From positions 24,058,563 through 24,122,562 of the forward strand of contig CP141145.1 in assembly GCA_035235625.1 (NCBI GenBank): a stretch of DNA of 64,000 nucleotides, given 5' to 3'. Source of the DNA: Saururus chinensis (lineage: Eukaryota > Streptophyta > Magnoliopsida > Piperales > Saururaceae). The position numbers and the translations under genes were made by a program. Under the pieces are notes generated by a model. It was not told the origin of the DNA. It saw only the letters and a program-made list of their open reading frames with translations, and searched no databases. Shown piece by piece: positions 1 to 64,000 of the stretch; the stretch's first letter is position 1; each line of letters opens with the position of its first letter.

Positions 1-2255
1 AGAGAAGCTGCAATTGCTAACTGACCTACTTTCCAAGTAAGATAACATTCTATGGTTAAATATAGACTGCTAGATCATAACGTACAAACTATTTTGAGGA
101 AGTAGTTGGAGCATCTGCCAGATGGAAACTTACCCAATGCAAACATAATAAGCACAATACTTAAGGCTCTTGCTAAGGTTAAATATACTATGACAGTTGC
201 TACCAGTCAGATATTGAGCAATGTTTCCCTAGATTCGCCATAACCAGTAGACCAAACTCGTTAATATGTTTTTTACCAGAAGAAGCAATGAGACAATAAG
301 ACAAAATTCCTAATCCATACTTAAGAGATGAGCTCAAGAACCACAGTAATCTCTTGGCTATCAAACAGGAAAAGCTTTCCACGTATTTTGTAGAAATTAA
401 GCTAGAGGACCATTATCTGCAAGGAAAACCTACAAAATCTGGGGTTTCAATTATGCTGTAACTCCCACATGCTAGCAATCTCTGCATAGACTGCAGAAGC
501 TAAAAAAAACACTTGGCACATTGAGCATGATGATCCTCATCTTCTAAGTAGGGTGTCATCTCAGGCAGTATACTAGATTAGCAATTGAGTAACGTTTTCT
601 GCAACAGCAATGATTCCCAGTGCTCGAATGCATCATTTCCAAGCAATCTCTTTAACGGTCCAAGTGGTACAAGCTCATTACACTGTTACATAGTGTGCGA
701 AACAACAATAAGATAGAAGAATGTGTGTACACATGAAGAACAATGCCCTTTTTTTGCAAACAAACCAGAAACAATCGCAAGCCTCCCCTTCTATCAAGGA
801 TGATAAGATTCTCCTCATAAATGGCTTCTAATGCCAGAAACTGCAAGCCACCAAATAAAAATGTCAGCACTTTCAAAACAAAATAGAAGTATATAGTCAA
901 ATGCATCGTGGGACAAAAAATACCATAAACCAACTCAACACATACACATTATGCCAAGAGTTCACTCACTTCATTATACAGAGCTTTGTATTTCAGCTTT
1001 GATTTATTTTTGCGTTTAAGAAATGGGTGGAAGACATGTAATAGTACATTGTTTTGCAAAACACCTGGGGCTAACGTGCATACCATTGATTGTCAAACCA
1101 AAGAACAGGTAAAATAGAATAATACTGGATAGGAGCTTGTATGTGGACTGTGGAGGTTATATAGTACATTTCTAGTACTACTGATTCAACAGAAAAATTC
1201 TAGATTTTTTAAGCAGCAATAGCGATTTTGAATAAATCCATGCAAGTACTAAGTCAAGTCAGCTCATCGATTTTGATAAATTGCAATAGATATCTATACA
1301 GGTGATTTAAATGCATAGCAATAGCGATGAAAGCTTATTCCACCAGCTGATTTTCACAAAATTTATTCATCATTAAGACACACAAAACTGCAATTACAGA
1401 AACATGCGGCTCAAATTTAAGAAGACCCACTTCTTCAATTTGATTAACAAAATTTAAGGGACACGCAAACTTTGAAAGCCACTTGCAGAGATCAACAGAT
1501 TAAGAAGACCCACTTGACATATGATCCAGGCATCAAATCTGCCAGTTCCAATGCTACAGAATCATATTCTGATTTAATAAGGCATAGATGAATTGATAAT
1601 ACTACTAAATTACTAATGCCTTCTAAAATACCAAATGTAGTACTTTGGATGCAAAACATTCCGACCCACATGGCCCTTTTATGGTAACATATGGAGAACA
1701 AAAGAGTTCAACAAATTTATAATAAGCCAAAGGAGAAGTACTTCCTCATTAAAATAAAGAACATGCATCTGTTTTTTTTGCTTGACTAAGAAAAAAACGA
1801 TTTTCATGCTGAAAATTCCAAATTGTATTACAAAATTGATCAAATGTTTCAAACAGGAAATAATTAGGCATTAAAAAAACACAAGCAATTCCCAAAACGT
1901 CTAATGAGCATGGATCTGTTCACCAGAGACGCATACGGTAATGCACATACCCATTAAACAGTAGAAGAAATGAAAAACCCAATTGCCAAATCGTCTTGTA
2001 AACAGATGCAATATGCTGTTGATAAACTTATGCAATCGTCCAGTAAATCCACAGATTTCTGCGTACCTGAGAGAAAAGTGATGCAGCCAATCGAGGGTCC
2101 AATTGAAAGAAGAGGGCTTCACGCACCAGTCTCCGGGGTTTCCTTTCTCTTTAATCGAACAAACTAGATTTGGATCGCCATGGAAGATGTACGTGAACTT
2201 CGCCGGGGCCGTTTGCCTGAAGTCGCTCAAGGCGGAGGTCATGGCGCTGGCCTCT
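1..2255 (-). other. AT-rich stretch with a possible RWD-domain exon (766-840)
   Basis: No complete gene could be traced here. One minus-strand block, 840 down to 766, looks like a real 75-bp exon: it follows a TTGCAG acceptor, ends at a CTG|GTTTGT donor, and reads in frame as LALEAIYEENLIILDRRGGL, which resembles the start of an RWD domain (acidic helix, then a strand). RWD domains occur in GCN2-type kinases and RING E3 ligases. I found neither the following RWD strands nor the conserved YPxxxP motif, so this may be one exon of a longer minus-strand gene or a relic. A minus-strand open frame starting at 2242 might be a first exon, but I do not recognise its product. Confidence 0.3.
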
Positions 2256-2428
2256 TGGATTCGGGGTCGGGACTTAGGGAGAGCGAGAACGAGAATGAAA
2301 ATGGGACTTATCGGGCTCCCGCAGTGGAGCCCGAGCCCAATTCGTTTCTCCTGAGCCCGATAGCAGCCCGTTTGTAATTAGTTATATGGGCTCGGGCCGG
2401 GCTGGTCAAATGGGCTCAGGGCCCGTTT
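2256..2428. repeat. Dispersed GGGCTCGGGCC-rich repeat, copy 1
   Basis: About 170 bp running from the GGATTCGGGGTCGGGACTT side to the GGCCCGTTTGCCAGCCCTA side is shared with 28973-29138. One end, read on the minus strand, starts TAGGGCTGGCAAACGGGCC, which is the style of many plant hAT-type and other short element ends, but I could not find a matching inverted end. Both copies lie just upstream of a minus-strand open frame that could be a first exon. Confidence 0.6.
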
Positions 2429-3176
2429 GCCAGCCCTACATTGGATAGTGTTTTATTGGTGTTAGGAAGTTGCCCAACATAAGACTCCCATATCCTTAAA
2501 TAAGAAGCCCATGCTCTCTCCTCTCTTTCTCTTTCTCCTCCCTCTCTCTTTCTCTCTCCATTTTGTCCCCCCTTGTCCCCTCTTTTCCTTCTCATGTTCG
2601 TTCAATCATCTCCATTCTTTTTATGATTTTGCATGAACCCCCATTGAAGAATTATTGGAAACCCTAAGCCATTGAATTCTCTACCATTTGAGCACCAATT
2701 TGGAGGTTATTCTCAACTTGTGAGTCGCAAAAGGGATTGTTTTGCAGTGTTGGACTGTCTCAAGGAAAATTGGTTTTCCTTCAATCCTAATGAATTGTTG
2801 TTGGTTTTTTATTTGATGCCTAAGTGGAATTGGTGCAACTTAGGGTTTTTTTGCATGGAAGAGGCTTTTTACATCAACTTTAGAGTTTTTAGATCTACTT
2901 GAAAAGCACGTGATCCGCACCCATTGATTCTTCAAGCTTATATAAGTTTTGAACTTGAATTTTGTGCATGAATTTATAAAGCCTTAACTTCTTGCTATAT
3001 GAAAAAAAGTTTAACCAATTGTTACAGCTGATTCTAGTTTTTTTTATTACTGAGGGAAGACATCTAATAAGTAATTTATACTCTTTTTGTCCTGTATTAA
3101 TTGCACTAATAAAACAAAATATTCCGTATTAATTACTCCGTTGGCATAATTTAAGCCGTCGGATAGGCAAAATAAA
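2429..3176. other. No gene recognised; CT-rich tract
   Basis: A pyrimidine-rich run of about 90 bp (2510-2600) is followed by AT-rich sequence. A 76-codon plus-strand frame at 2672-2902 has no motif and no splice context, so I do not call it a gene. Confidence 0.4.
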
Positions 3177-3707
3177 ATGAAGCAAACCCAAAATTCTCGT
3201 CTTCTTCGAGGGGCGAACAAAAATGAGACGAAGAGAGAATGGGGAGCGGCCTCTCCCGCCTCCTCGGCACCTCCTGCCTCTGCCCCGCCGGCGGCGTGGA
3301 TCTCGACTGCGCCGCCTCCGATCAAGGAGTTGAACTTCACAAGCCCAGCATATCATTTCCCAACCAGGCTCTCCTCTCCTCTTCCCATCTCTTCTCTCTG
3401 CCTCTGCGACTTCTACTCTGCACTAATGGCGGGCTCCAGCGTTCTTGGACGGCTGACCAGAGGATGATGAACTGGCTTCTCTGGCGGACGTGGAGGAGGC
3501 CTGCTTCCCCGGTAAAGGCCCGGTCTACCCATCCTTTGAGAGGCGGAAGCCAATTTTCAGAGCGTTTCCTTCTTCTGTATCCTGTCACTAGCCCAGGTCG
3601 GCGAGGTTTCATGACTCCTGATTCGGAGAGGCCCATCATTTTCTACATGCATGCTTGCTTTCTCTGTAGAAAGCCGCTCTCTCAGAACAAAGATATCTTC
3701 ATGTACA
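3177..3707 (+). pseudogene. Composite gene fragment ending in an FLZ (FCS-like zinc finger) half-domain
   Basis: The 3' end, about 3645-3707, encodes CFLCRKPLSQNKDIFMYR and stops at a TACAG|GTTAGC donor. This is the first half of the plant FLZ domain (CxxC then the DIFMYRG turn), a SnRK1-binding scaffold domain, cut at what I recall as its usual intron position. The second half (GDTPFCSxECR) is not found downstream. Immediately before CFLC the expected HFL(D)AC is disturbed by what looks like a 4-bp CATG duplication, so the upstream frame is not continuous. The GC-rich sequence before it (ATG at 3239, and a frame around 3470-3540) does not look like FLZ protein and may come from other genes. 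I read this as a chimeric, non-functional fragment. Confidence 0.5.
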
Positions 3708-3846
3708 GGTTAGCATCACCTTCCGCTGGTTCTGTCCCTTCGATTTGCCTATGTCTATTCTCCTTTAAGCTGATAACGTTTTGGGTCCGTGTCTACTGGT
3801 CATCTGTTTCAGTCAAGATGTTTTTCTGGGCTTATGGGTTTTTTTT

Positions 3847-4330
3847 TTAGGAAAAAAATGAGGCTTTTTGAACTTCCGACTCAAATTCCTTTTCCACCTC
3901 AGCCCTTCCTCTCACCGGCGCTTCCAGATCCAATCTCATCCTGCCAGCTTCTCCCATGAACTCCACATTCGTCTTTCGCAGATCCTCCACCTTCAGTTTC
4001 AGCAAGCCGACTTCTTCATCCCGGGAATCAAGATCTCTTTCACAAAGAAGCCGATCCTTGCCTTTCAGGACTTCCCCGATGCTCACCTTTGACTCCGCCT
4101 TCTCTGCGTCCAACTTTGCCTTTAGTTTCTCCTTCTCCACCTGAAACCGCTCCAGCTTCTTAATGAAACCATGCTTATCCCTCTCTGGGCCGGTGACCAG
4201 CTCCCGCAAGGCATGAGACAGGATGGTGCGTTCGACCGTCTGTTGAACCTCGGACTCGATCGATTCGTCCAGCAGGAGGGAAGTCTAATGGAGGAGGACT
4301 TGGTTGTTGAGGGAGGCGCGAGTGAGATGG
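3847..4330 (-). pseudogene. Fragment of a coiled-coil protein gene
   Basis: The minus strand encodes about 120 residues, preceded by about 20 more in frame, that are almost entirely heptad-like: strings of Glu, Lys and Leu such as KLERFQVEKEKLKAKLDAEK and EEVGLLKLKVEDLRK. The frame closes after a short unrelated tail at 3847. GC content and codon choice look like real plant coding sequence rather than the AT-rich surroundings. The type is that of plant long coiled-coil proteins; I cannot name a family. It sits only about 140 bp from the FLZ fragment on the opposite strand, as in a composite of captured gene pieces. Confidence 0.45.
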
Positions 4331-4371
4331 GAGCGGAGGGAGTAAGGAATTGTTTATGATTTATGCAAAAT

Positions 4372-4509
4372 TTCTAATTGATTTCTTCTTCGGTCAAATT
4401 ATATAAAAAAGTTATGTTTTGGTCACTATTTTTCCAAATCTAGTCTAATTGATTATTCTTCGGTCAAATTATATAAAAAAGTTATGTTTTGGTCACTATT
4501 TTTCCAAAT
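4372..4509. repeat. 70-bp direct tandem duplication
   Basis: Two near-identical adjacent copies of a 70-bp AT-rich unit. The core TTCGGTCAAATTATATAAAA recurs with a 70-bp offset, and the copies differ at only a few bases, so the duplication is fairly recent. Confidence 0.85.
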
Positions 4510-5641
4510 TGAGTTTGTCAATAAGTGGAATTAAATGAGGATTAATAGCTCATACAGCTTGTTAATAAGGTTATATACAGCTTTTGTTGGTCAGGTTATT
4601 TTGTTATTTCATAAGAATTGATCAAAATAATGTTTAAGTTGCATGTTTGCTTGATCTTTATTATTGCTATTAATTTACTTTCTAAAGTCGTTTATGTACC
4701 ATATCTTTGTGCTTTCGATGTTATGTCTCTTTATTTGTTAGTTGCTATTCTTATTTTTGCTTATACTAGTTGGGCAAATGTTTTTCAATATGTCAATGAA
4801 TAAGTTGGAAATTGACCTCCTATTAATATTTGTCTTCTTAAGACATGAAAAAATTAATTTTTTGGCATTGAGATATATGAATTGTAGAAATGTTAGACAA
4901 AGTTAACATGATTTCTAATGGCATATTACACATTATTTTTTATTAGTAATTATCATAATTACTTATCTTTTTTCAATTTTCTTATATGTTTTACTTCGGT
5001 ACACCATAGTTGTTAGCCTCATTATTCTATTATGGAGAAATAAAATTCATTATTTTATGACCCCCTTCGCTAAAAGTCCTGCATCCACTCTGACATGCAC
5101 AACAATATATCATGGGGTATCCAAGCTCCTTTTATCACCATATAAAACCTTTTACTTTGATTTCTTTATATGGAGATTAGTCATTGTTATACGGAGGAAG
5201 CGTTTTTTATACTACTTGCTCAAAGTGAGCCAAACTTAAGGAACACATGTAAAACGCTTATTTTTAAGATTAGGTGCACACTCTGCCATACATTAGCGTG
5301 AGTAGTAATTGTGCTAATATGTGTGCCATCAATCTTGAAAATGAATATTTACATGTGTTCTTTATGCTCGGCTCATTGTTAGAATGGAGCATAAAAAACA
5401 CTTCCATTGTAGGGAGGCTAACATTGCTGCAGACATTTAGGCAAATTTTGCAATCATGTAATAGGATGCTGGACTCCACATTTAATTAAATTCTTGCTCC
5501 TTTAATAGTGTCCTTCCTGTGCAAAAAAAAAAAAACAATAACTACATAATGATATTGTCAAAAAAGAACTACTCTATATGCCACACACACGAAGATTCAA
5601 TGCCACATAGAAACCCGTCCCCCTCATCACACCTCTACTAA
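4510..5641. other. AT-rich intergenic DNA
   Basis: I see no gene here. The open frames at 4618-4803, 5057-5239 and 5274-5489 show no domain, no splice context and low-complexity composition. Confidence 0.5.
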
Positions 5642-6808
5642 GGTGCTGTTTGGGTATGGAATCAAGGGAAAATTCCGACGGTTCCATCACAATTCAGCAT
5701 TGAATCATTGGAATAATGTTTGGATAATGAATCTTAATGGAAACAAAAATTCGGACTAAAACATGATTCAGTCGGGTTTCCGTCCTGAATCATTGAATAG
5801 AATCATGAGGAGATTTAGTCGTTTTTGTAAAAATGTGTAAAAATAGAAACACGCATTATCGTGTATTTTCGGCCTTTACCCCTCACTTCGATTTGGCCCG
5901 ATCTTTCCTCTTCCAAATGTCTTCCCTCTTCCCGAACTCCACCCCCATATTGTCTTCCTCCGCAATCAACAAGCTGTAGTCCTCGGCAGTCGTGCACCAC
6001 CCGCTTCTGCCATCTCCCCCTTCCGAAACTCCTTCCCTATATTCGGCTAATATCTACCCGCCCAACCCCTCAATCCAGTCGTCTCCCTCCCTATTCCCAA
6101 ACTCCACCCCGATCATCTCTTTCGTAGTCTGATTCAACCATTTGCCTTCAGCAATTCACCATCCGCTTCCGCCATCCAATTCCGGCATATGCTATCCCAT
6201 CTCTGAGCATCTACCCGGCAGAATTGCATCTCTCCCGGCGCAACAAATCTCCAGATCGCCCACAATTACTTCTAGCCGTCTCTTCAGCATCTCATCCAGC
6301 GGCGCTCTTCTGCCAGACAAAGCGATTTGATCTTCTTCTAGAATGTGCCTCAATCTTATTTTCTTCCAAAACGCACCTCAATCTAATCTTCTTGTAGAAC
6401 GGTAAAGCCATTCTTTTTTCCTTTTCTTCTCTTAAATTCGATTTTTTCTTTTATTGCTTACTTGTTTTGGCCTTCGTAGATGATGAATAGGCGATTCCCC
6501 CAAATATCTATGCCATGTAAAAACTGAAATTTTTTTTATCTGATCTGCATACGATTTGGATTCCAAAAAATACACAAATTCCGTACCCAAACATGGTTCT
6601 ATCAAAACAATTCCATTCAAATGGTATATTTGCCAATTTACCTAAAAATTCTAAAGAATCTAACCTTAAACACAATTCACTATCCAAACACGATTCCATA
6701 TGAAAAATTTCATACCCGAATAAAATTCCGATTCTATATTGAATTGGCGGAATTAATTCCATAAATTTTTGATTCGCTAGCGAATTGATTCCGTACCCAA
6801 AAAGCCCC
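5642..6808. mobile_element. Non-autonomous PIF/Harbinger (Tourist-like) element
   Basis: The left end reads GGTGCTGTTTGGGTATGGAA and the reverse complement of the right end reads GGGGCTTTTTGGGTACGGAA, an imperfect terminal inverted repeat that continues a few bases more. A TAA trinucleotide flanks both sides (5639-5641 and 6809-6811), which is the Harbinger target duplication. There is no transposase: the C-rich interior (about 5880-6340) has no recognisable domain and may be filler or captured sequence. Length is 1,167 bp. Confidence 0.8.
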
Positions 6809-6863
6809 TAAATTGGCCCAAATGAATGGTTTTACTAAATTACCACTTCATTAGAAAGAAATA

Positions 6864-6967
6864 CTCTCTCTGCCCCATATTAATAGCTCTATTTAATTCT
6901 TTAAAATAAATTAAAATTATTTTATTTTAAAAAAATAAATAAAGCTATTAATATGGGACGGAGTGAA
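6864..6967. mobile_element. Stowaway MITE in the 3' flank of the CYP80B-like gene
   Basis: This is a 104-bp near-palindrome. One arm has CCCCATATTAATAGCTCT and the other AGCTATTAATATGGGACGGA, ending in the CTCC(G)TCC-type Stowaway terminus with TA on both sides. It begins only 11 bp past the P450 stop codon, so it very probably lies in the 3' UTR. Confidence 0.85.
6921..6926 (-). promoter_or_regulatory. Possible poly(A) signal AATAAA for the CYP80B-like gene
   Basis: On the minus strand AATAAA occurs 53 bp past the stop codon, inside the Stowaway MITE. Plant poly(A) signals are loose, so this is only a candidate. Confidence 0.35.
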
Positions 6968-6978
6968 TATCAATTATC

Positions 6979-9677
6979 TCACTCAATTGCTTCTTGCACT
7001 CTTGCTTTGGGGACGATCAGTAGGGGAGGTTCCTTTTGCAATGTCAACCCGAACTTCTCTTCCATGATCAACTGGCTAGGGTCCATCCCATCTGGCAGTC
7101 CTATATCAAAGTTATGCACCACAGAAGCCACAATCAGATGAATGAACTGGGTGGCCAATGGTATGCCCGGGCATATCCTTCTCCCAGCACCAAAAGGGAT
7201 GAGCTCAAAATCATTCCCCTTATAGTCCACATGGGACTTCAGAAACCGATCCGGAGAGAACATTAGTGGTTCTTCCCAAACACTTGAGTCTCTTCCAATG
7301 GCCCATGCATTCACCATAATCTGGCAGTCCTTTGGGATTGTATAGCCAAGCAGTTGGCATGATTCTAATGCACGGTGGGGAAGGAGAAGTGGAGTCGGGG
7401 GGTGTAGACGAAGTGTCTCTTTCACGCAGGCTTGGAGGTAAGGTAGGCGAGGAAGATCAGTTTCCTTGACTGGTCTGCAGCCAATTTTTGTGTTGAGTTC
7501 TTGCTTAAGCTTGGACATGATACTGGGGTTCTTGATGAGTTCTGCTACAGCCCATTCTATGGTGGACGCACTGGTCTCTGTTCCAGCGCCAAACATTTCC
7601 TATTGTATCAGATAGTAAGGTTAGCCGTGCATGATTGCCATTAAAATAAATACTTCCTCCCTCCCACGTTAATAGTTCCATTTCGTTTTTCATAGTGAAC
7701 GTTCACTTAAAAAAAATCTAAATGGAGGTATTAATGCGGGACAGAGGGTGTACACAGATAATCCATTGCCTAATAGCTTAAGCTATTATAAAAAATGGTA
7801 TCAGAGCTCCATGGGTTTGGGAAGTATTTAACTAGGGATACCACTCGGGTCGGGTAACTGGTAAACCCGACCCGACCCAATCCTAATAGGTTGGGTTTAA
7901 TTTTTAAAAATAACCCTAATGGGTCGGGTCGGGTTTTAGTGATCTAACCCGACCCGACCCGAATATAAATATAAATATAAAATTTTTATTTTTTAATATT
8001 ATTTTTTTAAAAAAATTGAAAAAAAAATAATAAAAATATATAAAAATTATTTTTTTAATCTATTTGGGTCAAACGGGTCAGGTTCGAGTCGGGTCGGGTC
8101 AAGTTAGGTTCGGATCACAGCTTTGTGATGTGGGTTCGGGTTTGACAAAACCCGACCCGGTGACATCATTATATTTAACAATTCTATGGTTGTGATTGTT
8201 TTATTATTCCAATGAAAATTTCTAGCACGATTTAACTATGACACCAAATAATACAGAATATTATGTAGTTTGTATTTTCAATTATGGTAAGAAAGAATTT
8301 TTAAATTCCAATTTTAGATGATAATATTAATTATGTGTTCTAATTATGTGTTTATACAAAAATAGTTTTCGAAGAAATAAAATTTAAAATAATAAAAACC
8401 CATACATGAGTTTTGGTTGGACTTAAAAAATGGGCCTCATGCAAGGTTCACTTGGCTTACTTATCCAATCCAATAAAAACTCATGTATGAGTTTTGATTG
8501 TATGTTTTTTATGTGTAGATATTATTTTCTATAGAAATCCATAAAAGTATGGTACAACACATAAAAATACCCAAGCATGTTCTCCTCGAAAAGTTCATTA
8601 AGACATATCTTGAAATATCTTTAAAAAAGTATTTCCTCTTTCAACATTAATTATCTAGATTTGAAAAATTATTCAAGATTAATTGTCCTATTTCATGTTA
8701 ACTTTGTCGTAGTAATGAGTGGATGAGGTAAAAAGAGTTAATGTACAGAGTAAAAAGGTTAACAAATTGGGTTTCTTAAATGAGGGAGTATCATTACTAG
8801 GAAGAGTGTTGTGTTGAGAGCTTACCATGAGCAAAGCATTAATCTGGTGATCATTTAGTTTAGCCTCCAGCAGAACACCAACAAAATCATGACTTGCTTC
8901 ATCATGCTTGCTCTCTCTGCGTTCTCTGATTATAACATTCCATGTATCATATATCTGCTGAAGACAATGTCCAACTGCTTTCCTCTGCCCAAGAAAGTCA
9001 GTTTCTCCCAGTATTGGAAAGTAGTCAGCTGGATTGGTGGCATTCCCCAGCTCCATTAGCCTCCATATATGCCCCTTCATCTCTGCACTCCCACTCTCAG
9101 GATCAGCCAAGTTGAACACATCCTTGGAGAACATCAAGTGACCAAATATGTTGAACAGTGTACCAAACACTACCTCTGCTACTTTAACAACTTCTCCTTC
9201 TTTCCCTCTCAAGAACTCGACCATTTCCGCAGACTTCACTTCTCTCAGGTGGGCCTGAGCCTCAATCATCTTCGGCGAGAAGAGCTCAGTCCGGCAGATC
9301 CTCCGGAGCATCTTCCAGTAGTCATTGCACTCGGACCACACCATGGAGTATTCGACATGGTTCTTGATCCTGAAGTTGTGGAACACGTACCGGCCGGAGA
9401 AGACGCGATCGTGGGTCTTAAGGATCTCGGCAGCAGCTGAATGCGACGAGGCAACGACCGCCGTCTGGGCCCCGAGCTTGAGGGTGAAGAGATGGCCGTA
9501 GGATTGGGCCAGGGCGGCCAGTGTGGCGTGGGGCATGTCTCCTAGTTGAAGGAGGTTGCCCAAGAAAGGCCATGGATAGGGGCCTGGCGGAAGGCCCTTT
9601 GGCCGAGGGTCTCTCAAGACGAAGTAATAAATGAGGAAGATGAAGGAGAGCAAGAATAGAAAAGAGAGAGCATCCAT
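6979..9677 (-). CDS. CYP80B: Cytochrome P450, CYP80B-like; likely N-methylcoclaurine 3'-hydroxylase
   Basis: Two exons, 9677-8826 and 7599-6979, joined in phase 0 (ATG|GTAAGC donor, AATAG|GAA acceptor; intron 1,226 bp), encode 490 residues, the usual P450 length. In order: a membrane anchor (about 3-21), the hinge PPGP (30-33), the I-helix AGTETS (289-294), ETLR (345-348), and the heme loop FGAGRRICPG (420-429) with Cys 427. From memory, SGRYVF, VWSECN, CRTELF, STIEWA and FGLTLQKEPPL are typical of CYP80B rather than CYP80A or CYP80G. CYP80B enzymes sit in the ER and 3'-hydroxylate (S)-N-methylcoclaurine on the way to reticuline. The gene looks intact. Its intron holds a Stowaway MITE and a CCCGACCC-rich repeat. 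It is head-to-head with a matching methyltransferase gene. Family confidence is high; the exact substrate is inferred. Confidence 0.93.
7653..7750. mobile_element. Stowaway MITE in the P450 intron
   Basis: A 98-bp element flanked by TA on both sides, with ends CTTCCTCCCTCCCACGTTAA and (reverse complement of the right end) CACCCTCTGTCCCGCATTAA. It lies 50 bp past the splice acceptor of exon 2 in the plus direction, i.e. near the 3' end of the intron. Confidence 0.8.
7841..8166. repeat. CGGGTCGGGT-ended repeat in the P450 intron
   Basis: Left end GGGATACCACTCGGGTCGGG; the reverse complement of the right end reads GATGTCACCGGGTCGGGTTT. The ends are inverted and rich in GGGTC. Related ends occur near 42574 and around 47190-47370, so this is a small dispersed family, probably a non-autonomous DNA transposon. 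Confidence 0.55.
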
Positions 9678-9904
9678 TAGAGGGCCTTAGCGATTGAAGC
9701 TAAGTAGTTGTAGGAAGCTGTTTGGCTCACTTAAATGACAAGAGGATCTCATTCCTTACGCTAGACTCACAATGACCGCGAACCATAAAAATACAAAAAC
9801 GTTTCCGGAGAACTGTTGGATATATTCCTAACTTTCTCTCTCATTAATTTAATGTGGCATCTTCTCATCAGTCACTAAGCCTTGTTCTGTACATGAAGTC
9901 CTTT

Positions 9905-9992
9905 TCTGTTGGGGCAAGTGGAAAACTGGCACAAGATCTTTCTGCTGGGGCAAGTGGAAAACTGGCACAAGATCTTGCTGCTGGGGCAAGTG
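9905..9992. repeat. 36-bp tandem repeat, about 2.4 copies, in the divergent promoter
   Basis: The unit contains GGGGCAAGTGGAAAACTGGC and ACAAGATCTT; copies run 9905-9940, 9941-9976 and a partial 9977-9992. The first two differ at one base. It lies about 230-315 bp upstream of the P450 start codon. Confidence 0.9.
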
Positions 9993-10051
9993 CATGATTG
10001 TCTCAAGTGCCCACGAGATCCTCGCCTCTAACAGCCGGATTAGCAGCTATG

Positions 10052-10057
10052 CACGTG
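10052..10057. promoter_or_regulatory. G-box CACGTG
   Basis: A palindromic CACGTG in the context GCACGTGGGA, about 375 bp upstream of the P450 start. It is a bHLH/bZIP-type site by sequence; function is not shown. Confidence 0.45.
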
Positions 10058-11014
10058 GGAAGAGGCACTACATCATGCCAATCTGAGAATTTTGCCTGAA
10101 CGTCTAAATTACGTCTGCCTGTAGCTTCCAAATAAAAACTACACCCGGTAGGCCCACCACCATGTGAGCGGACGGAAAGAGGAGGCCTTTGCTCTATCTG
10201 CTTCTTCCTCTTCCCAGGAATTCACTATTGAAGATTTAAGTCGTTTCTATATACGATTTTATCCTGTTTCTATTTTATTTATTATCCCCGAAAGTAACCT
10301 TTCTCTTTCCTTGGGCAGTACCTCGCAACAAGATTCATTTGTGCCTTTTTATTGATTTTGACGATTGGATCTCTTTATGAATGGAAAAGGGGGTGCTGCC
10401 TTGCTACAGTTGACGTCCTATGTAGACCTCCTGCTTCTTAGCACTCAATCTCACCCTTAAAGACTATGCATAGGAAGATGACTCCCTCTTTGAAGTCTCT
10501 CTCTTCTAGACCACTATACATGGACACTTTGGTCACTCTCTCTCTCGGCGCTCTTAACCTCCCTTACTTCTTAAAAAAGAAAACAGTATATTAAAAAAAA
10601 TAAATAGATTTATCCCTTACTTAATCACACAAAGCTCTTCGAACCTTACTTTTTCGTACCAGACACGTCTCTAAAATTTCATGTCGTTTGACTCATTTGC
10701 GACGGGTCTCACCATGCTTGCTTTTCTTTCTCTTTCTTTTTTGAATTAAGTTCCATCAAACTATACCTGACATAAACATGGGGCCGGAACATTTGACTGG
10801 AAAAACGTTCCTATTTGAGTCATTTCTTTACAAATTTGTTATACTTGAAGACATGATTGAAAGCAAGTTCTTCACGACCATGGAATCAACATCCAGTATA
10901 TGTTGTCCGGTTTCTTTACCAACTCATCCAAAGAAGAATTTTTCATGCTCCTTTCTTATAATGAGTCTAATTTAAGGATACATGTAAGCCCTTTAATATT
11001 TAAGATTGCTAATA

Positions 11015-11020
11015 CACGTG
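11015..11020. promoter_or_regulatory. G-box CACGTG
   Basis: A palindromic site in the context ACACGTGT, about 360 bp upstream of the methyltransferase start, roughly mirroring the distance of the other G-box from its gene. Confidence 0.45.
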
Positions 11021-11259
11021 TTAGAGTATTTTAGTACTAATATCATTTATGCTAATATGTACTCTAGTATGTTGACTATTAATCTTATGAATGAAAGGTT
11101 TTATACATTCTTTACAATAGTCTCAGTGTCAGAATATTAAAAATGCTTTCTTCATACAAATGGAGTTATTGGCTGTATATGAGAAATTAGGTTTGAAGCC
11201 AGTGAATCTTGCTCAAATTTCATCATAAACTACAGGAGGTTTCTCCTAGACGGTTTGGG

Positions 11260-11267
11260 TATATAAA
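11260..11267 (+). promoter_or_regulatory. TATA box of the O-methyltransferase gene
   Basis: TATATAAA lies 112 bp upstream of the ATG at 11379, which would place the transcription start near 11290-11300 and leave a 5' UTR of about 80-90 bp. Confidence 0.65.
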
Positions 11268-11378
11268 TGACTGAAACTAGACCGAATTCATCATACTAGA
11301 CAGCAGGAAGGATCAAATCCTTCCTCACCCTTTGTAAGACCCCTTCTCTAAATCTTGAAGGGTCTCATCAAAAGAGAG

Positions 11379-12528
11379 ATGGAATACCAGATTTCAGAGG
11401 TGGAGGAGGCTGTAGACACTCACACTCACACGCAAGCCCAATCCCACCTGTGGAAACTCATCTATGGCTTTGCCGAGTCCCTGGTCCTGAGATGCTCTGT
11501 AGAGTTAGGCCTGCCAGACATCATCAACAGCCATGGTGGGCAGATCACTCTCTCAAAGCTTGCATCAAACCTCCCTTATTCCCACGTTAACACCGACCAC
11601 TTGAGGCGAATCATGCACTTCCTGGTCCACATGAAGCTCTTCAACCTGCAGGAGACTCCAGCAGGGGACGAGGTCTATGGGCTTGAGCCTGCAGCCCAGA
11701 TGCTCCTCAAGGACTCAGAGACGAGCATGGCCCCAATTGTTCTGGGCATGATCCAGAGAGATTTGACAGTGCCATGGCACTTCATAAAAGACGGTCTGAG
11801 ATGTGAAGGGACAGCATTTGAGAAGGCTATGGGGATGAACATATGGGACTACTTGCAGACCCACCCTGAGAAGAGCCATCTGTTCAATGATGTCATGGCC
11901 GGTGAGACCAGGCTCCTTACAGCTTCTCTGGTCACTGGCTGCAAAGATATTTTTGGCAGTGTAGAGTCTGTAGTAGATGTTGGAGGTGGCAATGGTACCA
12001 ACCTCAAGGCCATTTCAAAGGCCTTTCCTCATATTAAGTGCACTGTCTTTGACCTCCCTCATGTTATTGACAATTCACCGGCCATCCCTGGCCTGAATCG
12101 AGTTGCAGGAGACATGTTTCAGTATATTCCAAGAGCTCAAGCCATAATACTGAAGGTATGTGTATGAAGCTTTCAAAAGTAAAGTGTTGGGTCTTTCTCC
12201 TTGCTAATGGGTCTGTTGGTGTTGAATGCAGCTTATCTTGCATGACTGGAGTGACGATGATTGTGTGAAAATTCTGAACAGATGCAAGGAAGCGGTGCCA
12301 GAGGAGGGAGGGAAGGTGATCATTGTAGATGTGGTATTGGATGGCAAGGACGAGGACCATTTTAGCAAGCCAAGAATGGCGTTGGACATTGATATGTTGG
12401 TGTACACGGGAGGGAGGGAGAGGACCGAGGATGACTGGAAGGCGTTGATACTGAAAGCTGGGTACAAAGGTTTCAAGATCAGGGATATTGGTGCCATTCA
12501 GTCTGTGATTGAGACATCTCCCTTCTAA
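11379..12528 (+). CDS. 4'OMT: Benzylisoquinoline O-methyltransferase, 4'OMT-like
   Basis: Two exons, 11379-12155 and 12232-12528, joined in phase 0 (AAG|GTATGT, TGCAG|CTT; intron 76 bp), encode 357 residues, normal for this family. An upstream in-frame TTG is not a start; the ATG at 11379 is used. The N-terminal half carries the dimerisation fold (LWKLIYGFAESLVLRC, 24-39). The SAM-binding loop VDVGGGNGT is at 199-207, FDLPHVI at 224-230, GDMF at 244-247, and the catalytic His in LILHDW is residue 263. From memory, EKAMGMNIW, MAGETRLLTASL and RERTEDDW match (S)-3'-hydroxy-N-methylcoclaurine 4'-O-methyltransferase better than norcoclaurine 6OMT, but the two are close relatives. The enzyme is cytosolic and makes reticuline from the product of CYP80B. 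A possible poly(A) signal AATAAG is at 12569-12574. The exact regiospecificity is uncertain. Confidence 0.92.
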
Positions 12529-13910
12529 CTGTAGAAGGTGGATTTCTCCTCGTATTTTTTTTATCTCGAATAAGATTTCTAATTGACTCTCGTTGTGAGA
12601 ACCTTAAATGTCAGTGAACACTTCAGATTGTTGGCGTTCCATTCTTAATTAAATAGTCGAATAGATCCTCGAACCATGATCCAGGATGGCAATTAACTAT
12701 TTAATGTGTTTATATGCACCCCATTAATTTTTTTAAGTACTTTAAAAATTAAAATATTTAGCATTTTTTACTTGCTCTCCTAATCCCAATAACCCTTATT
12801 ACTTCTCACTTATTGTCTAAATTAAAATAACTCTATATTTTTTCTTCAACTCCAATGATGGCAACATCATCTCTGACGTTGGTGGTAGTTGCCTTAATCC
12901 TCCTTTTTTTTTCTTTTTCTCTTATTCCTCCTTTTCTACAGCGCCTAGTGGCATGCCATGAAGGAGCAATTATGCAATAGGCTAAAAGAGGGGTGGCTAC
13001 AACCAAAGCTGCAACTTTTTTTGTCACATTAGCATTGGCCACCCCTCTTTTTTTGCCGTTCGAGGCAGCATGAGGTTGAAAAGGAGGAGGAATAAGAGAA
13101 AGAGACACAACCAGGGGAGTGGAGACCTGGCTAGCAGCACTATGACATGAGGTGGGGCTAGAGTACATGTCACTGGTGCTAAAAAAGGACGATAGGGTAG
13201 ATTGAGGTGGGGCTTAGTAACATTGATATCATCTTGCAGACTCCTAGATTCAAACAACTTGATCTAGAGTCAATGGTTCTAAAACTAATGGAGCAATAAT
13301 CAATACAATCAAATTCATTGGTTTAGGTACAAAGCATATGCACATATATAGAAGGCTTATTTATAGTCTTAATTTTATGTCTAGCTATTTAAATTAAAAT
13401 TAATTAAACCATGATCTTTTCATACATTATATTTACTTTATATTCTTATACATTTACAGGTGAATTGGGGAGTTTAAAAGAATCAACAAATTTTGTAATG
13501 AAAGAAAATGATACATATTTTGTAATTTCTTTTGTGATAAAGTTAGATCGATATTGGTTTCATTCTAGTTATTTGGTATTTTTTAGTTAGCCAAATGCAT
13601 TGGATTTATGGTTTGTAAGACAAGAGATGATATTTAGTTTAATATTAAGGCATTCAAGTTTATTTAAACAAAATAGAAAGTGAATGATTTATGCCGATCA
13701 TATTAAAATATCTTTTGTATTATTAATTTATACAACTCCCTTTATTTTGTATATTTTTAAATATCCTCCCCCTACCCCCTACGATATAATAACTAAAAAA
13801 ATTATATTTATTTACGATATAATTATTATTTTTTTACAACAAATAAATTTGTTGCAAAATATATACTATTTACTACAAATAAAATTCACGGGAGACTACT
13901 GCAACACCTT
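12529..13910. other. Intergenic, no gene recognised
   Basis: Past the methyltransferase 3' UTR the sequence is AT-rich. Minus-strand open frames at 12833-13257 are low-complexity and lack domains. Confidence 0.5.
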
Positions 13911-15430
13911 GTAAGGCATAAGGTCATAGGTGTTCCAGGGGTAGAGGTTATTCACAAAGATACTCTAAAACACTTGGTAGAGAGGGAAAAACTCTTAAAC
14001 AGCTAAAGCATTCCCCTTCTTCCACTCACCCTGACCCCTGCAAAGCTCCTCCTTGATAGCCATGACCTCCTTATGGGAAGGAACCACGGGCTAGAGCCTA
14101 GAGGCCATTGGAGTAGACTGCGAAGCCCATGACTAGGTCAGTGCCCTCCGTCTGGACTCGGTGGAGAACTCCGCTGATGGAGAAGAACTCCATGCCACCG
14201 TGGTAGAACCTAGTCATCACGGCACAGACAACTCTGGTGGTGGACGGAGAAGCTACTCTACCTCAGTCGAAGAGACTTTGTCCTTGGTGGATGGACAAAA
14301 ATCCCGTGTACCCTGGCGAGTAACTTGTGGTGTAATATGGTGCGGTGCTCCTGGATGACAAGCTGCTGAAGCTGAAGGGGGAGGTGATCGTTCACTTGAT
14401 CCGACGAGGAGGGTCGAACCGGCAGAGGACACACAAGTGGGCTGGTGTAGTCCTGGGTTTTAGTGAGGGAGTCGACTAGGGAGTCCTTTTGTGCTGGTGG
14501 TTGGGCAGATCCTCTCACTAAGTGTCTGGGAAAAGCCTGTGATCCCTGACACAAGGCTGTCAATTAAGCATGTTGGCAAGCTGCTCTCCGTTTGGGTGGC
14601 TGTTGGACTATTTGGGAGTCGGACACATGATCGACCCTGTAGACTAGTCAAGAGTGATGGAGGTGACCGACCCTATGTCGAGGACTTGTGTCAAGCTTGC
14701 ATCTTCGTCAGCATTACAGTCCCCGTTATAGACCCGTTGGGTCACTACACCCCAGAAGACACACACCCCTTCCCCAACGGCGATCAAAGGGACAATCGGG
14801 CGAGTCAGTGGATTCCCACCCAAATGGTTATCACCGTACCCACAAGACCTGACTCCTGACCCCTGCTTAAGCACCCACACTAACCCAACCAACATTGGAT
14901 CGAATCTACTTAGACGAGAATTTCATCGGGCGAACCGGATTAGATCCTCTAAAGAGCAATAAGAAAAGCTCATTGTTGGCTCCTCATAATGATGTGAATG
15001 TGAGAATTACAAAGTGCACCATTATGCCTCACAATGCACCCAAGCGGCCACACCACATACACGCATGTATGTACACCTTCAGGGCACCTTTACTTAGTCA
15101 CTCCACCCATGGAAGGTCTCTTTACATCTAAAAGACAAAGTCTAAGGAAGAACATTTCCTAATATAGTCCCCCTTTATTTCACTTCCTTTTCTACGTGGG
15201 ATTAAGAAAAACTCCTTTAGAAACTTTTAAGTGAAAAGCTTCCTAAGTTAAAAAATTATTTTTGGCTAAAAGGTTTATTTCATAACAAAGCTAGACTCAA
15301 AGACTCCTGGATTGGATATATGATAAAACCCGAGCCGGTGATATCCCTAGGTTTTGCCTTATAAGCCAAATATAGTAGGCTTCAAGTGGACAATCCACTT
15401 CATCCTTCTAGCCTCAAAACCCAACAGTTG
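13911..15430. other. GC-richer unclassified segment
   Basis: This 1.5 kb is clearly richer in GC than its flanks and is open in several frames at once, with no frame that resembles a protein family I know. It may be an old retroelement piece or scrambled gene fragments. On the minus strand around 14110-14210 the reading EFFSISGVLHRVQTEGTDLV looks protein-like but was not identified. Confidence 0.3.
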
Positions 15431-18162
15431 TGAGTACCTTCATCAAGAATTTATAACATATTATTGTCACTAATTTCAATATCCCCTTCATCTCCTTCCG
15501 CAAGGGTAACATTTCTTCATACCTTTTAGTAGTTCCCGTAGACTCTGCCCTCCATGAAGAATTCCCACACATACAATCTAGAAATATTGCCAAATAAATA
15601 TAAGATTATTGACCTCAATTGCCTTCAATAAGAAAAAAACACCGACTCCTACCAAGATGTAATTAGTTAGTGAAAGTTCACCAACAAAGCTATGTACTAG
15701 TTAAACTTTTTCAGTTGTCCATCACAGGAATACCCTTCACTATAAGCTGAATTTTTGTGTGAAGTACAAGTAGAATACCTTGTTCTCCGATATCCTATTA
15801 ACTTGAGGAACTGGATATAATATCTTATAATTGAGGAGTTAAGTATATAATATCCTTTAATTTAAAGGGTTGAGAGTAATATTTTATAATATTAGGGATT
15901 TTGTGTAATATTCTAAATACAAGAGAGACTAATAAAGTAAAATTAAGGGAATTCAAAATAATTAAATATTACACAGAAGGACTAACTTATGAAGGAAGTG
16001 AGGTATCATGAGTTTTCTTATGGAAGAAGATGGCTTTCGGATATTAGAAGGAAGGTTCTGAAGCCTTGGGGTATTTTAGTAAAATATTATGACGGGATAA
16101 GTATAACGTCCTCTATAAATGGAATGTCTCAAGTACATTGCTTCCAAATACTCCATCCCTCGGGGCGGGGGGAGGGGGGGGGGCGGTAATATGTTGGCCA
16201 TTCAGTCAGTTGGTGTTAACACACATGTAATCGCTTTGCGAAGTGGAGAAACTTATCTCTAGTGTTGTTTAATAGTGTGTTATGGGCATAAATAGATGAT
16301 TTGAGGTAGAAAACCGATCTCTAAGCCTTGGAGGCAATTTGAGCATGGAGAAAAATATTTTGTAGGAAGCAAAGTCGCTCGCAACAGAGAAGTTATGACC
16401 ACATAGGTCGCTATACTGGAGGTGGCATGCAAGCTTGAAAATTTGAAAGTTTGAAGGTAAGATCTTTCGTTAATATTAATAGTGAAGTGTTTTATGATTT
16501 CTTAATCAAAATCCATGATAAATCGTTGAGAGTTGTGTACGACTGCATTATTGGGTGTATTGTGTTTGGGTTTAATCTTGAAAAGATAGAGCGAGATTGG
16601 TAAAATGGGAATGAAATGGGTTCTAAAGGTCATGGAGGGAACTCTAGAAAGGTTCACGGTGGGTTAAAAACCCAAATGGGCATAAGAATTACAAAAAAAA
16701 AAATAGGGGCATTAACACATAACTACAATTTTTTTTTATAATTACAAATAAGTACAATAACTATTTTACTTATTATAAAACATCATTTAATGATAGTTGT
16801 TGAATAAAAAACTGAAAATACCCACCTTTAATAAAACTTTCCACCTCTTTACTTCATTCTCGGTCTCTCTGAGTAGCTGTCGCCCCCGCTCCATCCAGTC
16901 TCTGCACCTCCGTTACTCACCGAGACCCTCCTCCGTCCTCTCTTGTTGTTGTCTCTCCTCGTCTGCTCTCCATCCTTTGTCACTCGCCAAGGCCCTGTCT
17001 CTGCAGCATTTCCCCAGTTTCATCTGGATTACTCACCTCCGGCTTTCATATCTCATCTCCTCTTTAGGTGTTTTCGCCCTACTAGTTATCACTCATTCAA
17101 CACTCAAAAGCCTTAATTGTTCTCTGCTGCAGCTTCCATTTACTTCACTCTTCTCGCTTGAAGTCCCGTATTCCACTTGAGATCTGGTCCGATCTTGTCT
17201 AATAGATCAAAAATCAGAGGGTGAGGGTCGATTATTTGTCTGGGTTTATCCTAATTTGAGCTTGTTCATTGTCATTTTGGGGTTTTTTGTTATTTTTTTG
17301 GTGTTGAGCTACTGGTTTAGTTTCATTAATGAGATGATGGTTTTTGGATTATCTCTTGTTTAATTCATTCTTTACCTGCTTATTCTGTTGTGGTAATGAT
17401 TGCGGGAGCATTTTTTTGTCCAGGTTGATGGTTCAAAACAGGTGACTTATTTGACTTGTGGAGTACATTGAGTCAATGCTTATGCCACTCTAATAAAACC
17501 GCCCAATGTTTTGGATTCTGGTATGGAATAAATGGAATGCTAACCCTTGTACAGTATTTCAAACTGATTCAAATAGAATCTAACTGACCGAAGTTACACA
17601 ATATATTATTTGTTGAACTAGTATTATTTACCAACTATTCATTCAATTTGAAAACATGGAAATATCATTAACCAACAATTATCTGTCTTAACTCTTTAAG
17701 TGTCATCCTAAAGGTAAAGTCACACAATTGTTACTTTCCCTTTTGGGGTAGATCTACAGAGTATTGTTGGCTTGTTTATGACATCAAGTATGTTATGTAT
17801 GCGTAATAACAAAGTCTGTGTTTCTGTGTTTAGGGCCTATTTTGGCCAAACATTTAATGTGTTGGGTTAGGTAGCATACGTTTAATTAAGTGAAGTAGAA
17901 ATTGTTTTAGAGGTATCATATGTTGTTGTTTTCTTTTTTCTTTTTTAAATCTGGATGCCCTCCATTGTTGAGGAGCTCCAAGATGTGTTTCGCTTTTGTT
18001 ATGTTGTTTTTTATTCCTGACAATTATGTTGTTTTCATTTCTAGTTGATTTCAAATCGCCTTGATTTTCTTACAAATATATTAGTTTGTTTGCGTATAAG
18101 TTTTTTACAAGCTATTGTTTATGGAGTTTGAGATTTATCCCAAATAGAGGTATATAACAGCT
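15431..18162. other. Intergenic; possible LTR-like piece and a G-run
   Basis: Around 15770-16690 the pattern of a CTCTATAAATGG box followed by leader-like sequence resembles an LTR, but I could not set its ends. A G-rich run at 16162-16186 could form a quadruplex. The 16840-17200 stretch is CT-rich and resembles a 5' UTR, but no coding exon follows closely. Confidence 0.3.
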
Positions 18163-18445
18163 GCAACATGATCATGTTGCCCTACATTTTATTTTTGTAA
18201 CTAGATTTCAAAGGGTAGCATGACAGGCAGCATGATCATGCTGCCCTGGATTTCAAAGGTAGGATGATCATGCTGCCTTGCAATTTCCATTGGATTTCAA
18301 AGGGCCCTGCAATTTCCACTTGATTTCAAAGGGCAGCATGATCATGCTGCCCTACAATTTCCACTTGATTTCAAAGGGCAGCATAATAATGCTGCCATAC
18401 AGTTTTTATTGGATGCTACCCTGTAATTTCCACTGGATTTCAAAG
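18163..18445. repeat. Array of perfect palindromes centred on ATGATCAT
   Basis: A block of about 50 bp repeats irregularly. It joins a palindrome to a spacer containing TTTCCACTTGATTTCAAAGG. GGCAGCATGATCATGCTGCC, a perfect 20-bp palindrome, is at 18226-18245 and 18332-18351. An 18-bp relative, GCAACATGATCATGTTGC, is at 18163-18180, and decayed versions lie between and after. Confidence 0.85.
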
Positions 18446-18760
18446 GATATAATGTTGCATTATCTACTTTAAATTATTAACCACTTCACAAACAAACAAG
18501 TTAGGGTATTTTCTCAAGGAATATGGTCATAACATTTATAATGTTCTTTTTTAGTCTTTTTGGTCTCATGTGTGGTATTCTATGTCATATCTTTCTCATA
18601 AACACCTAAAAATGTTAGTAGTATGATATGTGGTATGAGTTAATGCACTATATTGTTAGCTAAAGAACTTCTGAATAAATGGTTTTTGGAGATCTGAATT
18701 GATAAATATTTTTGGCTTACTTATCTCAGGATTTCACTATATGGTGTGTTTATTTGCCAG

Positions 18761-18791
18761 GCTGTCATGGTTGAACGTTTTATTGAAGCAG
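18761..18791 (+). other. Candidate 31-bp micro-exon
   Basis: A TTTATTTGCCAG acceptor, 31 bp reading AVMVERFIEA, and a GCAG|GTATC donor. It lies about 45 bp before a solo LTR whose other side carries a plausible coding frame, so it could be part of the same, now split, gene. Splice motifs alone are weak evidence. Confidence 0.25.
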
Positions 18792-18836
18792 GTATCACGT
18801 ACGTATCAATTGCAGCAATTATTTTTTGGGAGTAAT

Positions 18837-20525
18837 TGTAATGACCCGTTTTTCGGTTACACTTAACTCGGGTGGGTTAAGGGTAATTTAATAATTTGAG
18901 GTTAGTGTTAGGGGGTTTCATTAGGTGAAATCCCCGTATCCGGGTAGAGCTCGGAGTAACGAGTGTAATGGATCGAAGAACACACGAAACGGAGGTCGGG
19001 AACGAAAGTTATGACCTCAGGAAGTGTGCCACATGGGCGGGGCCTGCTCGAAAAGTGCGGGATAACCTACCCATGTGTGGTCTAGTTTCAAAGGGCTCAT
19101 CGATACGAGTCTATCGGTACTAAGAACACACGATTCCGACCTCGAAAAAAAATGTCATATGGGCGGGACCCACTTTGAAAGTGCGGGATGACCTACCCAT
19201 GTTTTGGTCTTATTTCGAAGGGCTCGTTGACACGAGTCCATCGGTATCAAGAGCGTGCGATTCCAACATCAAGGTTGGAAGTTATCGCATTTTGAAGTTA
19301 AGATATTATTTAAATAAAATAATGTCTTTCTGGATAGGATCAACGACGCAGTGGATAGGACTACTGACAAAGCGGATATGATTGATAGTGGATAGGATTG
19401 CTGACAAAGCGGATAAGATCGATAGTGGATAGACTTGCTGACAAAGCAGATAGGATTGATAGTGGATAGGATTGCTGACAAAGCGGATAGGGTTGACACG
19501 TGTCAACCTCACATCTATCAAATTCTTCTATAAATAGCATCCTTGACATCCAGAAAAAGGGAGGAGAATTCTCTCCCACGTTTTCCTATTTCTCTCCCAC
19601 GTTCAGAAACTTCTATTCTTCGTTTCTCACTCATTTTAAGTCCGATTCGAGTCATTCTTGAGGCGTTCCTAGCTAATTCGAGGGTGATCTACGCAATGGC
19701 ATAGTCCATCCCTCAAGTTGGCACTCCTAGAAGAGAGAAATGAACCGGGGCAAGAGGAGGCTATGTCCGCTGTCTCCGGAAGGGGAGGACGCCCAGAAAG
19801 GAGCATCCCGAATACCGCTACCTCGTGAGACATCAGGGGAGTAAGAGTTTCTTACCTTCTATTTAATTATGGAATGACATGTGTTAGTTGTGGTGTGTGC
19901 CGTCTCACTCTAGATTAGAGAGAGACGGGTTGTGCGTGTGTTATATTATGATATGTGTTGCTTATATGCATGATGTGTGCCGTCTCGCTCTGGGTTAGAG
20001 CGAGACGGGTTGTGTGTGTGTTCGTTCTCGGCTCAGTGATGGAGTGAGACGTGTGAATGTGATGTATCCGCTCTGGAATAGAGCGAGGCATGTTGTGGTG
20101 GTCGTGTGGTGCTCGTCTCTATGAAAGAGCGAGATGTGTGTTGCCGGTGTTTTATCAGGTTTTTGTATAACTCCGATTAAATATTCGGAGATACGTATTT
20201 TCTACGTATGTGTTTTTGGTATGCCAGTTGTATGTAGTAGCCAATAGGCAGAACTACGTCCGGATCCGATCGTATCGGAGTAACATCGTGGATGTTATCC
20301 GATATGTATGTAGGCAACCAACGGCAAGGCAACGTTGGCCCGGTCCGAATTAGTTATATAATTAGGCCAGTTCTTGCCTACGCGCAATAGAGCGCTAAAG
20401 TTCTGTAGCGCGTAGAGGAATGAAAAGACTCTCGCACTCAGAGTGTGTTGCTTTTGGTTCTGGGTTTGGTTTTCATCAATTTCGGACCCCCGGACCCGGG
20501 TCGGTTTTCGGGTCGGGGCGCCACA
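18837..20525. mobile_element. Solo LTR of a Ty3/Gypsy-type element (fossil)
   Basis: About 1.69 kb that starts TGTAATGACCCG and ends in CCACA, with flanking GTAAT and ATAAT as a slightly decayed 5-bp target duplication. TATAAATAG lies near 19530. Internal repeats include 38-bp units (about 19333-19497) and GAGACGG-type units (about 19900-20140). The ends and length resemble Tekay/Del LTRs. No internal coding region accompanies it, so it is a remnant, probably of moderate age. Confidence 0.7.
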
Positions 20526-20626
20526 ATAATTAATTTAACAGTGTCAGCAATATTTAATCAACCAAGGGAAGCCTACATGGGAAATCTTTAGTTGGATGCT
20601 TACATGGGATTTGATTAGATTGGAGA

Positions 20627-20842
20627 ATGGTTGACAAAAATCTAGAGAAGCCTAAAGATTCCAACCAATGGAAGGAGCAAAGAAGACCTTTTCCCATACC
20701 GGACAGTTTATCAAAAACCCAAGAAGAGCTGGAAGAGGAAGAGAAATTAATGATGTTGGAGTCGCCCTACATAAGACTCCTCAAAAGTAAAGGGAGGTTT
20801 CCTGCTTGGTACTCTCCAGCACCGGATCATGAAACCGATTGA
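20627..20842 (+). CDS. Unrecognised short coding frame, possible last exon
   Basis: 71 codons from ATG to TGA with a strongly plant-like acidic and proline-rich composition: RPFPIPDSLSKTQEELEEEE, then SPYIRLLKSKGRFPAWYSPA and a DHETD end. The pattern looks like the conserved C-terminus of a real protein, but I cannot name the family. If this is a last exon its true 5' border lies upstream of the ATG, towards the solo LTR. Normal-looking intergenic sequence follows. Whether the gene is still expressed after the LTR insertion is unknown. Confidence 0.4.
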   Translation: MVDKNLEKPKDSNQWKEQRRPFPIPDSLSKTQEELEEEEKLMMLESPYIRLLKSKGRFPAWYSPAPDHETD

Positions 20843-21189
20843 TGTAGTCGATTTTCTTATAAAGTTTTACCAATCTAGTGTGAATATTATTATGTGTACA
20901 TATTTATTCATAGTCTTTTATCTTCATTAGAGCTTTTGAGAAGCAATAACTATGATATGGATTCTATTATGTAGCAATTTCATATTCAAGCGATCTAGGT
21001 ACTGGACTTTAAGAAGACTTGTTCTTTAGTTCTCATTTTCAATTCAACCTGAACTTGATTCATTAATGCATTGTATAAAGAGCTTGTGCTTGTTAATTGA
21101 AGTTGTGATTAGGCCTCAAGTAAAAAATGACTATTTATCTTCGTTGCATGCACCCACACCCTGAGACACATGTTAATGGTATCAAGAAT

Positions 21190-22165
21190 TTAAAATTAAA
21201 AACTCTAATTAGATTCTATTGTCTAAATTATCATAAAAGTGTAAGGTATTAACCACATTAAATATCATAAAATTTTAAAAATTAAATAAAATATTTTTAT
21301 GGGATAGCATGATATTGTTATAGCGTAAAAAGGTAAAAAAACTCATACAAAGACAAATTTTGAAAACTCTAATTAAATTCTATTATCTAAATTATCATAA
21401 AAGTGTAAGACATAAATGACATTAAATGTTATAGAATTTTAAAAAATTAATGAAGTATTTTCATGAAACAGCATGCTAGTGTTGTGGCGTAAAAGGACAA
21501 AAAAAAATTCGTACAAGGATAAAATTTGAAAACTCTAATTGAATTCTGTCTAAATTATGATAAAAGTATAAGGCATTAACGACATTAAATGTTATAGAAT
21601 TTTAAAAATTTAATAAAGTATTTTTATGGGACAACGTGATAATATTGTGGTGTAAAAAGGCAAAAAAATCTTGTACAAGGACAAAATTTGAAAACTCTAA
21701 TTGAATTATGTTGTCCTAATTAATATAAAAGTGTAAGGCATGAACCACATTAAATGTTATAGAATTTTAAATATTTAATAATATATTTTCTTAGGACAGC
21801 ATGACAGTGATGTTGTGGAAAAAGGCAAAAAAAACTCATTAAAGAGTAAAATATAAAAACTTTAATTTAATTATATTGTGTAAGTTATCATAAAAGTGTA
21901 AGGCATGAACTATATTAAATGTTATAGAATTTTAAATATTTAATAATGTATTTTTTTTAGGACAGTATGATAGTATTATTTCGAAAAAAAATAAAAAAAC
22001 TCATTAAAGAGCAAAATTTGAAAACTCTGATTCAAGTTTATTGTCTAAATTATTATAAAGGTGTAAGGCATGAACTACATTAAATGTTATAGAATTTTAA
22101 GTATTTAATAACATATTTTCATTGGACAACATAATAATGTTGTGGCAAAAAAATAAATATTAAAA
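21190..22165. repeat. Tandem array, unit about 165 bp, six copies
   Basis: The phrase AAAACTCTAATT recurs near 21197, 21364, 21529, 21691, 21856 and 22021, each followed by AAAAGTGTAAGGCAT and TTATAGAATTTTAAA blocks, giving a 160-167 bp period. The units are AT-rich and clearly diverged from each other. The array ends close to the broken HSP70 gene. Confidence 0.85.
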
Positions 22166-22375
22166 AGTGCTTTTAAAAATTTTATTTTTCTTTACCTAAT
22201 GTAGTAAATTCTAAATTTTTTTTTTAAAGAATTTATTATTAATCAAAAGAAATAATATAAAAGCTATGTATTAATAATGAGTAATCAATTTGAACTAATA
22301 GAAAATAAAAATAAAAAAAATACAAGGTAAATATAAACATAAAATTCAATAAAAATTTAAATAAATGTATTTAAA

Positions 22376-23998
22376 TTAATTTTTTACAACTTTTCCGACA
22401 AGGACAACGTCGTAAACAGTGCTCTTGTCCATCTTTGCATCCCTCAAACACTTCTCAACGGGCTCCATACACTTCTTAAAGAGGTCCGTGTTCAGCTCCT
22501 CAAACCTAGTACGGGTAATGGTGGAGTAGAAGTCAACATCCTCATAGAGAGAGTCAATCTCAATCGTGGTCTGGGCAGTGGATGAGAGAGTCCTCTTCGC
22601 CCTCTCACAAGAGGTCCTCAAACGCCTAAGAGCCCTCGGGTTCCCACTAATGTCCTTCTTGTGCTTCCTCTTAAACTCCTGCACAAAGTGGTTCACCATC
22701 TTGTTGTCGAAGTCTTCACCCCCGAGGTGAGTGTCTCCGGCAGTCGCCTTGACCTCAAAGATACCCTCCTCAATGGTGAGGAGAGACACATCAAAGGTCC
22801 CGCCACCAAGGTCGAAAATGAGAACGTTCTTCTCACCAACACTGGTAACCTTCTTGTCAAGACCGTAGGCAATAGCAGCGGCTATGGGCTCATTGATAAT
22901 ACGCATCACGTTAAGGCCAACGATGACTCCAGCATCCTTGGTAGCCTGACGCTGAGGATCATTGAAGTATGCAGGAACCGTGACAACAACATTCTTAATG
23001 GAAGAGCCAAGGTAGGCTTCCGCAATCTTACGCATCTTCATCAGAACCATGGAAGATAACAACAATCATGGGTTTGTCAGCCGGACCAGGAATAACTTTG
23101 AACGGCCAGAGCTTGATGTCACTCTGTACTGAAGCATCGCTGTATCGCCTACCAATTAGACGTTTAGCATCTGCAATTAACCATCCAAATGGTTCGTGCC
23201 AGTCCCAAGGAAAACCGCAGCACTCAATACATTCATTTAGCCATGTACATAGACATTAAAAGTGGGACACGCTTCTAAAATCTGTACAAAAATATAAAAA
23301 AATAGACAAGTAGCTCACAGCGTCCTGCATAATACAGATATAAAACCATGATAGTACAAAAAAACTGAAACACACTTCTAAAATCTGAAAAAATAAACAT
23401 TGTAGGAAACCAACCCAAACAACAGGACATACAGATCAAAGAGGCAGCAAACCAGTTTCCGTCCTGTCGGATGTAGATATAAAACCATGCTAGGTCGACA
23501 ACCAATAATATGATAACATGGAGCAGGAGATTAGTGGAGACAAGCTAGACTTACAACAGTTGCTCAACATCAGACATAGAAGCAAAACAAATAATATAGA
23601 TGTAGATTTTAGCATCAATCGAGAAAAGATTATCTCTTTGAAGCTAACTGCCTCATTTGCAGTATTTCATTCACAAATTATGCTAGGACAAACAATCAAT
23701 AATATAAGAACACGGAGCAGATATCGGAAATGAAGGCTAGAATTACAGAAATTTATCAGTATCAAACAACAAATAATAAAGATGCAATTTTGGTGTTGAT
23801 CGGGTTCATGGCGACCTGATTCTTAGCATCATCTCTGATGAGACGCTCGTTGTTGGTAAAGCCAACATAGGAGGGAGTCATCCGGTTGCCCTGATCGTTG
23901 GCGATAATCTCCACTTGATCGTGCTGCCACACCCCCACGCACGAATAGGTCGTCTCAAGGTTGATCCCAATCGCCGAACCTTCACCCTTGCCGGCCAT
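22376..23998 (-). pseudogene. Truncated cytosolic HSP70 gene
   Basis: Exon 1 (23998-23792) begins [12 protein letters not shown] and exon 2 (from 23170, acceptor TTGCAG|ATG) begins DAKRLIGRR, matching the conserved HSP70 intron position in the Asp codon, so this is a genomic and not a processed copy. The ATPase motif [14 protein letters not shown] is intact. Damage: the first phosphate loop reads INLETTYS instead of IDLGTTYS, so the key Asp and Gly are lost; the VFD|donor end of exon 1 is missing; about 41 bp are deleted near 23056 (the YKGEEKQFAAEEI segment), breaking the frame; and the reading ends at [11 protein letters not shown], just before the third signature, so the whole substrate-binding half is absent. 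It is almost certainly non-functional. Confidence 0.9.
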
Positions 23999-24666
23999 AT
24001 TAGCTACCAATCAATCGACGGGAAACGTATAAGGGAGACAAAAATAAAAAAAGAAGGGTAATGTAGATATTAATGAAAAAAAATTTACGTAGCCGTCGTT
24101 ATCTGAAAATATAAAATTTATTATAAATATTATTTAATTAAAAACTTACAGCCTTAAGTTATATAAAACTAATATATAATTAAGAATGCTATGTAAAATT
24201 TTCTCAAAAAAATAACCTTCAACCCACCTATATTGGCTTGGACATGGCAGGGTGGTATTGATGGATAGTTGACATGCTCAACCTCTTGGCTAATGTGTCA
24301 TCGATAGAACTTAAGAAATGGAAAAATAAGTATAACTGAGGCATAAGTGTAATGCCTAGTTGGGGTTTCTTAGAGTAAAATTCTTGGGGATGTGGATTTG
24401 AGATTAGGGATTACTTAACAACAGTTGAGAACTCCTACAAATCAATTAAATAGCAAGGAAGAAGATAGTTTCATGAGCTCTCAACATGGGTATGGACATG
24501 TTTGCAGGTGTCGCTGGGTGACTGGGTCAGATAAGATTGGGATACTGACATTTTAACCAAATTTTTTTTCATTTGAACCAGTTGGTTTAGAAGAAAAAAA
24601 CTGAATAGCGGTTCACTAAAATTTTGAGAGGGTAGACGTGGTTATTTTTTACTGGGCACTCTCACC
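23999..24666. other. Intergenic; relic of a shared repeat at its end
   Basis: No gene. The last 45 bp (about 24625-24666, TTTTGAGAGGGTAGACGTGG onward) resemble 29236-29285, so this is an old copy of the same dispersed sequence. Confidence 0.5.
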
Positions 24667-25380
24667 CATGGAAGGCCGTATCGGTTGGTGGAGACCATAC
24701 AGGTATGGGAGGCGATACGCCCCCCACACTAAATATTGATATGCATCAGCCATATCAGCCATACAGTATCGATACAGCCGATACATATCGATATTGTATT
24801 TAAAAAATAATTTTTTAATTAAAATTTTTTTAAATTAAAAAAAATAAAAAAAAATAAATTTTTTTTCTTAAAAACAAAAACACAATCCAAACATAACTTC
24901 TTTGGAAGTTTAATTTTTTATTATATTAAAAAAAATATTTTTAAAGTTATATGAGATCAATACGAGTAGGTCCATGCAATTTACATCATTATTTTTTTTA
25001 CGTATAGTGCTCCACAAATATATATTTATTTAAGAATATAACTTAGACTCATATTAAACATACTATTTATTTTTAAAATAAACTAATTTTAGAGCATTTA
25101 ATATAGGAAAGAATGAACAATAATTTGTATGGGACGGAGAGCATAATAGTCTATAGTTCTAAATAAATTATTTTTAGAATACTCGTATTGGTTGATATGG
25201 TATTATATGGTCTTATTATGCCATAAAATAAGTATTATAATGGTATAATATTAGTTATAATATTTTTTTATATTTATAAAAGGGTTTATGCCCGTTTTGG
25301 TGCATACCAAGCGTATTATCGGCGCGTACCCGTATCCATGATCATCGATACTGTCATCCGTATCAATATTGCCTTCCATG
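24667..25380. mobile_element. Non-autonomous hAT element
   Basis: The ends CATGGAAGGC and GCCTTCCATG are inverted repeats, followed inside by GTATCGG-type motifs. A perfect 8-bp direct duplication, CTCTCACC, flanks it at 24659-24666 and 25381-25388, which is the hAT signature. The 714-bp AT-rich interior has no transposase. Related sequence occurs at 26935-27350 and, inverted, at 55418-55641. Confidence 0.85.
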
Positions 25381-25777
25381 CTCTCACCATAATGGGTGAA
25401 AGTACTTCATAGTAGATCCGAAGCACTCTTTCTTATCTAGCTCTGGCCGGCATGACCACCAGTGGCCAGAGCCCAAGGCTGTCGATGTGGAGGTACAAGC
25501 GAACGCGGCTAAAGCCCGGCTAACTGGTGTGAAGGTATTGACTAGTAGATAGAGCCCAATTGTGCACAATTGGCTTGTGCACATGACTAGATTTGGCTTC
25601 GCGAGGCTATGCACGGCTAGTTGCCGCCACAGCCAAATCTAGCCACTGTGGGGTTGTGCGCATGGTTAGATATGGTCTTGTTGTGCTTGTGCACCCTGCT
25701 AAAACTCTATCAATAGAGCTATCATGCACTATTGTCAAAACCTATCGCTGAAGGAGAAGAGGGTGGAGTTCATGTGT
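25381..25777. other. No gene recognised
   Basis: Moderately GC-rich sequence with words such as CATGACCACCAGTGGCCAGA. It partly resembles the GCC-rich part of 29430-29520, suggesting an old dispersed relic. Confidence 0.35.
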
Positions 25778-26010
25778 CCGATTCAGATCAGTTCAGTAGG
25801 CACTCCTACCACAACCGGTGGGAGTGTCCATTCAACGCTAGACGCATCAGCAAAATGTGTATAACGCCAAATGCGTCAACAAGATGCGTCTGACGCCAAA
25901 CCCGTCAGCAAAACGTATTTGATGCCAAACACATTTTGCTGATGCGTCTGGTGTTGAGTGGACACTCCCACCGTGCTGGGTGAGAGTACCTACCCAGTTG
26001 ATTTGAATCC
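25778..26010. mobile_element. Foldback-like MITE with an 8-bp target duplication
   Basis: The 233-bp element is flanked by TCATGTGT at 25770-25777 and 26011-26018. Its outer ends (GATTCAGATCAGTTCAGTAG versus the reversed right end GATTCAAATCAACTGGGTAG) and an inner pair (GGTGGGAGTGTCCA and ACGCATCAGCAAAATGTGT) are inverted repeats, so single strands would fold back. The 8-bp duplication suggests the hAT superfamily. Confidence 0.8.
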
Positions 26011-26934
26011 TCATGTGTTGGGGGGAAGTGGGGAAATAGGAGCAAAGTAAGTGATGGGGAAATATAAAAAATAAAATAATTTTTTTTTTCAATTTGTTGA
26101 AAAAATATTGGGGTCTAAATATAATTATTCTTTTCAGAATTAATACAGCAGTTGTCGTCTTTGTGCTCGCTATCAAAATCATTGTTCTTAAATGATAACT
26201 AATACAATGGCTTGACCTAACTGAATTTTCATACATAATTATTATTCTTTTAAGTGATAATAACTTAATTTGGTTACCTTTGGTTTCTTGGGTGCATAGA
26301 TAAATTGCCACGCTCACCTCCCAACAAAAACTGGAAGAGTGATACAATGTTAATATATAGCATCATTGTACGACAAAAATAGAATATGTAGCATTATTGC
26401 AAATTAGGTCCCAAGTAGGGCTGGTAATTGGTGCCCGAGCCCGTTTATTTAGAGTTTGAGCTTATTAAGCTCGACTACTCACAACCCATTTAAAGGCAAA
26501 CAGTCATGAACTGGTCACGGGCTCTTAACAGTCTACAACTACATTCAATTCAAAAAAAGTTATTTTTGGCCTCATAATAAGATATAACTTGAATATACTG
26601 TAAAATTTGATTATTTGGGTCAAATATTAATTAAAAATTATTATTTTATTACTTTTAAAATAAAAGATAAATATAAAATTTTAAATCATATTTAAATATG
26701 AAATCATCTCAATGGATTAGGCCTACTTAATGCATTTTCTAAAGGGGTTTCAATTTCCCTTGCCTAATGTAGTTATTGTTTCATATTTGTTTAATTGGCT
26801 CCTATGCATCAAATTGGTACAAGTTAATCAATACTGTAATTTCAATTGTTACAAGGTCAAAGGTGATTTAGATGCTATGTAATACTTAAAACGTACTAAA
26901 GACATGAAAGACTGTATCGATTGATACGTATCAA
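26011..26934. other. No gene recognised
   Basis: AT-rich. Around 26413-26530 there is a GGGCTGGTAATTGG...GCCCGAGCCCG stretch of the same style as other short element ends in this window. Confidence 0.4.
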
Positions 26935-27350
26935 TTAATTTTTTATTGTTACCAAAAGCTGATACGTATCGGCTATACCATATTGATATGACCAATACGT
27001 ATTGATATGGTATTAAAAAATAATTTTTTAAGAAAAAAATTAAATTTTTTTTTAAAACACAATTCAAACCCAACTTCTTTGAAAGTTTAAGTTTTTATTA
27101 TATTAAAAATAATATTTTTAAAGTTATATGACATTAATACAGGTAGGTCATATAATTTACATCATTATTTTTTTTACATATAGTGCTCTACAATTATGCA
27201 TTTATTTAAACATATAATTATGACCTGTATTGGTTGATACGACATTCTATGGTTTTATTATGCTTTAAAAAAAGTATTATAATAATATTTTATTAATTAT
27301 AATACTTTTCATATTTATAAAAGTGTTTATGCCCGTTTTGGCACATACCA
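26935..27350. repeat. Partial copy of the 24667-25380 hAT family
   Basis: Shares the blocks AACTTCTTTGAAAGTTTAAG, TTTTTAAAGTTATATGA and GTTTATGCCCGTTTTGG with the full element, in the same order and orientation. The outer ends are not recognisable. Confidence 0.75.
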
Positions 27351-27543
27351 AGCATAACTGCTTTTGAAAAAAAATATTTTGAAAGCTAAATTTTGAATTA
27401 GAAGAGTGAATTTGAAAGCTAAGTTGTCCCAAAAAAGAGTTACCTTTGATCTGGTTGACGGTTTATACCAAAACAGAGTTGACATATATTGAAATAATCT
27501 ACCTTTTATCTTATTCACCATAGCCATATAAGTGTGGATTCTT

Positions 27544-27858
27544 TTAAGCCATGTGATTACAGTGTCTTGATAACAATGAAAATATTTTGTACATAATATA
27601 ATTTATTGCTTTTGATCCGTTATAGCTCATTCTTTCTGTAGGCATAAGCATAATTTTAAAATTACATACAAACTTCCCATGACCAGCAAGGCTCTCTTCT
27701 ACTTCAATATCTATAGTCATCCACCAAAAATGACTCCATACCTTAGATGTTAATTTTTGTTTTCCTTTACAATTATTAGTATTAACTTGAACATTAACAC
27801 TCTTATCATCATCATATTCCCCAACGTCCATTAAGTAACTATCAATATTCTGTGACAT
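27544..27858 (-). mobile_element. Fragment of a hAT (BED-finger) transposase gene
   Basis: A 104-codon minus-strand frame. Residues about 33-47 read KQKLTSKVWSHFWWM, typical of the start of the BED zinc finger in plant hAT and RICESLEEPER-like proteins. The Cys-x2-Cys that should follow is degraded and nothing of the dimerisation domain follows, so this is a decayed N-terminal piece. It lies just past a non-autonomous hAT copy and could be a remnant of a source element. Confidence 0.5.
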
Positions 27859-28732
27859 TTCTATTAATTTTATAATATATAAAAAAATATAACAACAAGG
27901 AGTAAGAATCCTCTTTCTCCAAGCTTATTGGCTTCAATGAAGTTGTCTGTTGCGACACCTTAGCTGCAATTGCATCTTAGAGTTTAAAGTGTATTTATCA
28001 TTGAGGCAGCCATTGGTATTTGCTACTGGGACTGCCTTATCTTGTCCCTTTGGTCCTGGTTGGTAGAAATCAGCAAGGGAAGAAATTTAGTGTAGAAAGG
28101 ACACAAATGAAATAAAAAATTGCAACACAGAAAAAGGACAGAATATGGATTAGTTAAAAAGATCGAGCAGTACTACTATGAGAACACTACTTATAAAAAC
28201 CTAAATATCAATAAGCACATTGTTACAAGCCTAAACTGTGAATCATCCTCCTCACAAAAAATTCACTCCACCTGGAACAAATTCTCTATCAGTCCTAGCA
28301 AAATATATATAACGAACAGTATAACACCACAGCAGTCTACTGTGATGTAAACAGTCTGTCCAATGAGCGGAGTCATGGTAAAAAAAACAAAACAAGTCAA
28401 ATACAGCTCAATTAGGCAATCAAGGATTTAGAACACAAGCCAGATAAACAAGTCACTCACACTACTGAAAAATCCAATTTAATCCAATATCAATCAAAAT
28501 TGTAAGCATATCAAAAGCATAATATCTACATTGTAAACAATAAAAGATCTTTGAAAGATTCAAAGGAGAAACACTTCCGGCATGTGCATGATTATGATAA
28601 TGGGCCAAAGGGATAATAAATCGCATATTAAAAAAATGTGAAAGGAGGAATCGAGAGAGAGAGAGCAAAAGCGCATTAATAGCAGCAGCCGCAACAGTAA
28701 ACAAAAAGGGGCCGAAAAGTGGAAGACGACTA

Positions 28733-29020
28733 TTAATAAGGGGAAGGCGATGAGAAGAATACCTGGAGGATGAACCCAAACAAGGGGATGACGAAACACA
28801 TAATAGCCTGCCGGGATGACCACCGTCCCCGTCTTTCTACTCGTCCACTCGTATGTCGCAAGCCAGTGATCGAAAAGCCGATGAGGAGAGGCCAGATAAG
28901 CTGGGTGATTTGGGAGCGGAGCACCACTGCACCAAACAACGATGGAAACCGGAGAAGAACTTGGGGGCAAGTGGATTCGGGGTCGGGACTTGGGAGAGCA
29001 AAAGCGAGAATGAAAATCAA
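28733..29020 (-). other. Possible first exon of an unrecognised small membrane protein
   Basis: A minus-strand frame includes QVLLRFPSLFGAVVLRSQIT and then LIWPLLIGFSITG, which could be a membrane segment. It ends at a CCTCCAG|GTATTC donor near 28762. There is a faint likeness to the small 6-kDa subunit of plant mitochondrial ATP synthase, not strong enough to assign. The dispersed repeat at 28973-29138 sits directly upstream. No second exon was found. Confidence 0.2.
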
Positions 29021-29138
29021 AAGCGGGACTTATCGGGCTCTTGCAGTAGAGCCCGAGCCCGATTCACTTTGCCGTAGCCCGATAGGGCTCGGGCCGGGCC
29101 GATCAAACGAACTCAGGGCCCGTTTGCCAACCCTAGTC
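28973..29138. repeat. Dispersed GGGCTCGGGCC-rich repeat, copy 2
   Basis: Aligns by eye with 2256-2428 in the same orientation, including GGATTCGGGGTCGGGACTT and GGGCTCGGGCCGGGC. Confidence 0.65.
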
Positions 29139-29263
29139 CCCTGTACTTAGAGCAGTAATATTCAATTTTGTAATTATAAAAATTCTTCAAAAGATAGTGT
29201 AGTTATTACCACAAGAGTGACATCGATTCAATGATTTTGAGAGAGTAGACGTGGCTATTTTTT

Positions 29264-29806
29264 ACTTTAACACTCTCACCTGAACTCATTAGAGTGCTTC
29301 AAAGCATATCCATAGCCAAGAAAGAAAAGACGAAGATCGAGAAAAAATGATATTTTATTAAAAAATACTCAACAAAAATAGTGAAGTCTGAATAGCCACA
29401 TTCTTCCGAAAACGGCGATGGCTAGTAGGAGCCAGCAGTCTTTGGCCGTGGCTGGTGTGAACTTGTGTCCACGGCCAAGATCCTGACCACAGCCACACTG
29501 GCCATGGCCACACTAGAATTGTGTAGATGCGTGGCTACAAAATTTGCAGGAGAAAGCCCCCACCATCAGCACGATCAGCCGATGCCACCCTCACGTTACG
29601 TATGTAGAAGCACCGTGGAAATGAAGCCCATCACCTTGTCATACTCGTCCACCGGCCCTAGCTAGTCGGGGATCGTCCTCCACTTTCACATCGCCTTCCC
29701 TTGGCCGGTTCCACCACCACTGATGATCTCGCATGGGCGCTTCATTGAACACATAAATGAGGTTTGTTGTGCCGACGCTCCTAAGGCAGACGTACATCTC
29801 CTAGGA
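29264..29806. repeat. Left copy of a direct duplication flanking a copia fossil
   Basis: Nearly identical to 31709-32247, from TTTAACACTCTCACCTGAAC to GCAGACGTACATCTCC. On the minus strand it contains the end of the F-box/kelch-like fragment described at 32084-32743. Confidence 0.9.
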
Positions 29807-31703
29807 AGCTTAGTATATCTCAAGAATCATACATAGAAAGCGTTCTCAAACGCTTCAATGTCATTGGTTGGAAAATCATTGAATCCCCTATATATAAGGG
29901 TATTGTGTTGTCTAAGGGTATGGCTCCTCGGTCAGAGGAAAATCGACTCCGAATGGAGTCAGTGCCATATGCACAAGCTATTGGCAGCTTGATGTATGCC
30001 ATGACCTGTACTCGACCTGATTTGAGTTTTGTGGTAAGCTTGTTAAGTCATTACCAAGCAGACCCTGGTCTTCAACACTGGCAAGTAGTGAAGAGGGTAT
30101 TTCGGTACCTTTTAGGGTCTAAGAGTTTAAAACTCACATATCAGGCAGAAAGTCTGTCATTGGCTGGATATAGTGATTCAGACTATGCGGGGGATCCAGA
30201 TGACAGGAAATCCACTGCTGGATATGTCTTCATGTTTGGAGGTGGTGCTATATCGTGGGCAAGCAAGAAACAAAAGAGTGTTTCTAAGTCTACGATGGAA
30301 GCTGAGTTTTATGCATGCAGTATTGCAGCTTCCCAGGCAGTTTGGATTAAGGAGTTTCTAACAAAGTTGGGGCTAGAAAACTGGACTAATGCTCTTGTCC
30401 AGATGTATTGCGATAATCTAGCTACAGTGTCGACACTTAAGAATGGGGAGATCAGTGCCAGGGGTAAGCACATTGAGGTGCATTACTATTACATCTTCGA
30501 CATGCTACAGAGAAGAAAAGTGACTATGAGTCATCTTCCTACTTCTGAGATGTTGGCAGATTCGTTCACTAAGGCCTTAACAACGGATCTATTTTCAAAG
30601 CACGCTCATAGCATTGGTTTTCGACAGGACTAGCGCTGGTCGCTGTTGGACCATATGAGCCCTTCACCCATAGTGGGGGATGTTGGACCATAGTATGGGC
30701 TCGGGCCCGGTTTGGTCCAATGGTGTCGCGGTCTGGGTGAGCCAGTACGGGTCACGGGGTCCAAGGGTGGTGGGGGCGGTCGCGCCGACCCCACTGGTAC
30801 CTTCGTTACACATAATTTGAGTGGGACCCACATATGTCACACACGCACACTAGACATACATCTAGGTGTGCATTTACACATTGTGGGGCCTAGACGCGTG
30901 AATTATGTGTTGAGGGTGGGACCCGCGTAATTAGCGAGAGGTCGACCCTGTCGCGGGCTTGGCCATGTGCAGTGGGTTCAGGCCTCCGCGGGCTCTGTGT
31001 GTCAGAGCCCGCTCCCGTTGTGATCAAGCCTCTATAAGAAACCCGTTGGAATTTATGTACTCAGCCCATGTAATCTCAGCCCATTTGATTCAAGCCCGCC
31101 TTTTATGGAAGGTAAGGAGAGAGGGAATATTGGAGAGAATAGAGAGAATATTCTCTCACTCTTGAATGGGGCGTCCCCCTCTTTTGTGGATCTGATTTGG
31201 TGAATCAAATCTCACTTCTCCTTCTTCTTCCTTTCCCCTCCTATCTCTCTACATTGCTCTCTCTTCCAAAACCAGTCCGCCCCTCTTTTTTTTGTGAATG
31301 AGTGCGGCCTGCGTGGGGTTTGATCAAGGTGATTCTCTCCTCCTTTGCTGAGACGTGGAGGTTGAAAAAGGGCTGATGAAAAGGGGCTATAGTGCTGAGA
31401 ATTCCTTCATTCAAAGCAAGGGTTTGAGAGGAATCGTCACAAAAAGGTATTGTCTTAATCACTTTCTTATTGATCTTGCTATTGGTGCGAGAAGGCTGAT
31501 TTGGGGGGCATGCTAGGGTTGGATCAAGCCCAAGGTTAATACGTATTAATTCCATGTTAATTATATTTTCATTTGATTAAATAATATATGCATGGTTATT
31601 GCTAATTGTAATTAGAATTGCATGTATGTGTAGGTCTTGTTTAAAGATTCGATTTTTATGTGCGCCAACCTCTCTCACCACTGCTTCCGCTGCTAACCGG
31701 CCA
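29807..31703 (+). mobile_element. Ty1/copia fossil: reverse transcriptase end, RNase H and 3' LTR
   Basis: The plus strand shows the copia RT tail (AIGSLMYAMTCTRPDLSFVV), RNase H (AGYSDSDYAGDPDDRKSTAG, then SKSTMEAEFYA and ADSFTKAL), a purine tract AGTGGGGGA, and an LTR from TGTTGGACCATAG (30681) to about 31703 with a CTCTATAAG box near 31025. The 5' LTR, gag, protease and integrase are absent, so it is a broken remnant. The surviving coding part is well preserved, so its age is probably modest. Confidence 0.85.
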
Positions 31704-31708
31704 CTCTA

Positions 31709-32247
31709 TATTTAACACTCTCACCTGAACTCGTTAGAGTGCTTCAAAGCATATCCGTAGCCAAGAAAGAAAAGATGAAGATCGAGAAAAAATGATATTT
31801 TAATAAAAAATACTCAACAAAAACAGTGAAGTCTGAATAGCCACATTCTTCGGAAAACGGCGATGGCTAGTAGGAGCCAGCAGTCTTTGGCCCTGGCCGG
31901 TGCGAACTTGTGTCCACGGCTAAGATCCTGACCACAGCCACACTGGCCATGGCCGCACTGGAATTGTGTAGATGCGTGGCTACAAAATTTGCAGGAGAAA
32001 GCCCCCACCATCAGCACGACCAGCCAATGCCACCCTCACGTTACGTATGTAGAAGCATCGTGGAAATGAAGCCCATCACCTTGTCATACTCGTCCACCGG
32101 CCCTAGCTAGTCGGGGATCGTCCTCCACTTTCACATCGCCTTCCCTTGGCCGGTTCCACCACCACTGATGATCTCGCATGGGCGCTTCATTGAACACATA
32201 AATGAGGTTTGTCGTGCCGACGCTCCTAAGGCAGACGTACATCTCCG
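31709..32247. repeat. Right copy of the direct duplication flanking the copia fossil
   Basis: Matches 29264-29806 base for base over most of its length. After ACATCTCC this copy continues into the rest of the host gene fragment, while the left copy breaks into copia sequence. Confidence 0.9.
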
Positions 32248-32743
32248 ACAACATCTTGCCGTCGTCGTCATCCTTGTCACCGTCGAAGTGGCAATAGAGC
32301 AAAGCCTGCAACAGGATTGCCATCTCGGCGAACTCCATGCTCCCCTTCTCCACCCTCCACATATTGAAAGAAGGCCCACTTAGCTCGTCGCAGAGCAGCC
32401 CAGCCAGCACAAGGCGGTCTTTGCAGGAGAGCTGGAAAGATAAGTGTGGACTTCGCTCCAATCGCCGACACATAGGTCGAAGGAGGAGATGAAGCCCAAG
32501 AAGATCGATGCCGAAGACGGAAAGCTTGGCGTTGATGAGGGCGGATGTGAGGCACCAGGAGGAGCTCGCTTGTAGACACTTCTTTGGTAGAGGTGGACAA
32601 AGCATACCAGCATCAGCCTCCTCGTCGTACACCTCCCACTGGGCTTGTAATAGATGTAATCTCCAGTGGACAAAAGGCAGACCCCTCCTTTCGCAATGAA
32701 ATTGAATGGCCAGTGGCTTCCGGCCATGGCCAGCACTTGACAT
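32084..32743 (-). pseudogene. F-box/kelch-like host gene fragment
   Basis: The minus strand includes DRLVLAGLL, PSFNMWRVEKGSMEFAEMAI and then NLIYVFNEA, which I associate with the kelch part of plant F-box proteins (substrate adaptors of SCF ubiquitin ligases). The F-box itself is not seen, and further upstream (about 32500-32740) the protein-like reading shifts between frames. It is a fragment, not a working gene. A shorter copy lies left of the copia fossil at 29264-29806. The family call is tentative. Confidence 0.4.
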
Positions 32744-34051
32744 GGCCGGCGGTCACGACCAGCTCTAGCCATGTCATCTAGCAGCTCTGGACGTGTGTGC
32801 ACCGCGGCTCTAGCCATGTCCGTCTCAGCATAAAATGATAAAATTTTACTGTTAGTTTGAAAAAATATTATGTATGGATAGGGTGCCAACGTGGCCGTGC
32901 TTCTCATCAATTAAAAAATACTTTTTTATATTTTTTTTGGTTAACTCCTTAAAAATAACCGCCTTAATTGAAAATATAGTGATATATTACAACCTGATTT
33001 GTGTTAGGCATACTACGTTGGTACCCTATCAGTACCTAATATTTTTATGTCTATTATAATTTTATAATAGTACTGACCATAAGGGATCATGGTTAACAGC
33101 TTTGGCCATGGCCGCTCTGACAATGTCGACAAGCATAAACCTCATTGGGTCATTGGCCTCGAACTTGCGAGTAAGGGTGCGTTGCTAGCAATAATTTTGT
33201 CTAGATAACATAGAGCGAGGGTCATAGGTTGCTGCTGGAGGACGATCTCATACAACGTAGTGCATGTCATGATTGCCGATGGTGGGTGTAATGCCATGGA
33301 ATTTTTAAATTTAAAAAAAAATGATCTTTTAGGCCCATAAGCGAGTTTTAGGCATAATAATAATTTTTTTAATTTTAACTATTTTGAGTTCGATTTGTTT
33401 GAAAGAGCCTTAAAGTTATTTGTAGAGTTATGAGAGATAAACATATTGAGCTTAAAAACGCATAAATGAGAATTGAGATCATAGGCTATGACCATGAGAA
33501 GCATAACATAGGTAAGGCCAACTTTAAATTCTCTAGATAAAATACTTTTTGTGGTCTTGTTTCGCATAGCTCATTGATACGAGTGCAACAATAATAAGAA
33601 CACATGAGTCTGAGTTCGAGGTAAGGAGTTATATTCGTTTGAATTTTTAAATTTTATTTTAGAATAAAGATGGAATTTTAAAATAAAATAAAAATTATGT
33701 TAGCACTATTGATGTCATTGGTGTTAGTGGCGCTCATGCAGCGTTGCTACTACAGGTCATGAGCTGGCCTAGATAGTAGGCCATGCCGCCATTGCCTGCG
33801 TACAACAGCACTGACACACTAGTTGTACGTTTGTTAGTGCAGATCCAAAACGACTTTGTAGTCGTTTGATGTATTCCGCATGGCGCATATCCAACAATGC
33901 CAAAGGGGGGGATGATTTTCCTTCACACCACTTCCCCTCTCATCTCTTAATTTCCACATGTTTGGAAAATTTCTACCTCCCATTTTTAAGCAATTTTTTG
34001 CCGAATTCCGGTTTTTTTTTCTAAAACCAATCCAGCCTAATTCGAGAGCAA
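32744..34051. other. No gene recognised
   Basis: AT-rich stretches alternate with short GC-richer words, for example around 33720-33860. Open frames here are short and featureless. Confidence 0.45.
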
Positions 34052-34233
34052 CTCTACCTAATGACCATAAACAATAAAAGGCATATACCTAATGACCTAC
34101 AGGTTCTGACTAAAGTTTTGGTGAATGCCTAACTTCTAAAAGCTCTACCTAATGACCATAAACAATAAAAGGCATATACCTAATGACCTACAGGTTCTGA
34201 CTAAAGTTTTGGTGAATGCCTAACTTCTAAAAG
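34052..34233. repeat. Perfect 91-bp tandem duplication
   Basis: Two adjacent copies, offset 91 bp, starting CTCTACCTAATGACCATAAA and ending AACTTCTAAAAG, with no mismatch seen. It is therefore very recent (or an assembly duplicate). Confidence 0.9.
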
Positions 34234-34290
34234 GTTAAACTGATGTTGTGAAAATTTCTCAACTACTACTGACTTAATAGTAGGTTAAAT

Positions 34291-34445
34291 ACTCTAGTTG
34301 ACAATTGCGTTCTTTGTCAAATGAGGCATGAAACTGTAGATCATATGTTACTTCAATGCCCCTTTGCTAGAGCAGTGTGGTTTCATTCCTTTGGTGGCTG
34401 CCTACATGAGTTTGGGAATTATGTTAATCAGTATATCATTAATGC
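34291..34445 (+). mobile_element. LINE fragment (zf-RVT end of ORF2)
   Basis: The plus strand reads CVLCQMRHETVDHMLLQCPF and continues ARAVWFHSFGG: the CxxC...HxxxxC pattern of the zinc-binding domain found after reverse transcriptase in plant L1-type LINEs. Only about 150 bp survive; no RT core or poly(A) tail is seen. Confidence 0.75.
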
Positions 34446-35430
34446 AGTAAATTGTAAAAAGTAAGACATGCACCGATCATGAATTGAAACGGATCCAAAA
34501 AATATTCTCTTATAAGAAACCAAGATAAGACCCATCTTCATAACTACGCACTACCTAAAGAATCAACTATTCACTACCTGTTATTTAGAGTCATATAAAG
34601 TCTACCTAAATAAATTTACTATACATGTTTCGTTTCTATAATATATTTGAGAAACTAATTAAGTCTACCATCAAACAACTTCTGATGAAACTATGTAAAA
34701 AACAAGTTCCATATTTAATTTCCTAAATAATAATGATAAAAAACCATACAATGAATAAATTTAGATAATTATCAATAAAAATAAGAGTTTTTTCCATATT
34801 ACCTAGCTCGATATACAAATATTTCATATTCCTTAGATTTTAATATTTAATCGCATATGACTTGTTTTCTATAGACCCAAGCTCTTATCTCATTATAGGT
34901 GAAACATTACCGACAATGACACAAATTTATATGAGCAAAATCAAAACACTCAGCATACAGAAAACAAAGCACCCACTTAAAGATGATCGATAGAAAGTAA
35001 AAAAATTTTCTTTCTCAATCCTGTGTTCCAGAGAACAAAATAGAATAAAGTCACCTCCCGGTTTCAATCCAAAAACTAAGTTCCTAGTTAAAAAAAAGAC
35101 AAAAATAACAAAATTCAAAATGGATAATCAAAGGAAGCCACTTTAGTGCTTGCTGAATTGCAACAAACATAATGTTCCGGCAATCTAAAAAACTAGGTTG
35201 CATTTAGAATGAATTGAAGGACTCCGGAGATTTGCCGCAAATGGAGATTGAACGCTGCAAAAAGAAAGGATTTTTGGAAGTACAATGAATCCGAATGAAA
35301 TTGGGTAGAGTACATCCACTCTGCATGACTTGCAAGACTTCTGAGAATACGAGAATGAGATGATGACTCCCACTAAACGGACCAAAGATCTCACGCTTCG
35401 CATGGCCTATGTCCAATACTTAATCCATGT
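34446..35430. other. No gene recognised
   Basis: AT-rich DNA. Minus-strand frames at 34927-35118 and 35185-35416 lack domains or splice context. Confidence 0.45.
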
Positions 35431-36320
35431 CGCATATACGATAACTTGATATGTCAATAAAACGTATTTTTGATAATACGATATATATTCTTTGAGCCAA
35501 CAACCCATAATATGATATCCTCTATATTGCATATACGATAACACAATATTTGTCATAGTGTGTTATCGATAACAAGATATGCTAATAATGTCTGCTATTG
35601 ATAATACAATATGCTACAATATCCTATATATTGCATATACAATAATACGATATTCGCCAAAGCATGTTATCGATAACAAGATATTTGCTATAGCGTATTA
35701 TTAATAACATGAGATTCGCCATAGTGTGTTATCGATAACATGATATTATGGCATAGCATGTTATCGATAATACGATATGCCAACAGGACGTGTTATTTAT
35801 TTTCATCTATGTCGCATATACTATAATATGATATTCATCGTAGCGTGTTATCGATAACACGATATTTGCCATAGCGTATTATCAATAACACGATATTCGC
35901 CATAGCGTATTATCGATAACACGATATTCGCCATAGCGTGTTATCAATAACATGATATTTGTCTTAGCGTGTTATTGATAACACGATATTCGTCATAGCG
36001 TGTTATCGATAACACGATATGCCAACAATGTATACTATTGATAATACAATATGCTATGATATCCTCTATATCACATATATGATAATACGATATTCGCCAA
36101 AGCGTGTTATCGATAACACGATATTTTGGCATAACGTGTTATCAATAACACGATATTCGCCATAGTGTGTTATCGATAACACGACATGCCAACAATACGT
36201 GTTGTTGATAATACAATACGATACAATATCTTCTATATCGTACATACGATAATACAATATTTCGCCAAAGTGTGTTATTAATAATACAATATTTAATTTA
36301 GCGTGTTAGTGATAACACGA
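35431..36320. repeat. Array of palindromic units built on CGTGTTATCGATAACACG
   Basis: Roughly 890 bp of repeats, basic period about 31 bp (TAGCGTGTTATCGATAACAC followed by GATATTCGCCA), with variants. Many units hold a perfect 18-bp palindrome centred on ATCGAT. Longer spacers with CTATATCGCATATACGATAA recur about every 150-200 bp, suggesting a higher-order pattern. Confidence 0.9.
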
Positions 36321-36392
36321 TATTTTAGTTCATCTTGTTCTTCACACTGTTTTTGTTTTCAAACAGTGTGAAGAACAAGATGAACTAAAATA
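36321..36392. repeat. Perfect 32-bp inverted repeat with an 8-nt loop
   Basis: The left arm 36321-36352 (starting TATTTTAGTTCATCTTGTTC) is the exact reverse complement of the right arm 36361-36392; the loop is TTGTTTTC. No mismatch was found. It abuts the palindromic array. Confidence 0.95.
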
Positions 36393-36906
36393 CCCACTTT
36401 ATATCCTCCTTGAATCTCATGCTCTCTAACAGATAGTAGTTTTTAGTACCCTTAAATCAGTCCTTAATTTCTTCAGTCTGTTCAAATGTATTCATTATAA
36501 GAAAAACAAGAAGCAAAAACTAGAGATTTACTAAGAGAGAAGAAAAGAATTGTGAAAATACTTTTGAGAAAAATGAGCCACATAACTCAGGTCCTCTATA
36601 CCATCTGGGTGCCGCATAGTCCTGCAGGTACACGAAAAAGTGAATCAACCATTGTCATCCTCTCCGAGGAAAAAGAATAAAACAAAAAGGTAAAGGCATG
36701 CCATAGCTATACAAATCTTCTCTCAAAATCAAATAGCAACAATAAATATGAGGACATTATGTTCAATATATTTGGACATTCCAACCAAACCTTAGCAGTT
36801 AAACAATAAAAAAACAGACTCATATATGTCCATTCAGATAGCTTTCTCTCCATATATTAAAATCTTTAAACCTCTGCGTAGCCTTTTGATTGTAATAATG
36901 GTTTCA

Positions 36907-37110
<204 letters not shown>

Positions 37111-39212
37111 TTAGTGTATATCAAAATACTAAAAATGTAAACTAAAAACGACAGTCATCAAAACCAACAACAAATGAAGAAAATGCCCATCTCCTAGTGG
37201 AAGACATAGCAGAGCATCCAGAATATTGTCACAAAAATTATTCACGTAAAAAAATAATGTAAGGAAGCTAAGCTGATTAAGATAATTGAACGAACAATCA
37301 AATCATTTCATAATTCCAGTTAAAATTGCGTCAAGTGCAATCCTATACAAGCATCAGTTTGCAAAGGAGTTCATGTCGACATATATACTTCCCCCTGCTT
37401 CAGAAATCTAACAAGCCTGCTTGGAAATGCTTCATATTAATTTACTGTCAACTTTGATTGGATAATTTTGCAGTCAATCACGAGTAACTAGAAAAGAAGT
37501 TAAAAAATCCAAAACGTTCTAATTTACACAACCTCAAAAACAATTTTTTGGTCAAAATGAAGAAGACAAACAATGAACAAACTCATAAATATCCAAAATT
37601 TGTTTAAAAATTAATGTATGGATCTATATTAATATATATTACAACAAAAATGATTATTAGCAATGCTTGTTATAAAAGCATCGCTAATGACTATTAGCGA
37701 TGCTTATTATAAAAGCATCACTAAGAGTCCAATCCCTAATGCTAATTAGAGAAGCTTTCATATGTGTCGCTAATAGTTAGTTATTAGCGATACTTATATC
37801 TGCGTTGCTAATATCAAATTTTTTTTATGACACTTTGTAAAGCGTCACAAATGGTAAATTATTGGCGATGCTTATTTACATGTGCTGATAAAAATTAATT
37901 ATTAGCAACTTGTTACAAAGCATCACTAATAAAAAGATATTCTAAAAAACATTAAAAATTATTAGCTACGCTGATTTTGGCGTCGTTAAAAAGAAAAATA
38001 AAAAAATTATTAACGACACTTTGAAAAGTGTCTCTAATAAAAAAATAAAAAAATATTAGTGATGCTTTTAAACACTTCACTAATAAAAAGGAAATATTAA
38101 AAAAATTATTAGCTACGCTTTTAAAAGCATTTCTAATAGAAAAATAAATATTAGTAATGTTTTTAAAAGCGTCGTTAATAGAAAAAAATAAAAAAAATCC
38201 CACCTCTGGTGGGATTTCAATGATGGGCTTTGACTAGGGGGAGGGCCTCCGGCAGGATCCGGGAGAAGAAGAGGGGAGGGGCTCTTGCCAAAGGCTGCCG
38301 AAGCTAGGGGAGTAGCTACCTAAGGGAGGCGGGCTGCGGCGGACTGAGGGGCTGGCAGCTGCCCAAGGGGGAAGGGCTGAGGGGCGGACAACGGACTGAT
38401 GGGCGCGGGCAGCGGCCATAGGGGAGAGGGCGGGATGGGGGAAGAGGGGTGTTTTATGTCCTGTGGGTGAAAATTTCACCGCACAATTAGAAATTCTCCC
38501 TTGCGGGCAAAATTTTTTTCCACTCGGACGAAATAAAAATTCATTTATTAGTGATGCTTCTAACTATGCGTCTCTAATAATAATCTTTTTGCGATGCTTC
38601 CTTAGAAGCTTCGCGAATAGAGATTATTTTTAAAATAAATAAAATCCTCTCTTGCTACCCCCCTCTCACTCTATACACTCTCTCTCCTCTCACTAATTTT
38701 TTATTATATATTATATTTTAAAATTAATAAAATAAAGTTACAATTTATTGTAGCAATGCATAGCAACATGAGTCGCTACTACCCTAAGTAGTCGCAATGC
38801 ATATGTTTATGTGTTGCTACTACTTAGGGTAATAGCCACGCATTTTGCTATGCATTGTTACTATAAATTTTAAAATTATTTAAATAATAATTTAAAAAAA
38901 TATTTACTGATTTAGACCACTTTGGGAAATATTTTCCACAGTGGTATTACTTTTTGCCACGCAGATGCTAGCCAAGCAGCTACTGGCGCTTGTATGACTT
39001 TTTTTTTATGTGATTTCATCCTTTGAAAGGACGAAATCAAGTTTAAGTTGATTTCGTCATTTCAAATGACAAAATCATTTTAAAAAAAATTAAGTGATTT
39101 CCTCCTTTAAAAAAAGACGAAATCACGAAATCACATGAATTTTTTAAAAAAAAGTGCATGGAGTTGTCATTTCTCTGTCACGATTACATGATCTTGCTGG
39201 TGTCGTCAGGCT

Positions 39213-39632
39213 GACTAGAGCAAGGATGTTGTAGTGAAAGAGCATCTTGACGATGCCGATGTCCCCTCCGGGGGTGCCGGAGATGTGGTCGAAATCCCAG
39301 CAGAAGATCTTGTAGAAGGGGTCGCAGTTGTAGATGCGGAAGTTGCAATCGGTGCCGGAGGTAAAGTAGTCGTGGTCTTGATTGAAGGAGAGGTGGGGGA
39401 GGGTGGGAGGGGGACTTGAAGTCGGGGGTAGAATTTTCGGGGGAGGGGAGATGATGATGGGAGGGGGGACGGAGAAACTCGAAAGCAAGGAACACGAGTC
39501 CTTGTCGCTGGAGTCCAAAAGATAGAGCTGCGTTGGATCGGAGAGGAAGCTACCTGGGTCCAGGTCAGGGTTGGTGGGATCAAGGTTGGGGCCGGAGAGG
39601 GGTGAAGGGGAGGTGATGGAAAGGGCATCCAT
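39213..39632 (-). pseudogene. Captured first exon of an ATG18a-like gene
   Basis: From an ATG at 39632 the minus strand encodes about 140 residues: a Pro/Ser-rich leader, then [20 protein letters not shown] and [18 protein letters not shown], followed by [14 protein letters not shown]. This matches the start of the WD-repeat (PROPPIN) protein ATG18a, which binds PI3P in autophagosome formation. The reading is uninterrupted across the exon and stops matching after ILALV, a point I believe to be an exon border. No further WD repeats follow. It lies within the CACTA element, so it is transposon-carried cargo. Confidence 0.75.
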
Positions 39633-40113
39633 CAACCAATGGGGCAAGGAGGGATATGGAGGAGGGGGCGATACGGTGGATTTAAAAAATTAAGTGATCA
39701 ATTACATGTTGTATGTGTTATTTGTCAAATTATCATAATCAATTACCTGTATGTATTACTTGTCATAATAAGTTGACTTTTACTGTTTTATATCACATCT
39801 TAAAGCATGCTGTTATATTTGATAAACATACTTCAAATGATTTATCATAATCAGTTGACTAAAATTATTTCTTTTGGAAAAATCAAATGTGATTTCTTAT
39901 TTCACCAAGTTGCTTTTCCCAACCAAATGCCCGCCAAGACAACATAGGAGAGATCTAGGCTAGCAATCAAAACACCCACTGCGAAAGTAAATAGATGACA
40001 ACCAGCGAGAGCCAAATTATTAGTTTAAAGCACCAACGCCTGTCTTGCTCAAGATTCTCAGCAACTTTAGAGCCGGCTAGCTAAAATGGCTCCACAGCTA
40101 GCGGCTGGATCGT

Positions 40114-40452
40114 GTGAACTACACGGCCCAAGCTATGGCCAACTGCGGCTGGCAAATGCTCTCGGTGGAGGAGGTGATGCGGGTGGCTGGTGCTCGGTAC
40201 ATACAATTCGCAGACCAGAAAATGGAAGACAATAACCTGGCCTCACTGACCCACCCCTTTGGCTCCATGCTATGCAGCCTCTCGCAAGAGGAGACGAAGG
40301 ACGTGGAGCTGGCCCATATTCTCCTGGCAGCAGCAGAGAGGGTGGTGACAGCAACCTCTCACGGGAGGAGACGAAGGACATGGAGCTGGCTCATATTCTC
40401 CTGGCAGCAACAAGAGGTCGTTGAGTGCAATGAGTGGATTTCAGCTTTATGA
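40114..40452 (+). pseudogene. Captured GRAS-family fragment with internal duplication
   Basis: The plus strand encodes VMRVAGARYIQFADQ, then THPFGSMLCSLSQEETKDVE and LAHILLAAAERV, like the segment just before and at the start of the GRAS domain in DELLA/SCL-type regulators. After this a 90-bp stretch is duplicated in tandem (GAGGAGACGAAGGAC...CTCCTGGCAGCA occurs twice), which disrupts the reading. About 250 bp of further GC-rich sequence (40450-40700) follows and may be another captured piece that I do not recognise. It is cargo inside the CACTA element. Confidence 0.45.
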
Positions 40453-41039
40453 CAATAACCTATTGTCGCCGTCGCCACCCTCTAGAAGGGTGAGTCGTGG
40501 CAGCTCTCTGTGCCGAGCAACTGGTCGGGCCGGACGCTTTGCACGATGGAGGCTAGAGCCCAGGTGGTTCTGGGGCTGGTTCTCGGTGCTTCTAGCCTTA
40601 CCGACATTGTGGCCCAAGTTGCAGGAGATGCCCAACCAGCTGCATGGGTTCGGGTGGGATGGGAAGCCCCATGGTGAAATCGTCATTCGAAACAACAAAA
40701 TCACCTTAGCGAATTCACTTAACTTTTTTTATACGAGAAGGACGAAATTAGCTTTAAGTGGATTTCGTCCTTCCAAATGATGAAATTAGGTAGGGGGAAG
40801 GTTTCGTCGTTTCAAATCAACTTAAATTTGATTTCGTCATTCCAAACAATAAAATCAGTTAAATTTTTTTAAAAAAAACCACATAGGCGCCAGCGGCTTC
40901 GTGGTAAAAAACAACATCACTTTAGAAAATATTTCCCAAAGTGGTTTAATTTGGTAATTATTTTTTTTAAATTATTATTTAAATAATTTTCTCTTTAATT
41001 TATTTATTTTAAAATATAATATCTAATAAATAAATTTAA

Positions 41040-42370
41040 AATCTAAATTAAATTCTCCCCCCTCTATCTCTCTATGTCCCTCCCTCCCTCTCCTCTCTCT
41101 CACTCTTCTCCTTTCTCCTTCCCTCTCTTTTTCTCTCTCCCACCTCTCTCCTTTCTCCTCCTCTCTCTTTTTCTCCCCATCTCTCTCTTTTATTATCTAT
41201 TATATTTTACAATTAATTTTTTTTAAAAATATATAGTAGTAACACATAGAAAAATGCAATGCTACTACCTACTATGTGTTGCTACTATATTTTTTTAATT
41301 TTTTTTAATTTTAAAATATAATATATAATAAAATCCTCTCACTCTACCCTCTATCCTCTCTCTCTTTTTTTCTCTCTCCTCTCTCTCTTTTTCTCTCTCC
41401 CCCTCTCTCTCACTATTCTCTCTCTACCTCTCTCCCCTCTTTCACTATACTCTCTCTACCTCTCTTCCTCCTGTCCTCTCTCTCCTTTCCACCCTCTCTC
41501 TCACACACTATTCTTTCTCTCTCTACCTCTCTCTTCCTCCTCTCCTCTCTCTGTACCCTCTCTCCCCTCTCCCCTCTCCTCTCTACCTCTCCCATCCCCT
41601 TCTCTCCCTTTCTCTCTCACCCTCTCTATTTTATTATCTATTATATTTTAAAATTAATAAGAAAATTGATAAAAAAATATAGTAGCGACGCATAGAAAAA
41701 TGCATTGCTACTACCCTATGGAGTAGCAACACAGAAAAATGCATTGCTACTATCCTATGTAGTAGCAACGCATTCTGCTATACATTGCTACTATATTTTT
41801 TTTAATTTTTTTATTAATTAAAAACTAATATATAATAAAATCTTCTCTCTCTTTTCTCCCCTCTCTCTCACTATTCTCTCTCTACCACTCTCTTCTATCT
41901 CTCATCTCTCTCCCCTCTCTCTTCTCTCACTACGTTTCTCTTCCCCTTCACTCTCTTTCTATCTCCCCTTCTCTCTCCTTTATTATATATTATATTTTAA
42001 AATTAATAAAAAAATTAAAAAAATGCATCAGCGATACATAGCAAAATGCATCGCTACTACATTAGGTAGTGGCGACGCATACACTTATGCATCACTAGGT
42101 AGTAGCGACACATTTTGCAATGCGTTGCTAATATATTTTATTTTTTTTATTAATTTAAACATATAATATATAATAAAAAATTGTCAAAAAACTAAATTAA
42201 ATTATCCCCCCTCTATCTCTCCTCTTCACTCTCTCTCCTCAATCTCTTCTCTCTCCCTCCCTCTCTCTTCTCCTCTATCTCTCCTCTCGTGTCTGCTCTC
42301 TCTTCTCCTCTCTCCATTCCCCCTCTCTCTTCTCTCCCTCTCTCTCCTCTCTCTTCTTTCTTTGTCCCCC
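41040..42370. repeat. CT-rich low-complexity tracts inside the CACTA element
   Basis: Three long pyrimidine runs (about 41050-41640, 41840-41980, 42190-42370) made of CTCTCTC and CCTC words, each set between near-identical AT-rich and GTAGCAACGCAT blocks. This suggests internal segment duplication. Confidence 0.85.
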
Positions 42371-44089
42371 TTCTTTCCAGCTCCAAGGAGGAGTGGGGAT
42401 AAAATAGAGGTTTATTTATTTATTTATTATACATAAAAATAATAAATAAAATATATTATATTTATAAAGTTTTTTAAAAAATTTAAAATAATAAAATAAA
42501 ACTGTTATAGACAATTTTAAAAAGTGTCGCAAATAGTAGTATTATTAGCAACGCTTTTAAAAAAACATCGCTAATTAAGGATGTCACTGGGTCGGGTTTT
42601 GCTAAACCCAAACCCGATACCATTTATGAAATGGTAAACCTGAATTTGATATTCGGGTTGAATTTGAAAACCCAAACCATACCCATTAGAGTCAGGTTGA
42701 GTTGGGTTTAATCAAAATATAAAGAAAAATATAAAAAATTTATATTTATAACCTTATTCTAGTCGGGTTTTGCCAAACCTAGACCCGATACCATTTAAGA
42801 AATAGTAAACCCAAATCTGACCAAAATAGCTATACGGTTTGAATTTGAAAACCCAAACCCAACCCATTAGGGTTGGGTTGGATCTGATTTTACTTTATAG
42901 TCTTAAATATTTTTTTATAAAATAATTTTATTTTATTTGCGATGAATTTTTTTAAGCATCCCTAATAGTATAACTATTAGCAACACTTTAATAAAATTGT
43001 TGCTATTAGTAATAATATTTGCGACGCTTTTATAAAAGTGTCGCAAATAGTTATAATTTTTTATTTTTAAATTTTTTTTATAACTATTAGCCACGCTTTG
43101 TGAAAAGCATTGTTAATAGTTATAAATTTTGTCACACTATGATATGCATTGCAAATAGTAATTTTTAGTGACACTTTGTGAAGTATCGCTAATAAAAGCA
43201 TCGCAAGTAGTCATTTTTATTGTAGTGATATGCATTTCATTGTTTATTCTCCCTTCAGAGTTCAGGCAATTTTTCTGTCAACAAAAAAGTCCCAAATCAA
43301 GCAAGAGTCACTAAATTCTCAGATTCGTTTACAAACTTCATAATGGCCATTCAAAATAAATAATATCTACACAAGCATAAAATCAACCAGACACATGCAG
43401 TATGAACATATTTTAGTGCACGAAGTAGCTGATACAAAAAAATTGACAGTGTTCCCTCGTCAAATCATCATTAGACTTGATGACCTGATGAATATCTAAT
43501 TCCATCAACTCAAAAACAACCTAAATATCCTTAAAATCCCTTCTGGAAGGCTGTAACATAATGTACTTAATTTCAACTATGTTTGGATGCCTCAGTAGTC
43601 TAAGCAACTTTACCTCACGTAGGATTCAAGTAGCATCAGATATGTGCAAAAAAATATGATGAATTTTCTTTATTGCCTCTTTTTCTCCTATGTGTGTATC
43701 TACTATAGAGCAGACAACCATAGCTCCCCTTTCCAATGACCTCCTAAATGTTCATTTAAAAATGTTTAATCTTGCACCTGTTAAATGCCCCAAGTATCAA
43801 TCGATTACAACTAGTCAAGGAAAGTTCTTCAATGTGTCATATGACTCATATTGCTGAATTGATCGACCATGTTGAATCAGTTGGTAGCATGCCCTAATCC
43901 ACTATACCATTTTAAATGCCCTAATAATAAAAGCAACTGCAACTCTACCAAGCTCCATCATTGCATTCTCTATAACAACAAAAGTAAGTATATAATAAGA
44001 AGCCCACTAGACCCTTTTAAATGAACAAGTAGAAAAGGAATATGAATTAAAATGAGTAATAAGTGTATTTGCCCCTTACCATAAGAGCA

Positions 44090-46300
44090 TTGGTTAATTC
44101 CTCACGCAAATGATTCATAAAGCTCACATCTTCTAGATTTCCTGCCTCTAATGGTGGCTCAACATGATCAGATGGATCAAGAGTTACATTGTTTGCGCTC
44201 ATATTCCTCAAAAAGCTTATCACTCACAACACATTGAATAATAAGCTTTTGAAAAAAAATGTAAATAGCTACACATGAGGTGACAATGTCTCTTTGGATA
44301 TTAAAGGAGAAAGATGTCATTTCTCTCAAGATGGGATGCCTTTTTTTAACACTCCAAAGGCTCTCTCAATTACATTTCTAAACTTTTCATGAGCATGATT
44401 AAATGTTTCTTCTCTTGTCCCCATTGGAGCAAATAGCCTAAAGTCCGGTAACCAATACTGTACATTTCGATATGGCATCAAAAAATATCGCTTGTTTATA
44501 TATGTAGCATCACCTAGATAATATTTATCTACATTATAAAAAATAATGAACACTTTTAATATGATACACTACGAGTAGATAGAATGTCTTGTAATATGTA
44601 AGAAATAATTCTTACCATGTGAAGGGAATGGAAAGTTATTACTTTGGTTAGAAATGACTTCTTGTAGCACCTAATAATCATGTGTTGTTCTCTCCCATCC
44701 AGGCCATATATAAATAAATATCATGTTAAAATCACATACACCTAAAACATTTTGATAGCAGATCACTCCACCTCTACCTCTATAGGGAATTTACTTTTCT
44801 AATGGTACAATGGGATGGACAAGAGTATTGTCGATTGTACCAGCTACACCCTATGTATCATCAAAAGTTCTATTTCAATAAATAACAATTGTAATACACT
44901 TACATTACAGCCATAATTTAAATAAGTTGGGCACCTTGAAAATCCTACGCAATTGTCAGTGGTGCTATTTGCTCATGAGGTTCATTCCATGTGGCTGGTA
45001 CAATTACTTAGCAAACTCCATCATTGCTTCTAAAACCTCATGGAAATATTTCTGAACTATCTGCGTAAAGTGTTGAAAACGCCATTTTATCACATGATAT
45101 CACTCATTGTGAGCGAGGATGGTGCAAAACATGGCCATCTTCTCCTCTATGGATACATATTTACTATTTGCAATCCACCCCTTTTGTCTAAAGTGAGAAC
45201 AAAGAAACACAAAAGCCTTTTGGGTTATCCTCATTAAATCAAAGCATTGTCTTGAACTATCCGTTAACAATTCTTCTGTGTACATTTCTTTAGTGAGCAA
45301 TGAAGTGTTGTCACTTATATGAGGCCTCTTTTTACGCAATTTAAGCCACTTCCATGCAAGGCTAGTAAAAAGAATCTTCATTTCCTATCTATCCCCATCT
45401 GTTATTTATGTAAAGCATAAATTCACATCCATATATGCAAAACAATGCAAATAATCTAACAAATAAGTGCTTCATAACTCATTAACATAATAAGACAATT
45501 GAATTGTCACATAAAACTAGAAATGTTGCAACATCCAAAGACAAAACTATACTTGAAATCTTCCAACAAGTCAAATACTCAACAAAAAATACATGTAATC
45601 ATCAAAGACAAAATGCGCTCAAACACATCACTCTATCCTAATCATCCTTCCAGAATCCATATCAATTGGCCATCCTCTTGATCCATTCCAACTTCAAATT
45701 AGCTTCCATGTCTTGAATAGACATTCATTGCTCTCTCATGACTTTCTTCTCCATAAACAAGCATATCATTGCTATGTAGTGGGGGTCTCTTTGTGAAATT
45801 CCCGTCTCCTTCAACTTTTCATTGCAAGCTTTAGGAGATGGGCAAGAGTACTTATCATCCATCTTTAAGACTAAATCTTGAATGTTCTCTTCAAGATCCG
45901 TCATTGACTGTCTTGACCTCTTCCTACTAGAGTTTGAAGTCTCCATATCGGTGGATTCTAGAATGGTTGAGTTAGTAGATTCTATGTGAGAAGAAGACTC
46001 ACAAACACAATCATTTGGCCTTGGGCGGTTTGACATGGGAGCCCTTGCAGCATCCCCGGTAGCATATGTATGATCAAATAGATTCTTTATCAATTCAGGA
46101 ATTTGGGGTCCACTGTTTTTAAATTTACTTGCATCAAGATGACTTTGTTTTCATTCTAACATAAACTATAAACATACTAATAATAAAAAAAAGTTAAGCT
46201 AACTATATAGACAGTATGAAGTACATTATTTTACCTTAATATAGTCATCACACATATCTTCCGACCAGTCCTAACTGCATGGAGTTCAAAAATTAATTTT
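44090..46300 (-). mobile_element. Decayed autonomous PIF/Harbinger transposon (ORF1 and transposase)
   Basis: Minus strand. An ORF1 with Myb/SANT-like features runs about 46290-45725 (EDWSEDMCDDYIK, then KFKNSGPQIPELIKNLFDHT and YATGDAARAP). The DDE transposase follows: N-terminus at 45381-45100 (LMRITQKAFVFLCSHFRQKG, then YVSIEEKMAMF), a broken middle at about 44950-44600 (IPYRGRGG-like, then FTYVWPGWEG-like remnants), and the C-terminal part from 44553 (YYLGDATYINKRYFLMPYRN, then NVIERAFGVLKKG), continuing with a frame break to FEEYE near 44200. The expected DGTH catalytic motif has become VDNT, and several stops and shifts are present, so it is inactive. The two-gene layout is that of the superfamily. 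Terminal repeats were not found. Confidence 0.8.
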
Positions 46301-46384
46301 TTTCATTCAAAAGTTATTAACCCAAAATAGAAGAATTAGAGAAAACTAATTTCAAGAAGAAAAAAAAGCTTAGAAACATGATGG

Positions 46385-47180
46385 TAAGTAAAAGGCTTTG
46401 TAAAGTGTCACAAATAGTAAATTATTGGTTATGCTTATTTACATGTGCAGCTAAAAATTAATTATTTGCAACTCCTTATAAAGCGTCGCTAATAGAAAAA
46501 TATTCTAAAAATATTAAAAATTATTAGTGACGTTGATTTTGGCATCCTTAAAAAGAAAAAATAAAAAAAAGTTATTAGCGACACTTTGAAAAGTGTCTCT
46601 AATAAAAAATAAAATAATATAAAAATTATTAACGATGCTTTTAAACGCGTCACTAATAAAAATGAAATATTAAAAACTTTATTAGCGATACTTTTAAAAG
46701 CATTGCTAATAGAAAAAAAAATTAAAAAAACATCCCACCTTGGGTGGGATTTCGGGGAGGGGCTCCAATAGGATCCTGAAGAAGAAGGGGAGGGGCTCCG
46801 GTTGAAGGCTGCCGGAGCCGAGGAAGGGGGAGAAGAAGAGGGGGGGGGGGGGGGCACGACGGCTGCCTTGGGGGGGGGGGGGGGGGCTGCGACAGACTGA
46901 GGGGCTAGCGACGGATAGAGGGGGGTGGGCAGCGACCGCAGGGGAGGGGGTGGGGAAAGATGGGGGTTTTATGTGAGGCTGGGGGAAATTTCTCCCGTGC
47001 GAGCAAAATTTTTGCCCACTTAGACAAAATAAAATTTTATTTATTAGCGACGCTTAATCAATAGTGGTGCAAATTGTAAATATTTGTGATGCTTTTAACT
47101 ATGCATCACTAATAATAGTCCTTTTGCGATACTTGCTTAAAAGTGTTGCAAATAATATAAGCGTCACAAATAAGATTATT
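46385..47180. mobile_element. Fragment of a second CACTA copy of the same family
   Basis: Resembles 37825-38640 segment by segment: the TTTGTAAAGTGTCACAAATA start, AAGCGTCGCTAAT motifs, CCCACCTTGGGTGGGATTTC, a GGATCCTGAAGAAGAAGGGG run and the TTAGCGACGCTT tail. It lacks the outer end. Two runs of 15-17 G (46840-46854 and 46870-46886) replace a GGGGCTG-rich part of the other copy. Confidence 0.8.
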
Positions 47181-47780
47181 TTTAAAATAAATAAAAATTT
47201 TAACCCTAATAGGTTAGATTTGGGTTGTCAAATTAAACTTGAATAGTTATTCGAGTCGGATTTGAGTTTACTATTTCTTAAATGTTATCAAGTTCAAATT
47301 TGGTAAAACCAGACCTAAATCCAACTTGGTGACATCCCTTACCCGAACCCAACTCAGTAGCATCCCAAGTCACATCTATTAACCCGAGACACATGATATA
47401 TGAGACTGATACGATCCAGGCCAAAATTTAGAGGTATTTTAGGTAATAAAAAAATTATGCTATGGGGAACATATAATATTATTATTCTCTTAAAATATTT
47501 CAAACCTAGTATTTCATACCCTGATAAAGAAGAAAAGCGCACATATCAAACGAATCATTTAATAAATGAAAAAAACCACCCAAATTTGACCATGATCTTG
47601 CGATGCTTAATAAATTAATCGTTAATTTGATAAATATTTTTTAAAATATTATAATTTTCCGTACTTTATTTAGCGTGGGGATCAGACTGCTTGCTGTGTG
47701 ATCACGTGGGATCTTGTTTCATTGTCTCTGACTTAAAAGTGGCGGTGTGGTGGTCTTTAGTCAATCACATGCTTTCTTGT
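47181..47780. other. No gene; relic of the CGGGT-ended repeat family
   Basis: From about 47205 to 47365 there are AACCCTAATAGGTTAGATTT and TTGGTGACATCCCTT motifs of the same family as 7841-8166. The remainder is AT-rich without features. Confidence 0.4.
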
Positions 47781-48972
47781 GTGATTATGACCCACATGAT
47801 CCACTTTTACACTTACAATTGTCACTTACAATTGTTACTAAAGGGTATGTTTGATTTCGTGGTAAAGACGAGTTAGGGGCTGCTTGGGTATTAGAATTTT
47901 TATGGGTGTGATTATGTCCCATATGATCCACTTTTTCGGTAATAATTACTACCAAATAAATTGTAGTAATTTAGGTGTTAAATTTTTTGAAATAAAAGTA
48001 ATTTTTTTAAAATTAATTTTAAGAAATTACCATATTATACTTGGTAATAAAAAATATTTAAAATAAATTCGAATGTCGTATTAAATCTAATTTAAAATTT
48101 TAAAATTAAAAACAAACTTAAAGGATATGTCAGTTTTTTGTACTACTATTTCATAAATTTGACCTCTATCAAACAAAATCTCATAAGATTAGGTAATTTT
48201 AAAATTTTAAAGTAAGCTCTACTTATATGACACATTTTTTAAAACTTAAATCGATATAAAAAATAATAATAAAATCTATTATTTCGAAACTAGGGCTAAG
48301 AGCTGAAATTGATAAAATCACCTTATGAGGTTATTTAGTGATTTTGGCTCGAAATGACTTAAAATTAATTTTAAGGTAAAATATTTTAATTTCGCCCGCT
48401 TTCTATACACAAACATGATTCCAATAACTTAGAGTTGAAATTAGGGTAAAATCTATAAAATCTTACCAAAATTTTACACACAAACAACCCCTTAGAATGT
48501 GCTCGCATTTTAAGATGATGTAATACAGATGCTTTGAGGGATTCATTTATGAGTTCTATTACTTGTATCATGATGTATATAGATATATTATACAAATATT
48601 CTATTACATGTATCATTATGTATACAGATATGCTATATATGTAGTTTTCAAGCATCCAAACCAAGGAATTACTTTTGGTATTCTGTGTGTGGTATAATCA
48701 AAACTGTAATTAATTAACTTAAGGGTAATGTACTTTATATGAAGCAGAATTCCACACACTACAAATTTAAGCACAACAGTGATAACTTATTAATGTATCT
48801 TGCACATTTTTTTGAGCTTGAGACTTTGTCAACCTTCTACATGGATGGGACTTTCTTCTAGGAGTAAATTCTATAAGTAAATTATTTATACCATCTACTT
48901 CTCTTACATGTATAGTCTGTATGCAAATGCTGCTTCAGCTTGGCCAAAGTAGATGGAAACTCACCATAAATA

Positions 48973-51610
48973 TTACTCAGTAAAATGTGGTTTAGCAACC
49001 ACACTGAGATTCGACGCCTTTAGCATTGTGAGGCCAAACACGTCTCCCAAATCTAAATCTTTAGGCTCAACTCCACTTGGAAGCTCCCAATCAAAACTGT
49101 GAAGAAGCTGTGCAAGAGCTAGATGCACACTCGCCTCTGCAAATGTCATTCCAGGGCATATTCTCCTCCCAATTCCAAAGGGAATGAGCTCAAAATCCTG
49201 TCCCCTGTAGTGAATAGAACTGCCGACGAATCTCTCAGGTACAAAAACCTCCGGGTCCTCATAACGAGTTGGATCCCGATTTATAGCCCATGCATTGAAG
49301 ATGAACCTCGTTTTAGGAGGAATTCTATACCCTTTTATGCTGACTTCTTCCATGGATTCTCGTGGAAGCAGAAGTGGCAGTGGAGGATGTAGACGGAGAG
49401 TTTCCTTGATCACAGCTTTTAAGTAATGCATGTTAGGTATATCACTCTCCATAACCCATTTCCTTTCTCCCATTACGCTTCTGACTTCCGCTTGAGCATT
49501 CCTAAGCAGCCTTGTATTCAACATTAGTTCTGTCATCCCCCATTCCAGTGTCACGGCTGATGTGTCTGTCCCTGCACTGAACATGTCCTGATAATAGATA
49601 GCATTCAAAGGTCAAATGAGTTTCAAGCATAGCTGATGATTTTTATGGGTTTTTGCACTTGAATATTATCTTCGGAATGAAGAAAATTTAGAACTTAAAA
49701 TAAAAAAATTCTTCTAAACCCTGACCACGGTCATCAACAGTTCTTAGTGCCGAGAAAAGACACTGGCCACAGCTGCTGTACGTGAGCCACCCTTTCCCTC
49801 CTTTATGAAACGAGATGTACTTCTTGTATTATTGAAAAAGTGATATTTAAAAAACAAACGCATCTATTTGCACCTCAGTGCCCTATTTTACTCATATAGT
49901 GTTATCGGGGCATTGAAATAATTATTAGGGTATATATAGACATTTTAGAAAAATAATTTTTTCCTTACAATAAATGTTTCATTTGCTTAACTGTTAACTA
50001 TTTTCTTCTCTTACACAATTTTTATGTATATTTCTCTGAAAATATCTTTTAATAGCTTTTTCTAAGTGCTAATTAAAAAAAGTAATTTAAAATTTTTTTA
50101 AGTGATACAAGATAGCTTTAATATTTAACTTTTTCAAAAATAGACTAATTTGAGGATGGAGGGACTAATAAAGTGTATAGGAGTATTATCTTATGATAAG
50201 TAAGCTTATCTTGGTAAAAGTTTATTACTCCTGTTACATCCTTATATCTTTTAAGATATCTTCTCATTTATAAGTGCATCCATCGTTAAGATCTAGGCGG
50301 GGGCACGTACTAGTAGAGGTCAATAACATATCCTGGAGGATAGGTGGGAGGATCACCCTATCCTAACAGTGAGTTTAACAGTAGTGTTGCAGTCTGTGAT
50401 TGGTACAACTGACGCACCCGGCGGCACGGCCAGGAGTAGACCCAGGTGCCTCTTCAAACCGGCACAGTACTCACTGGATTGGCTGACAGGGTTTAGAAAT
50501 CAAGCGGGTATTCATAAAACAAAGAAAAATGTTTACGTGACTTTAAAAAACGTACCTAAAAAGTCTACTTCATCTTTCAATATCATTAAATGGTCCAGTG
50601 ATTAGAAGACGAAGTAGACTTTTTAACGTCACGTTAACATTCCTATAAAACAAAAAGAGACAAAGACGTACCAGAATTAGAGCCTTGACATTATCCATGG
50701 TTAAGGCCACGTCAAAGCTGCCATTCTTCTGTATGTCTAGCAATATGTCCAGGACTCTTTTCTCAGTAGTCGCTCTCTTGGGATCAAGATGCTCCTCAAT
50801 CAATTTATCAAAGAGCACATCGAAACGCTTAAATAGTCTCCCAATTTTTTGATTCAACCCAGTGATGGAGTTAATCCATTCCAAGGCAGGAAAGAAGTCT
50901 GCCACGATGAAACCCCCCACCGTGACTTCTAACTCTTCTAGCATACTATGGAACCCATATGTTTCATACTCGCCACCTTCAGAAAAAATCCGCCCAAACG
51001 CGGCCTTGCATACGAGATCGTTGGCATAGGACCCAATCTTTTCACTTAGATTTACAGGTTTGGGATATGATGATCCAACTCGTTTAACTAGACGAGCAAT
51101 CCCTTCTCGCCGAAGTTGGCTAAAAGATTGGACTCTTTTCGCACTGAACAGCTCCTGTGTGCAGATCTTCCTAACTTGCCTCCAGTAGTGACCGTAGGGT
51201 GAGATGGCTATGTCAGTGCGGCTGTAGGTTAAGACTTTCGTAGAGGAGAGTTTAGGTCTGTTTGAAAGAACAAGATCGTGGTTCTTCACCGCTTCTTTCG
51301 CTATCTCAGCAGACGAGATGACAATGGTTGGTACCTGGCCGAGTTGCAGGTGCATGATGGGCCCGAATCTCTGTGCAAGGTTGCGGAGGGAGAGATGGGG
51401 CATGCTGCCCAGCTGGTGGAGGTTGCCGATGATTGGTAGACCTCGTGGGCCTGGTGGAAGTGAAACGTCGTTGTAGCGTTTCCCAGTCTGCTTCTTGAAT
51501 AGCTGCCATAGCAGCAGCGCCAGCAGAGATGCAACGAGGAAGGAAAAGAAAAGGGTGAGGACAGACTCGTCTTTCATGGAACCTTGCAACAGACCCATGG
51601 ATATTGCCAT
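48973..51610 (-). CDS. Cytochrome P450, CYP71 family
   Basis: Two exons, 51610-50672 and 49587-48973, in phase 0 (CTG|GTACGT donor, ATCAG|GAC acceptor; intron 1,084 bp), encode 517 residues. A membrane anchor lies at about 18-36, the hinge PPGP at 52-55, I-helix AGTDTS at 318-323, ETLR at 375-378, PERF at 430-433, and the heme loop FGIGRRICPG at 450-459 with Cys 457. WRQVRKICTQELFSAKRVQS and RGLPIIGNLHQLG are typical of CYP71. These ER monooxygenases act on terpenoids, alkaloids and phenolics; the subfamily and substrate cannot be read here. A TATA box (TATAAAG, minus strand) is at 51693-51687, about 80 bp upstream. The gene looks fully intact. It lies 36 kb from the alkaloid gene pair and in one copy of a tandem duplication, and the other copy lacks it. 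Confidence 0.93.
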
Positions 51611-51686
51611 GCTGCAGATTTTGTTTCTGCCTCAGGTTCTGCAAGAGCATGAGATCGGATGCATGAATTAAGGATCAAATAAATCC

Positions 51687-51693
51687 CTTTATA
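51687..51693 (-). promoter_or_regulatory. TATA box of the CYP71 gene
   Basis: TATAAAG on the minus strand in the context GGCTATAAAGGGATTT, 77-83 bp upstream of the start codon. The homology with copy B of the duplication resumes only 26 bp further upstream (51719). Confidence 0.65.
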
Positions 51694-51854
51694 GCCAGGT
51701 CTGTTGCTTCTATGGGTGATGTGGCCGCCGTCCTGATTGACTCACATTGCTCAACAAGTCCTATCTAATATTTTAGTAGTCTTAAATTGATTGGGGCCTT
51801 AGCAGTGTTGTGGCCTAGTTAAAACTAACGCATAAAATTTCTTGATTTTTTTTT

Positions 51855-53437
51855 GGGATGTCAATAAATTGAGCTGTCTCGTTAAGTAGGCTTGACTCAT
51901 TTTAATTCGATTTAAGCTAGACTTGAATTAAGTTTAGCTTGAACTTAATTCTAGCTCGAATAAGCTTAAGTTAAGTTCGAGCATACCCGTTCTCGACTCG
52001 ACTGGATTCGGCTCAAATAAAATTCAACTCTACTCAGTTCGTGCTCGAGTTCAAATATAATTTTAAAATTATATATAAATAATACATATATAAAATAAAT
52101 AACACACATATATGTATATTTTATATTAATATAATTAATAATTTAAATATATATTTATGACATACTCCCTCTATCATAGATTGATATTTTTATTTGGTTA
52201 GTTCATTTTGAAAATTGAAATGGAGTTATTAATCTAGGATGGATGAAGTATATAAAAATGTATATTATCACATAAATGTACCAAAATTATGTATCATATA
52301 TGATATATGAAACCCGTTTATAAGAATAGAGGTTCACTCATGATTGCGTGAGCCCAGACATCTTGTGCCTTCAGATTTTGATCCAACAACACACAAAACT
52401 CAGGGGTAGGCTGGTTTATGTCCCCTTGTGCCATCGGATCTTAAGCTGATAGCTCATGATACCTTGGCTAACATTGACGTGCGTGAGCCCAAACTCATAA
52501 TTTTTTTTATGATATATATCCGTATTAAATTTTAATGAATGTATAATTTCTATGTATGATATATATTTTTAAAAAATAAAAATATTAAAGATACATATAC
52601 AAATATACTCTTTATATCCCAAATTAATAGCTCTAATTAGTTTTCCAAGATGAACTAAAATTAGTTCAATTGAAGAACCAAATACAACTATTAATATATA
52701 ATGGAGGGTAAACATTATATCATACTATTATACTCAAAAACTCTTCTAAAAGAAGCATGACACTAGGGGGACTAATCTTAGTTTATAAAATAATGATTAG
52801 AATATTCTTTTAAAAGTTGAAACATAACATAGGACTTGTCGTAGCTTACAGAATATTTTTCTTTTTACATGTAATTAGAATTTTTTTAAAGGCATATTAA
52901 AGCTAAAGAATAATTCTTTTATGAGTGATTTATAAACATGCGAAAAAAAAGAAACGAAGAAGTAGATGGTAATGCTGCCTAAATGAGTATCTATTTTCTG
53001 CATCTTTTTTAGTGATTATATGCACATAAAGGGAGGAAAATAGTAATGCTATTTTTTTAGCATATGTAACTAAAACTCATTTATCATAATTTTCTTCTTT
53101 CCTAGTGACTATAGTTAGATGCTCGAGGTATTGTTGTAATACTTGTTGAAGTATATTTATTAATATTTAATACTAAAATCATCTTAGTATGTGTGATACT
53201 TCATATAGTTTAGATTTAACATATATATAATTTATTTATTTAGTTCAAAACCAATTCGAGCCTAGGCTTATGATTTACATATTACAGTTCGCGCTTGAGC
53301 AGGCTTTGGATTTTTAATTCGAGCAGATCTAAAGCTAAAAATTTTGAGCTTGTTCGAGCTTTGAGTTGAGCTTCAGTAGTTCAAGTTCAAGCTGAGCAAG
53401 CCCAATACTCAGCTCAGCTCGGCTTGTTAAAACCCCT
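51855..53437. mobile_element. Non-autonomous hAT-like element (copy A)
   Basis: Left end GGGATGTCAATAAATTGAG; right end, reversed, AGGGGTTTTAACAAGCCGAG. The GAGCTCGAG-rich subterminal words are typical of a widespread plant family. The same element at 55833-59689 shows a probable 8-bp target duplication. Stowaway-type MITEs are nested at 52165-52248 (TA flanks) and about 52606-52710. No transposase. Confidence 0.75.
52165..52248. mobile_element. Stowaway MITE nested in the hAT-like element
   Basis: 84 bp between TA dinucleotides, ends CTCCCTCTATCATAGATT and, reversed, CTTCATCCATCCTAGATT. A decayed version is present at the same place in copy B. Confidence 0.65.
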
Positions 53438-53630
53438 ACTTGCATTGTTTGGTATCCCCAACACATATTTTGGCATGCACTGTGCCTAAACTTGTGTAAA
53501 GATAGGCATTAGGACTAAATTCATTGAAGAAAATAATTGAACCAATGATGGTTGCCTTGAATCTCTAAAATTTTCAAGTGTGAAAGCTCCCTTTGTTTTG
53601 ATAATTGTAAGAAGGAAAAAGTTACTATGA

Positions 53631-54183
53631 CACTACAAAAAAATTTGTCAATTCTATCATTGTTGATATACCTTTTCGCCACTAAATATAATAGTGAATG
53701 ATAGTTGACTGTTACAATTGACCACGTAGCTGTATCAGTCATCGTTTGATCATCAGTAATGGCTATAGGGCATTTAGCAACTGCTAAGATGTCACTAAAA
53801 GTCTCATTGAGCCATGGCTATGAGAAACTACCGCTAAAACAGGTTTTCAGCAACGACATAAACAGTTGCAAAAAGAAAAGATATAATGACAGTTCAATGG
53901 ACCGCAACTGAAAAGCTACTTTTAACGACGACCTTAATGACCTTTAGCGACGATGCTGACTATCGCTAAAGGATTTCAAAATTTTTAAAAAATACTCTAT
54001 CGACAATCAAGATAGTCGCTCGATGTAAAAAAAAAAATTTAGAAATCCGAAGCCAGTATAGATATGGAAACATTCAAAATCACTAGTCCAATATCTTCCA
54101 CATGGCAAGCTAGATGCAATAGGGAATAACCTTGAAGACATGCCTCTGCTTCTCTCCACCTCCTCCATATTGTAGGTGTAATG
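53631..54183. mobile_element. CACTA terminus, cut by the duplication boundary (copy A)
   Basis: Begins CACTACAAAAAAATTTGTCA and is followed by subterminal words such as TTTAGCGACGATGCTGACTA and CATCGCTAAAGG-type repeats. The other end is missing, because copy A of the segmental duplication ends here. Confidence 0.65.
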
Positions 54184-55417
54184 TCTTATGTTATACCTTT
54201 ATGTGATTATGACCCACATGATCCACTTTTTCACTGACAATTGTTACCAAATAAAGGGTATGTTTGATTTCGTGGTTAAGACAAGTTAGGGGCTACTTGG
54301 GTATTATAATTTTTTTGGGTGTGATTATGTCCCATATGATCCACTTTTCCCGTGATAATTATTACCAAATAAAAGGTAGCAATTTGGGTGTTGAATTTGT
54401 TAGAAAAAAAGTAGATTTTTTTAAAATTAATTTTAAAAATTTATCATATTATAGTTGGTAATAAAAAATTTAAAAATAAATTCAGATGTCTCATTAAATC
54501 TAATTTAAAAATTTTAAATTAATATTATTCTCTCTACCAAACTTAGTTATGTACGTTTTTTGTACTACTACATTCTTAAATTCGAGCTCTATCAAACAAA
54601 ATTACACAAGTTAGGTAATTTTGAATTTTTAAAGTAGGTTCTACTTATATGACACACTTCTTGAGGCTTAAATCGATATAAGAAGTAACCGTTGAAAAAT
54701 AATAGAATATATGATTTCAAAACTGGGGCTAGGAGCTGAAATCGACGAAATCACCTTATGAGGTTATTTAGTGATTCCGTCTCGAAACGGCTTAAAATAA
54801 ACTTTTAGGTAAAATATTTTAATTTTGCTCACTTTTTATACACAAAAACGATTCCAATAATTTGAGTCAAAATTAGCACAAAATCTATAAAATCTTACAT
54901 AACTTTTATACACAAACAGCCCCTTAGAATGTGATATGGTTGGCATTTTAAGATGATGTTATATAGATGTTTTGAGGGATTCATTTGTGAGTTCTATTGC
55001 TTGTATCATGATGTATATAGATATATTATACAAATGTTCTATTACATGTATCAAGATGTATACGAATATGCTACATATGTAGTTTTCAAGCATCCAAATG
55101 AAGTAATTACTTTTGGTATTCTGCGTGTGGTATTATCAAAAGTGTAATTAATTAACCTAAGGGTAATGTACTTTATATGCAGCAGATTTCCACACATCGT
55201 CTACAAATTTAAGCACAACAGTGATAACTTATTAATGTATCTTGCACATTTTTTTGAGCTTGAGACTTTGTCAACCTTCTACATTGATAAACTTTCTTCT
55301 AGGAGTAAATTCCACGAGTAGATTATTTATACCATCTACTTCTCTTACATGTACAGTCTGTATGCAAATGCTGCTTCAGCTTGGCCAAAGTAGATGGAAA
55401 CTCACCATAAATATTAA

Positions 55418-55641
55418 GTATTCTAAAATTAGTTTATTTTAAAAATAACTAATATGTTTAATATGAGTCACACTTATATGTTTAAATAAATGCATATTTG
55501 TGGAGAACTATATGTAAAAAAATAATTATGTAAATTGTATGGACCTACCCATATTAATCTCATATAACTTTAAAAATATTATTTTTAATATAACAAAAAC
55601 TTAACTTTTCAAAGAAGTTGGGTTTAAAGTATTTTTAATAT
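55418..55641. repeat. Inverted piece of the 24667-25380 hAT family filling the P450 gap
   Basis: Read in reverse complement it follows 24888-25095 closely: AACTTCTTTGAAAAGTTAAG, TTTTTAAAGTTATATGAGAT, AGTTCTCCACAAATATGCAT and AAAATAAACTAATTTTAGA. It lacks the family's ends. Confidence 0.8.
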
Positions 55642-56205
55642 TGTGGCCGCCGTCATGATTGACTCCCACGGCTCAACAAGTCCTCTGTGATAATACTATT
55701 ATGTGGCTCATGTTTTTGTAGTCCTAAAATGATTGGTGGCTCACAGTGGTCCTAAAACTCACGCGTAAAATTTTATGACTTTTTATTTTTTTATACAAAT
55801 ATATTTTTTATTAAATTATTTAACTTGTTTAGGGATGTTAATGAATTGAGTTGTCTCGTTAAGCATCGTTAAGCAGGCTCGACTCGGCTCAAACTAAGCT
55901 CGACTTGAATTAGGCTCGGCTCAAACTTGATTCAAGCTCGAATAGGCTTGAGCCGAGTTCGAGCATACCCTTTCTCGACTCGGCTATGCTTGAATAAAAC
56001 TCAAACTCGATTCTACTCGGTTCGTGCTCGAATATAATTTTATAATAATACATATATAAAATAAATAACACATATATATGATATATTTATTTGATTAGTT
56101 CATTTTAAAAAATGAAATGCAGTTCTTAATCTAGGATATATGGAGTATATAAAAAGACATACAATCACATAAATGTATCAAAACCATGTATCATATATGA
56201 CGTAA

Positions 56206-58796
56206 GATTTCGGACCTTAACTCGATTTAATTTGGATTTAATTGTTATTGTGTTGTTTTGTTCTAATTAGGTGGTTTGTCTTGTTTTGGGGTTAAAGATG
56301 GTTAATGAAGGTTTTAATCAAGTTTTTATTCATTTTATTGGTTTTTATGCTAAACAAAATTTATCCATTTTTTTTTGGAATTTTATGGGATTTTTTCTTA
56401 AAATTAGGGTGTGGGTCCTATGTGGGCCCCATGTTCATGTTTGAGTGGTAAGGGTCTCACAAGACCCTAAATTGTACTTATTTTATGATTAAAGAGTTTT
56501 AGAAATTCTTAAATCTATTTTAGCCTTAAAATGAGCAAAATTTCCTACTTAAAGTGTTAAATTTTATTTCTACCCCAACTTTCAATATTTTTACCCCCAA
56601 TGACTTACTATAAATAGAAAATCTCAATCTCATTCCTAATTGGGAAAGAACTAAGATTTGGAGGCTGAGAAGCCCTAAACCTTATTCCAAAAGAGGAAAA
56701 GTTGATTTAGGTATGTTTAAGCCTTAATCTTTCATTAATCTTTTCGATTCTCCTTAATCTTTCTTAATCCCATCTTTTTCAATGATGATTTGTGTTTTAC
56801 CCTATTAAAAATGATGTTTTTTATCTCTATTTCAAACCCTAATTTAGGGATTTTTGTTTTTAAGCAAAGAAAGCCCTAGATCTAATGAGGTATTAACTAA
56901 ACCCTAACTTTAGGTAGGGATTTGTGAAGATTGAAGCTTTGATTTTTGGACCAAAAGTTCATTGAAAGTAAGGGTTTTCTTCTAAAATGGGTTTATATTT
57001 TGGATTTGTGATTTGGAATGATTTATTTGAGATTAGCTTAATGTCATGCTTTAATGGTGGGTTAAGTAAAACATGTTCTTTTAGTAATTTCCTTTTTACT
57101 TAGTTTAGAAATGACTAGATCTATCATGTCTTAAGCTTATATTTCAATATTATGATGTTTAGAAGTGATATTGGGATGCTCTTGTCAATTTTGAGTATTT
57201 CCAGTTTTGGGTTTGCAAGGTTGAAGACGAACCATATTTGAATTGTCTAGGGCATTCAAATGGCTAGCATTCGAAAGGTTGTCTGACCGATCGAACGGCT
57301 AGGCGTTCGAATGGCCATCTGGCCAATCCAACGGCCAAATGGTAGATTCGCCATCTTGAGTATTTTGTCCATTTCCATGCTCATCTTCTTAAATATCATT
57401 TATTATGATTATGATGAGTTATTTTTACTTTGAAATTCTACTATGAAGACATGAATATTATCTTGAAAGATATGGTGTTATTCAAGTATGAAATTGGATA
57501 CATGTTGAAAGATTTTAGCATGTTAACCTCCTTAAACTAAATTTATGTTTGATTATTCTCAATGTTTTATCCACGATTCCAGCAAGTTTAAATTGTGAGG
57601 ATGGGCATGTATACTTACACATGTTGTGCTAGTTATGGGTGAACAATATTTCCATGTCTAGCTTAATTGTAGTGATGATCATACTTACCTAAGTCTAGCA
57701 TGAAGTTGTAGTTGACTTGGACTTGTGTTTTTTGAGGTTTTCACTGAACTTTATCCATGATTTCAATAAGAGGGAACCTTAATCAGAAGCTTATCGATTC
57801 GATTTTACGTCTGAAAGGACAAGGTTTTACGTCCAATGGATAAGGTTTTTTACGGCCCTTTGAGGATGAGTTTTCCTCCCCGAGTTGAGAAGAGCAATAA
57901 TGCTATAAGGAGATTAAATTGTTGAGACATCTGGACCCTGAGAATCCAGGTTGTTTTGTCCGAGTGCACTAGCTTACCAAGGGGTATCTTCCTTGTAAGG
58001 GATTTTACCCAAACTGCTCGGTTCCTTAGGACTTTCTAATTGGGGATTGTCCGGAGTGAGCAGGGATTGCTTATGCTTCAGCCGATTATGCAGGGTTATT
58101 TTTTCTATGGATGAGACATTCATTATATATTGAGACTGCATGTGTATGTGCTATGTTGCTGATTAAACGGTTGTTGTGTATAGATGTGGGAGCTTGTATT
58201 ACACATGTAGGCGATGAACTTATTTGCATGCTATGTAGGATAATGTGTGCTTAAGACACTCTTATGCAGAATGAACGTATGCATTGATAATGGATTATGA
58301 ATGACATGATATTGTGACATGTCATGCGGAATGATATGCAGGATGAATGTATGCATTGAGATTGGATCATGAATGAGATGATATTATGATGTGCCATGTG
58401 GAATGGTATGCATGATGAATATATGCATTGAGAATGGATCATGAATGATATGATATTATAATATGCCATGTGGAATGGTATGTAGGTGATATGTTAATGA
58501 TATCATGAGTATGTGTATATGATGAGTAAGTCATGATATAATGATGTACATGTTATGTGAGTGTCTCATGATAATTGGATGTGTTTATGTGATGAAATCT
58601 ATGTCAAATATCTGTGATGATTTTGAATTTATCCTCTCATAGTATAAAAACATTACTAAGTATTTCTACTCACCCCTCTTTCTTGTATGTTTTTGTTTTG
58701 GGGCTGCATGGTGTGATATGCAGGTGATCAGGATTCTTTGTATGAGGAGCAGGTGGTGGACGATTTGGCATAGGAGAGGAGCCTAGGACTCCTCAT
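56206..58796. mobile_element. Probable solo LTR or LTR-like insertion (fossil)
   Basis: About 2.6 kb absent from copy A, starting TGACGTAAG and ending ACTCCTCA, with a CTATAAATAG box near 56610 followed by leader-like sequence. No coding domains are seen. A target duplication was not found, so the ends are uncertain. It postdates the segmental duplication if A shows the original state. Confidence 0.45.
58262..58490. repeat. 72-bp tandem repeat, about three copies
   Basis: The unit holds GTATGCATTGAGAATGGATC, ATGAATGATATGATATTAT and ATGCCATGTGGAATGGTATG. It lies inside the LTR-like insertion. Confidence 0.85.
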
Positions 58797-59883
58797 TAAA
58801 TTATAATGAATGTATAATTTCTATGTATGATATATATATTTTTAAAATAAAATATTAAAGACACATATACAAATGTACTCTTTCTATCCCAAATTAATAG
58901 CTTGAATTGGATTTTCAAGATGAACTTAAATTAGTTCAATTGAAGGACCAAATGAAGCCATTAACATATAACAGAGGTCAACATGATATCACACTATTAT
59001 ACTAAAAAACTCTTCTAAAAGAAGCATGACACTAGGGGGACTAATCTTAGTTTATAAAATAATGATTAGAATATTCTTTTAAAAGTTGAAGCATGACACA
59101 TGACTAGTCTTAGCTTATAGAATATTTCTCTTTTTATATGTACTTAGAATTTTTTAAAGGCATACTAAGGCCAAAGAATAATTCTTTTATGAGTGATTTA
59201 TAAGCATGTGAAAAAAAGTGACGAAGAAGTAGAGGGTAATGCTGCCTAAGTGAGTTTCTATTTTCAGCATCCTTTTTAGTGAATATATGCACATAAAGGG
59301 AGGAAAATAGTAATGTTATTTTTTTTTAGCATATGTAACTAGAACTCATTTATCATAATTTTCTTCTTTCCTAGTGACTATAGTCAGATGTTTGAGGTGT
59401 TTTTGTTATACTTGTTAAAGTGTATTTATTAATATTTAATACTGAAATCATCTTAGTATGTGTTATACTTCATATAGTTTAGATTAATAGTTTATTTTTT
59501 TAGTTCGAGCCTAGGCTCATGTTTTGCTTATTACAGTTCACGCTCGAGCAAGCTTTGGATTTCTAATTCGAGTAGAGCTTGAGCTAAAAATTTTGAGCTT
59601 GTTTGAGCTTCAAGATGAGCTTAATTAGTAGTTCAAGTTCAAGCCGAGCAAGCCCAATACTTGACTCAGCTCAGCTCGTTAACACCCCTACTTGCATTGT
59701 TTGATGTCCCCAACACATATTTTGGCATATGTTGTGCCTAAACTTGTGTAAAGATAGACATGCAGACTTAATTCATTGAAGAAAATAATTGAACCAATGA
59801 TGGTCACCTTGAATCTCTAAGAATTTTCAAGTGTGAAAGCACTTTTTGTTTTGATAATTGTAAGAAGGAAAAAGCTAGTATGA

Positions 59884-60240
59884 CACTACAAATTTTTTTG
59901 TCAATTCCGTCATTATTGATATACCTTGTCGCCATTAAATATAATAGTGATTAATAGTTGACCATTGTAATTGACCGTGTCGTTGTATCAGTAGTCATTT
60001 GATCAATAGTAATGGCTATAGGGCATTTAACTACTGCTAAACCGTCACTAAAAGTCTCATTGAGTGATGGCTATAAGAAACTGCCGCTGAAACTAGGTTT
60101 TTAGCCATGACTTAAACAGTTTTAAAAAAAGATATAATGACAGTTCAATGGACCGCAACTGAAATGCTACTTTCAGCAACGGTTTTAATGACCTTTAGCG
60201 ATGGTGCTGACCATCGCTAAAGGATTTAAAATTTTTTTTA
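59884..60240. mobile_element. CACTA terminus (copy B)
   Basis: Begins CACTACAAATTTTTTTGTCA; it is the counterpart of 53631 onward, with the same CATCGCTAAAGG subterminal words. Motifs of this style reappear at 62785-63010, which might be the far side of the same element, but no GTAGTG end was found there. Confidence 0.6.
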
Positions 60241-60450
60241 AAAAAAACTCCAACAACAATCAAGACAGTCGCTCGAGGTAAAACTTTTTTTTTTAAATCT
60301 GAAGCCAATATAGATAGGGAAACATACAAAATCACTAGTCCAATATCTTCCACATGGCAAGCTAGATGCAATAGGGAACAACCTTGAAGACAAGCCACTA
60401 CTTCTTCTAACTCCACCTCCTCCTCCAGCAGATTGTATAGGAGTAGTGCC

Positions 60451-61690
60451 CAGGAAAGTTCATGTATTTTTCAAGAAAATTTCTTGATTCTTTCCTTTTT
60501 ATTTTTATTTTTGGGGGATTTATAGAGTTTGGGGTATACAGAATAGTTTTGGGGCTATGTAAAAAGTTATGTAGGGCCCACTGCAGGGTCGATTAAGTGG
60601 TGGAAGAACCCCTTAATTCAGGAGAGTCTAAGCCACTTAGGAATCCTTATCCTACTCGATTTAGTTCCTACCTAATTAAGCCCTAATTTCTCCTATATAA
60701 ATAGGAGTATTCCCCTTAATTTTAGCCTTTATTCTAGCCCTAATTGTGCCTTGGAAAACTTAGAATACATTGGGAGGAAGAAGGTGTTCGACGACGAAGC
60801 TTCGACGGTGGTGGATCTACAACAAACTGACAATTAAGGTAGGATCACTGTCTTAGTCTTCGAGTGGGAGATTAGTAGGGGTTTTGTTGATTAAATCTTA
60901 ATGTAATTTACATGAATAGTGATTTATGTAATAATTGTTCCCGCAATTTTGATGAACAATATTTTTGCAATCACTGTTCCCATAATTTTGATGAACAGTG
61001 ATTTTGGTAATAACAATGACTTCTACAATCACTGTTCTTGTATTTTTTTTAACAGTGATTTCTTATTGTAATTTTTATGAATTTGCCATACGACTGTTCT
61101 TGTATTTTTTTAAGAGTAATTTCTTATTGTAATTTTTATGAATCTTCCAGATGACTGTTGGCCGTTCCTTTTTCACCTGACGATCATACCTTCTCTTTCT
61201 ACCAAAAAAACCCAGTTGTTGGAATAAATCGACCAGGGTGTGCCCGCAGTCATCGGGGGAAACAAAAAAATGGGGGGCTTTTGAATCGAGAGACAATGTC
61301 GTCGGGTGGCCACCAAGGGCACTTCCGTAGGTGGCCCCTCTTCCGTTTTCGTGCATTTTGGCCGAAGCCCACTCTGTTGGCTGGAGTTTGTCGTTGGAGA
61401 GTGAAAAAGGCCTCTGTTTCGATTGTCCAACCGAGCTTTGGTGGTTGAGGTGGAATCGCGATGTAGGCCGCACGACGGCCGCCAAGCCTGGCTCTACCAC
61501 ATGTTTTCGGCCACAGGCCGCCATCGGAAAAGGGGGGGGACTTGGTCTTCCGGCTTCACCCACCACACCCCCAGCTGGTCATCTTCTAGAGGTAGAAGAT
61601 GACGAGTAGCTGGCTAGGCCTGTGGCCGGGTCTGCCGGACCCTGCCCGCCCAGTCAATTTGTCTAGTCCTGACTTTGACGATCATGTGAG
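60451..61690. other. LTR-like sequence, ends not set
   Basis: A CCTATATAAATAGGAG box at about 60693 is followed by leader-like sequence, then repeated GTAATTTTTATGAA words, and a GC-rich part (61150-61680) open in several frames without a known domain. It may be an LTR or a piece inside a CACTA element. Confidence 0.3.
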
Positions 61691-62297
61691 TTGAATGCTT
61701 GTTTCAATTAAATTGCAGCCCCTTCCTACCACATTTTCCTCTACATTCTTTACTTTACTAGTTATAAACCAGTGTTGCAAGGTTTTTATGTTTACATGGC
61801 CTACTTGGTACTACAAGTCATACAAGTCAGTTCAAATTTTCCTTATGATTGAATATGCATAAGAAGAGATCTGGGTATATCAAACACAAGCATAGAGCAG
61901 AAAAATAGATGCTAATGCTCAGGTATCAATAAGTTTAAACTGTGTATTTCATGTAAGGGTTTAACAGCAGGATCTCAAACATTCTATTTCCTTCATCACG
62001 TGTAATAACTTTATCTCAGGTGTCAAGTAATAAGTTGGCTGACTTGAAAAATTTTATGTAAAACTGATGGGGAACAGACTTCATGCAAGTACCCGAGAGA
62101 AAAGTAAGCCAAGGTTGGTCTACTGTTGAATCAATTAGATATGTTGCTGGTGATCCAATATAGTCATGGCTTCATGGTTTGCTATGTTTAACCATGAATT
62201 AATTCAACCATAAATGTTGAGGAGCCAAATTGAATCTGAAACCAATTAGGGGGCGGAACCAACAAACAATTGTGATGAACATATTTGGGATATGCAG

Positions 62298-62414
62298 GGT
62301 GGCTCATCCGCTGGAAAGCTTGACAAGAGAGATTGATTTACTGGATATAATACTTGCAAATAGGCCAAGGCTAGGTCCCAACAGCATTGAAACAGAGTTT
62401 GATGACCTGCCAAG
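62298..62414 (+). CDS. Orphan exon of an unrecognised gene
   Basis: 117 bp between a strong acceptor (GATATGCAG) and donor (AAG|GTAATC), reading VAHPLESLTREIDLLDIILA followed by NRPRLGPNSIETEFDDLPR without a stop. The composition is that of a real conserved protein, and the flanks look like introns. I do not know the family. If real, the gene runs on the plus strand, with other exons upstream or past the window end. Confidence 0.4.
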
Positions 62415-62784
62415 GTAATCCTTATCTGATCAATTCTAAGTTTCTAACTCTGTATGCTGCTTATTCTGTTATTTATCATTGATCAAGATCCACTACTCAG
62501 CAGATGACTATATTCTATGCTAGGCAAGTTCACATTTTTTATGATGTTCATCCAATGGTGAGGTCTTATTATATTTTTGGTAAAAATGCTTTCTTTTTTA
62601 TTTTATGATGATTTATTTTTATGAGATTAAGGAAACTAAACATTGTTGGTCCAATGATGATTTTTTTTATGAGATTAAGGAAACTAAACTTTGTATGCAA
62701 GAAATTCAATGAAATAAAAAATCTAAAGTATATAAGTTTTTTTTTAAATAATTCCAAATTTTAAAAAATATTTTTTTTAAATTA

Positions 62785-63010
62785 ACCAACAATGCGGCTT
62801 CAGCCGTCGTTGATGTCATTATTTAAAAAAAAATAATTTAATTTTTTTAAAATTAACCAATAGCGACGGCTTCGGCCGTTGCTGATGTCATTATTAAAAA
62901 AAATTAAAAAATGAACAACGACGAGGGTCTACATAGTCATCATTGAAAGTATTGATTATGTGATGGTTTCAGCCATCGCTAAAGAGGGGTTTCAGCGACG
63001 GTCTCTATGA
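62785..63010. repeat. CACTA-type subterminal motif cluster
   Basis: GCGACGGCTTCGGCCGTTGCTGATGTCATT-type words repeat (62790-62905), then TTCAGCCATCGCTAAAG and TTTCAGCGACGGT. These are typical internal repeats near CACTA ends. Confidence 0.55.
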
Positions 63011-63187
63011 CTGGGTCTAGGGCTATCAATGGGTAACCATTTACCCGCTTCACCCACTTGCCCAATCCGAAATTCGTGGGCGGGTAATTAATAAATGGGT
63101 AAAAGGTAAACTAAGTGGGTAATTTTACCCGCCCATTTATTACGTGGGTAGGGTATGGGTAACCCCTTATCCATACCCGTTACCCGA

Positions 63188-64000
<813 letters not shown>

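Follow-up and report, generated by a model that had tools for sequence, protein, structure and literature searches.

In the magnoliid Saururus chinensis, an intact P450 gene on the minus strand and an intact O-methyltransferase (OMT) gene on the plus strand diverge from a gap of 1701 bp between their start codons. Judged from the predicted proteins, the pair encodes, with a probability of about 80%, a CYP80B-type N-methylcoclaurine 3'-hydroxylase (NMCH) and a 4'OMT. Two unrelated enzymes acting consecutively in (S)-reticuline synthesis would be encoded by one gene pair. From reticuline, the routes to most benzylisoquinoline alkaloids (BIAs) diverge.

Organization of the Gene Pair

The window, i.e., the whole stretch of DNA analyzed, comprises 64,000 nucleotides of contig CP141145.1 in the published assembly GCA_035235625.1. 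Both genes have two exons. The outer coordinates of the pair, 6979 and 12528, are exactly those of the initial annotation, which had described a complete CYP80B-like P450 and a complete 4'OMT-like methyltransferase transcribed divergently from starts 1.7 kb apart, and our gene models agree with this description:

6979..7599, minus strand: P450 exon 2 with the stop codon, the I-helix FGAGTET (residues 287-293) and the haem motif FGAGRRICPG
7600..8825, minus strand: P450 intron, GT-AG, phase 0
8826..9677, minus strand: P450 exon 1 (CYP80B-type) with the start codon at 9677, residues 1-284
9678..11378: gap between the start codons, 1701 bp, candidate shared control region
11379..12155, plus strand: OMT exon 1 (4'OMT type) with the start codon at 11379
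12156..12231, plus strand: OMT intron, GT-AG, phase 0
12232..12528, plus strand: OMT exon 2 with the stop codon and the catalytic His in HDW

The P450 product of 490 aa matched the Pfam family p450 with 345 bits, and the OMT product of 357 aa matched Methyltransf_2 with 189 bits and Dimerisation with 72 bits. This domain scan covered eight selected reading frames of the window, and other genes there may be missed.

Copies and Other Pathway Genes in the Genome

Among the matches listed, neither gene of the pair has a second close intact copy. All other P450 matches showed at most 62% identity (103 listed; 87 of 759 candidates scored), and the only other close OMT matches among the 122 listed (114 of 192 candidates scored) were two broken fragments at C6:7.67 Mb and C2:44.73 Mb. 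Duplication of the pair as a unit was rejected, as both OMT copies are broken and lack a P450 in the approximately 6 kb upstream. The fragments have a common start point (window position 11468) and have kept intron sequence. A flank of about 240 bp is common to both, and the C6 copy carries it again at its far end in inverted orientation; therefore, capture by an inverted-repeat transposon would fit better.

A wider cluster around the pair was rejected for the families searched (Bet_v_1, CMAS family, 6OMT type). In a six-frame search, which gives a lower bound, none of the 15 listed Bet_v_1 (NCS-type) matches and none of the 19 listed CMAS-family (CNMT-type) matches lay within 1 Mb of the window, the latter being located on other chromosomes or more than 10 Mb away. 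The 6OMT-type group is located on the same chromosome at a distance of about 4.2 Mb, and a CYP71-like P450 without a known link to the reticuline pathway lies about 36 kb from the pair.

Adjacency and the Region between the Genes

The adjacency of the P450 and OMT genes exceeds chance expectation. Based on published gene counts, and uncorrected for the selection of the window by an earlier reader, two given single-copy genes are adjacent by chance with a probability of about 6e-5 to 1e-4 and arranged head to head with about 2e-5, and an assumed number of 20-40 pathway-family genes would give 0.015-0.06 chance-adjacent pairs per genome. With 1701 bp between two metabolic genes of distinct origin, the arrangement has the properties of a metabolic gene pair. 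The following features were recognized in the gap:

9903..9992: 2.5 tandem copies of a 36-bp unit, with CAAGTG E-boxes starting at 9915, 9951, and 9987
10052..10057: CACGTG, a G-box by motif match alone, at a distance of 375 bp from the P450 ATG
10933..11148: copy of a dispersed repeat of roughly 220 bp, recognized from genome matches of the gap
11015..11020: second G-box (CACGTG), within the dispersed repeat and at a distance of 359 bp from the OMT ATG
11260..11267, plus strand: sequence resembling a TATA box, 112-119 bp upstream of the OMT start codon

Of the 39 other matches of the gap listed for the genome, with 40 of 269 candidates scored, 36 fell on the dispersed repeat (69-82% identity). 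E-boxes occurred 12 times versus 6.1 expected, a number reached in 5 of 300 shuffles, uncorrected for the seven overlapping motif classes tried. With its length of 1.7 kb and the dispersed repeat it holds, the gap is unlike a compact bidirectional promoter. Judged from its sequence, the shared gap may co-regulate both genes, but we would rather bet against it.

The strongest competing explanation, to which we assign slightly less than even odds, is that the enzymes are the right ones and became neighbors by an accident of gene order or ancestry, with separate promoters and an adjacency that has no regulatory role. For a compact shared promoter, 1.7 kb is a long distance, the dispersed repeat would separate two independent promoters, and the OMT gene has its own TATA-like box. 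Published data point in the same direction: according to the passages available, none of eight reticuline genes of poppy is clustered within 100 kb and raised co-expression is also found among non-clustered BIA genes (PMC7055283), and Coptis has no BIA cluster (PMC8172641). For Stephania, the accessible part of PMC10879537 describes a conserved cluster that joins one CYP80B with two 4'OMTs; its CYP80B and one 4'OMT are highly expressed in roots, whereas the other 4'OMT is a leaf gene. An accident is, on the other hand, opposed by the probability of about 1e-4 for chance adjacency of two consecutive single-copy steps and by this same linkage of CYP80B and 4'OMT in Stephania, for which general co-expression is stated by its authors.

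Comparison with Known Gene Clusters

In the cluster that CYP80B2 forms with two 4'OMTs in Stephania japonica and S. cepharantha, the same consecutive reticuline steps are linked on one chromosome. That cluster spans about 80-180 kb, contains two 4'OMTs and belongs to a ranunculid eudicot (PMC10879537, available passages), whereas the pair of the magnoliid S. chinensis comprises one gene of each type, arranged head to head with 1.7 kb between them. Early reticuline genes of different families are also clustered in two further cases, again as far as the excerpts go: Stephania CYP80B1 is linked with three 6OMTs (PMC10879537), and in S. yunnanensis NMCH, two CNMTs, and two 6OMTs lie near each other (PMC11767795). 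These groupings involve other steps, while none of the 6OMT-type or CMAS-family matches listed is near the S. chinensis pair. Together with the CYP80B2 cluster, they do not support the view of the initial annotation that BIA clusters concern late steps. Its proposal of a different kind of unit did not hold either, as neighboring metabolic genes without mutual homology are treated as an established category in the accessible passages of PMC9298681, with Capsicum EAS-EAH, which has a bidirectional promoter, and DODA-CYP76AD1 of Amaranthaceae as plant examples. Like the S. chinensis pair, these are two adjoining genes of different origin serving one pathway; they belong to other pathways, and the shared promoter reported for EAS-EAH is only a candidate here. 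In opium poppy, the clusters for noscapine and thebaine likewise link BIA genes of different families, but they comprise many genes for late branch steps (PMC7055283, in part). The noscapine cluster is a strict biosynthetic gene cluster, defined by at least three gene origins (PMC9298681, same passages), which the S. chinensis pair is not. In summary, the assignment of the two genes to the CYP80B and 4'OMT types stands on the basis of tree, I-helix, and pocket residues, whereas the claimed novelty does not, because the Stephania cluster of CYP80B and two 4'OMTs is published and gene pairs are already recognized as a category.

The same pair was looked for in other magnoliids and was not found in the literature excerpts available. 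Lauraceae-specific syntenic blocks hold 4OMT, with CYP80B not stated in the passages of PMC10030967, and the CYP80 genes of Aristolochia contorta are located on four chromosomes, with no OMT link given in the accessible part of PMC8973263. A speculative and on balance unlikely scenario is that the CYP80B-4'OMT linkage represents an ancestral module of the final two reticuline steps, older than the magnoliid-eudicot split, which was kept in the magnoliid (1.7 kb, head to head), loosened with duplication of 4'OMT in Menispermaceae, and broken in Coptis and poppy.

Identity of the P450

A phylogeny, which the initial annotation had proposed as a check, placed the P450 with CYP80B1 (support 100/99) and the OMT with 4'OMTs (100/98), in both cases using reference sequences entered by hand. 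No chain named CYP80 was present among the PDB matches shown for the P450 (best 60 of 304), and none named BIA 4'OMT among those shown for the OMT (best 60 of 95); for this reason, the CYP80B, CYP80A, and 4'OMT references were entered by hand and not taken from a database. The same applies to the 7OMT reference, and the sole check on these references is a Coptis 6OMT entered in the same way, which was 98% identical to the solved Coptis 6OMT2.

The P450 tree contained nine sequences, without a CYP80G or CYP80Q reference. In this tree, the P450 from the window, 64% identical to CYP80B1, grouped with it, and two other CYP80s of the same genome (C2:10.07 and C2:14.74 Mb) grouped with CYP80A1 (99/99). 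The motif (A/G)GX(D/E)T is the canonical oxygen-activating I-helix, and a form with Pro is that of coupling CYP80s. The P450 of the pair has FGAGTETSA and thus the canonical motif expected of a CYP80B, in contrast to FGPGSDTSS and FGPGSETSS in two CYP80s of the same genome. In lotus CYP80G, the exchange P288A reduced activity (PMC10815925), and P288 probably corresponds to the I-helix Pro that differs among these CYP80s. No CYP80 I-helix rule was found in the available passages of PMC4858744. A P450 at C8:26.41 Mb (52% identity) has the canonical I-helix FTAGTDT and branches beside the CYP80 set and is therefore a second candidate.

Identity of the O-Methyltransferase

The OMT grouped with two reference 4'OMTs, apart from 6OMT and 7OMT, while another OMT of the same genome (C6:28.28 Mb) joined solved 6OMTs (90/92). 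The identity of the OMT of the pair was 57% to the Coptis and 54% to the Papaver 4'OMT reference, 53-55% to 6OMTs, and 39% to 7OMT. The identity margins between 4'OMT and 6OMT are small; the tree grouping is well supported. At 13 published pocket positions of Tf6OMT, whose numbering was checked and agreed at 13 of 13, the OMT of the pair equals the reference 4'OMTs at 12 and Tf6OMT at 8. The position of Tf6OMT Asp169 is Glu in 4'OMTs and Asp in 6OMTs and 7OMTs (PMC6730481); it is Glu in the OMT of the pair and Asp in the 6OMT type of the same genome. Equivalents of H256, D257, E315, D306, and M307 are all present, including the catalytic His, Asp, and Glu and the Asp306 that binds the nitrogen of 1-BIAs.

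The position of Gly165, which contributes a main-chain carbonyl and is Gly or Ala in BIA OMTs as a "strong semi-conservation" rather than strictly (PMC6730481), is occupied by Val in the OMT of the pair. This replacement would suit BIA-family enzymes with other substrates (e.g., coclaurine or an aporphine) or methylation of the 3'- or 7-OH, in which case the pair would not make reticuline. BIA OMTs are promiscuous, several being listed under more than one activity (PMC6730481, Table 1), and lotus NnCYP80B was reported as inactive on N-methylcoclaurine (PMC10815925), so that the family name CYP80B is no guarantee of activity. We nevertheless consider such a shift improbable, given that the remaining 12 pocket positions equal those of the reference 4'OMTs, that the I-helix is of the hydroxylase type, and that separate genes of the 6OMT and CYP80A/G types are present in this genome. 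A general P450 and OMT (CYP76-like, phenylpropanoid) merely resembling alkaloid enzymes are highly improbable: the best solved relative of the P450 is CYP76AH1, with no CYP80-named chain in the matches shown, but the tree sets the P450 apart from CYP76AH1 (38% identity), beside CYP80B1, and the top three solved matches of the OMT are 6OMTs (409-418 bits), followed further down by SchOMT2 (331 bits), an isoflavone OMT (262 bits), and the first COMT-named chain (199 bits).

Proposed Function and Significance

With the preferred assignment as NMCH and 4'OMT, the minus-strand gene would encode a membrane-anchored P450 forming 3'-hydroxy-N-methylcoclaurine with the use of O2 and NADPH-P450 reductase. 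The plus-strand gene would encode a dimeric 3'-hydroxy-N-methylcoclaurine 4'-O-methyltransferase, which would methylate the 4'-OH with SAM to yield reticuline. Reticuline could be converted to aporphines by the CYP80A/G-type P450s of the same genome.

S. chinensis is a medicinal herb. What is new is that the pair occurs in a magnoliid and is tightly arranged head to head, looser groupings being already known in another plant family. Together with its native gap, the pair provides a defined cassette of two genes for expression tests in Nicotiana or yeast, and it makes testable whether the flux into reticuline is governed by a single control region. Together with the looser Stephania cluster, it also makes testable whether the linkage is older than the magnoliid-eudicot split. 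If the ancestral module were true, core steps, and not late branches only, would seed clusters, like ancient TPS-CYP blocks.

A Divergent P450-Methyltransferase Gene Pair

The window corresponds to C6:24,058,563-24,122,562 in the genome of Saururus chinensis, a magnoliid (Piperales, Saururaceae). Two intact divergent genes had been claimed in the initial annotation, and both are present, with exactly the coordinates that it gave:

Exons 9677-8826 and 7599-6979, minus strand: cytochrome P450 of putative CYP80B type, 490 aa, intact
Exons 11379-12155 and 12232-12528, plus strand: O-methyltransferase (OMT) of putative 4'OMT type, 357 aa, intact

The introns of both genes have GT-AG splice sites and lie in phase 0, and the start codons are 1701 bp apart. 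A Pfam scan identified a p450 domain (345 bits) in the P450, and the Methyltransf_2 (189 bits) and Dimerisation (72 bits) domains in the OMT.

Identity of the Methyltransferase

The solved relatives closest to the OMT were Coptis 6OMT2 (418 bits; second entry 409 bits) and Thalictrum 6OMT (Tf6OMT, 414 bits), followed by SchOMT2 (331 bits), PoOMT1 (270 bits), isoflavone OMT (262 bits) and the first COMT-named chain (199 bits). In a tree of twelve sequences, in which both 4'OMT references were provisional sequences, the OMT grouped with the two 4'OMTs (support 100/98) and an OMT of the same genome at C6:28.28 Mb with the 6OMTs (90/92). As a calibration, a provisional Coptis japonica 6OMT sequence was compared with the chain of the solved Coptis 6OMT2, giving 98% identity. 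The identities of the OMT differed by narrow margins, with 57% and 54% to the provisional 4'OMTs and 53-55% to 6OMTs.

The residues of the substrate pocket are more decisive for the 4'OMT type than these percentages. Thirteen Tf6OMT positions are named in the available text of PMC6730481, and the Tf6OMT numbering was verified at 13/13. Position 169 differs between the subtypes described there, with Glu for 4'OMTs, Asp for 6/7OMTs and one of His, Phe and Gly for SOMTs; in the OMT of the pair it is Glu. This enzyme matched both provisional 4'OMTs at 12 of the 13 positions and Tf6OMT at 8, whereas the C6:28.28 Mb OMT matched Tf6OMT at 12. Against the 4'OMT type stands a Val at position 165, which is given as Gly or Ala (PMC6730481).

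Identity of the P450

The nearest solved structure, the best of 304 matched sequences (60 listed), was the distant ferruginol synthase CYP76AH1. Among the 103 matches listed within the own genome (87 of the 759 candidates scored), the next closest P450s were located at C2:10.08 Mb (exon identities of 62% and 48%), C8:26.41 Mb (60% and 47%) and C2:14.74 Mb (56% and 46%). In a tree of nine sequences, with provisional CYP80B1 and CYP80A1 references, the P450 of the pair grouped with California poppy CYP80B1 (support 100/99, identity 64%) and both C2 genes with berbamunine synthase CYP80A1 (99/99). In a comparison involving neither of these references, the I-helix motif was FGAGTETSA in the P450 of the pair vs. 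FGPGSDTSS and FGPGSETSS in the two C2 genes. The Pro form is a mark of phenol-coupling CYP80s. In lotus CYP80G, the mutation P288A reduced activity (PMC10815925), and position 288 probably corresponds to the I-helix site whose Ala is residue 289 in the P450 of the pair. By tree grouping and by the Ala vs. Pro forms, the genome separates a hydroxylase-type CYP80, the P450 of the pair, from coupling-type CYP80s on C2. Judged from sequence, the CYP80B-like and 4'OMT-like assignments proposed initially are thus well supported for both genes as candidate enzymes.

The C8 gene (C8:26,408,362-26,410,888; loci L042 and L071) has a canonical I-helix, FTAGTDT, and 52% identity to the P450 of the pair. 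Since it also branches just outside the CYP80 set, it is a second candidate, of no assigned subfamily.

S. chinensis makes aporphine-derived lactams, and the CYP80A/G-type genes of this genome could convert reticuline to aporphines. In the predicted preceding steps, 3'-hydroxylation of (S)-N-methylcoclaurine by the P450 would create a catechol, which the OMT would then convert to (S)-reticuline by methylation at 4'. This order of 3'-hydroxylation and 4'-O-methylation is established for the pathway (PMC5981371).

Related Genes and Genomic Surroundings

Among the 122 matches listed (114 of the 192 candidates scored), the sole other close relatives of the OMT were two broken fragments, at C6:7,673,131-7,673,999 (L011) and C2:44,730,240-44,730,890 (L010), with DNA identities of 91% and 87%. 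Both have their 5' breakpoint at window position 11468, retain intron sequence and share a flank of ~240 bp, which is present again, in inverted orientation, at the far end of the C6 fragment. These features suggest apparent capture of a piece of an alkaloid gene by an inverted-repeat DNA transposon. The ~6 kb examined upstream of each fragment contained no P450. Window segments 38865-39124 and 40736-41011 resemble the DNA upstream of the fragments (71-88% over 32-316 bp) and perhaps derive from a transposon of that family.

The pair stands apart from the other candidate families for early steps that were searched, as the 6OMT-type tandem group is on the same chromosome but at a distance of ~4.2 Mb, and none of the 15 Bet_v_1 (NCS-type) and none of the 19 CMAS-family (CNMT-type) matches listed fell within 1 Mb. 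The tandem 6OMT-like genes occupy C6:28,237,000-28,283,000 (L012, L013, L014); L014 is interrupted by an in-frame stop, and the one copy included in the tree has Asp at position 169. Seven CMAS-family exon matches, three of them with an internal stop, lie within 0.56 Mb at C8:16.78-17.34 Mb.

Further features of the window are:

3227-3847, plus strand: open reading frame ~3 kb away from the P450, matching an FLZ-type zinc finger at 32 bits
21192-22153 and 35642-36324: long tandem arrays, built of a 165-bp unit (5.9 copies) and of 31-bp and 167-bp units
24010 down to 22379, minus strand: possible HSP70 pseudogene, consisting of an N-terminal stretch and a piece of 229 aa that matches positions 113-334 of the 599 in HSP70
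48970-51610, minus strand: another complete P450 with two exons (exon 1 down to 50672, exon 2 from 49587), ~36 kb from the pair, in our judgement CYP71-like

More P450 matches are present at 24.77-24.93 Mb of the same chromosome.

The Intergenic Region

The region between the start codons (9678..11378) contains two G-box motif matches, located 375 bp from the P450 and 359 bp from the OMT start codon, and a 36-bp tandem repeat with three CAAGTG E-boxes. In a test of seven overlapping motif classes with uncorrected shuffle counts, G-boxes (2 vs. 0.1 expected) were reached in 3/300 shuffles and E-boxes (12 vs. 6.1 expected, a count inflated by the tandem repeat) in 5/300. W-boxes (3 vs. 2.4) and MYB sites (4 vs. 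4.8) showed no enrichment, and no GCC-box was found in the gap (0.1 expected). One G-box sits within a dispersed 220-bp repeat (10933-11148), to which 36 of the 39 other gap matches listed in the genome correspond (69-82% identity). The gap content speaks weakly for a shared control region and in some respects against one; co-regulation of both genes through it is possible but rather doubtful.

Comparison with Known Clusters

The initial annotation suggested that the pair would be a different kind of unit and that reported clusters concern late steps of benzylisoquinoline alkaloid (BIA) synthesis. Neither view is supported. In Stephania, one CYP80B and two 4'OMTs are reported to form a conserved cluster with general co-expression, CYP80B and one 4'OMT being root-high and the other 4'OMT expressed in leaves, and CYP80B1 to form a second cluster with three 6OMTs (PMC10879537). 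NMCH has been found together with CNMTs and 6OMTs (PMC11767795), and gene pairs are a defined category, with one bidirectional promoter cited (PMC9298681). Elsewhere, none of eight opium poppy reticuline genes clustered within 100 kb and four within 500 kb (PMC7055283), Coptis is described as lacking a BIA cluster (PMC8172641), and BIA genes are scattered in most genomes (PMC11109638). Neither CYP80B nor 4'OMT is present among the leaf transcripts of lotus (PMC5981371), which would fit both steps going together; this argument is weak because the annotated genes of lotus include NnCYP80B (PMC10815925).

Within the search listings and article passages covered, neither the S. chinensis pair nor any other head-to-head CYP80B-4'OMT pair was found. 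The Stephania cluster represents the same type of linkage, whereas the S. chinensis pair differs by its unusually tight geometry and its new lineage, a magnoliid; these two features are what is new here, the kind of linkage being already known. Whether the Stephania and magnoliid linkages derive from one ancestral module is a question that can now be tested.
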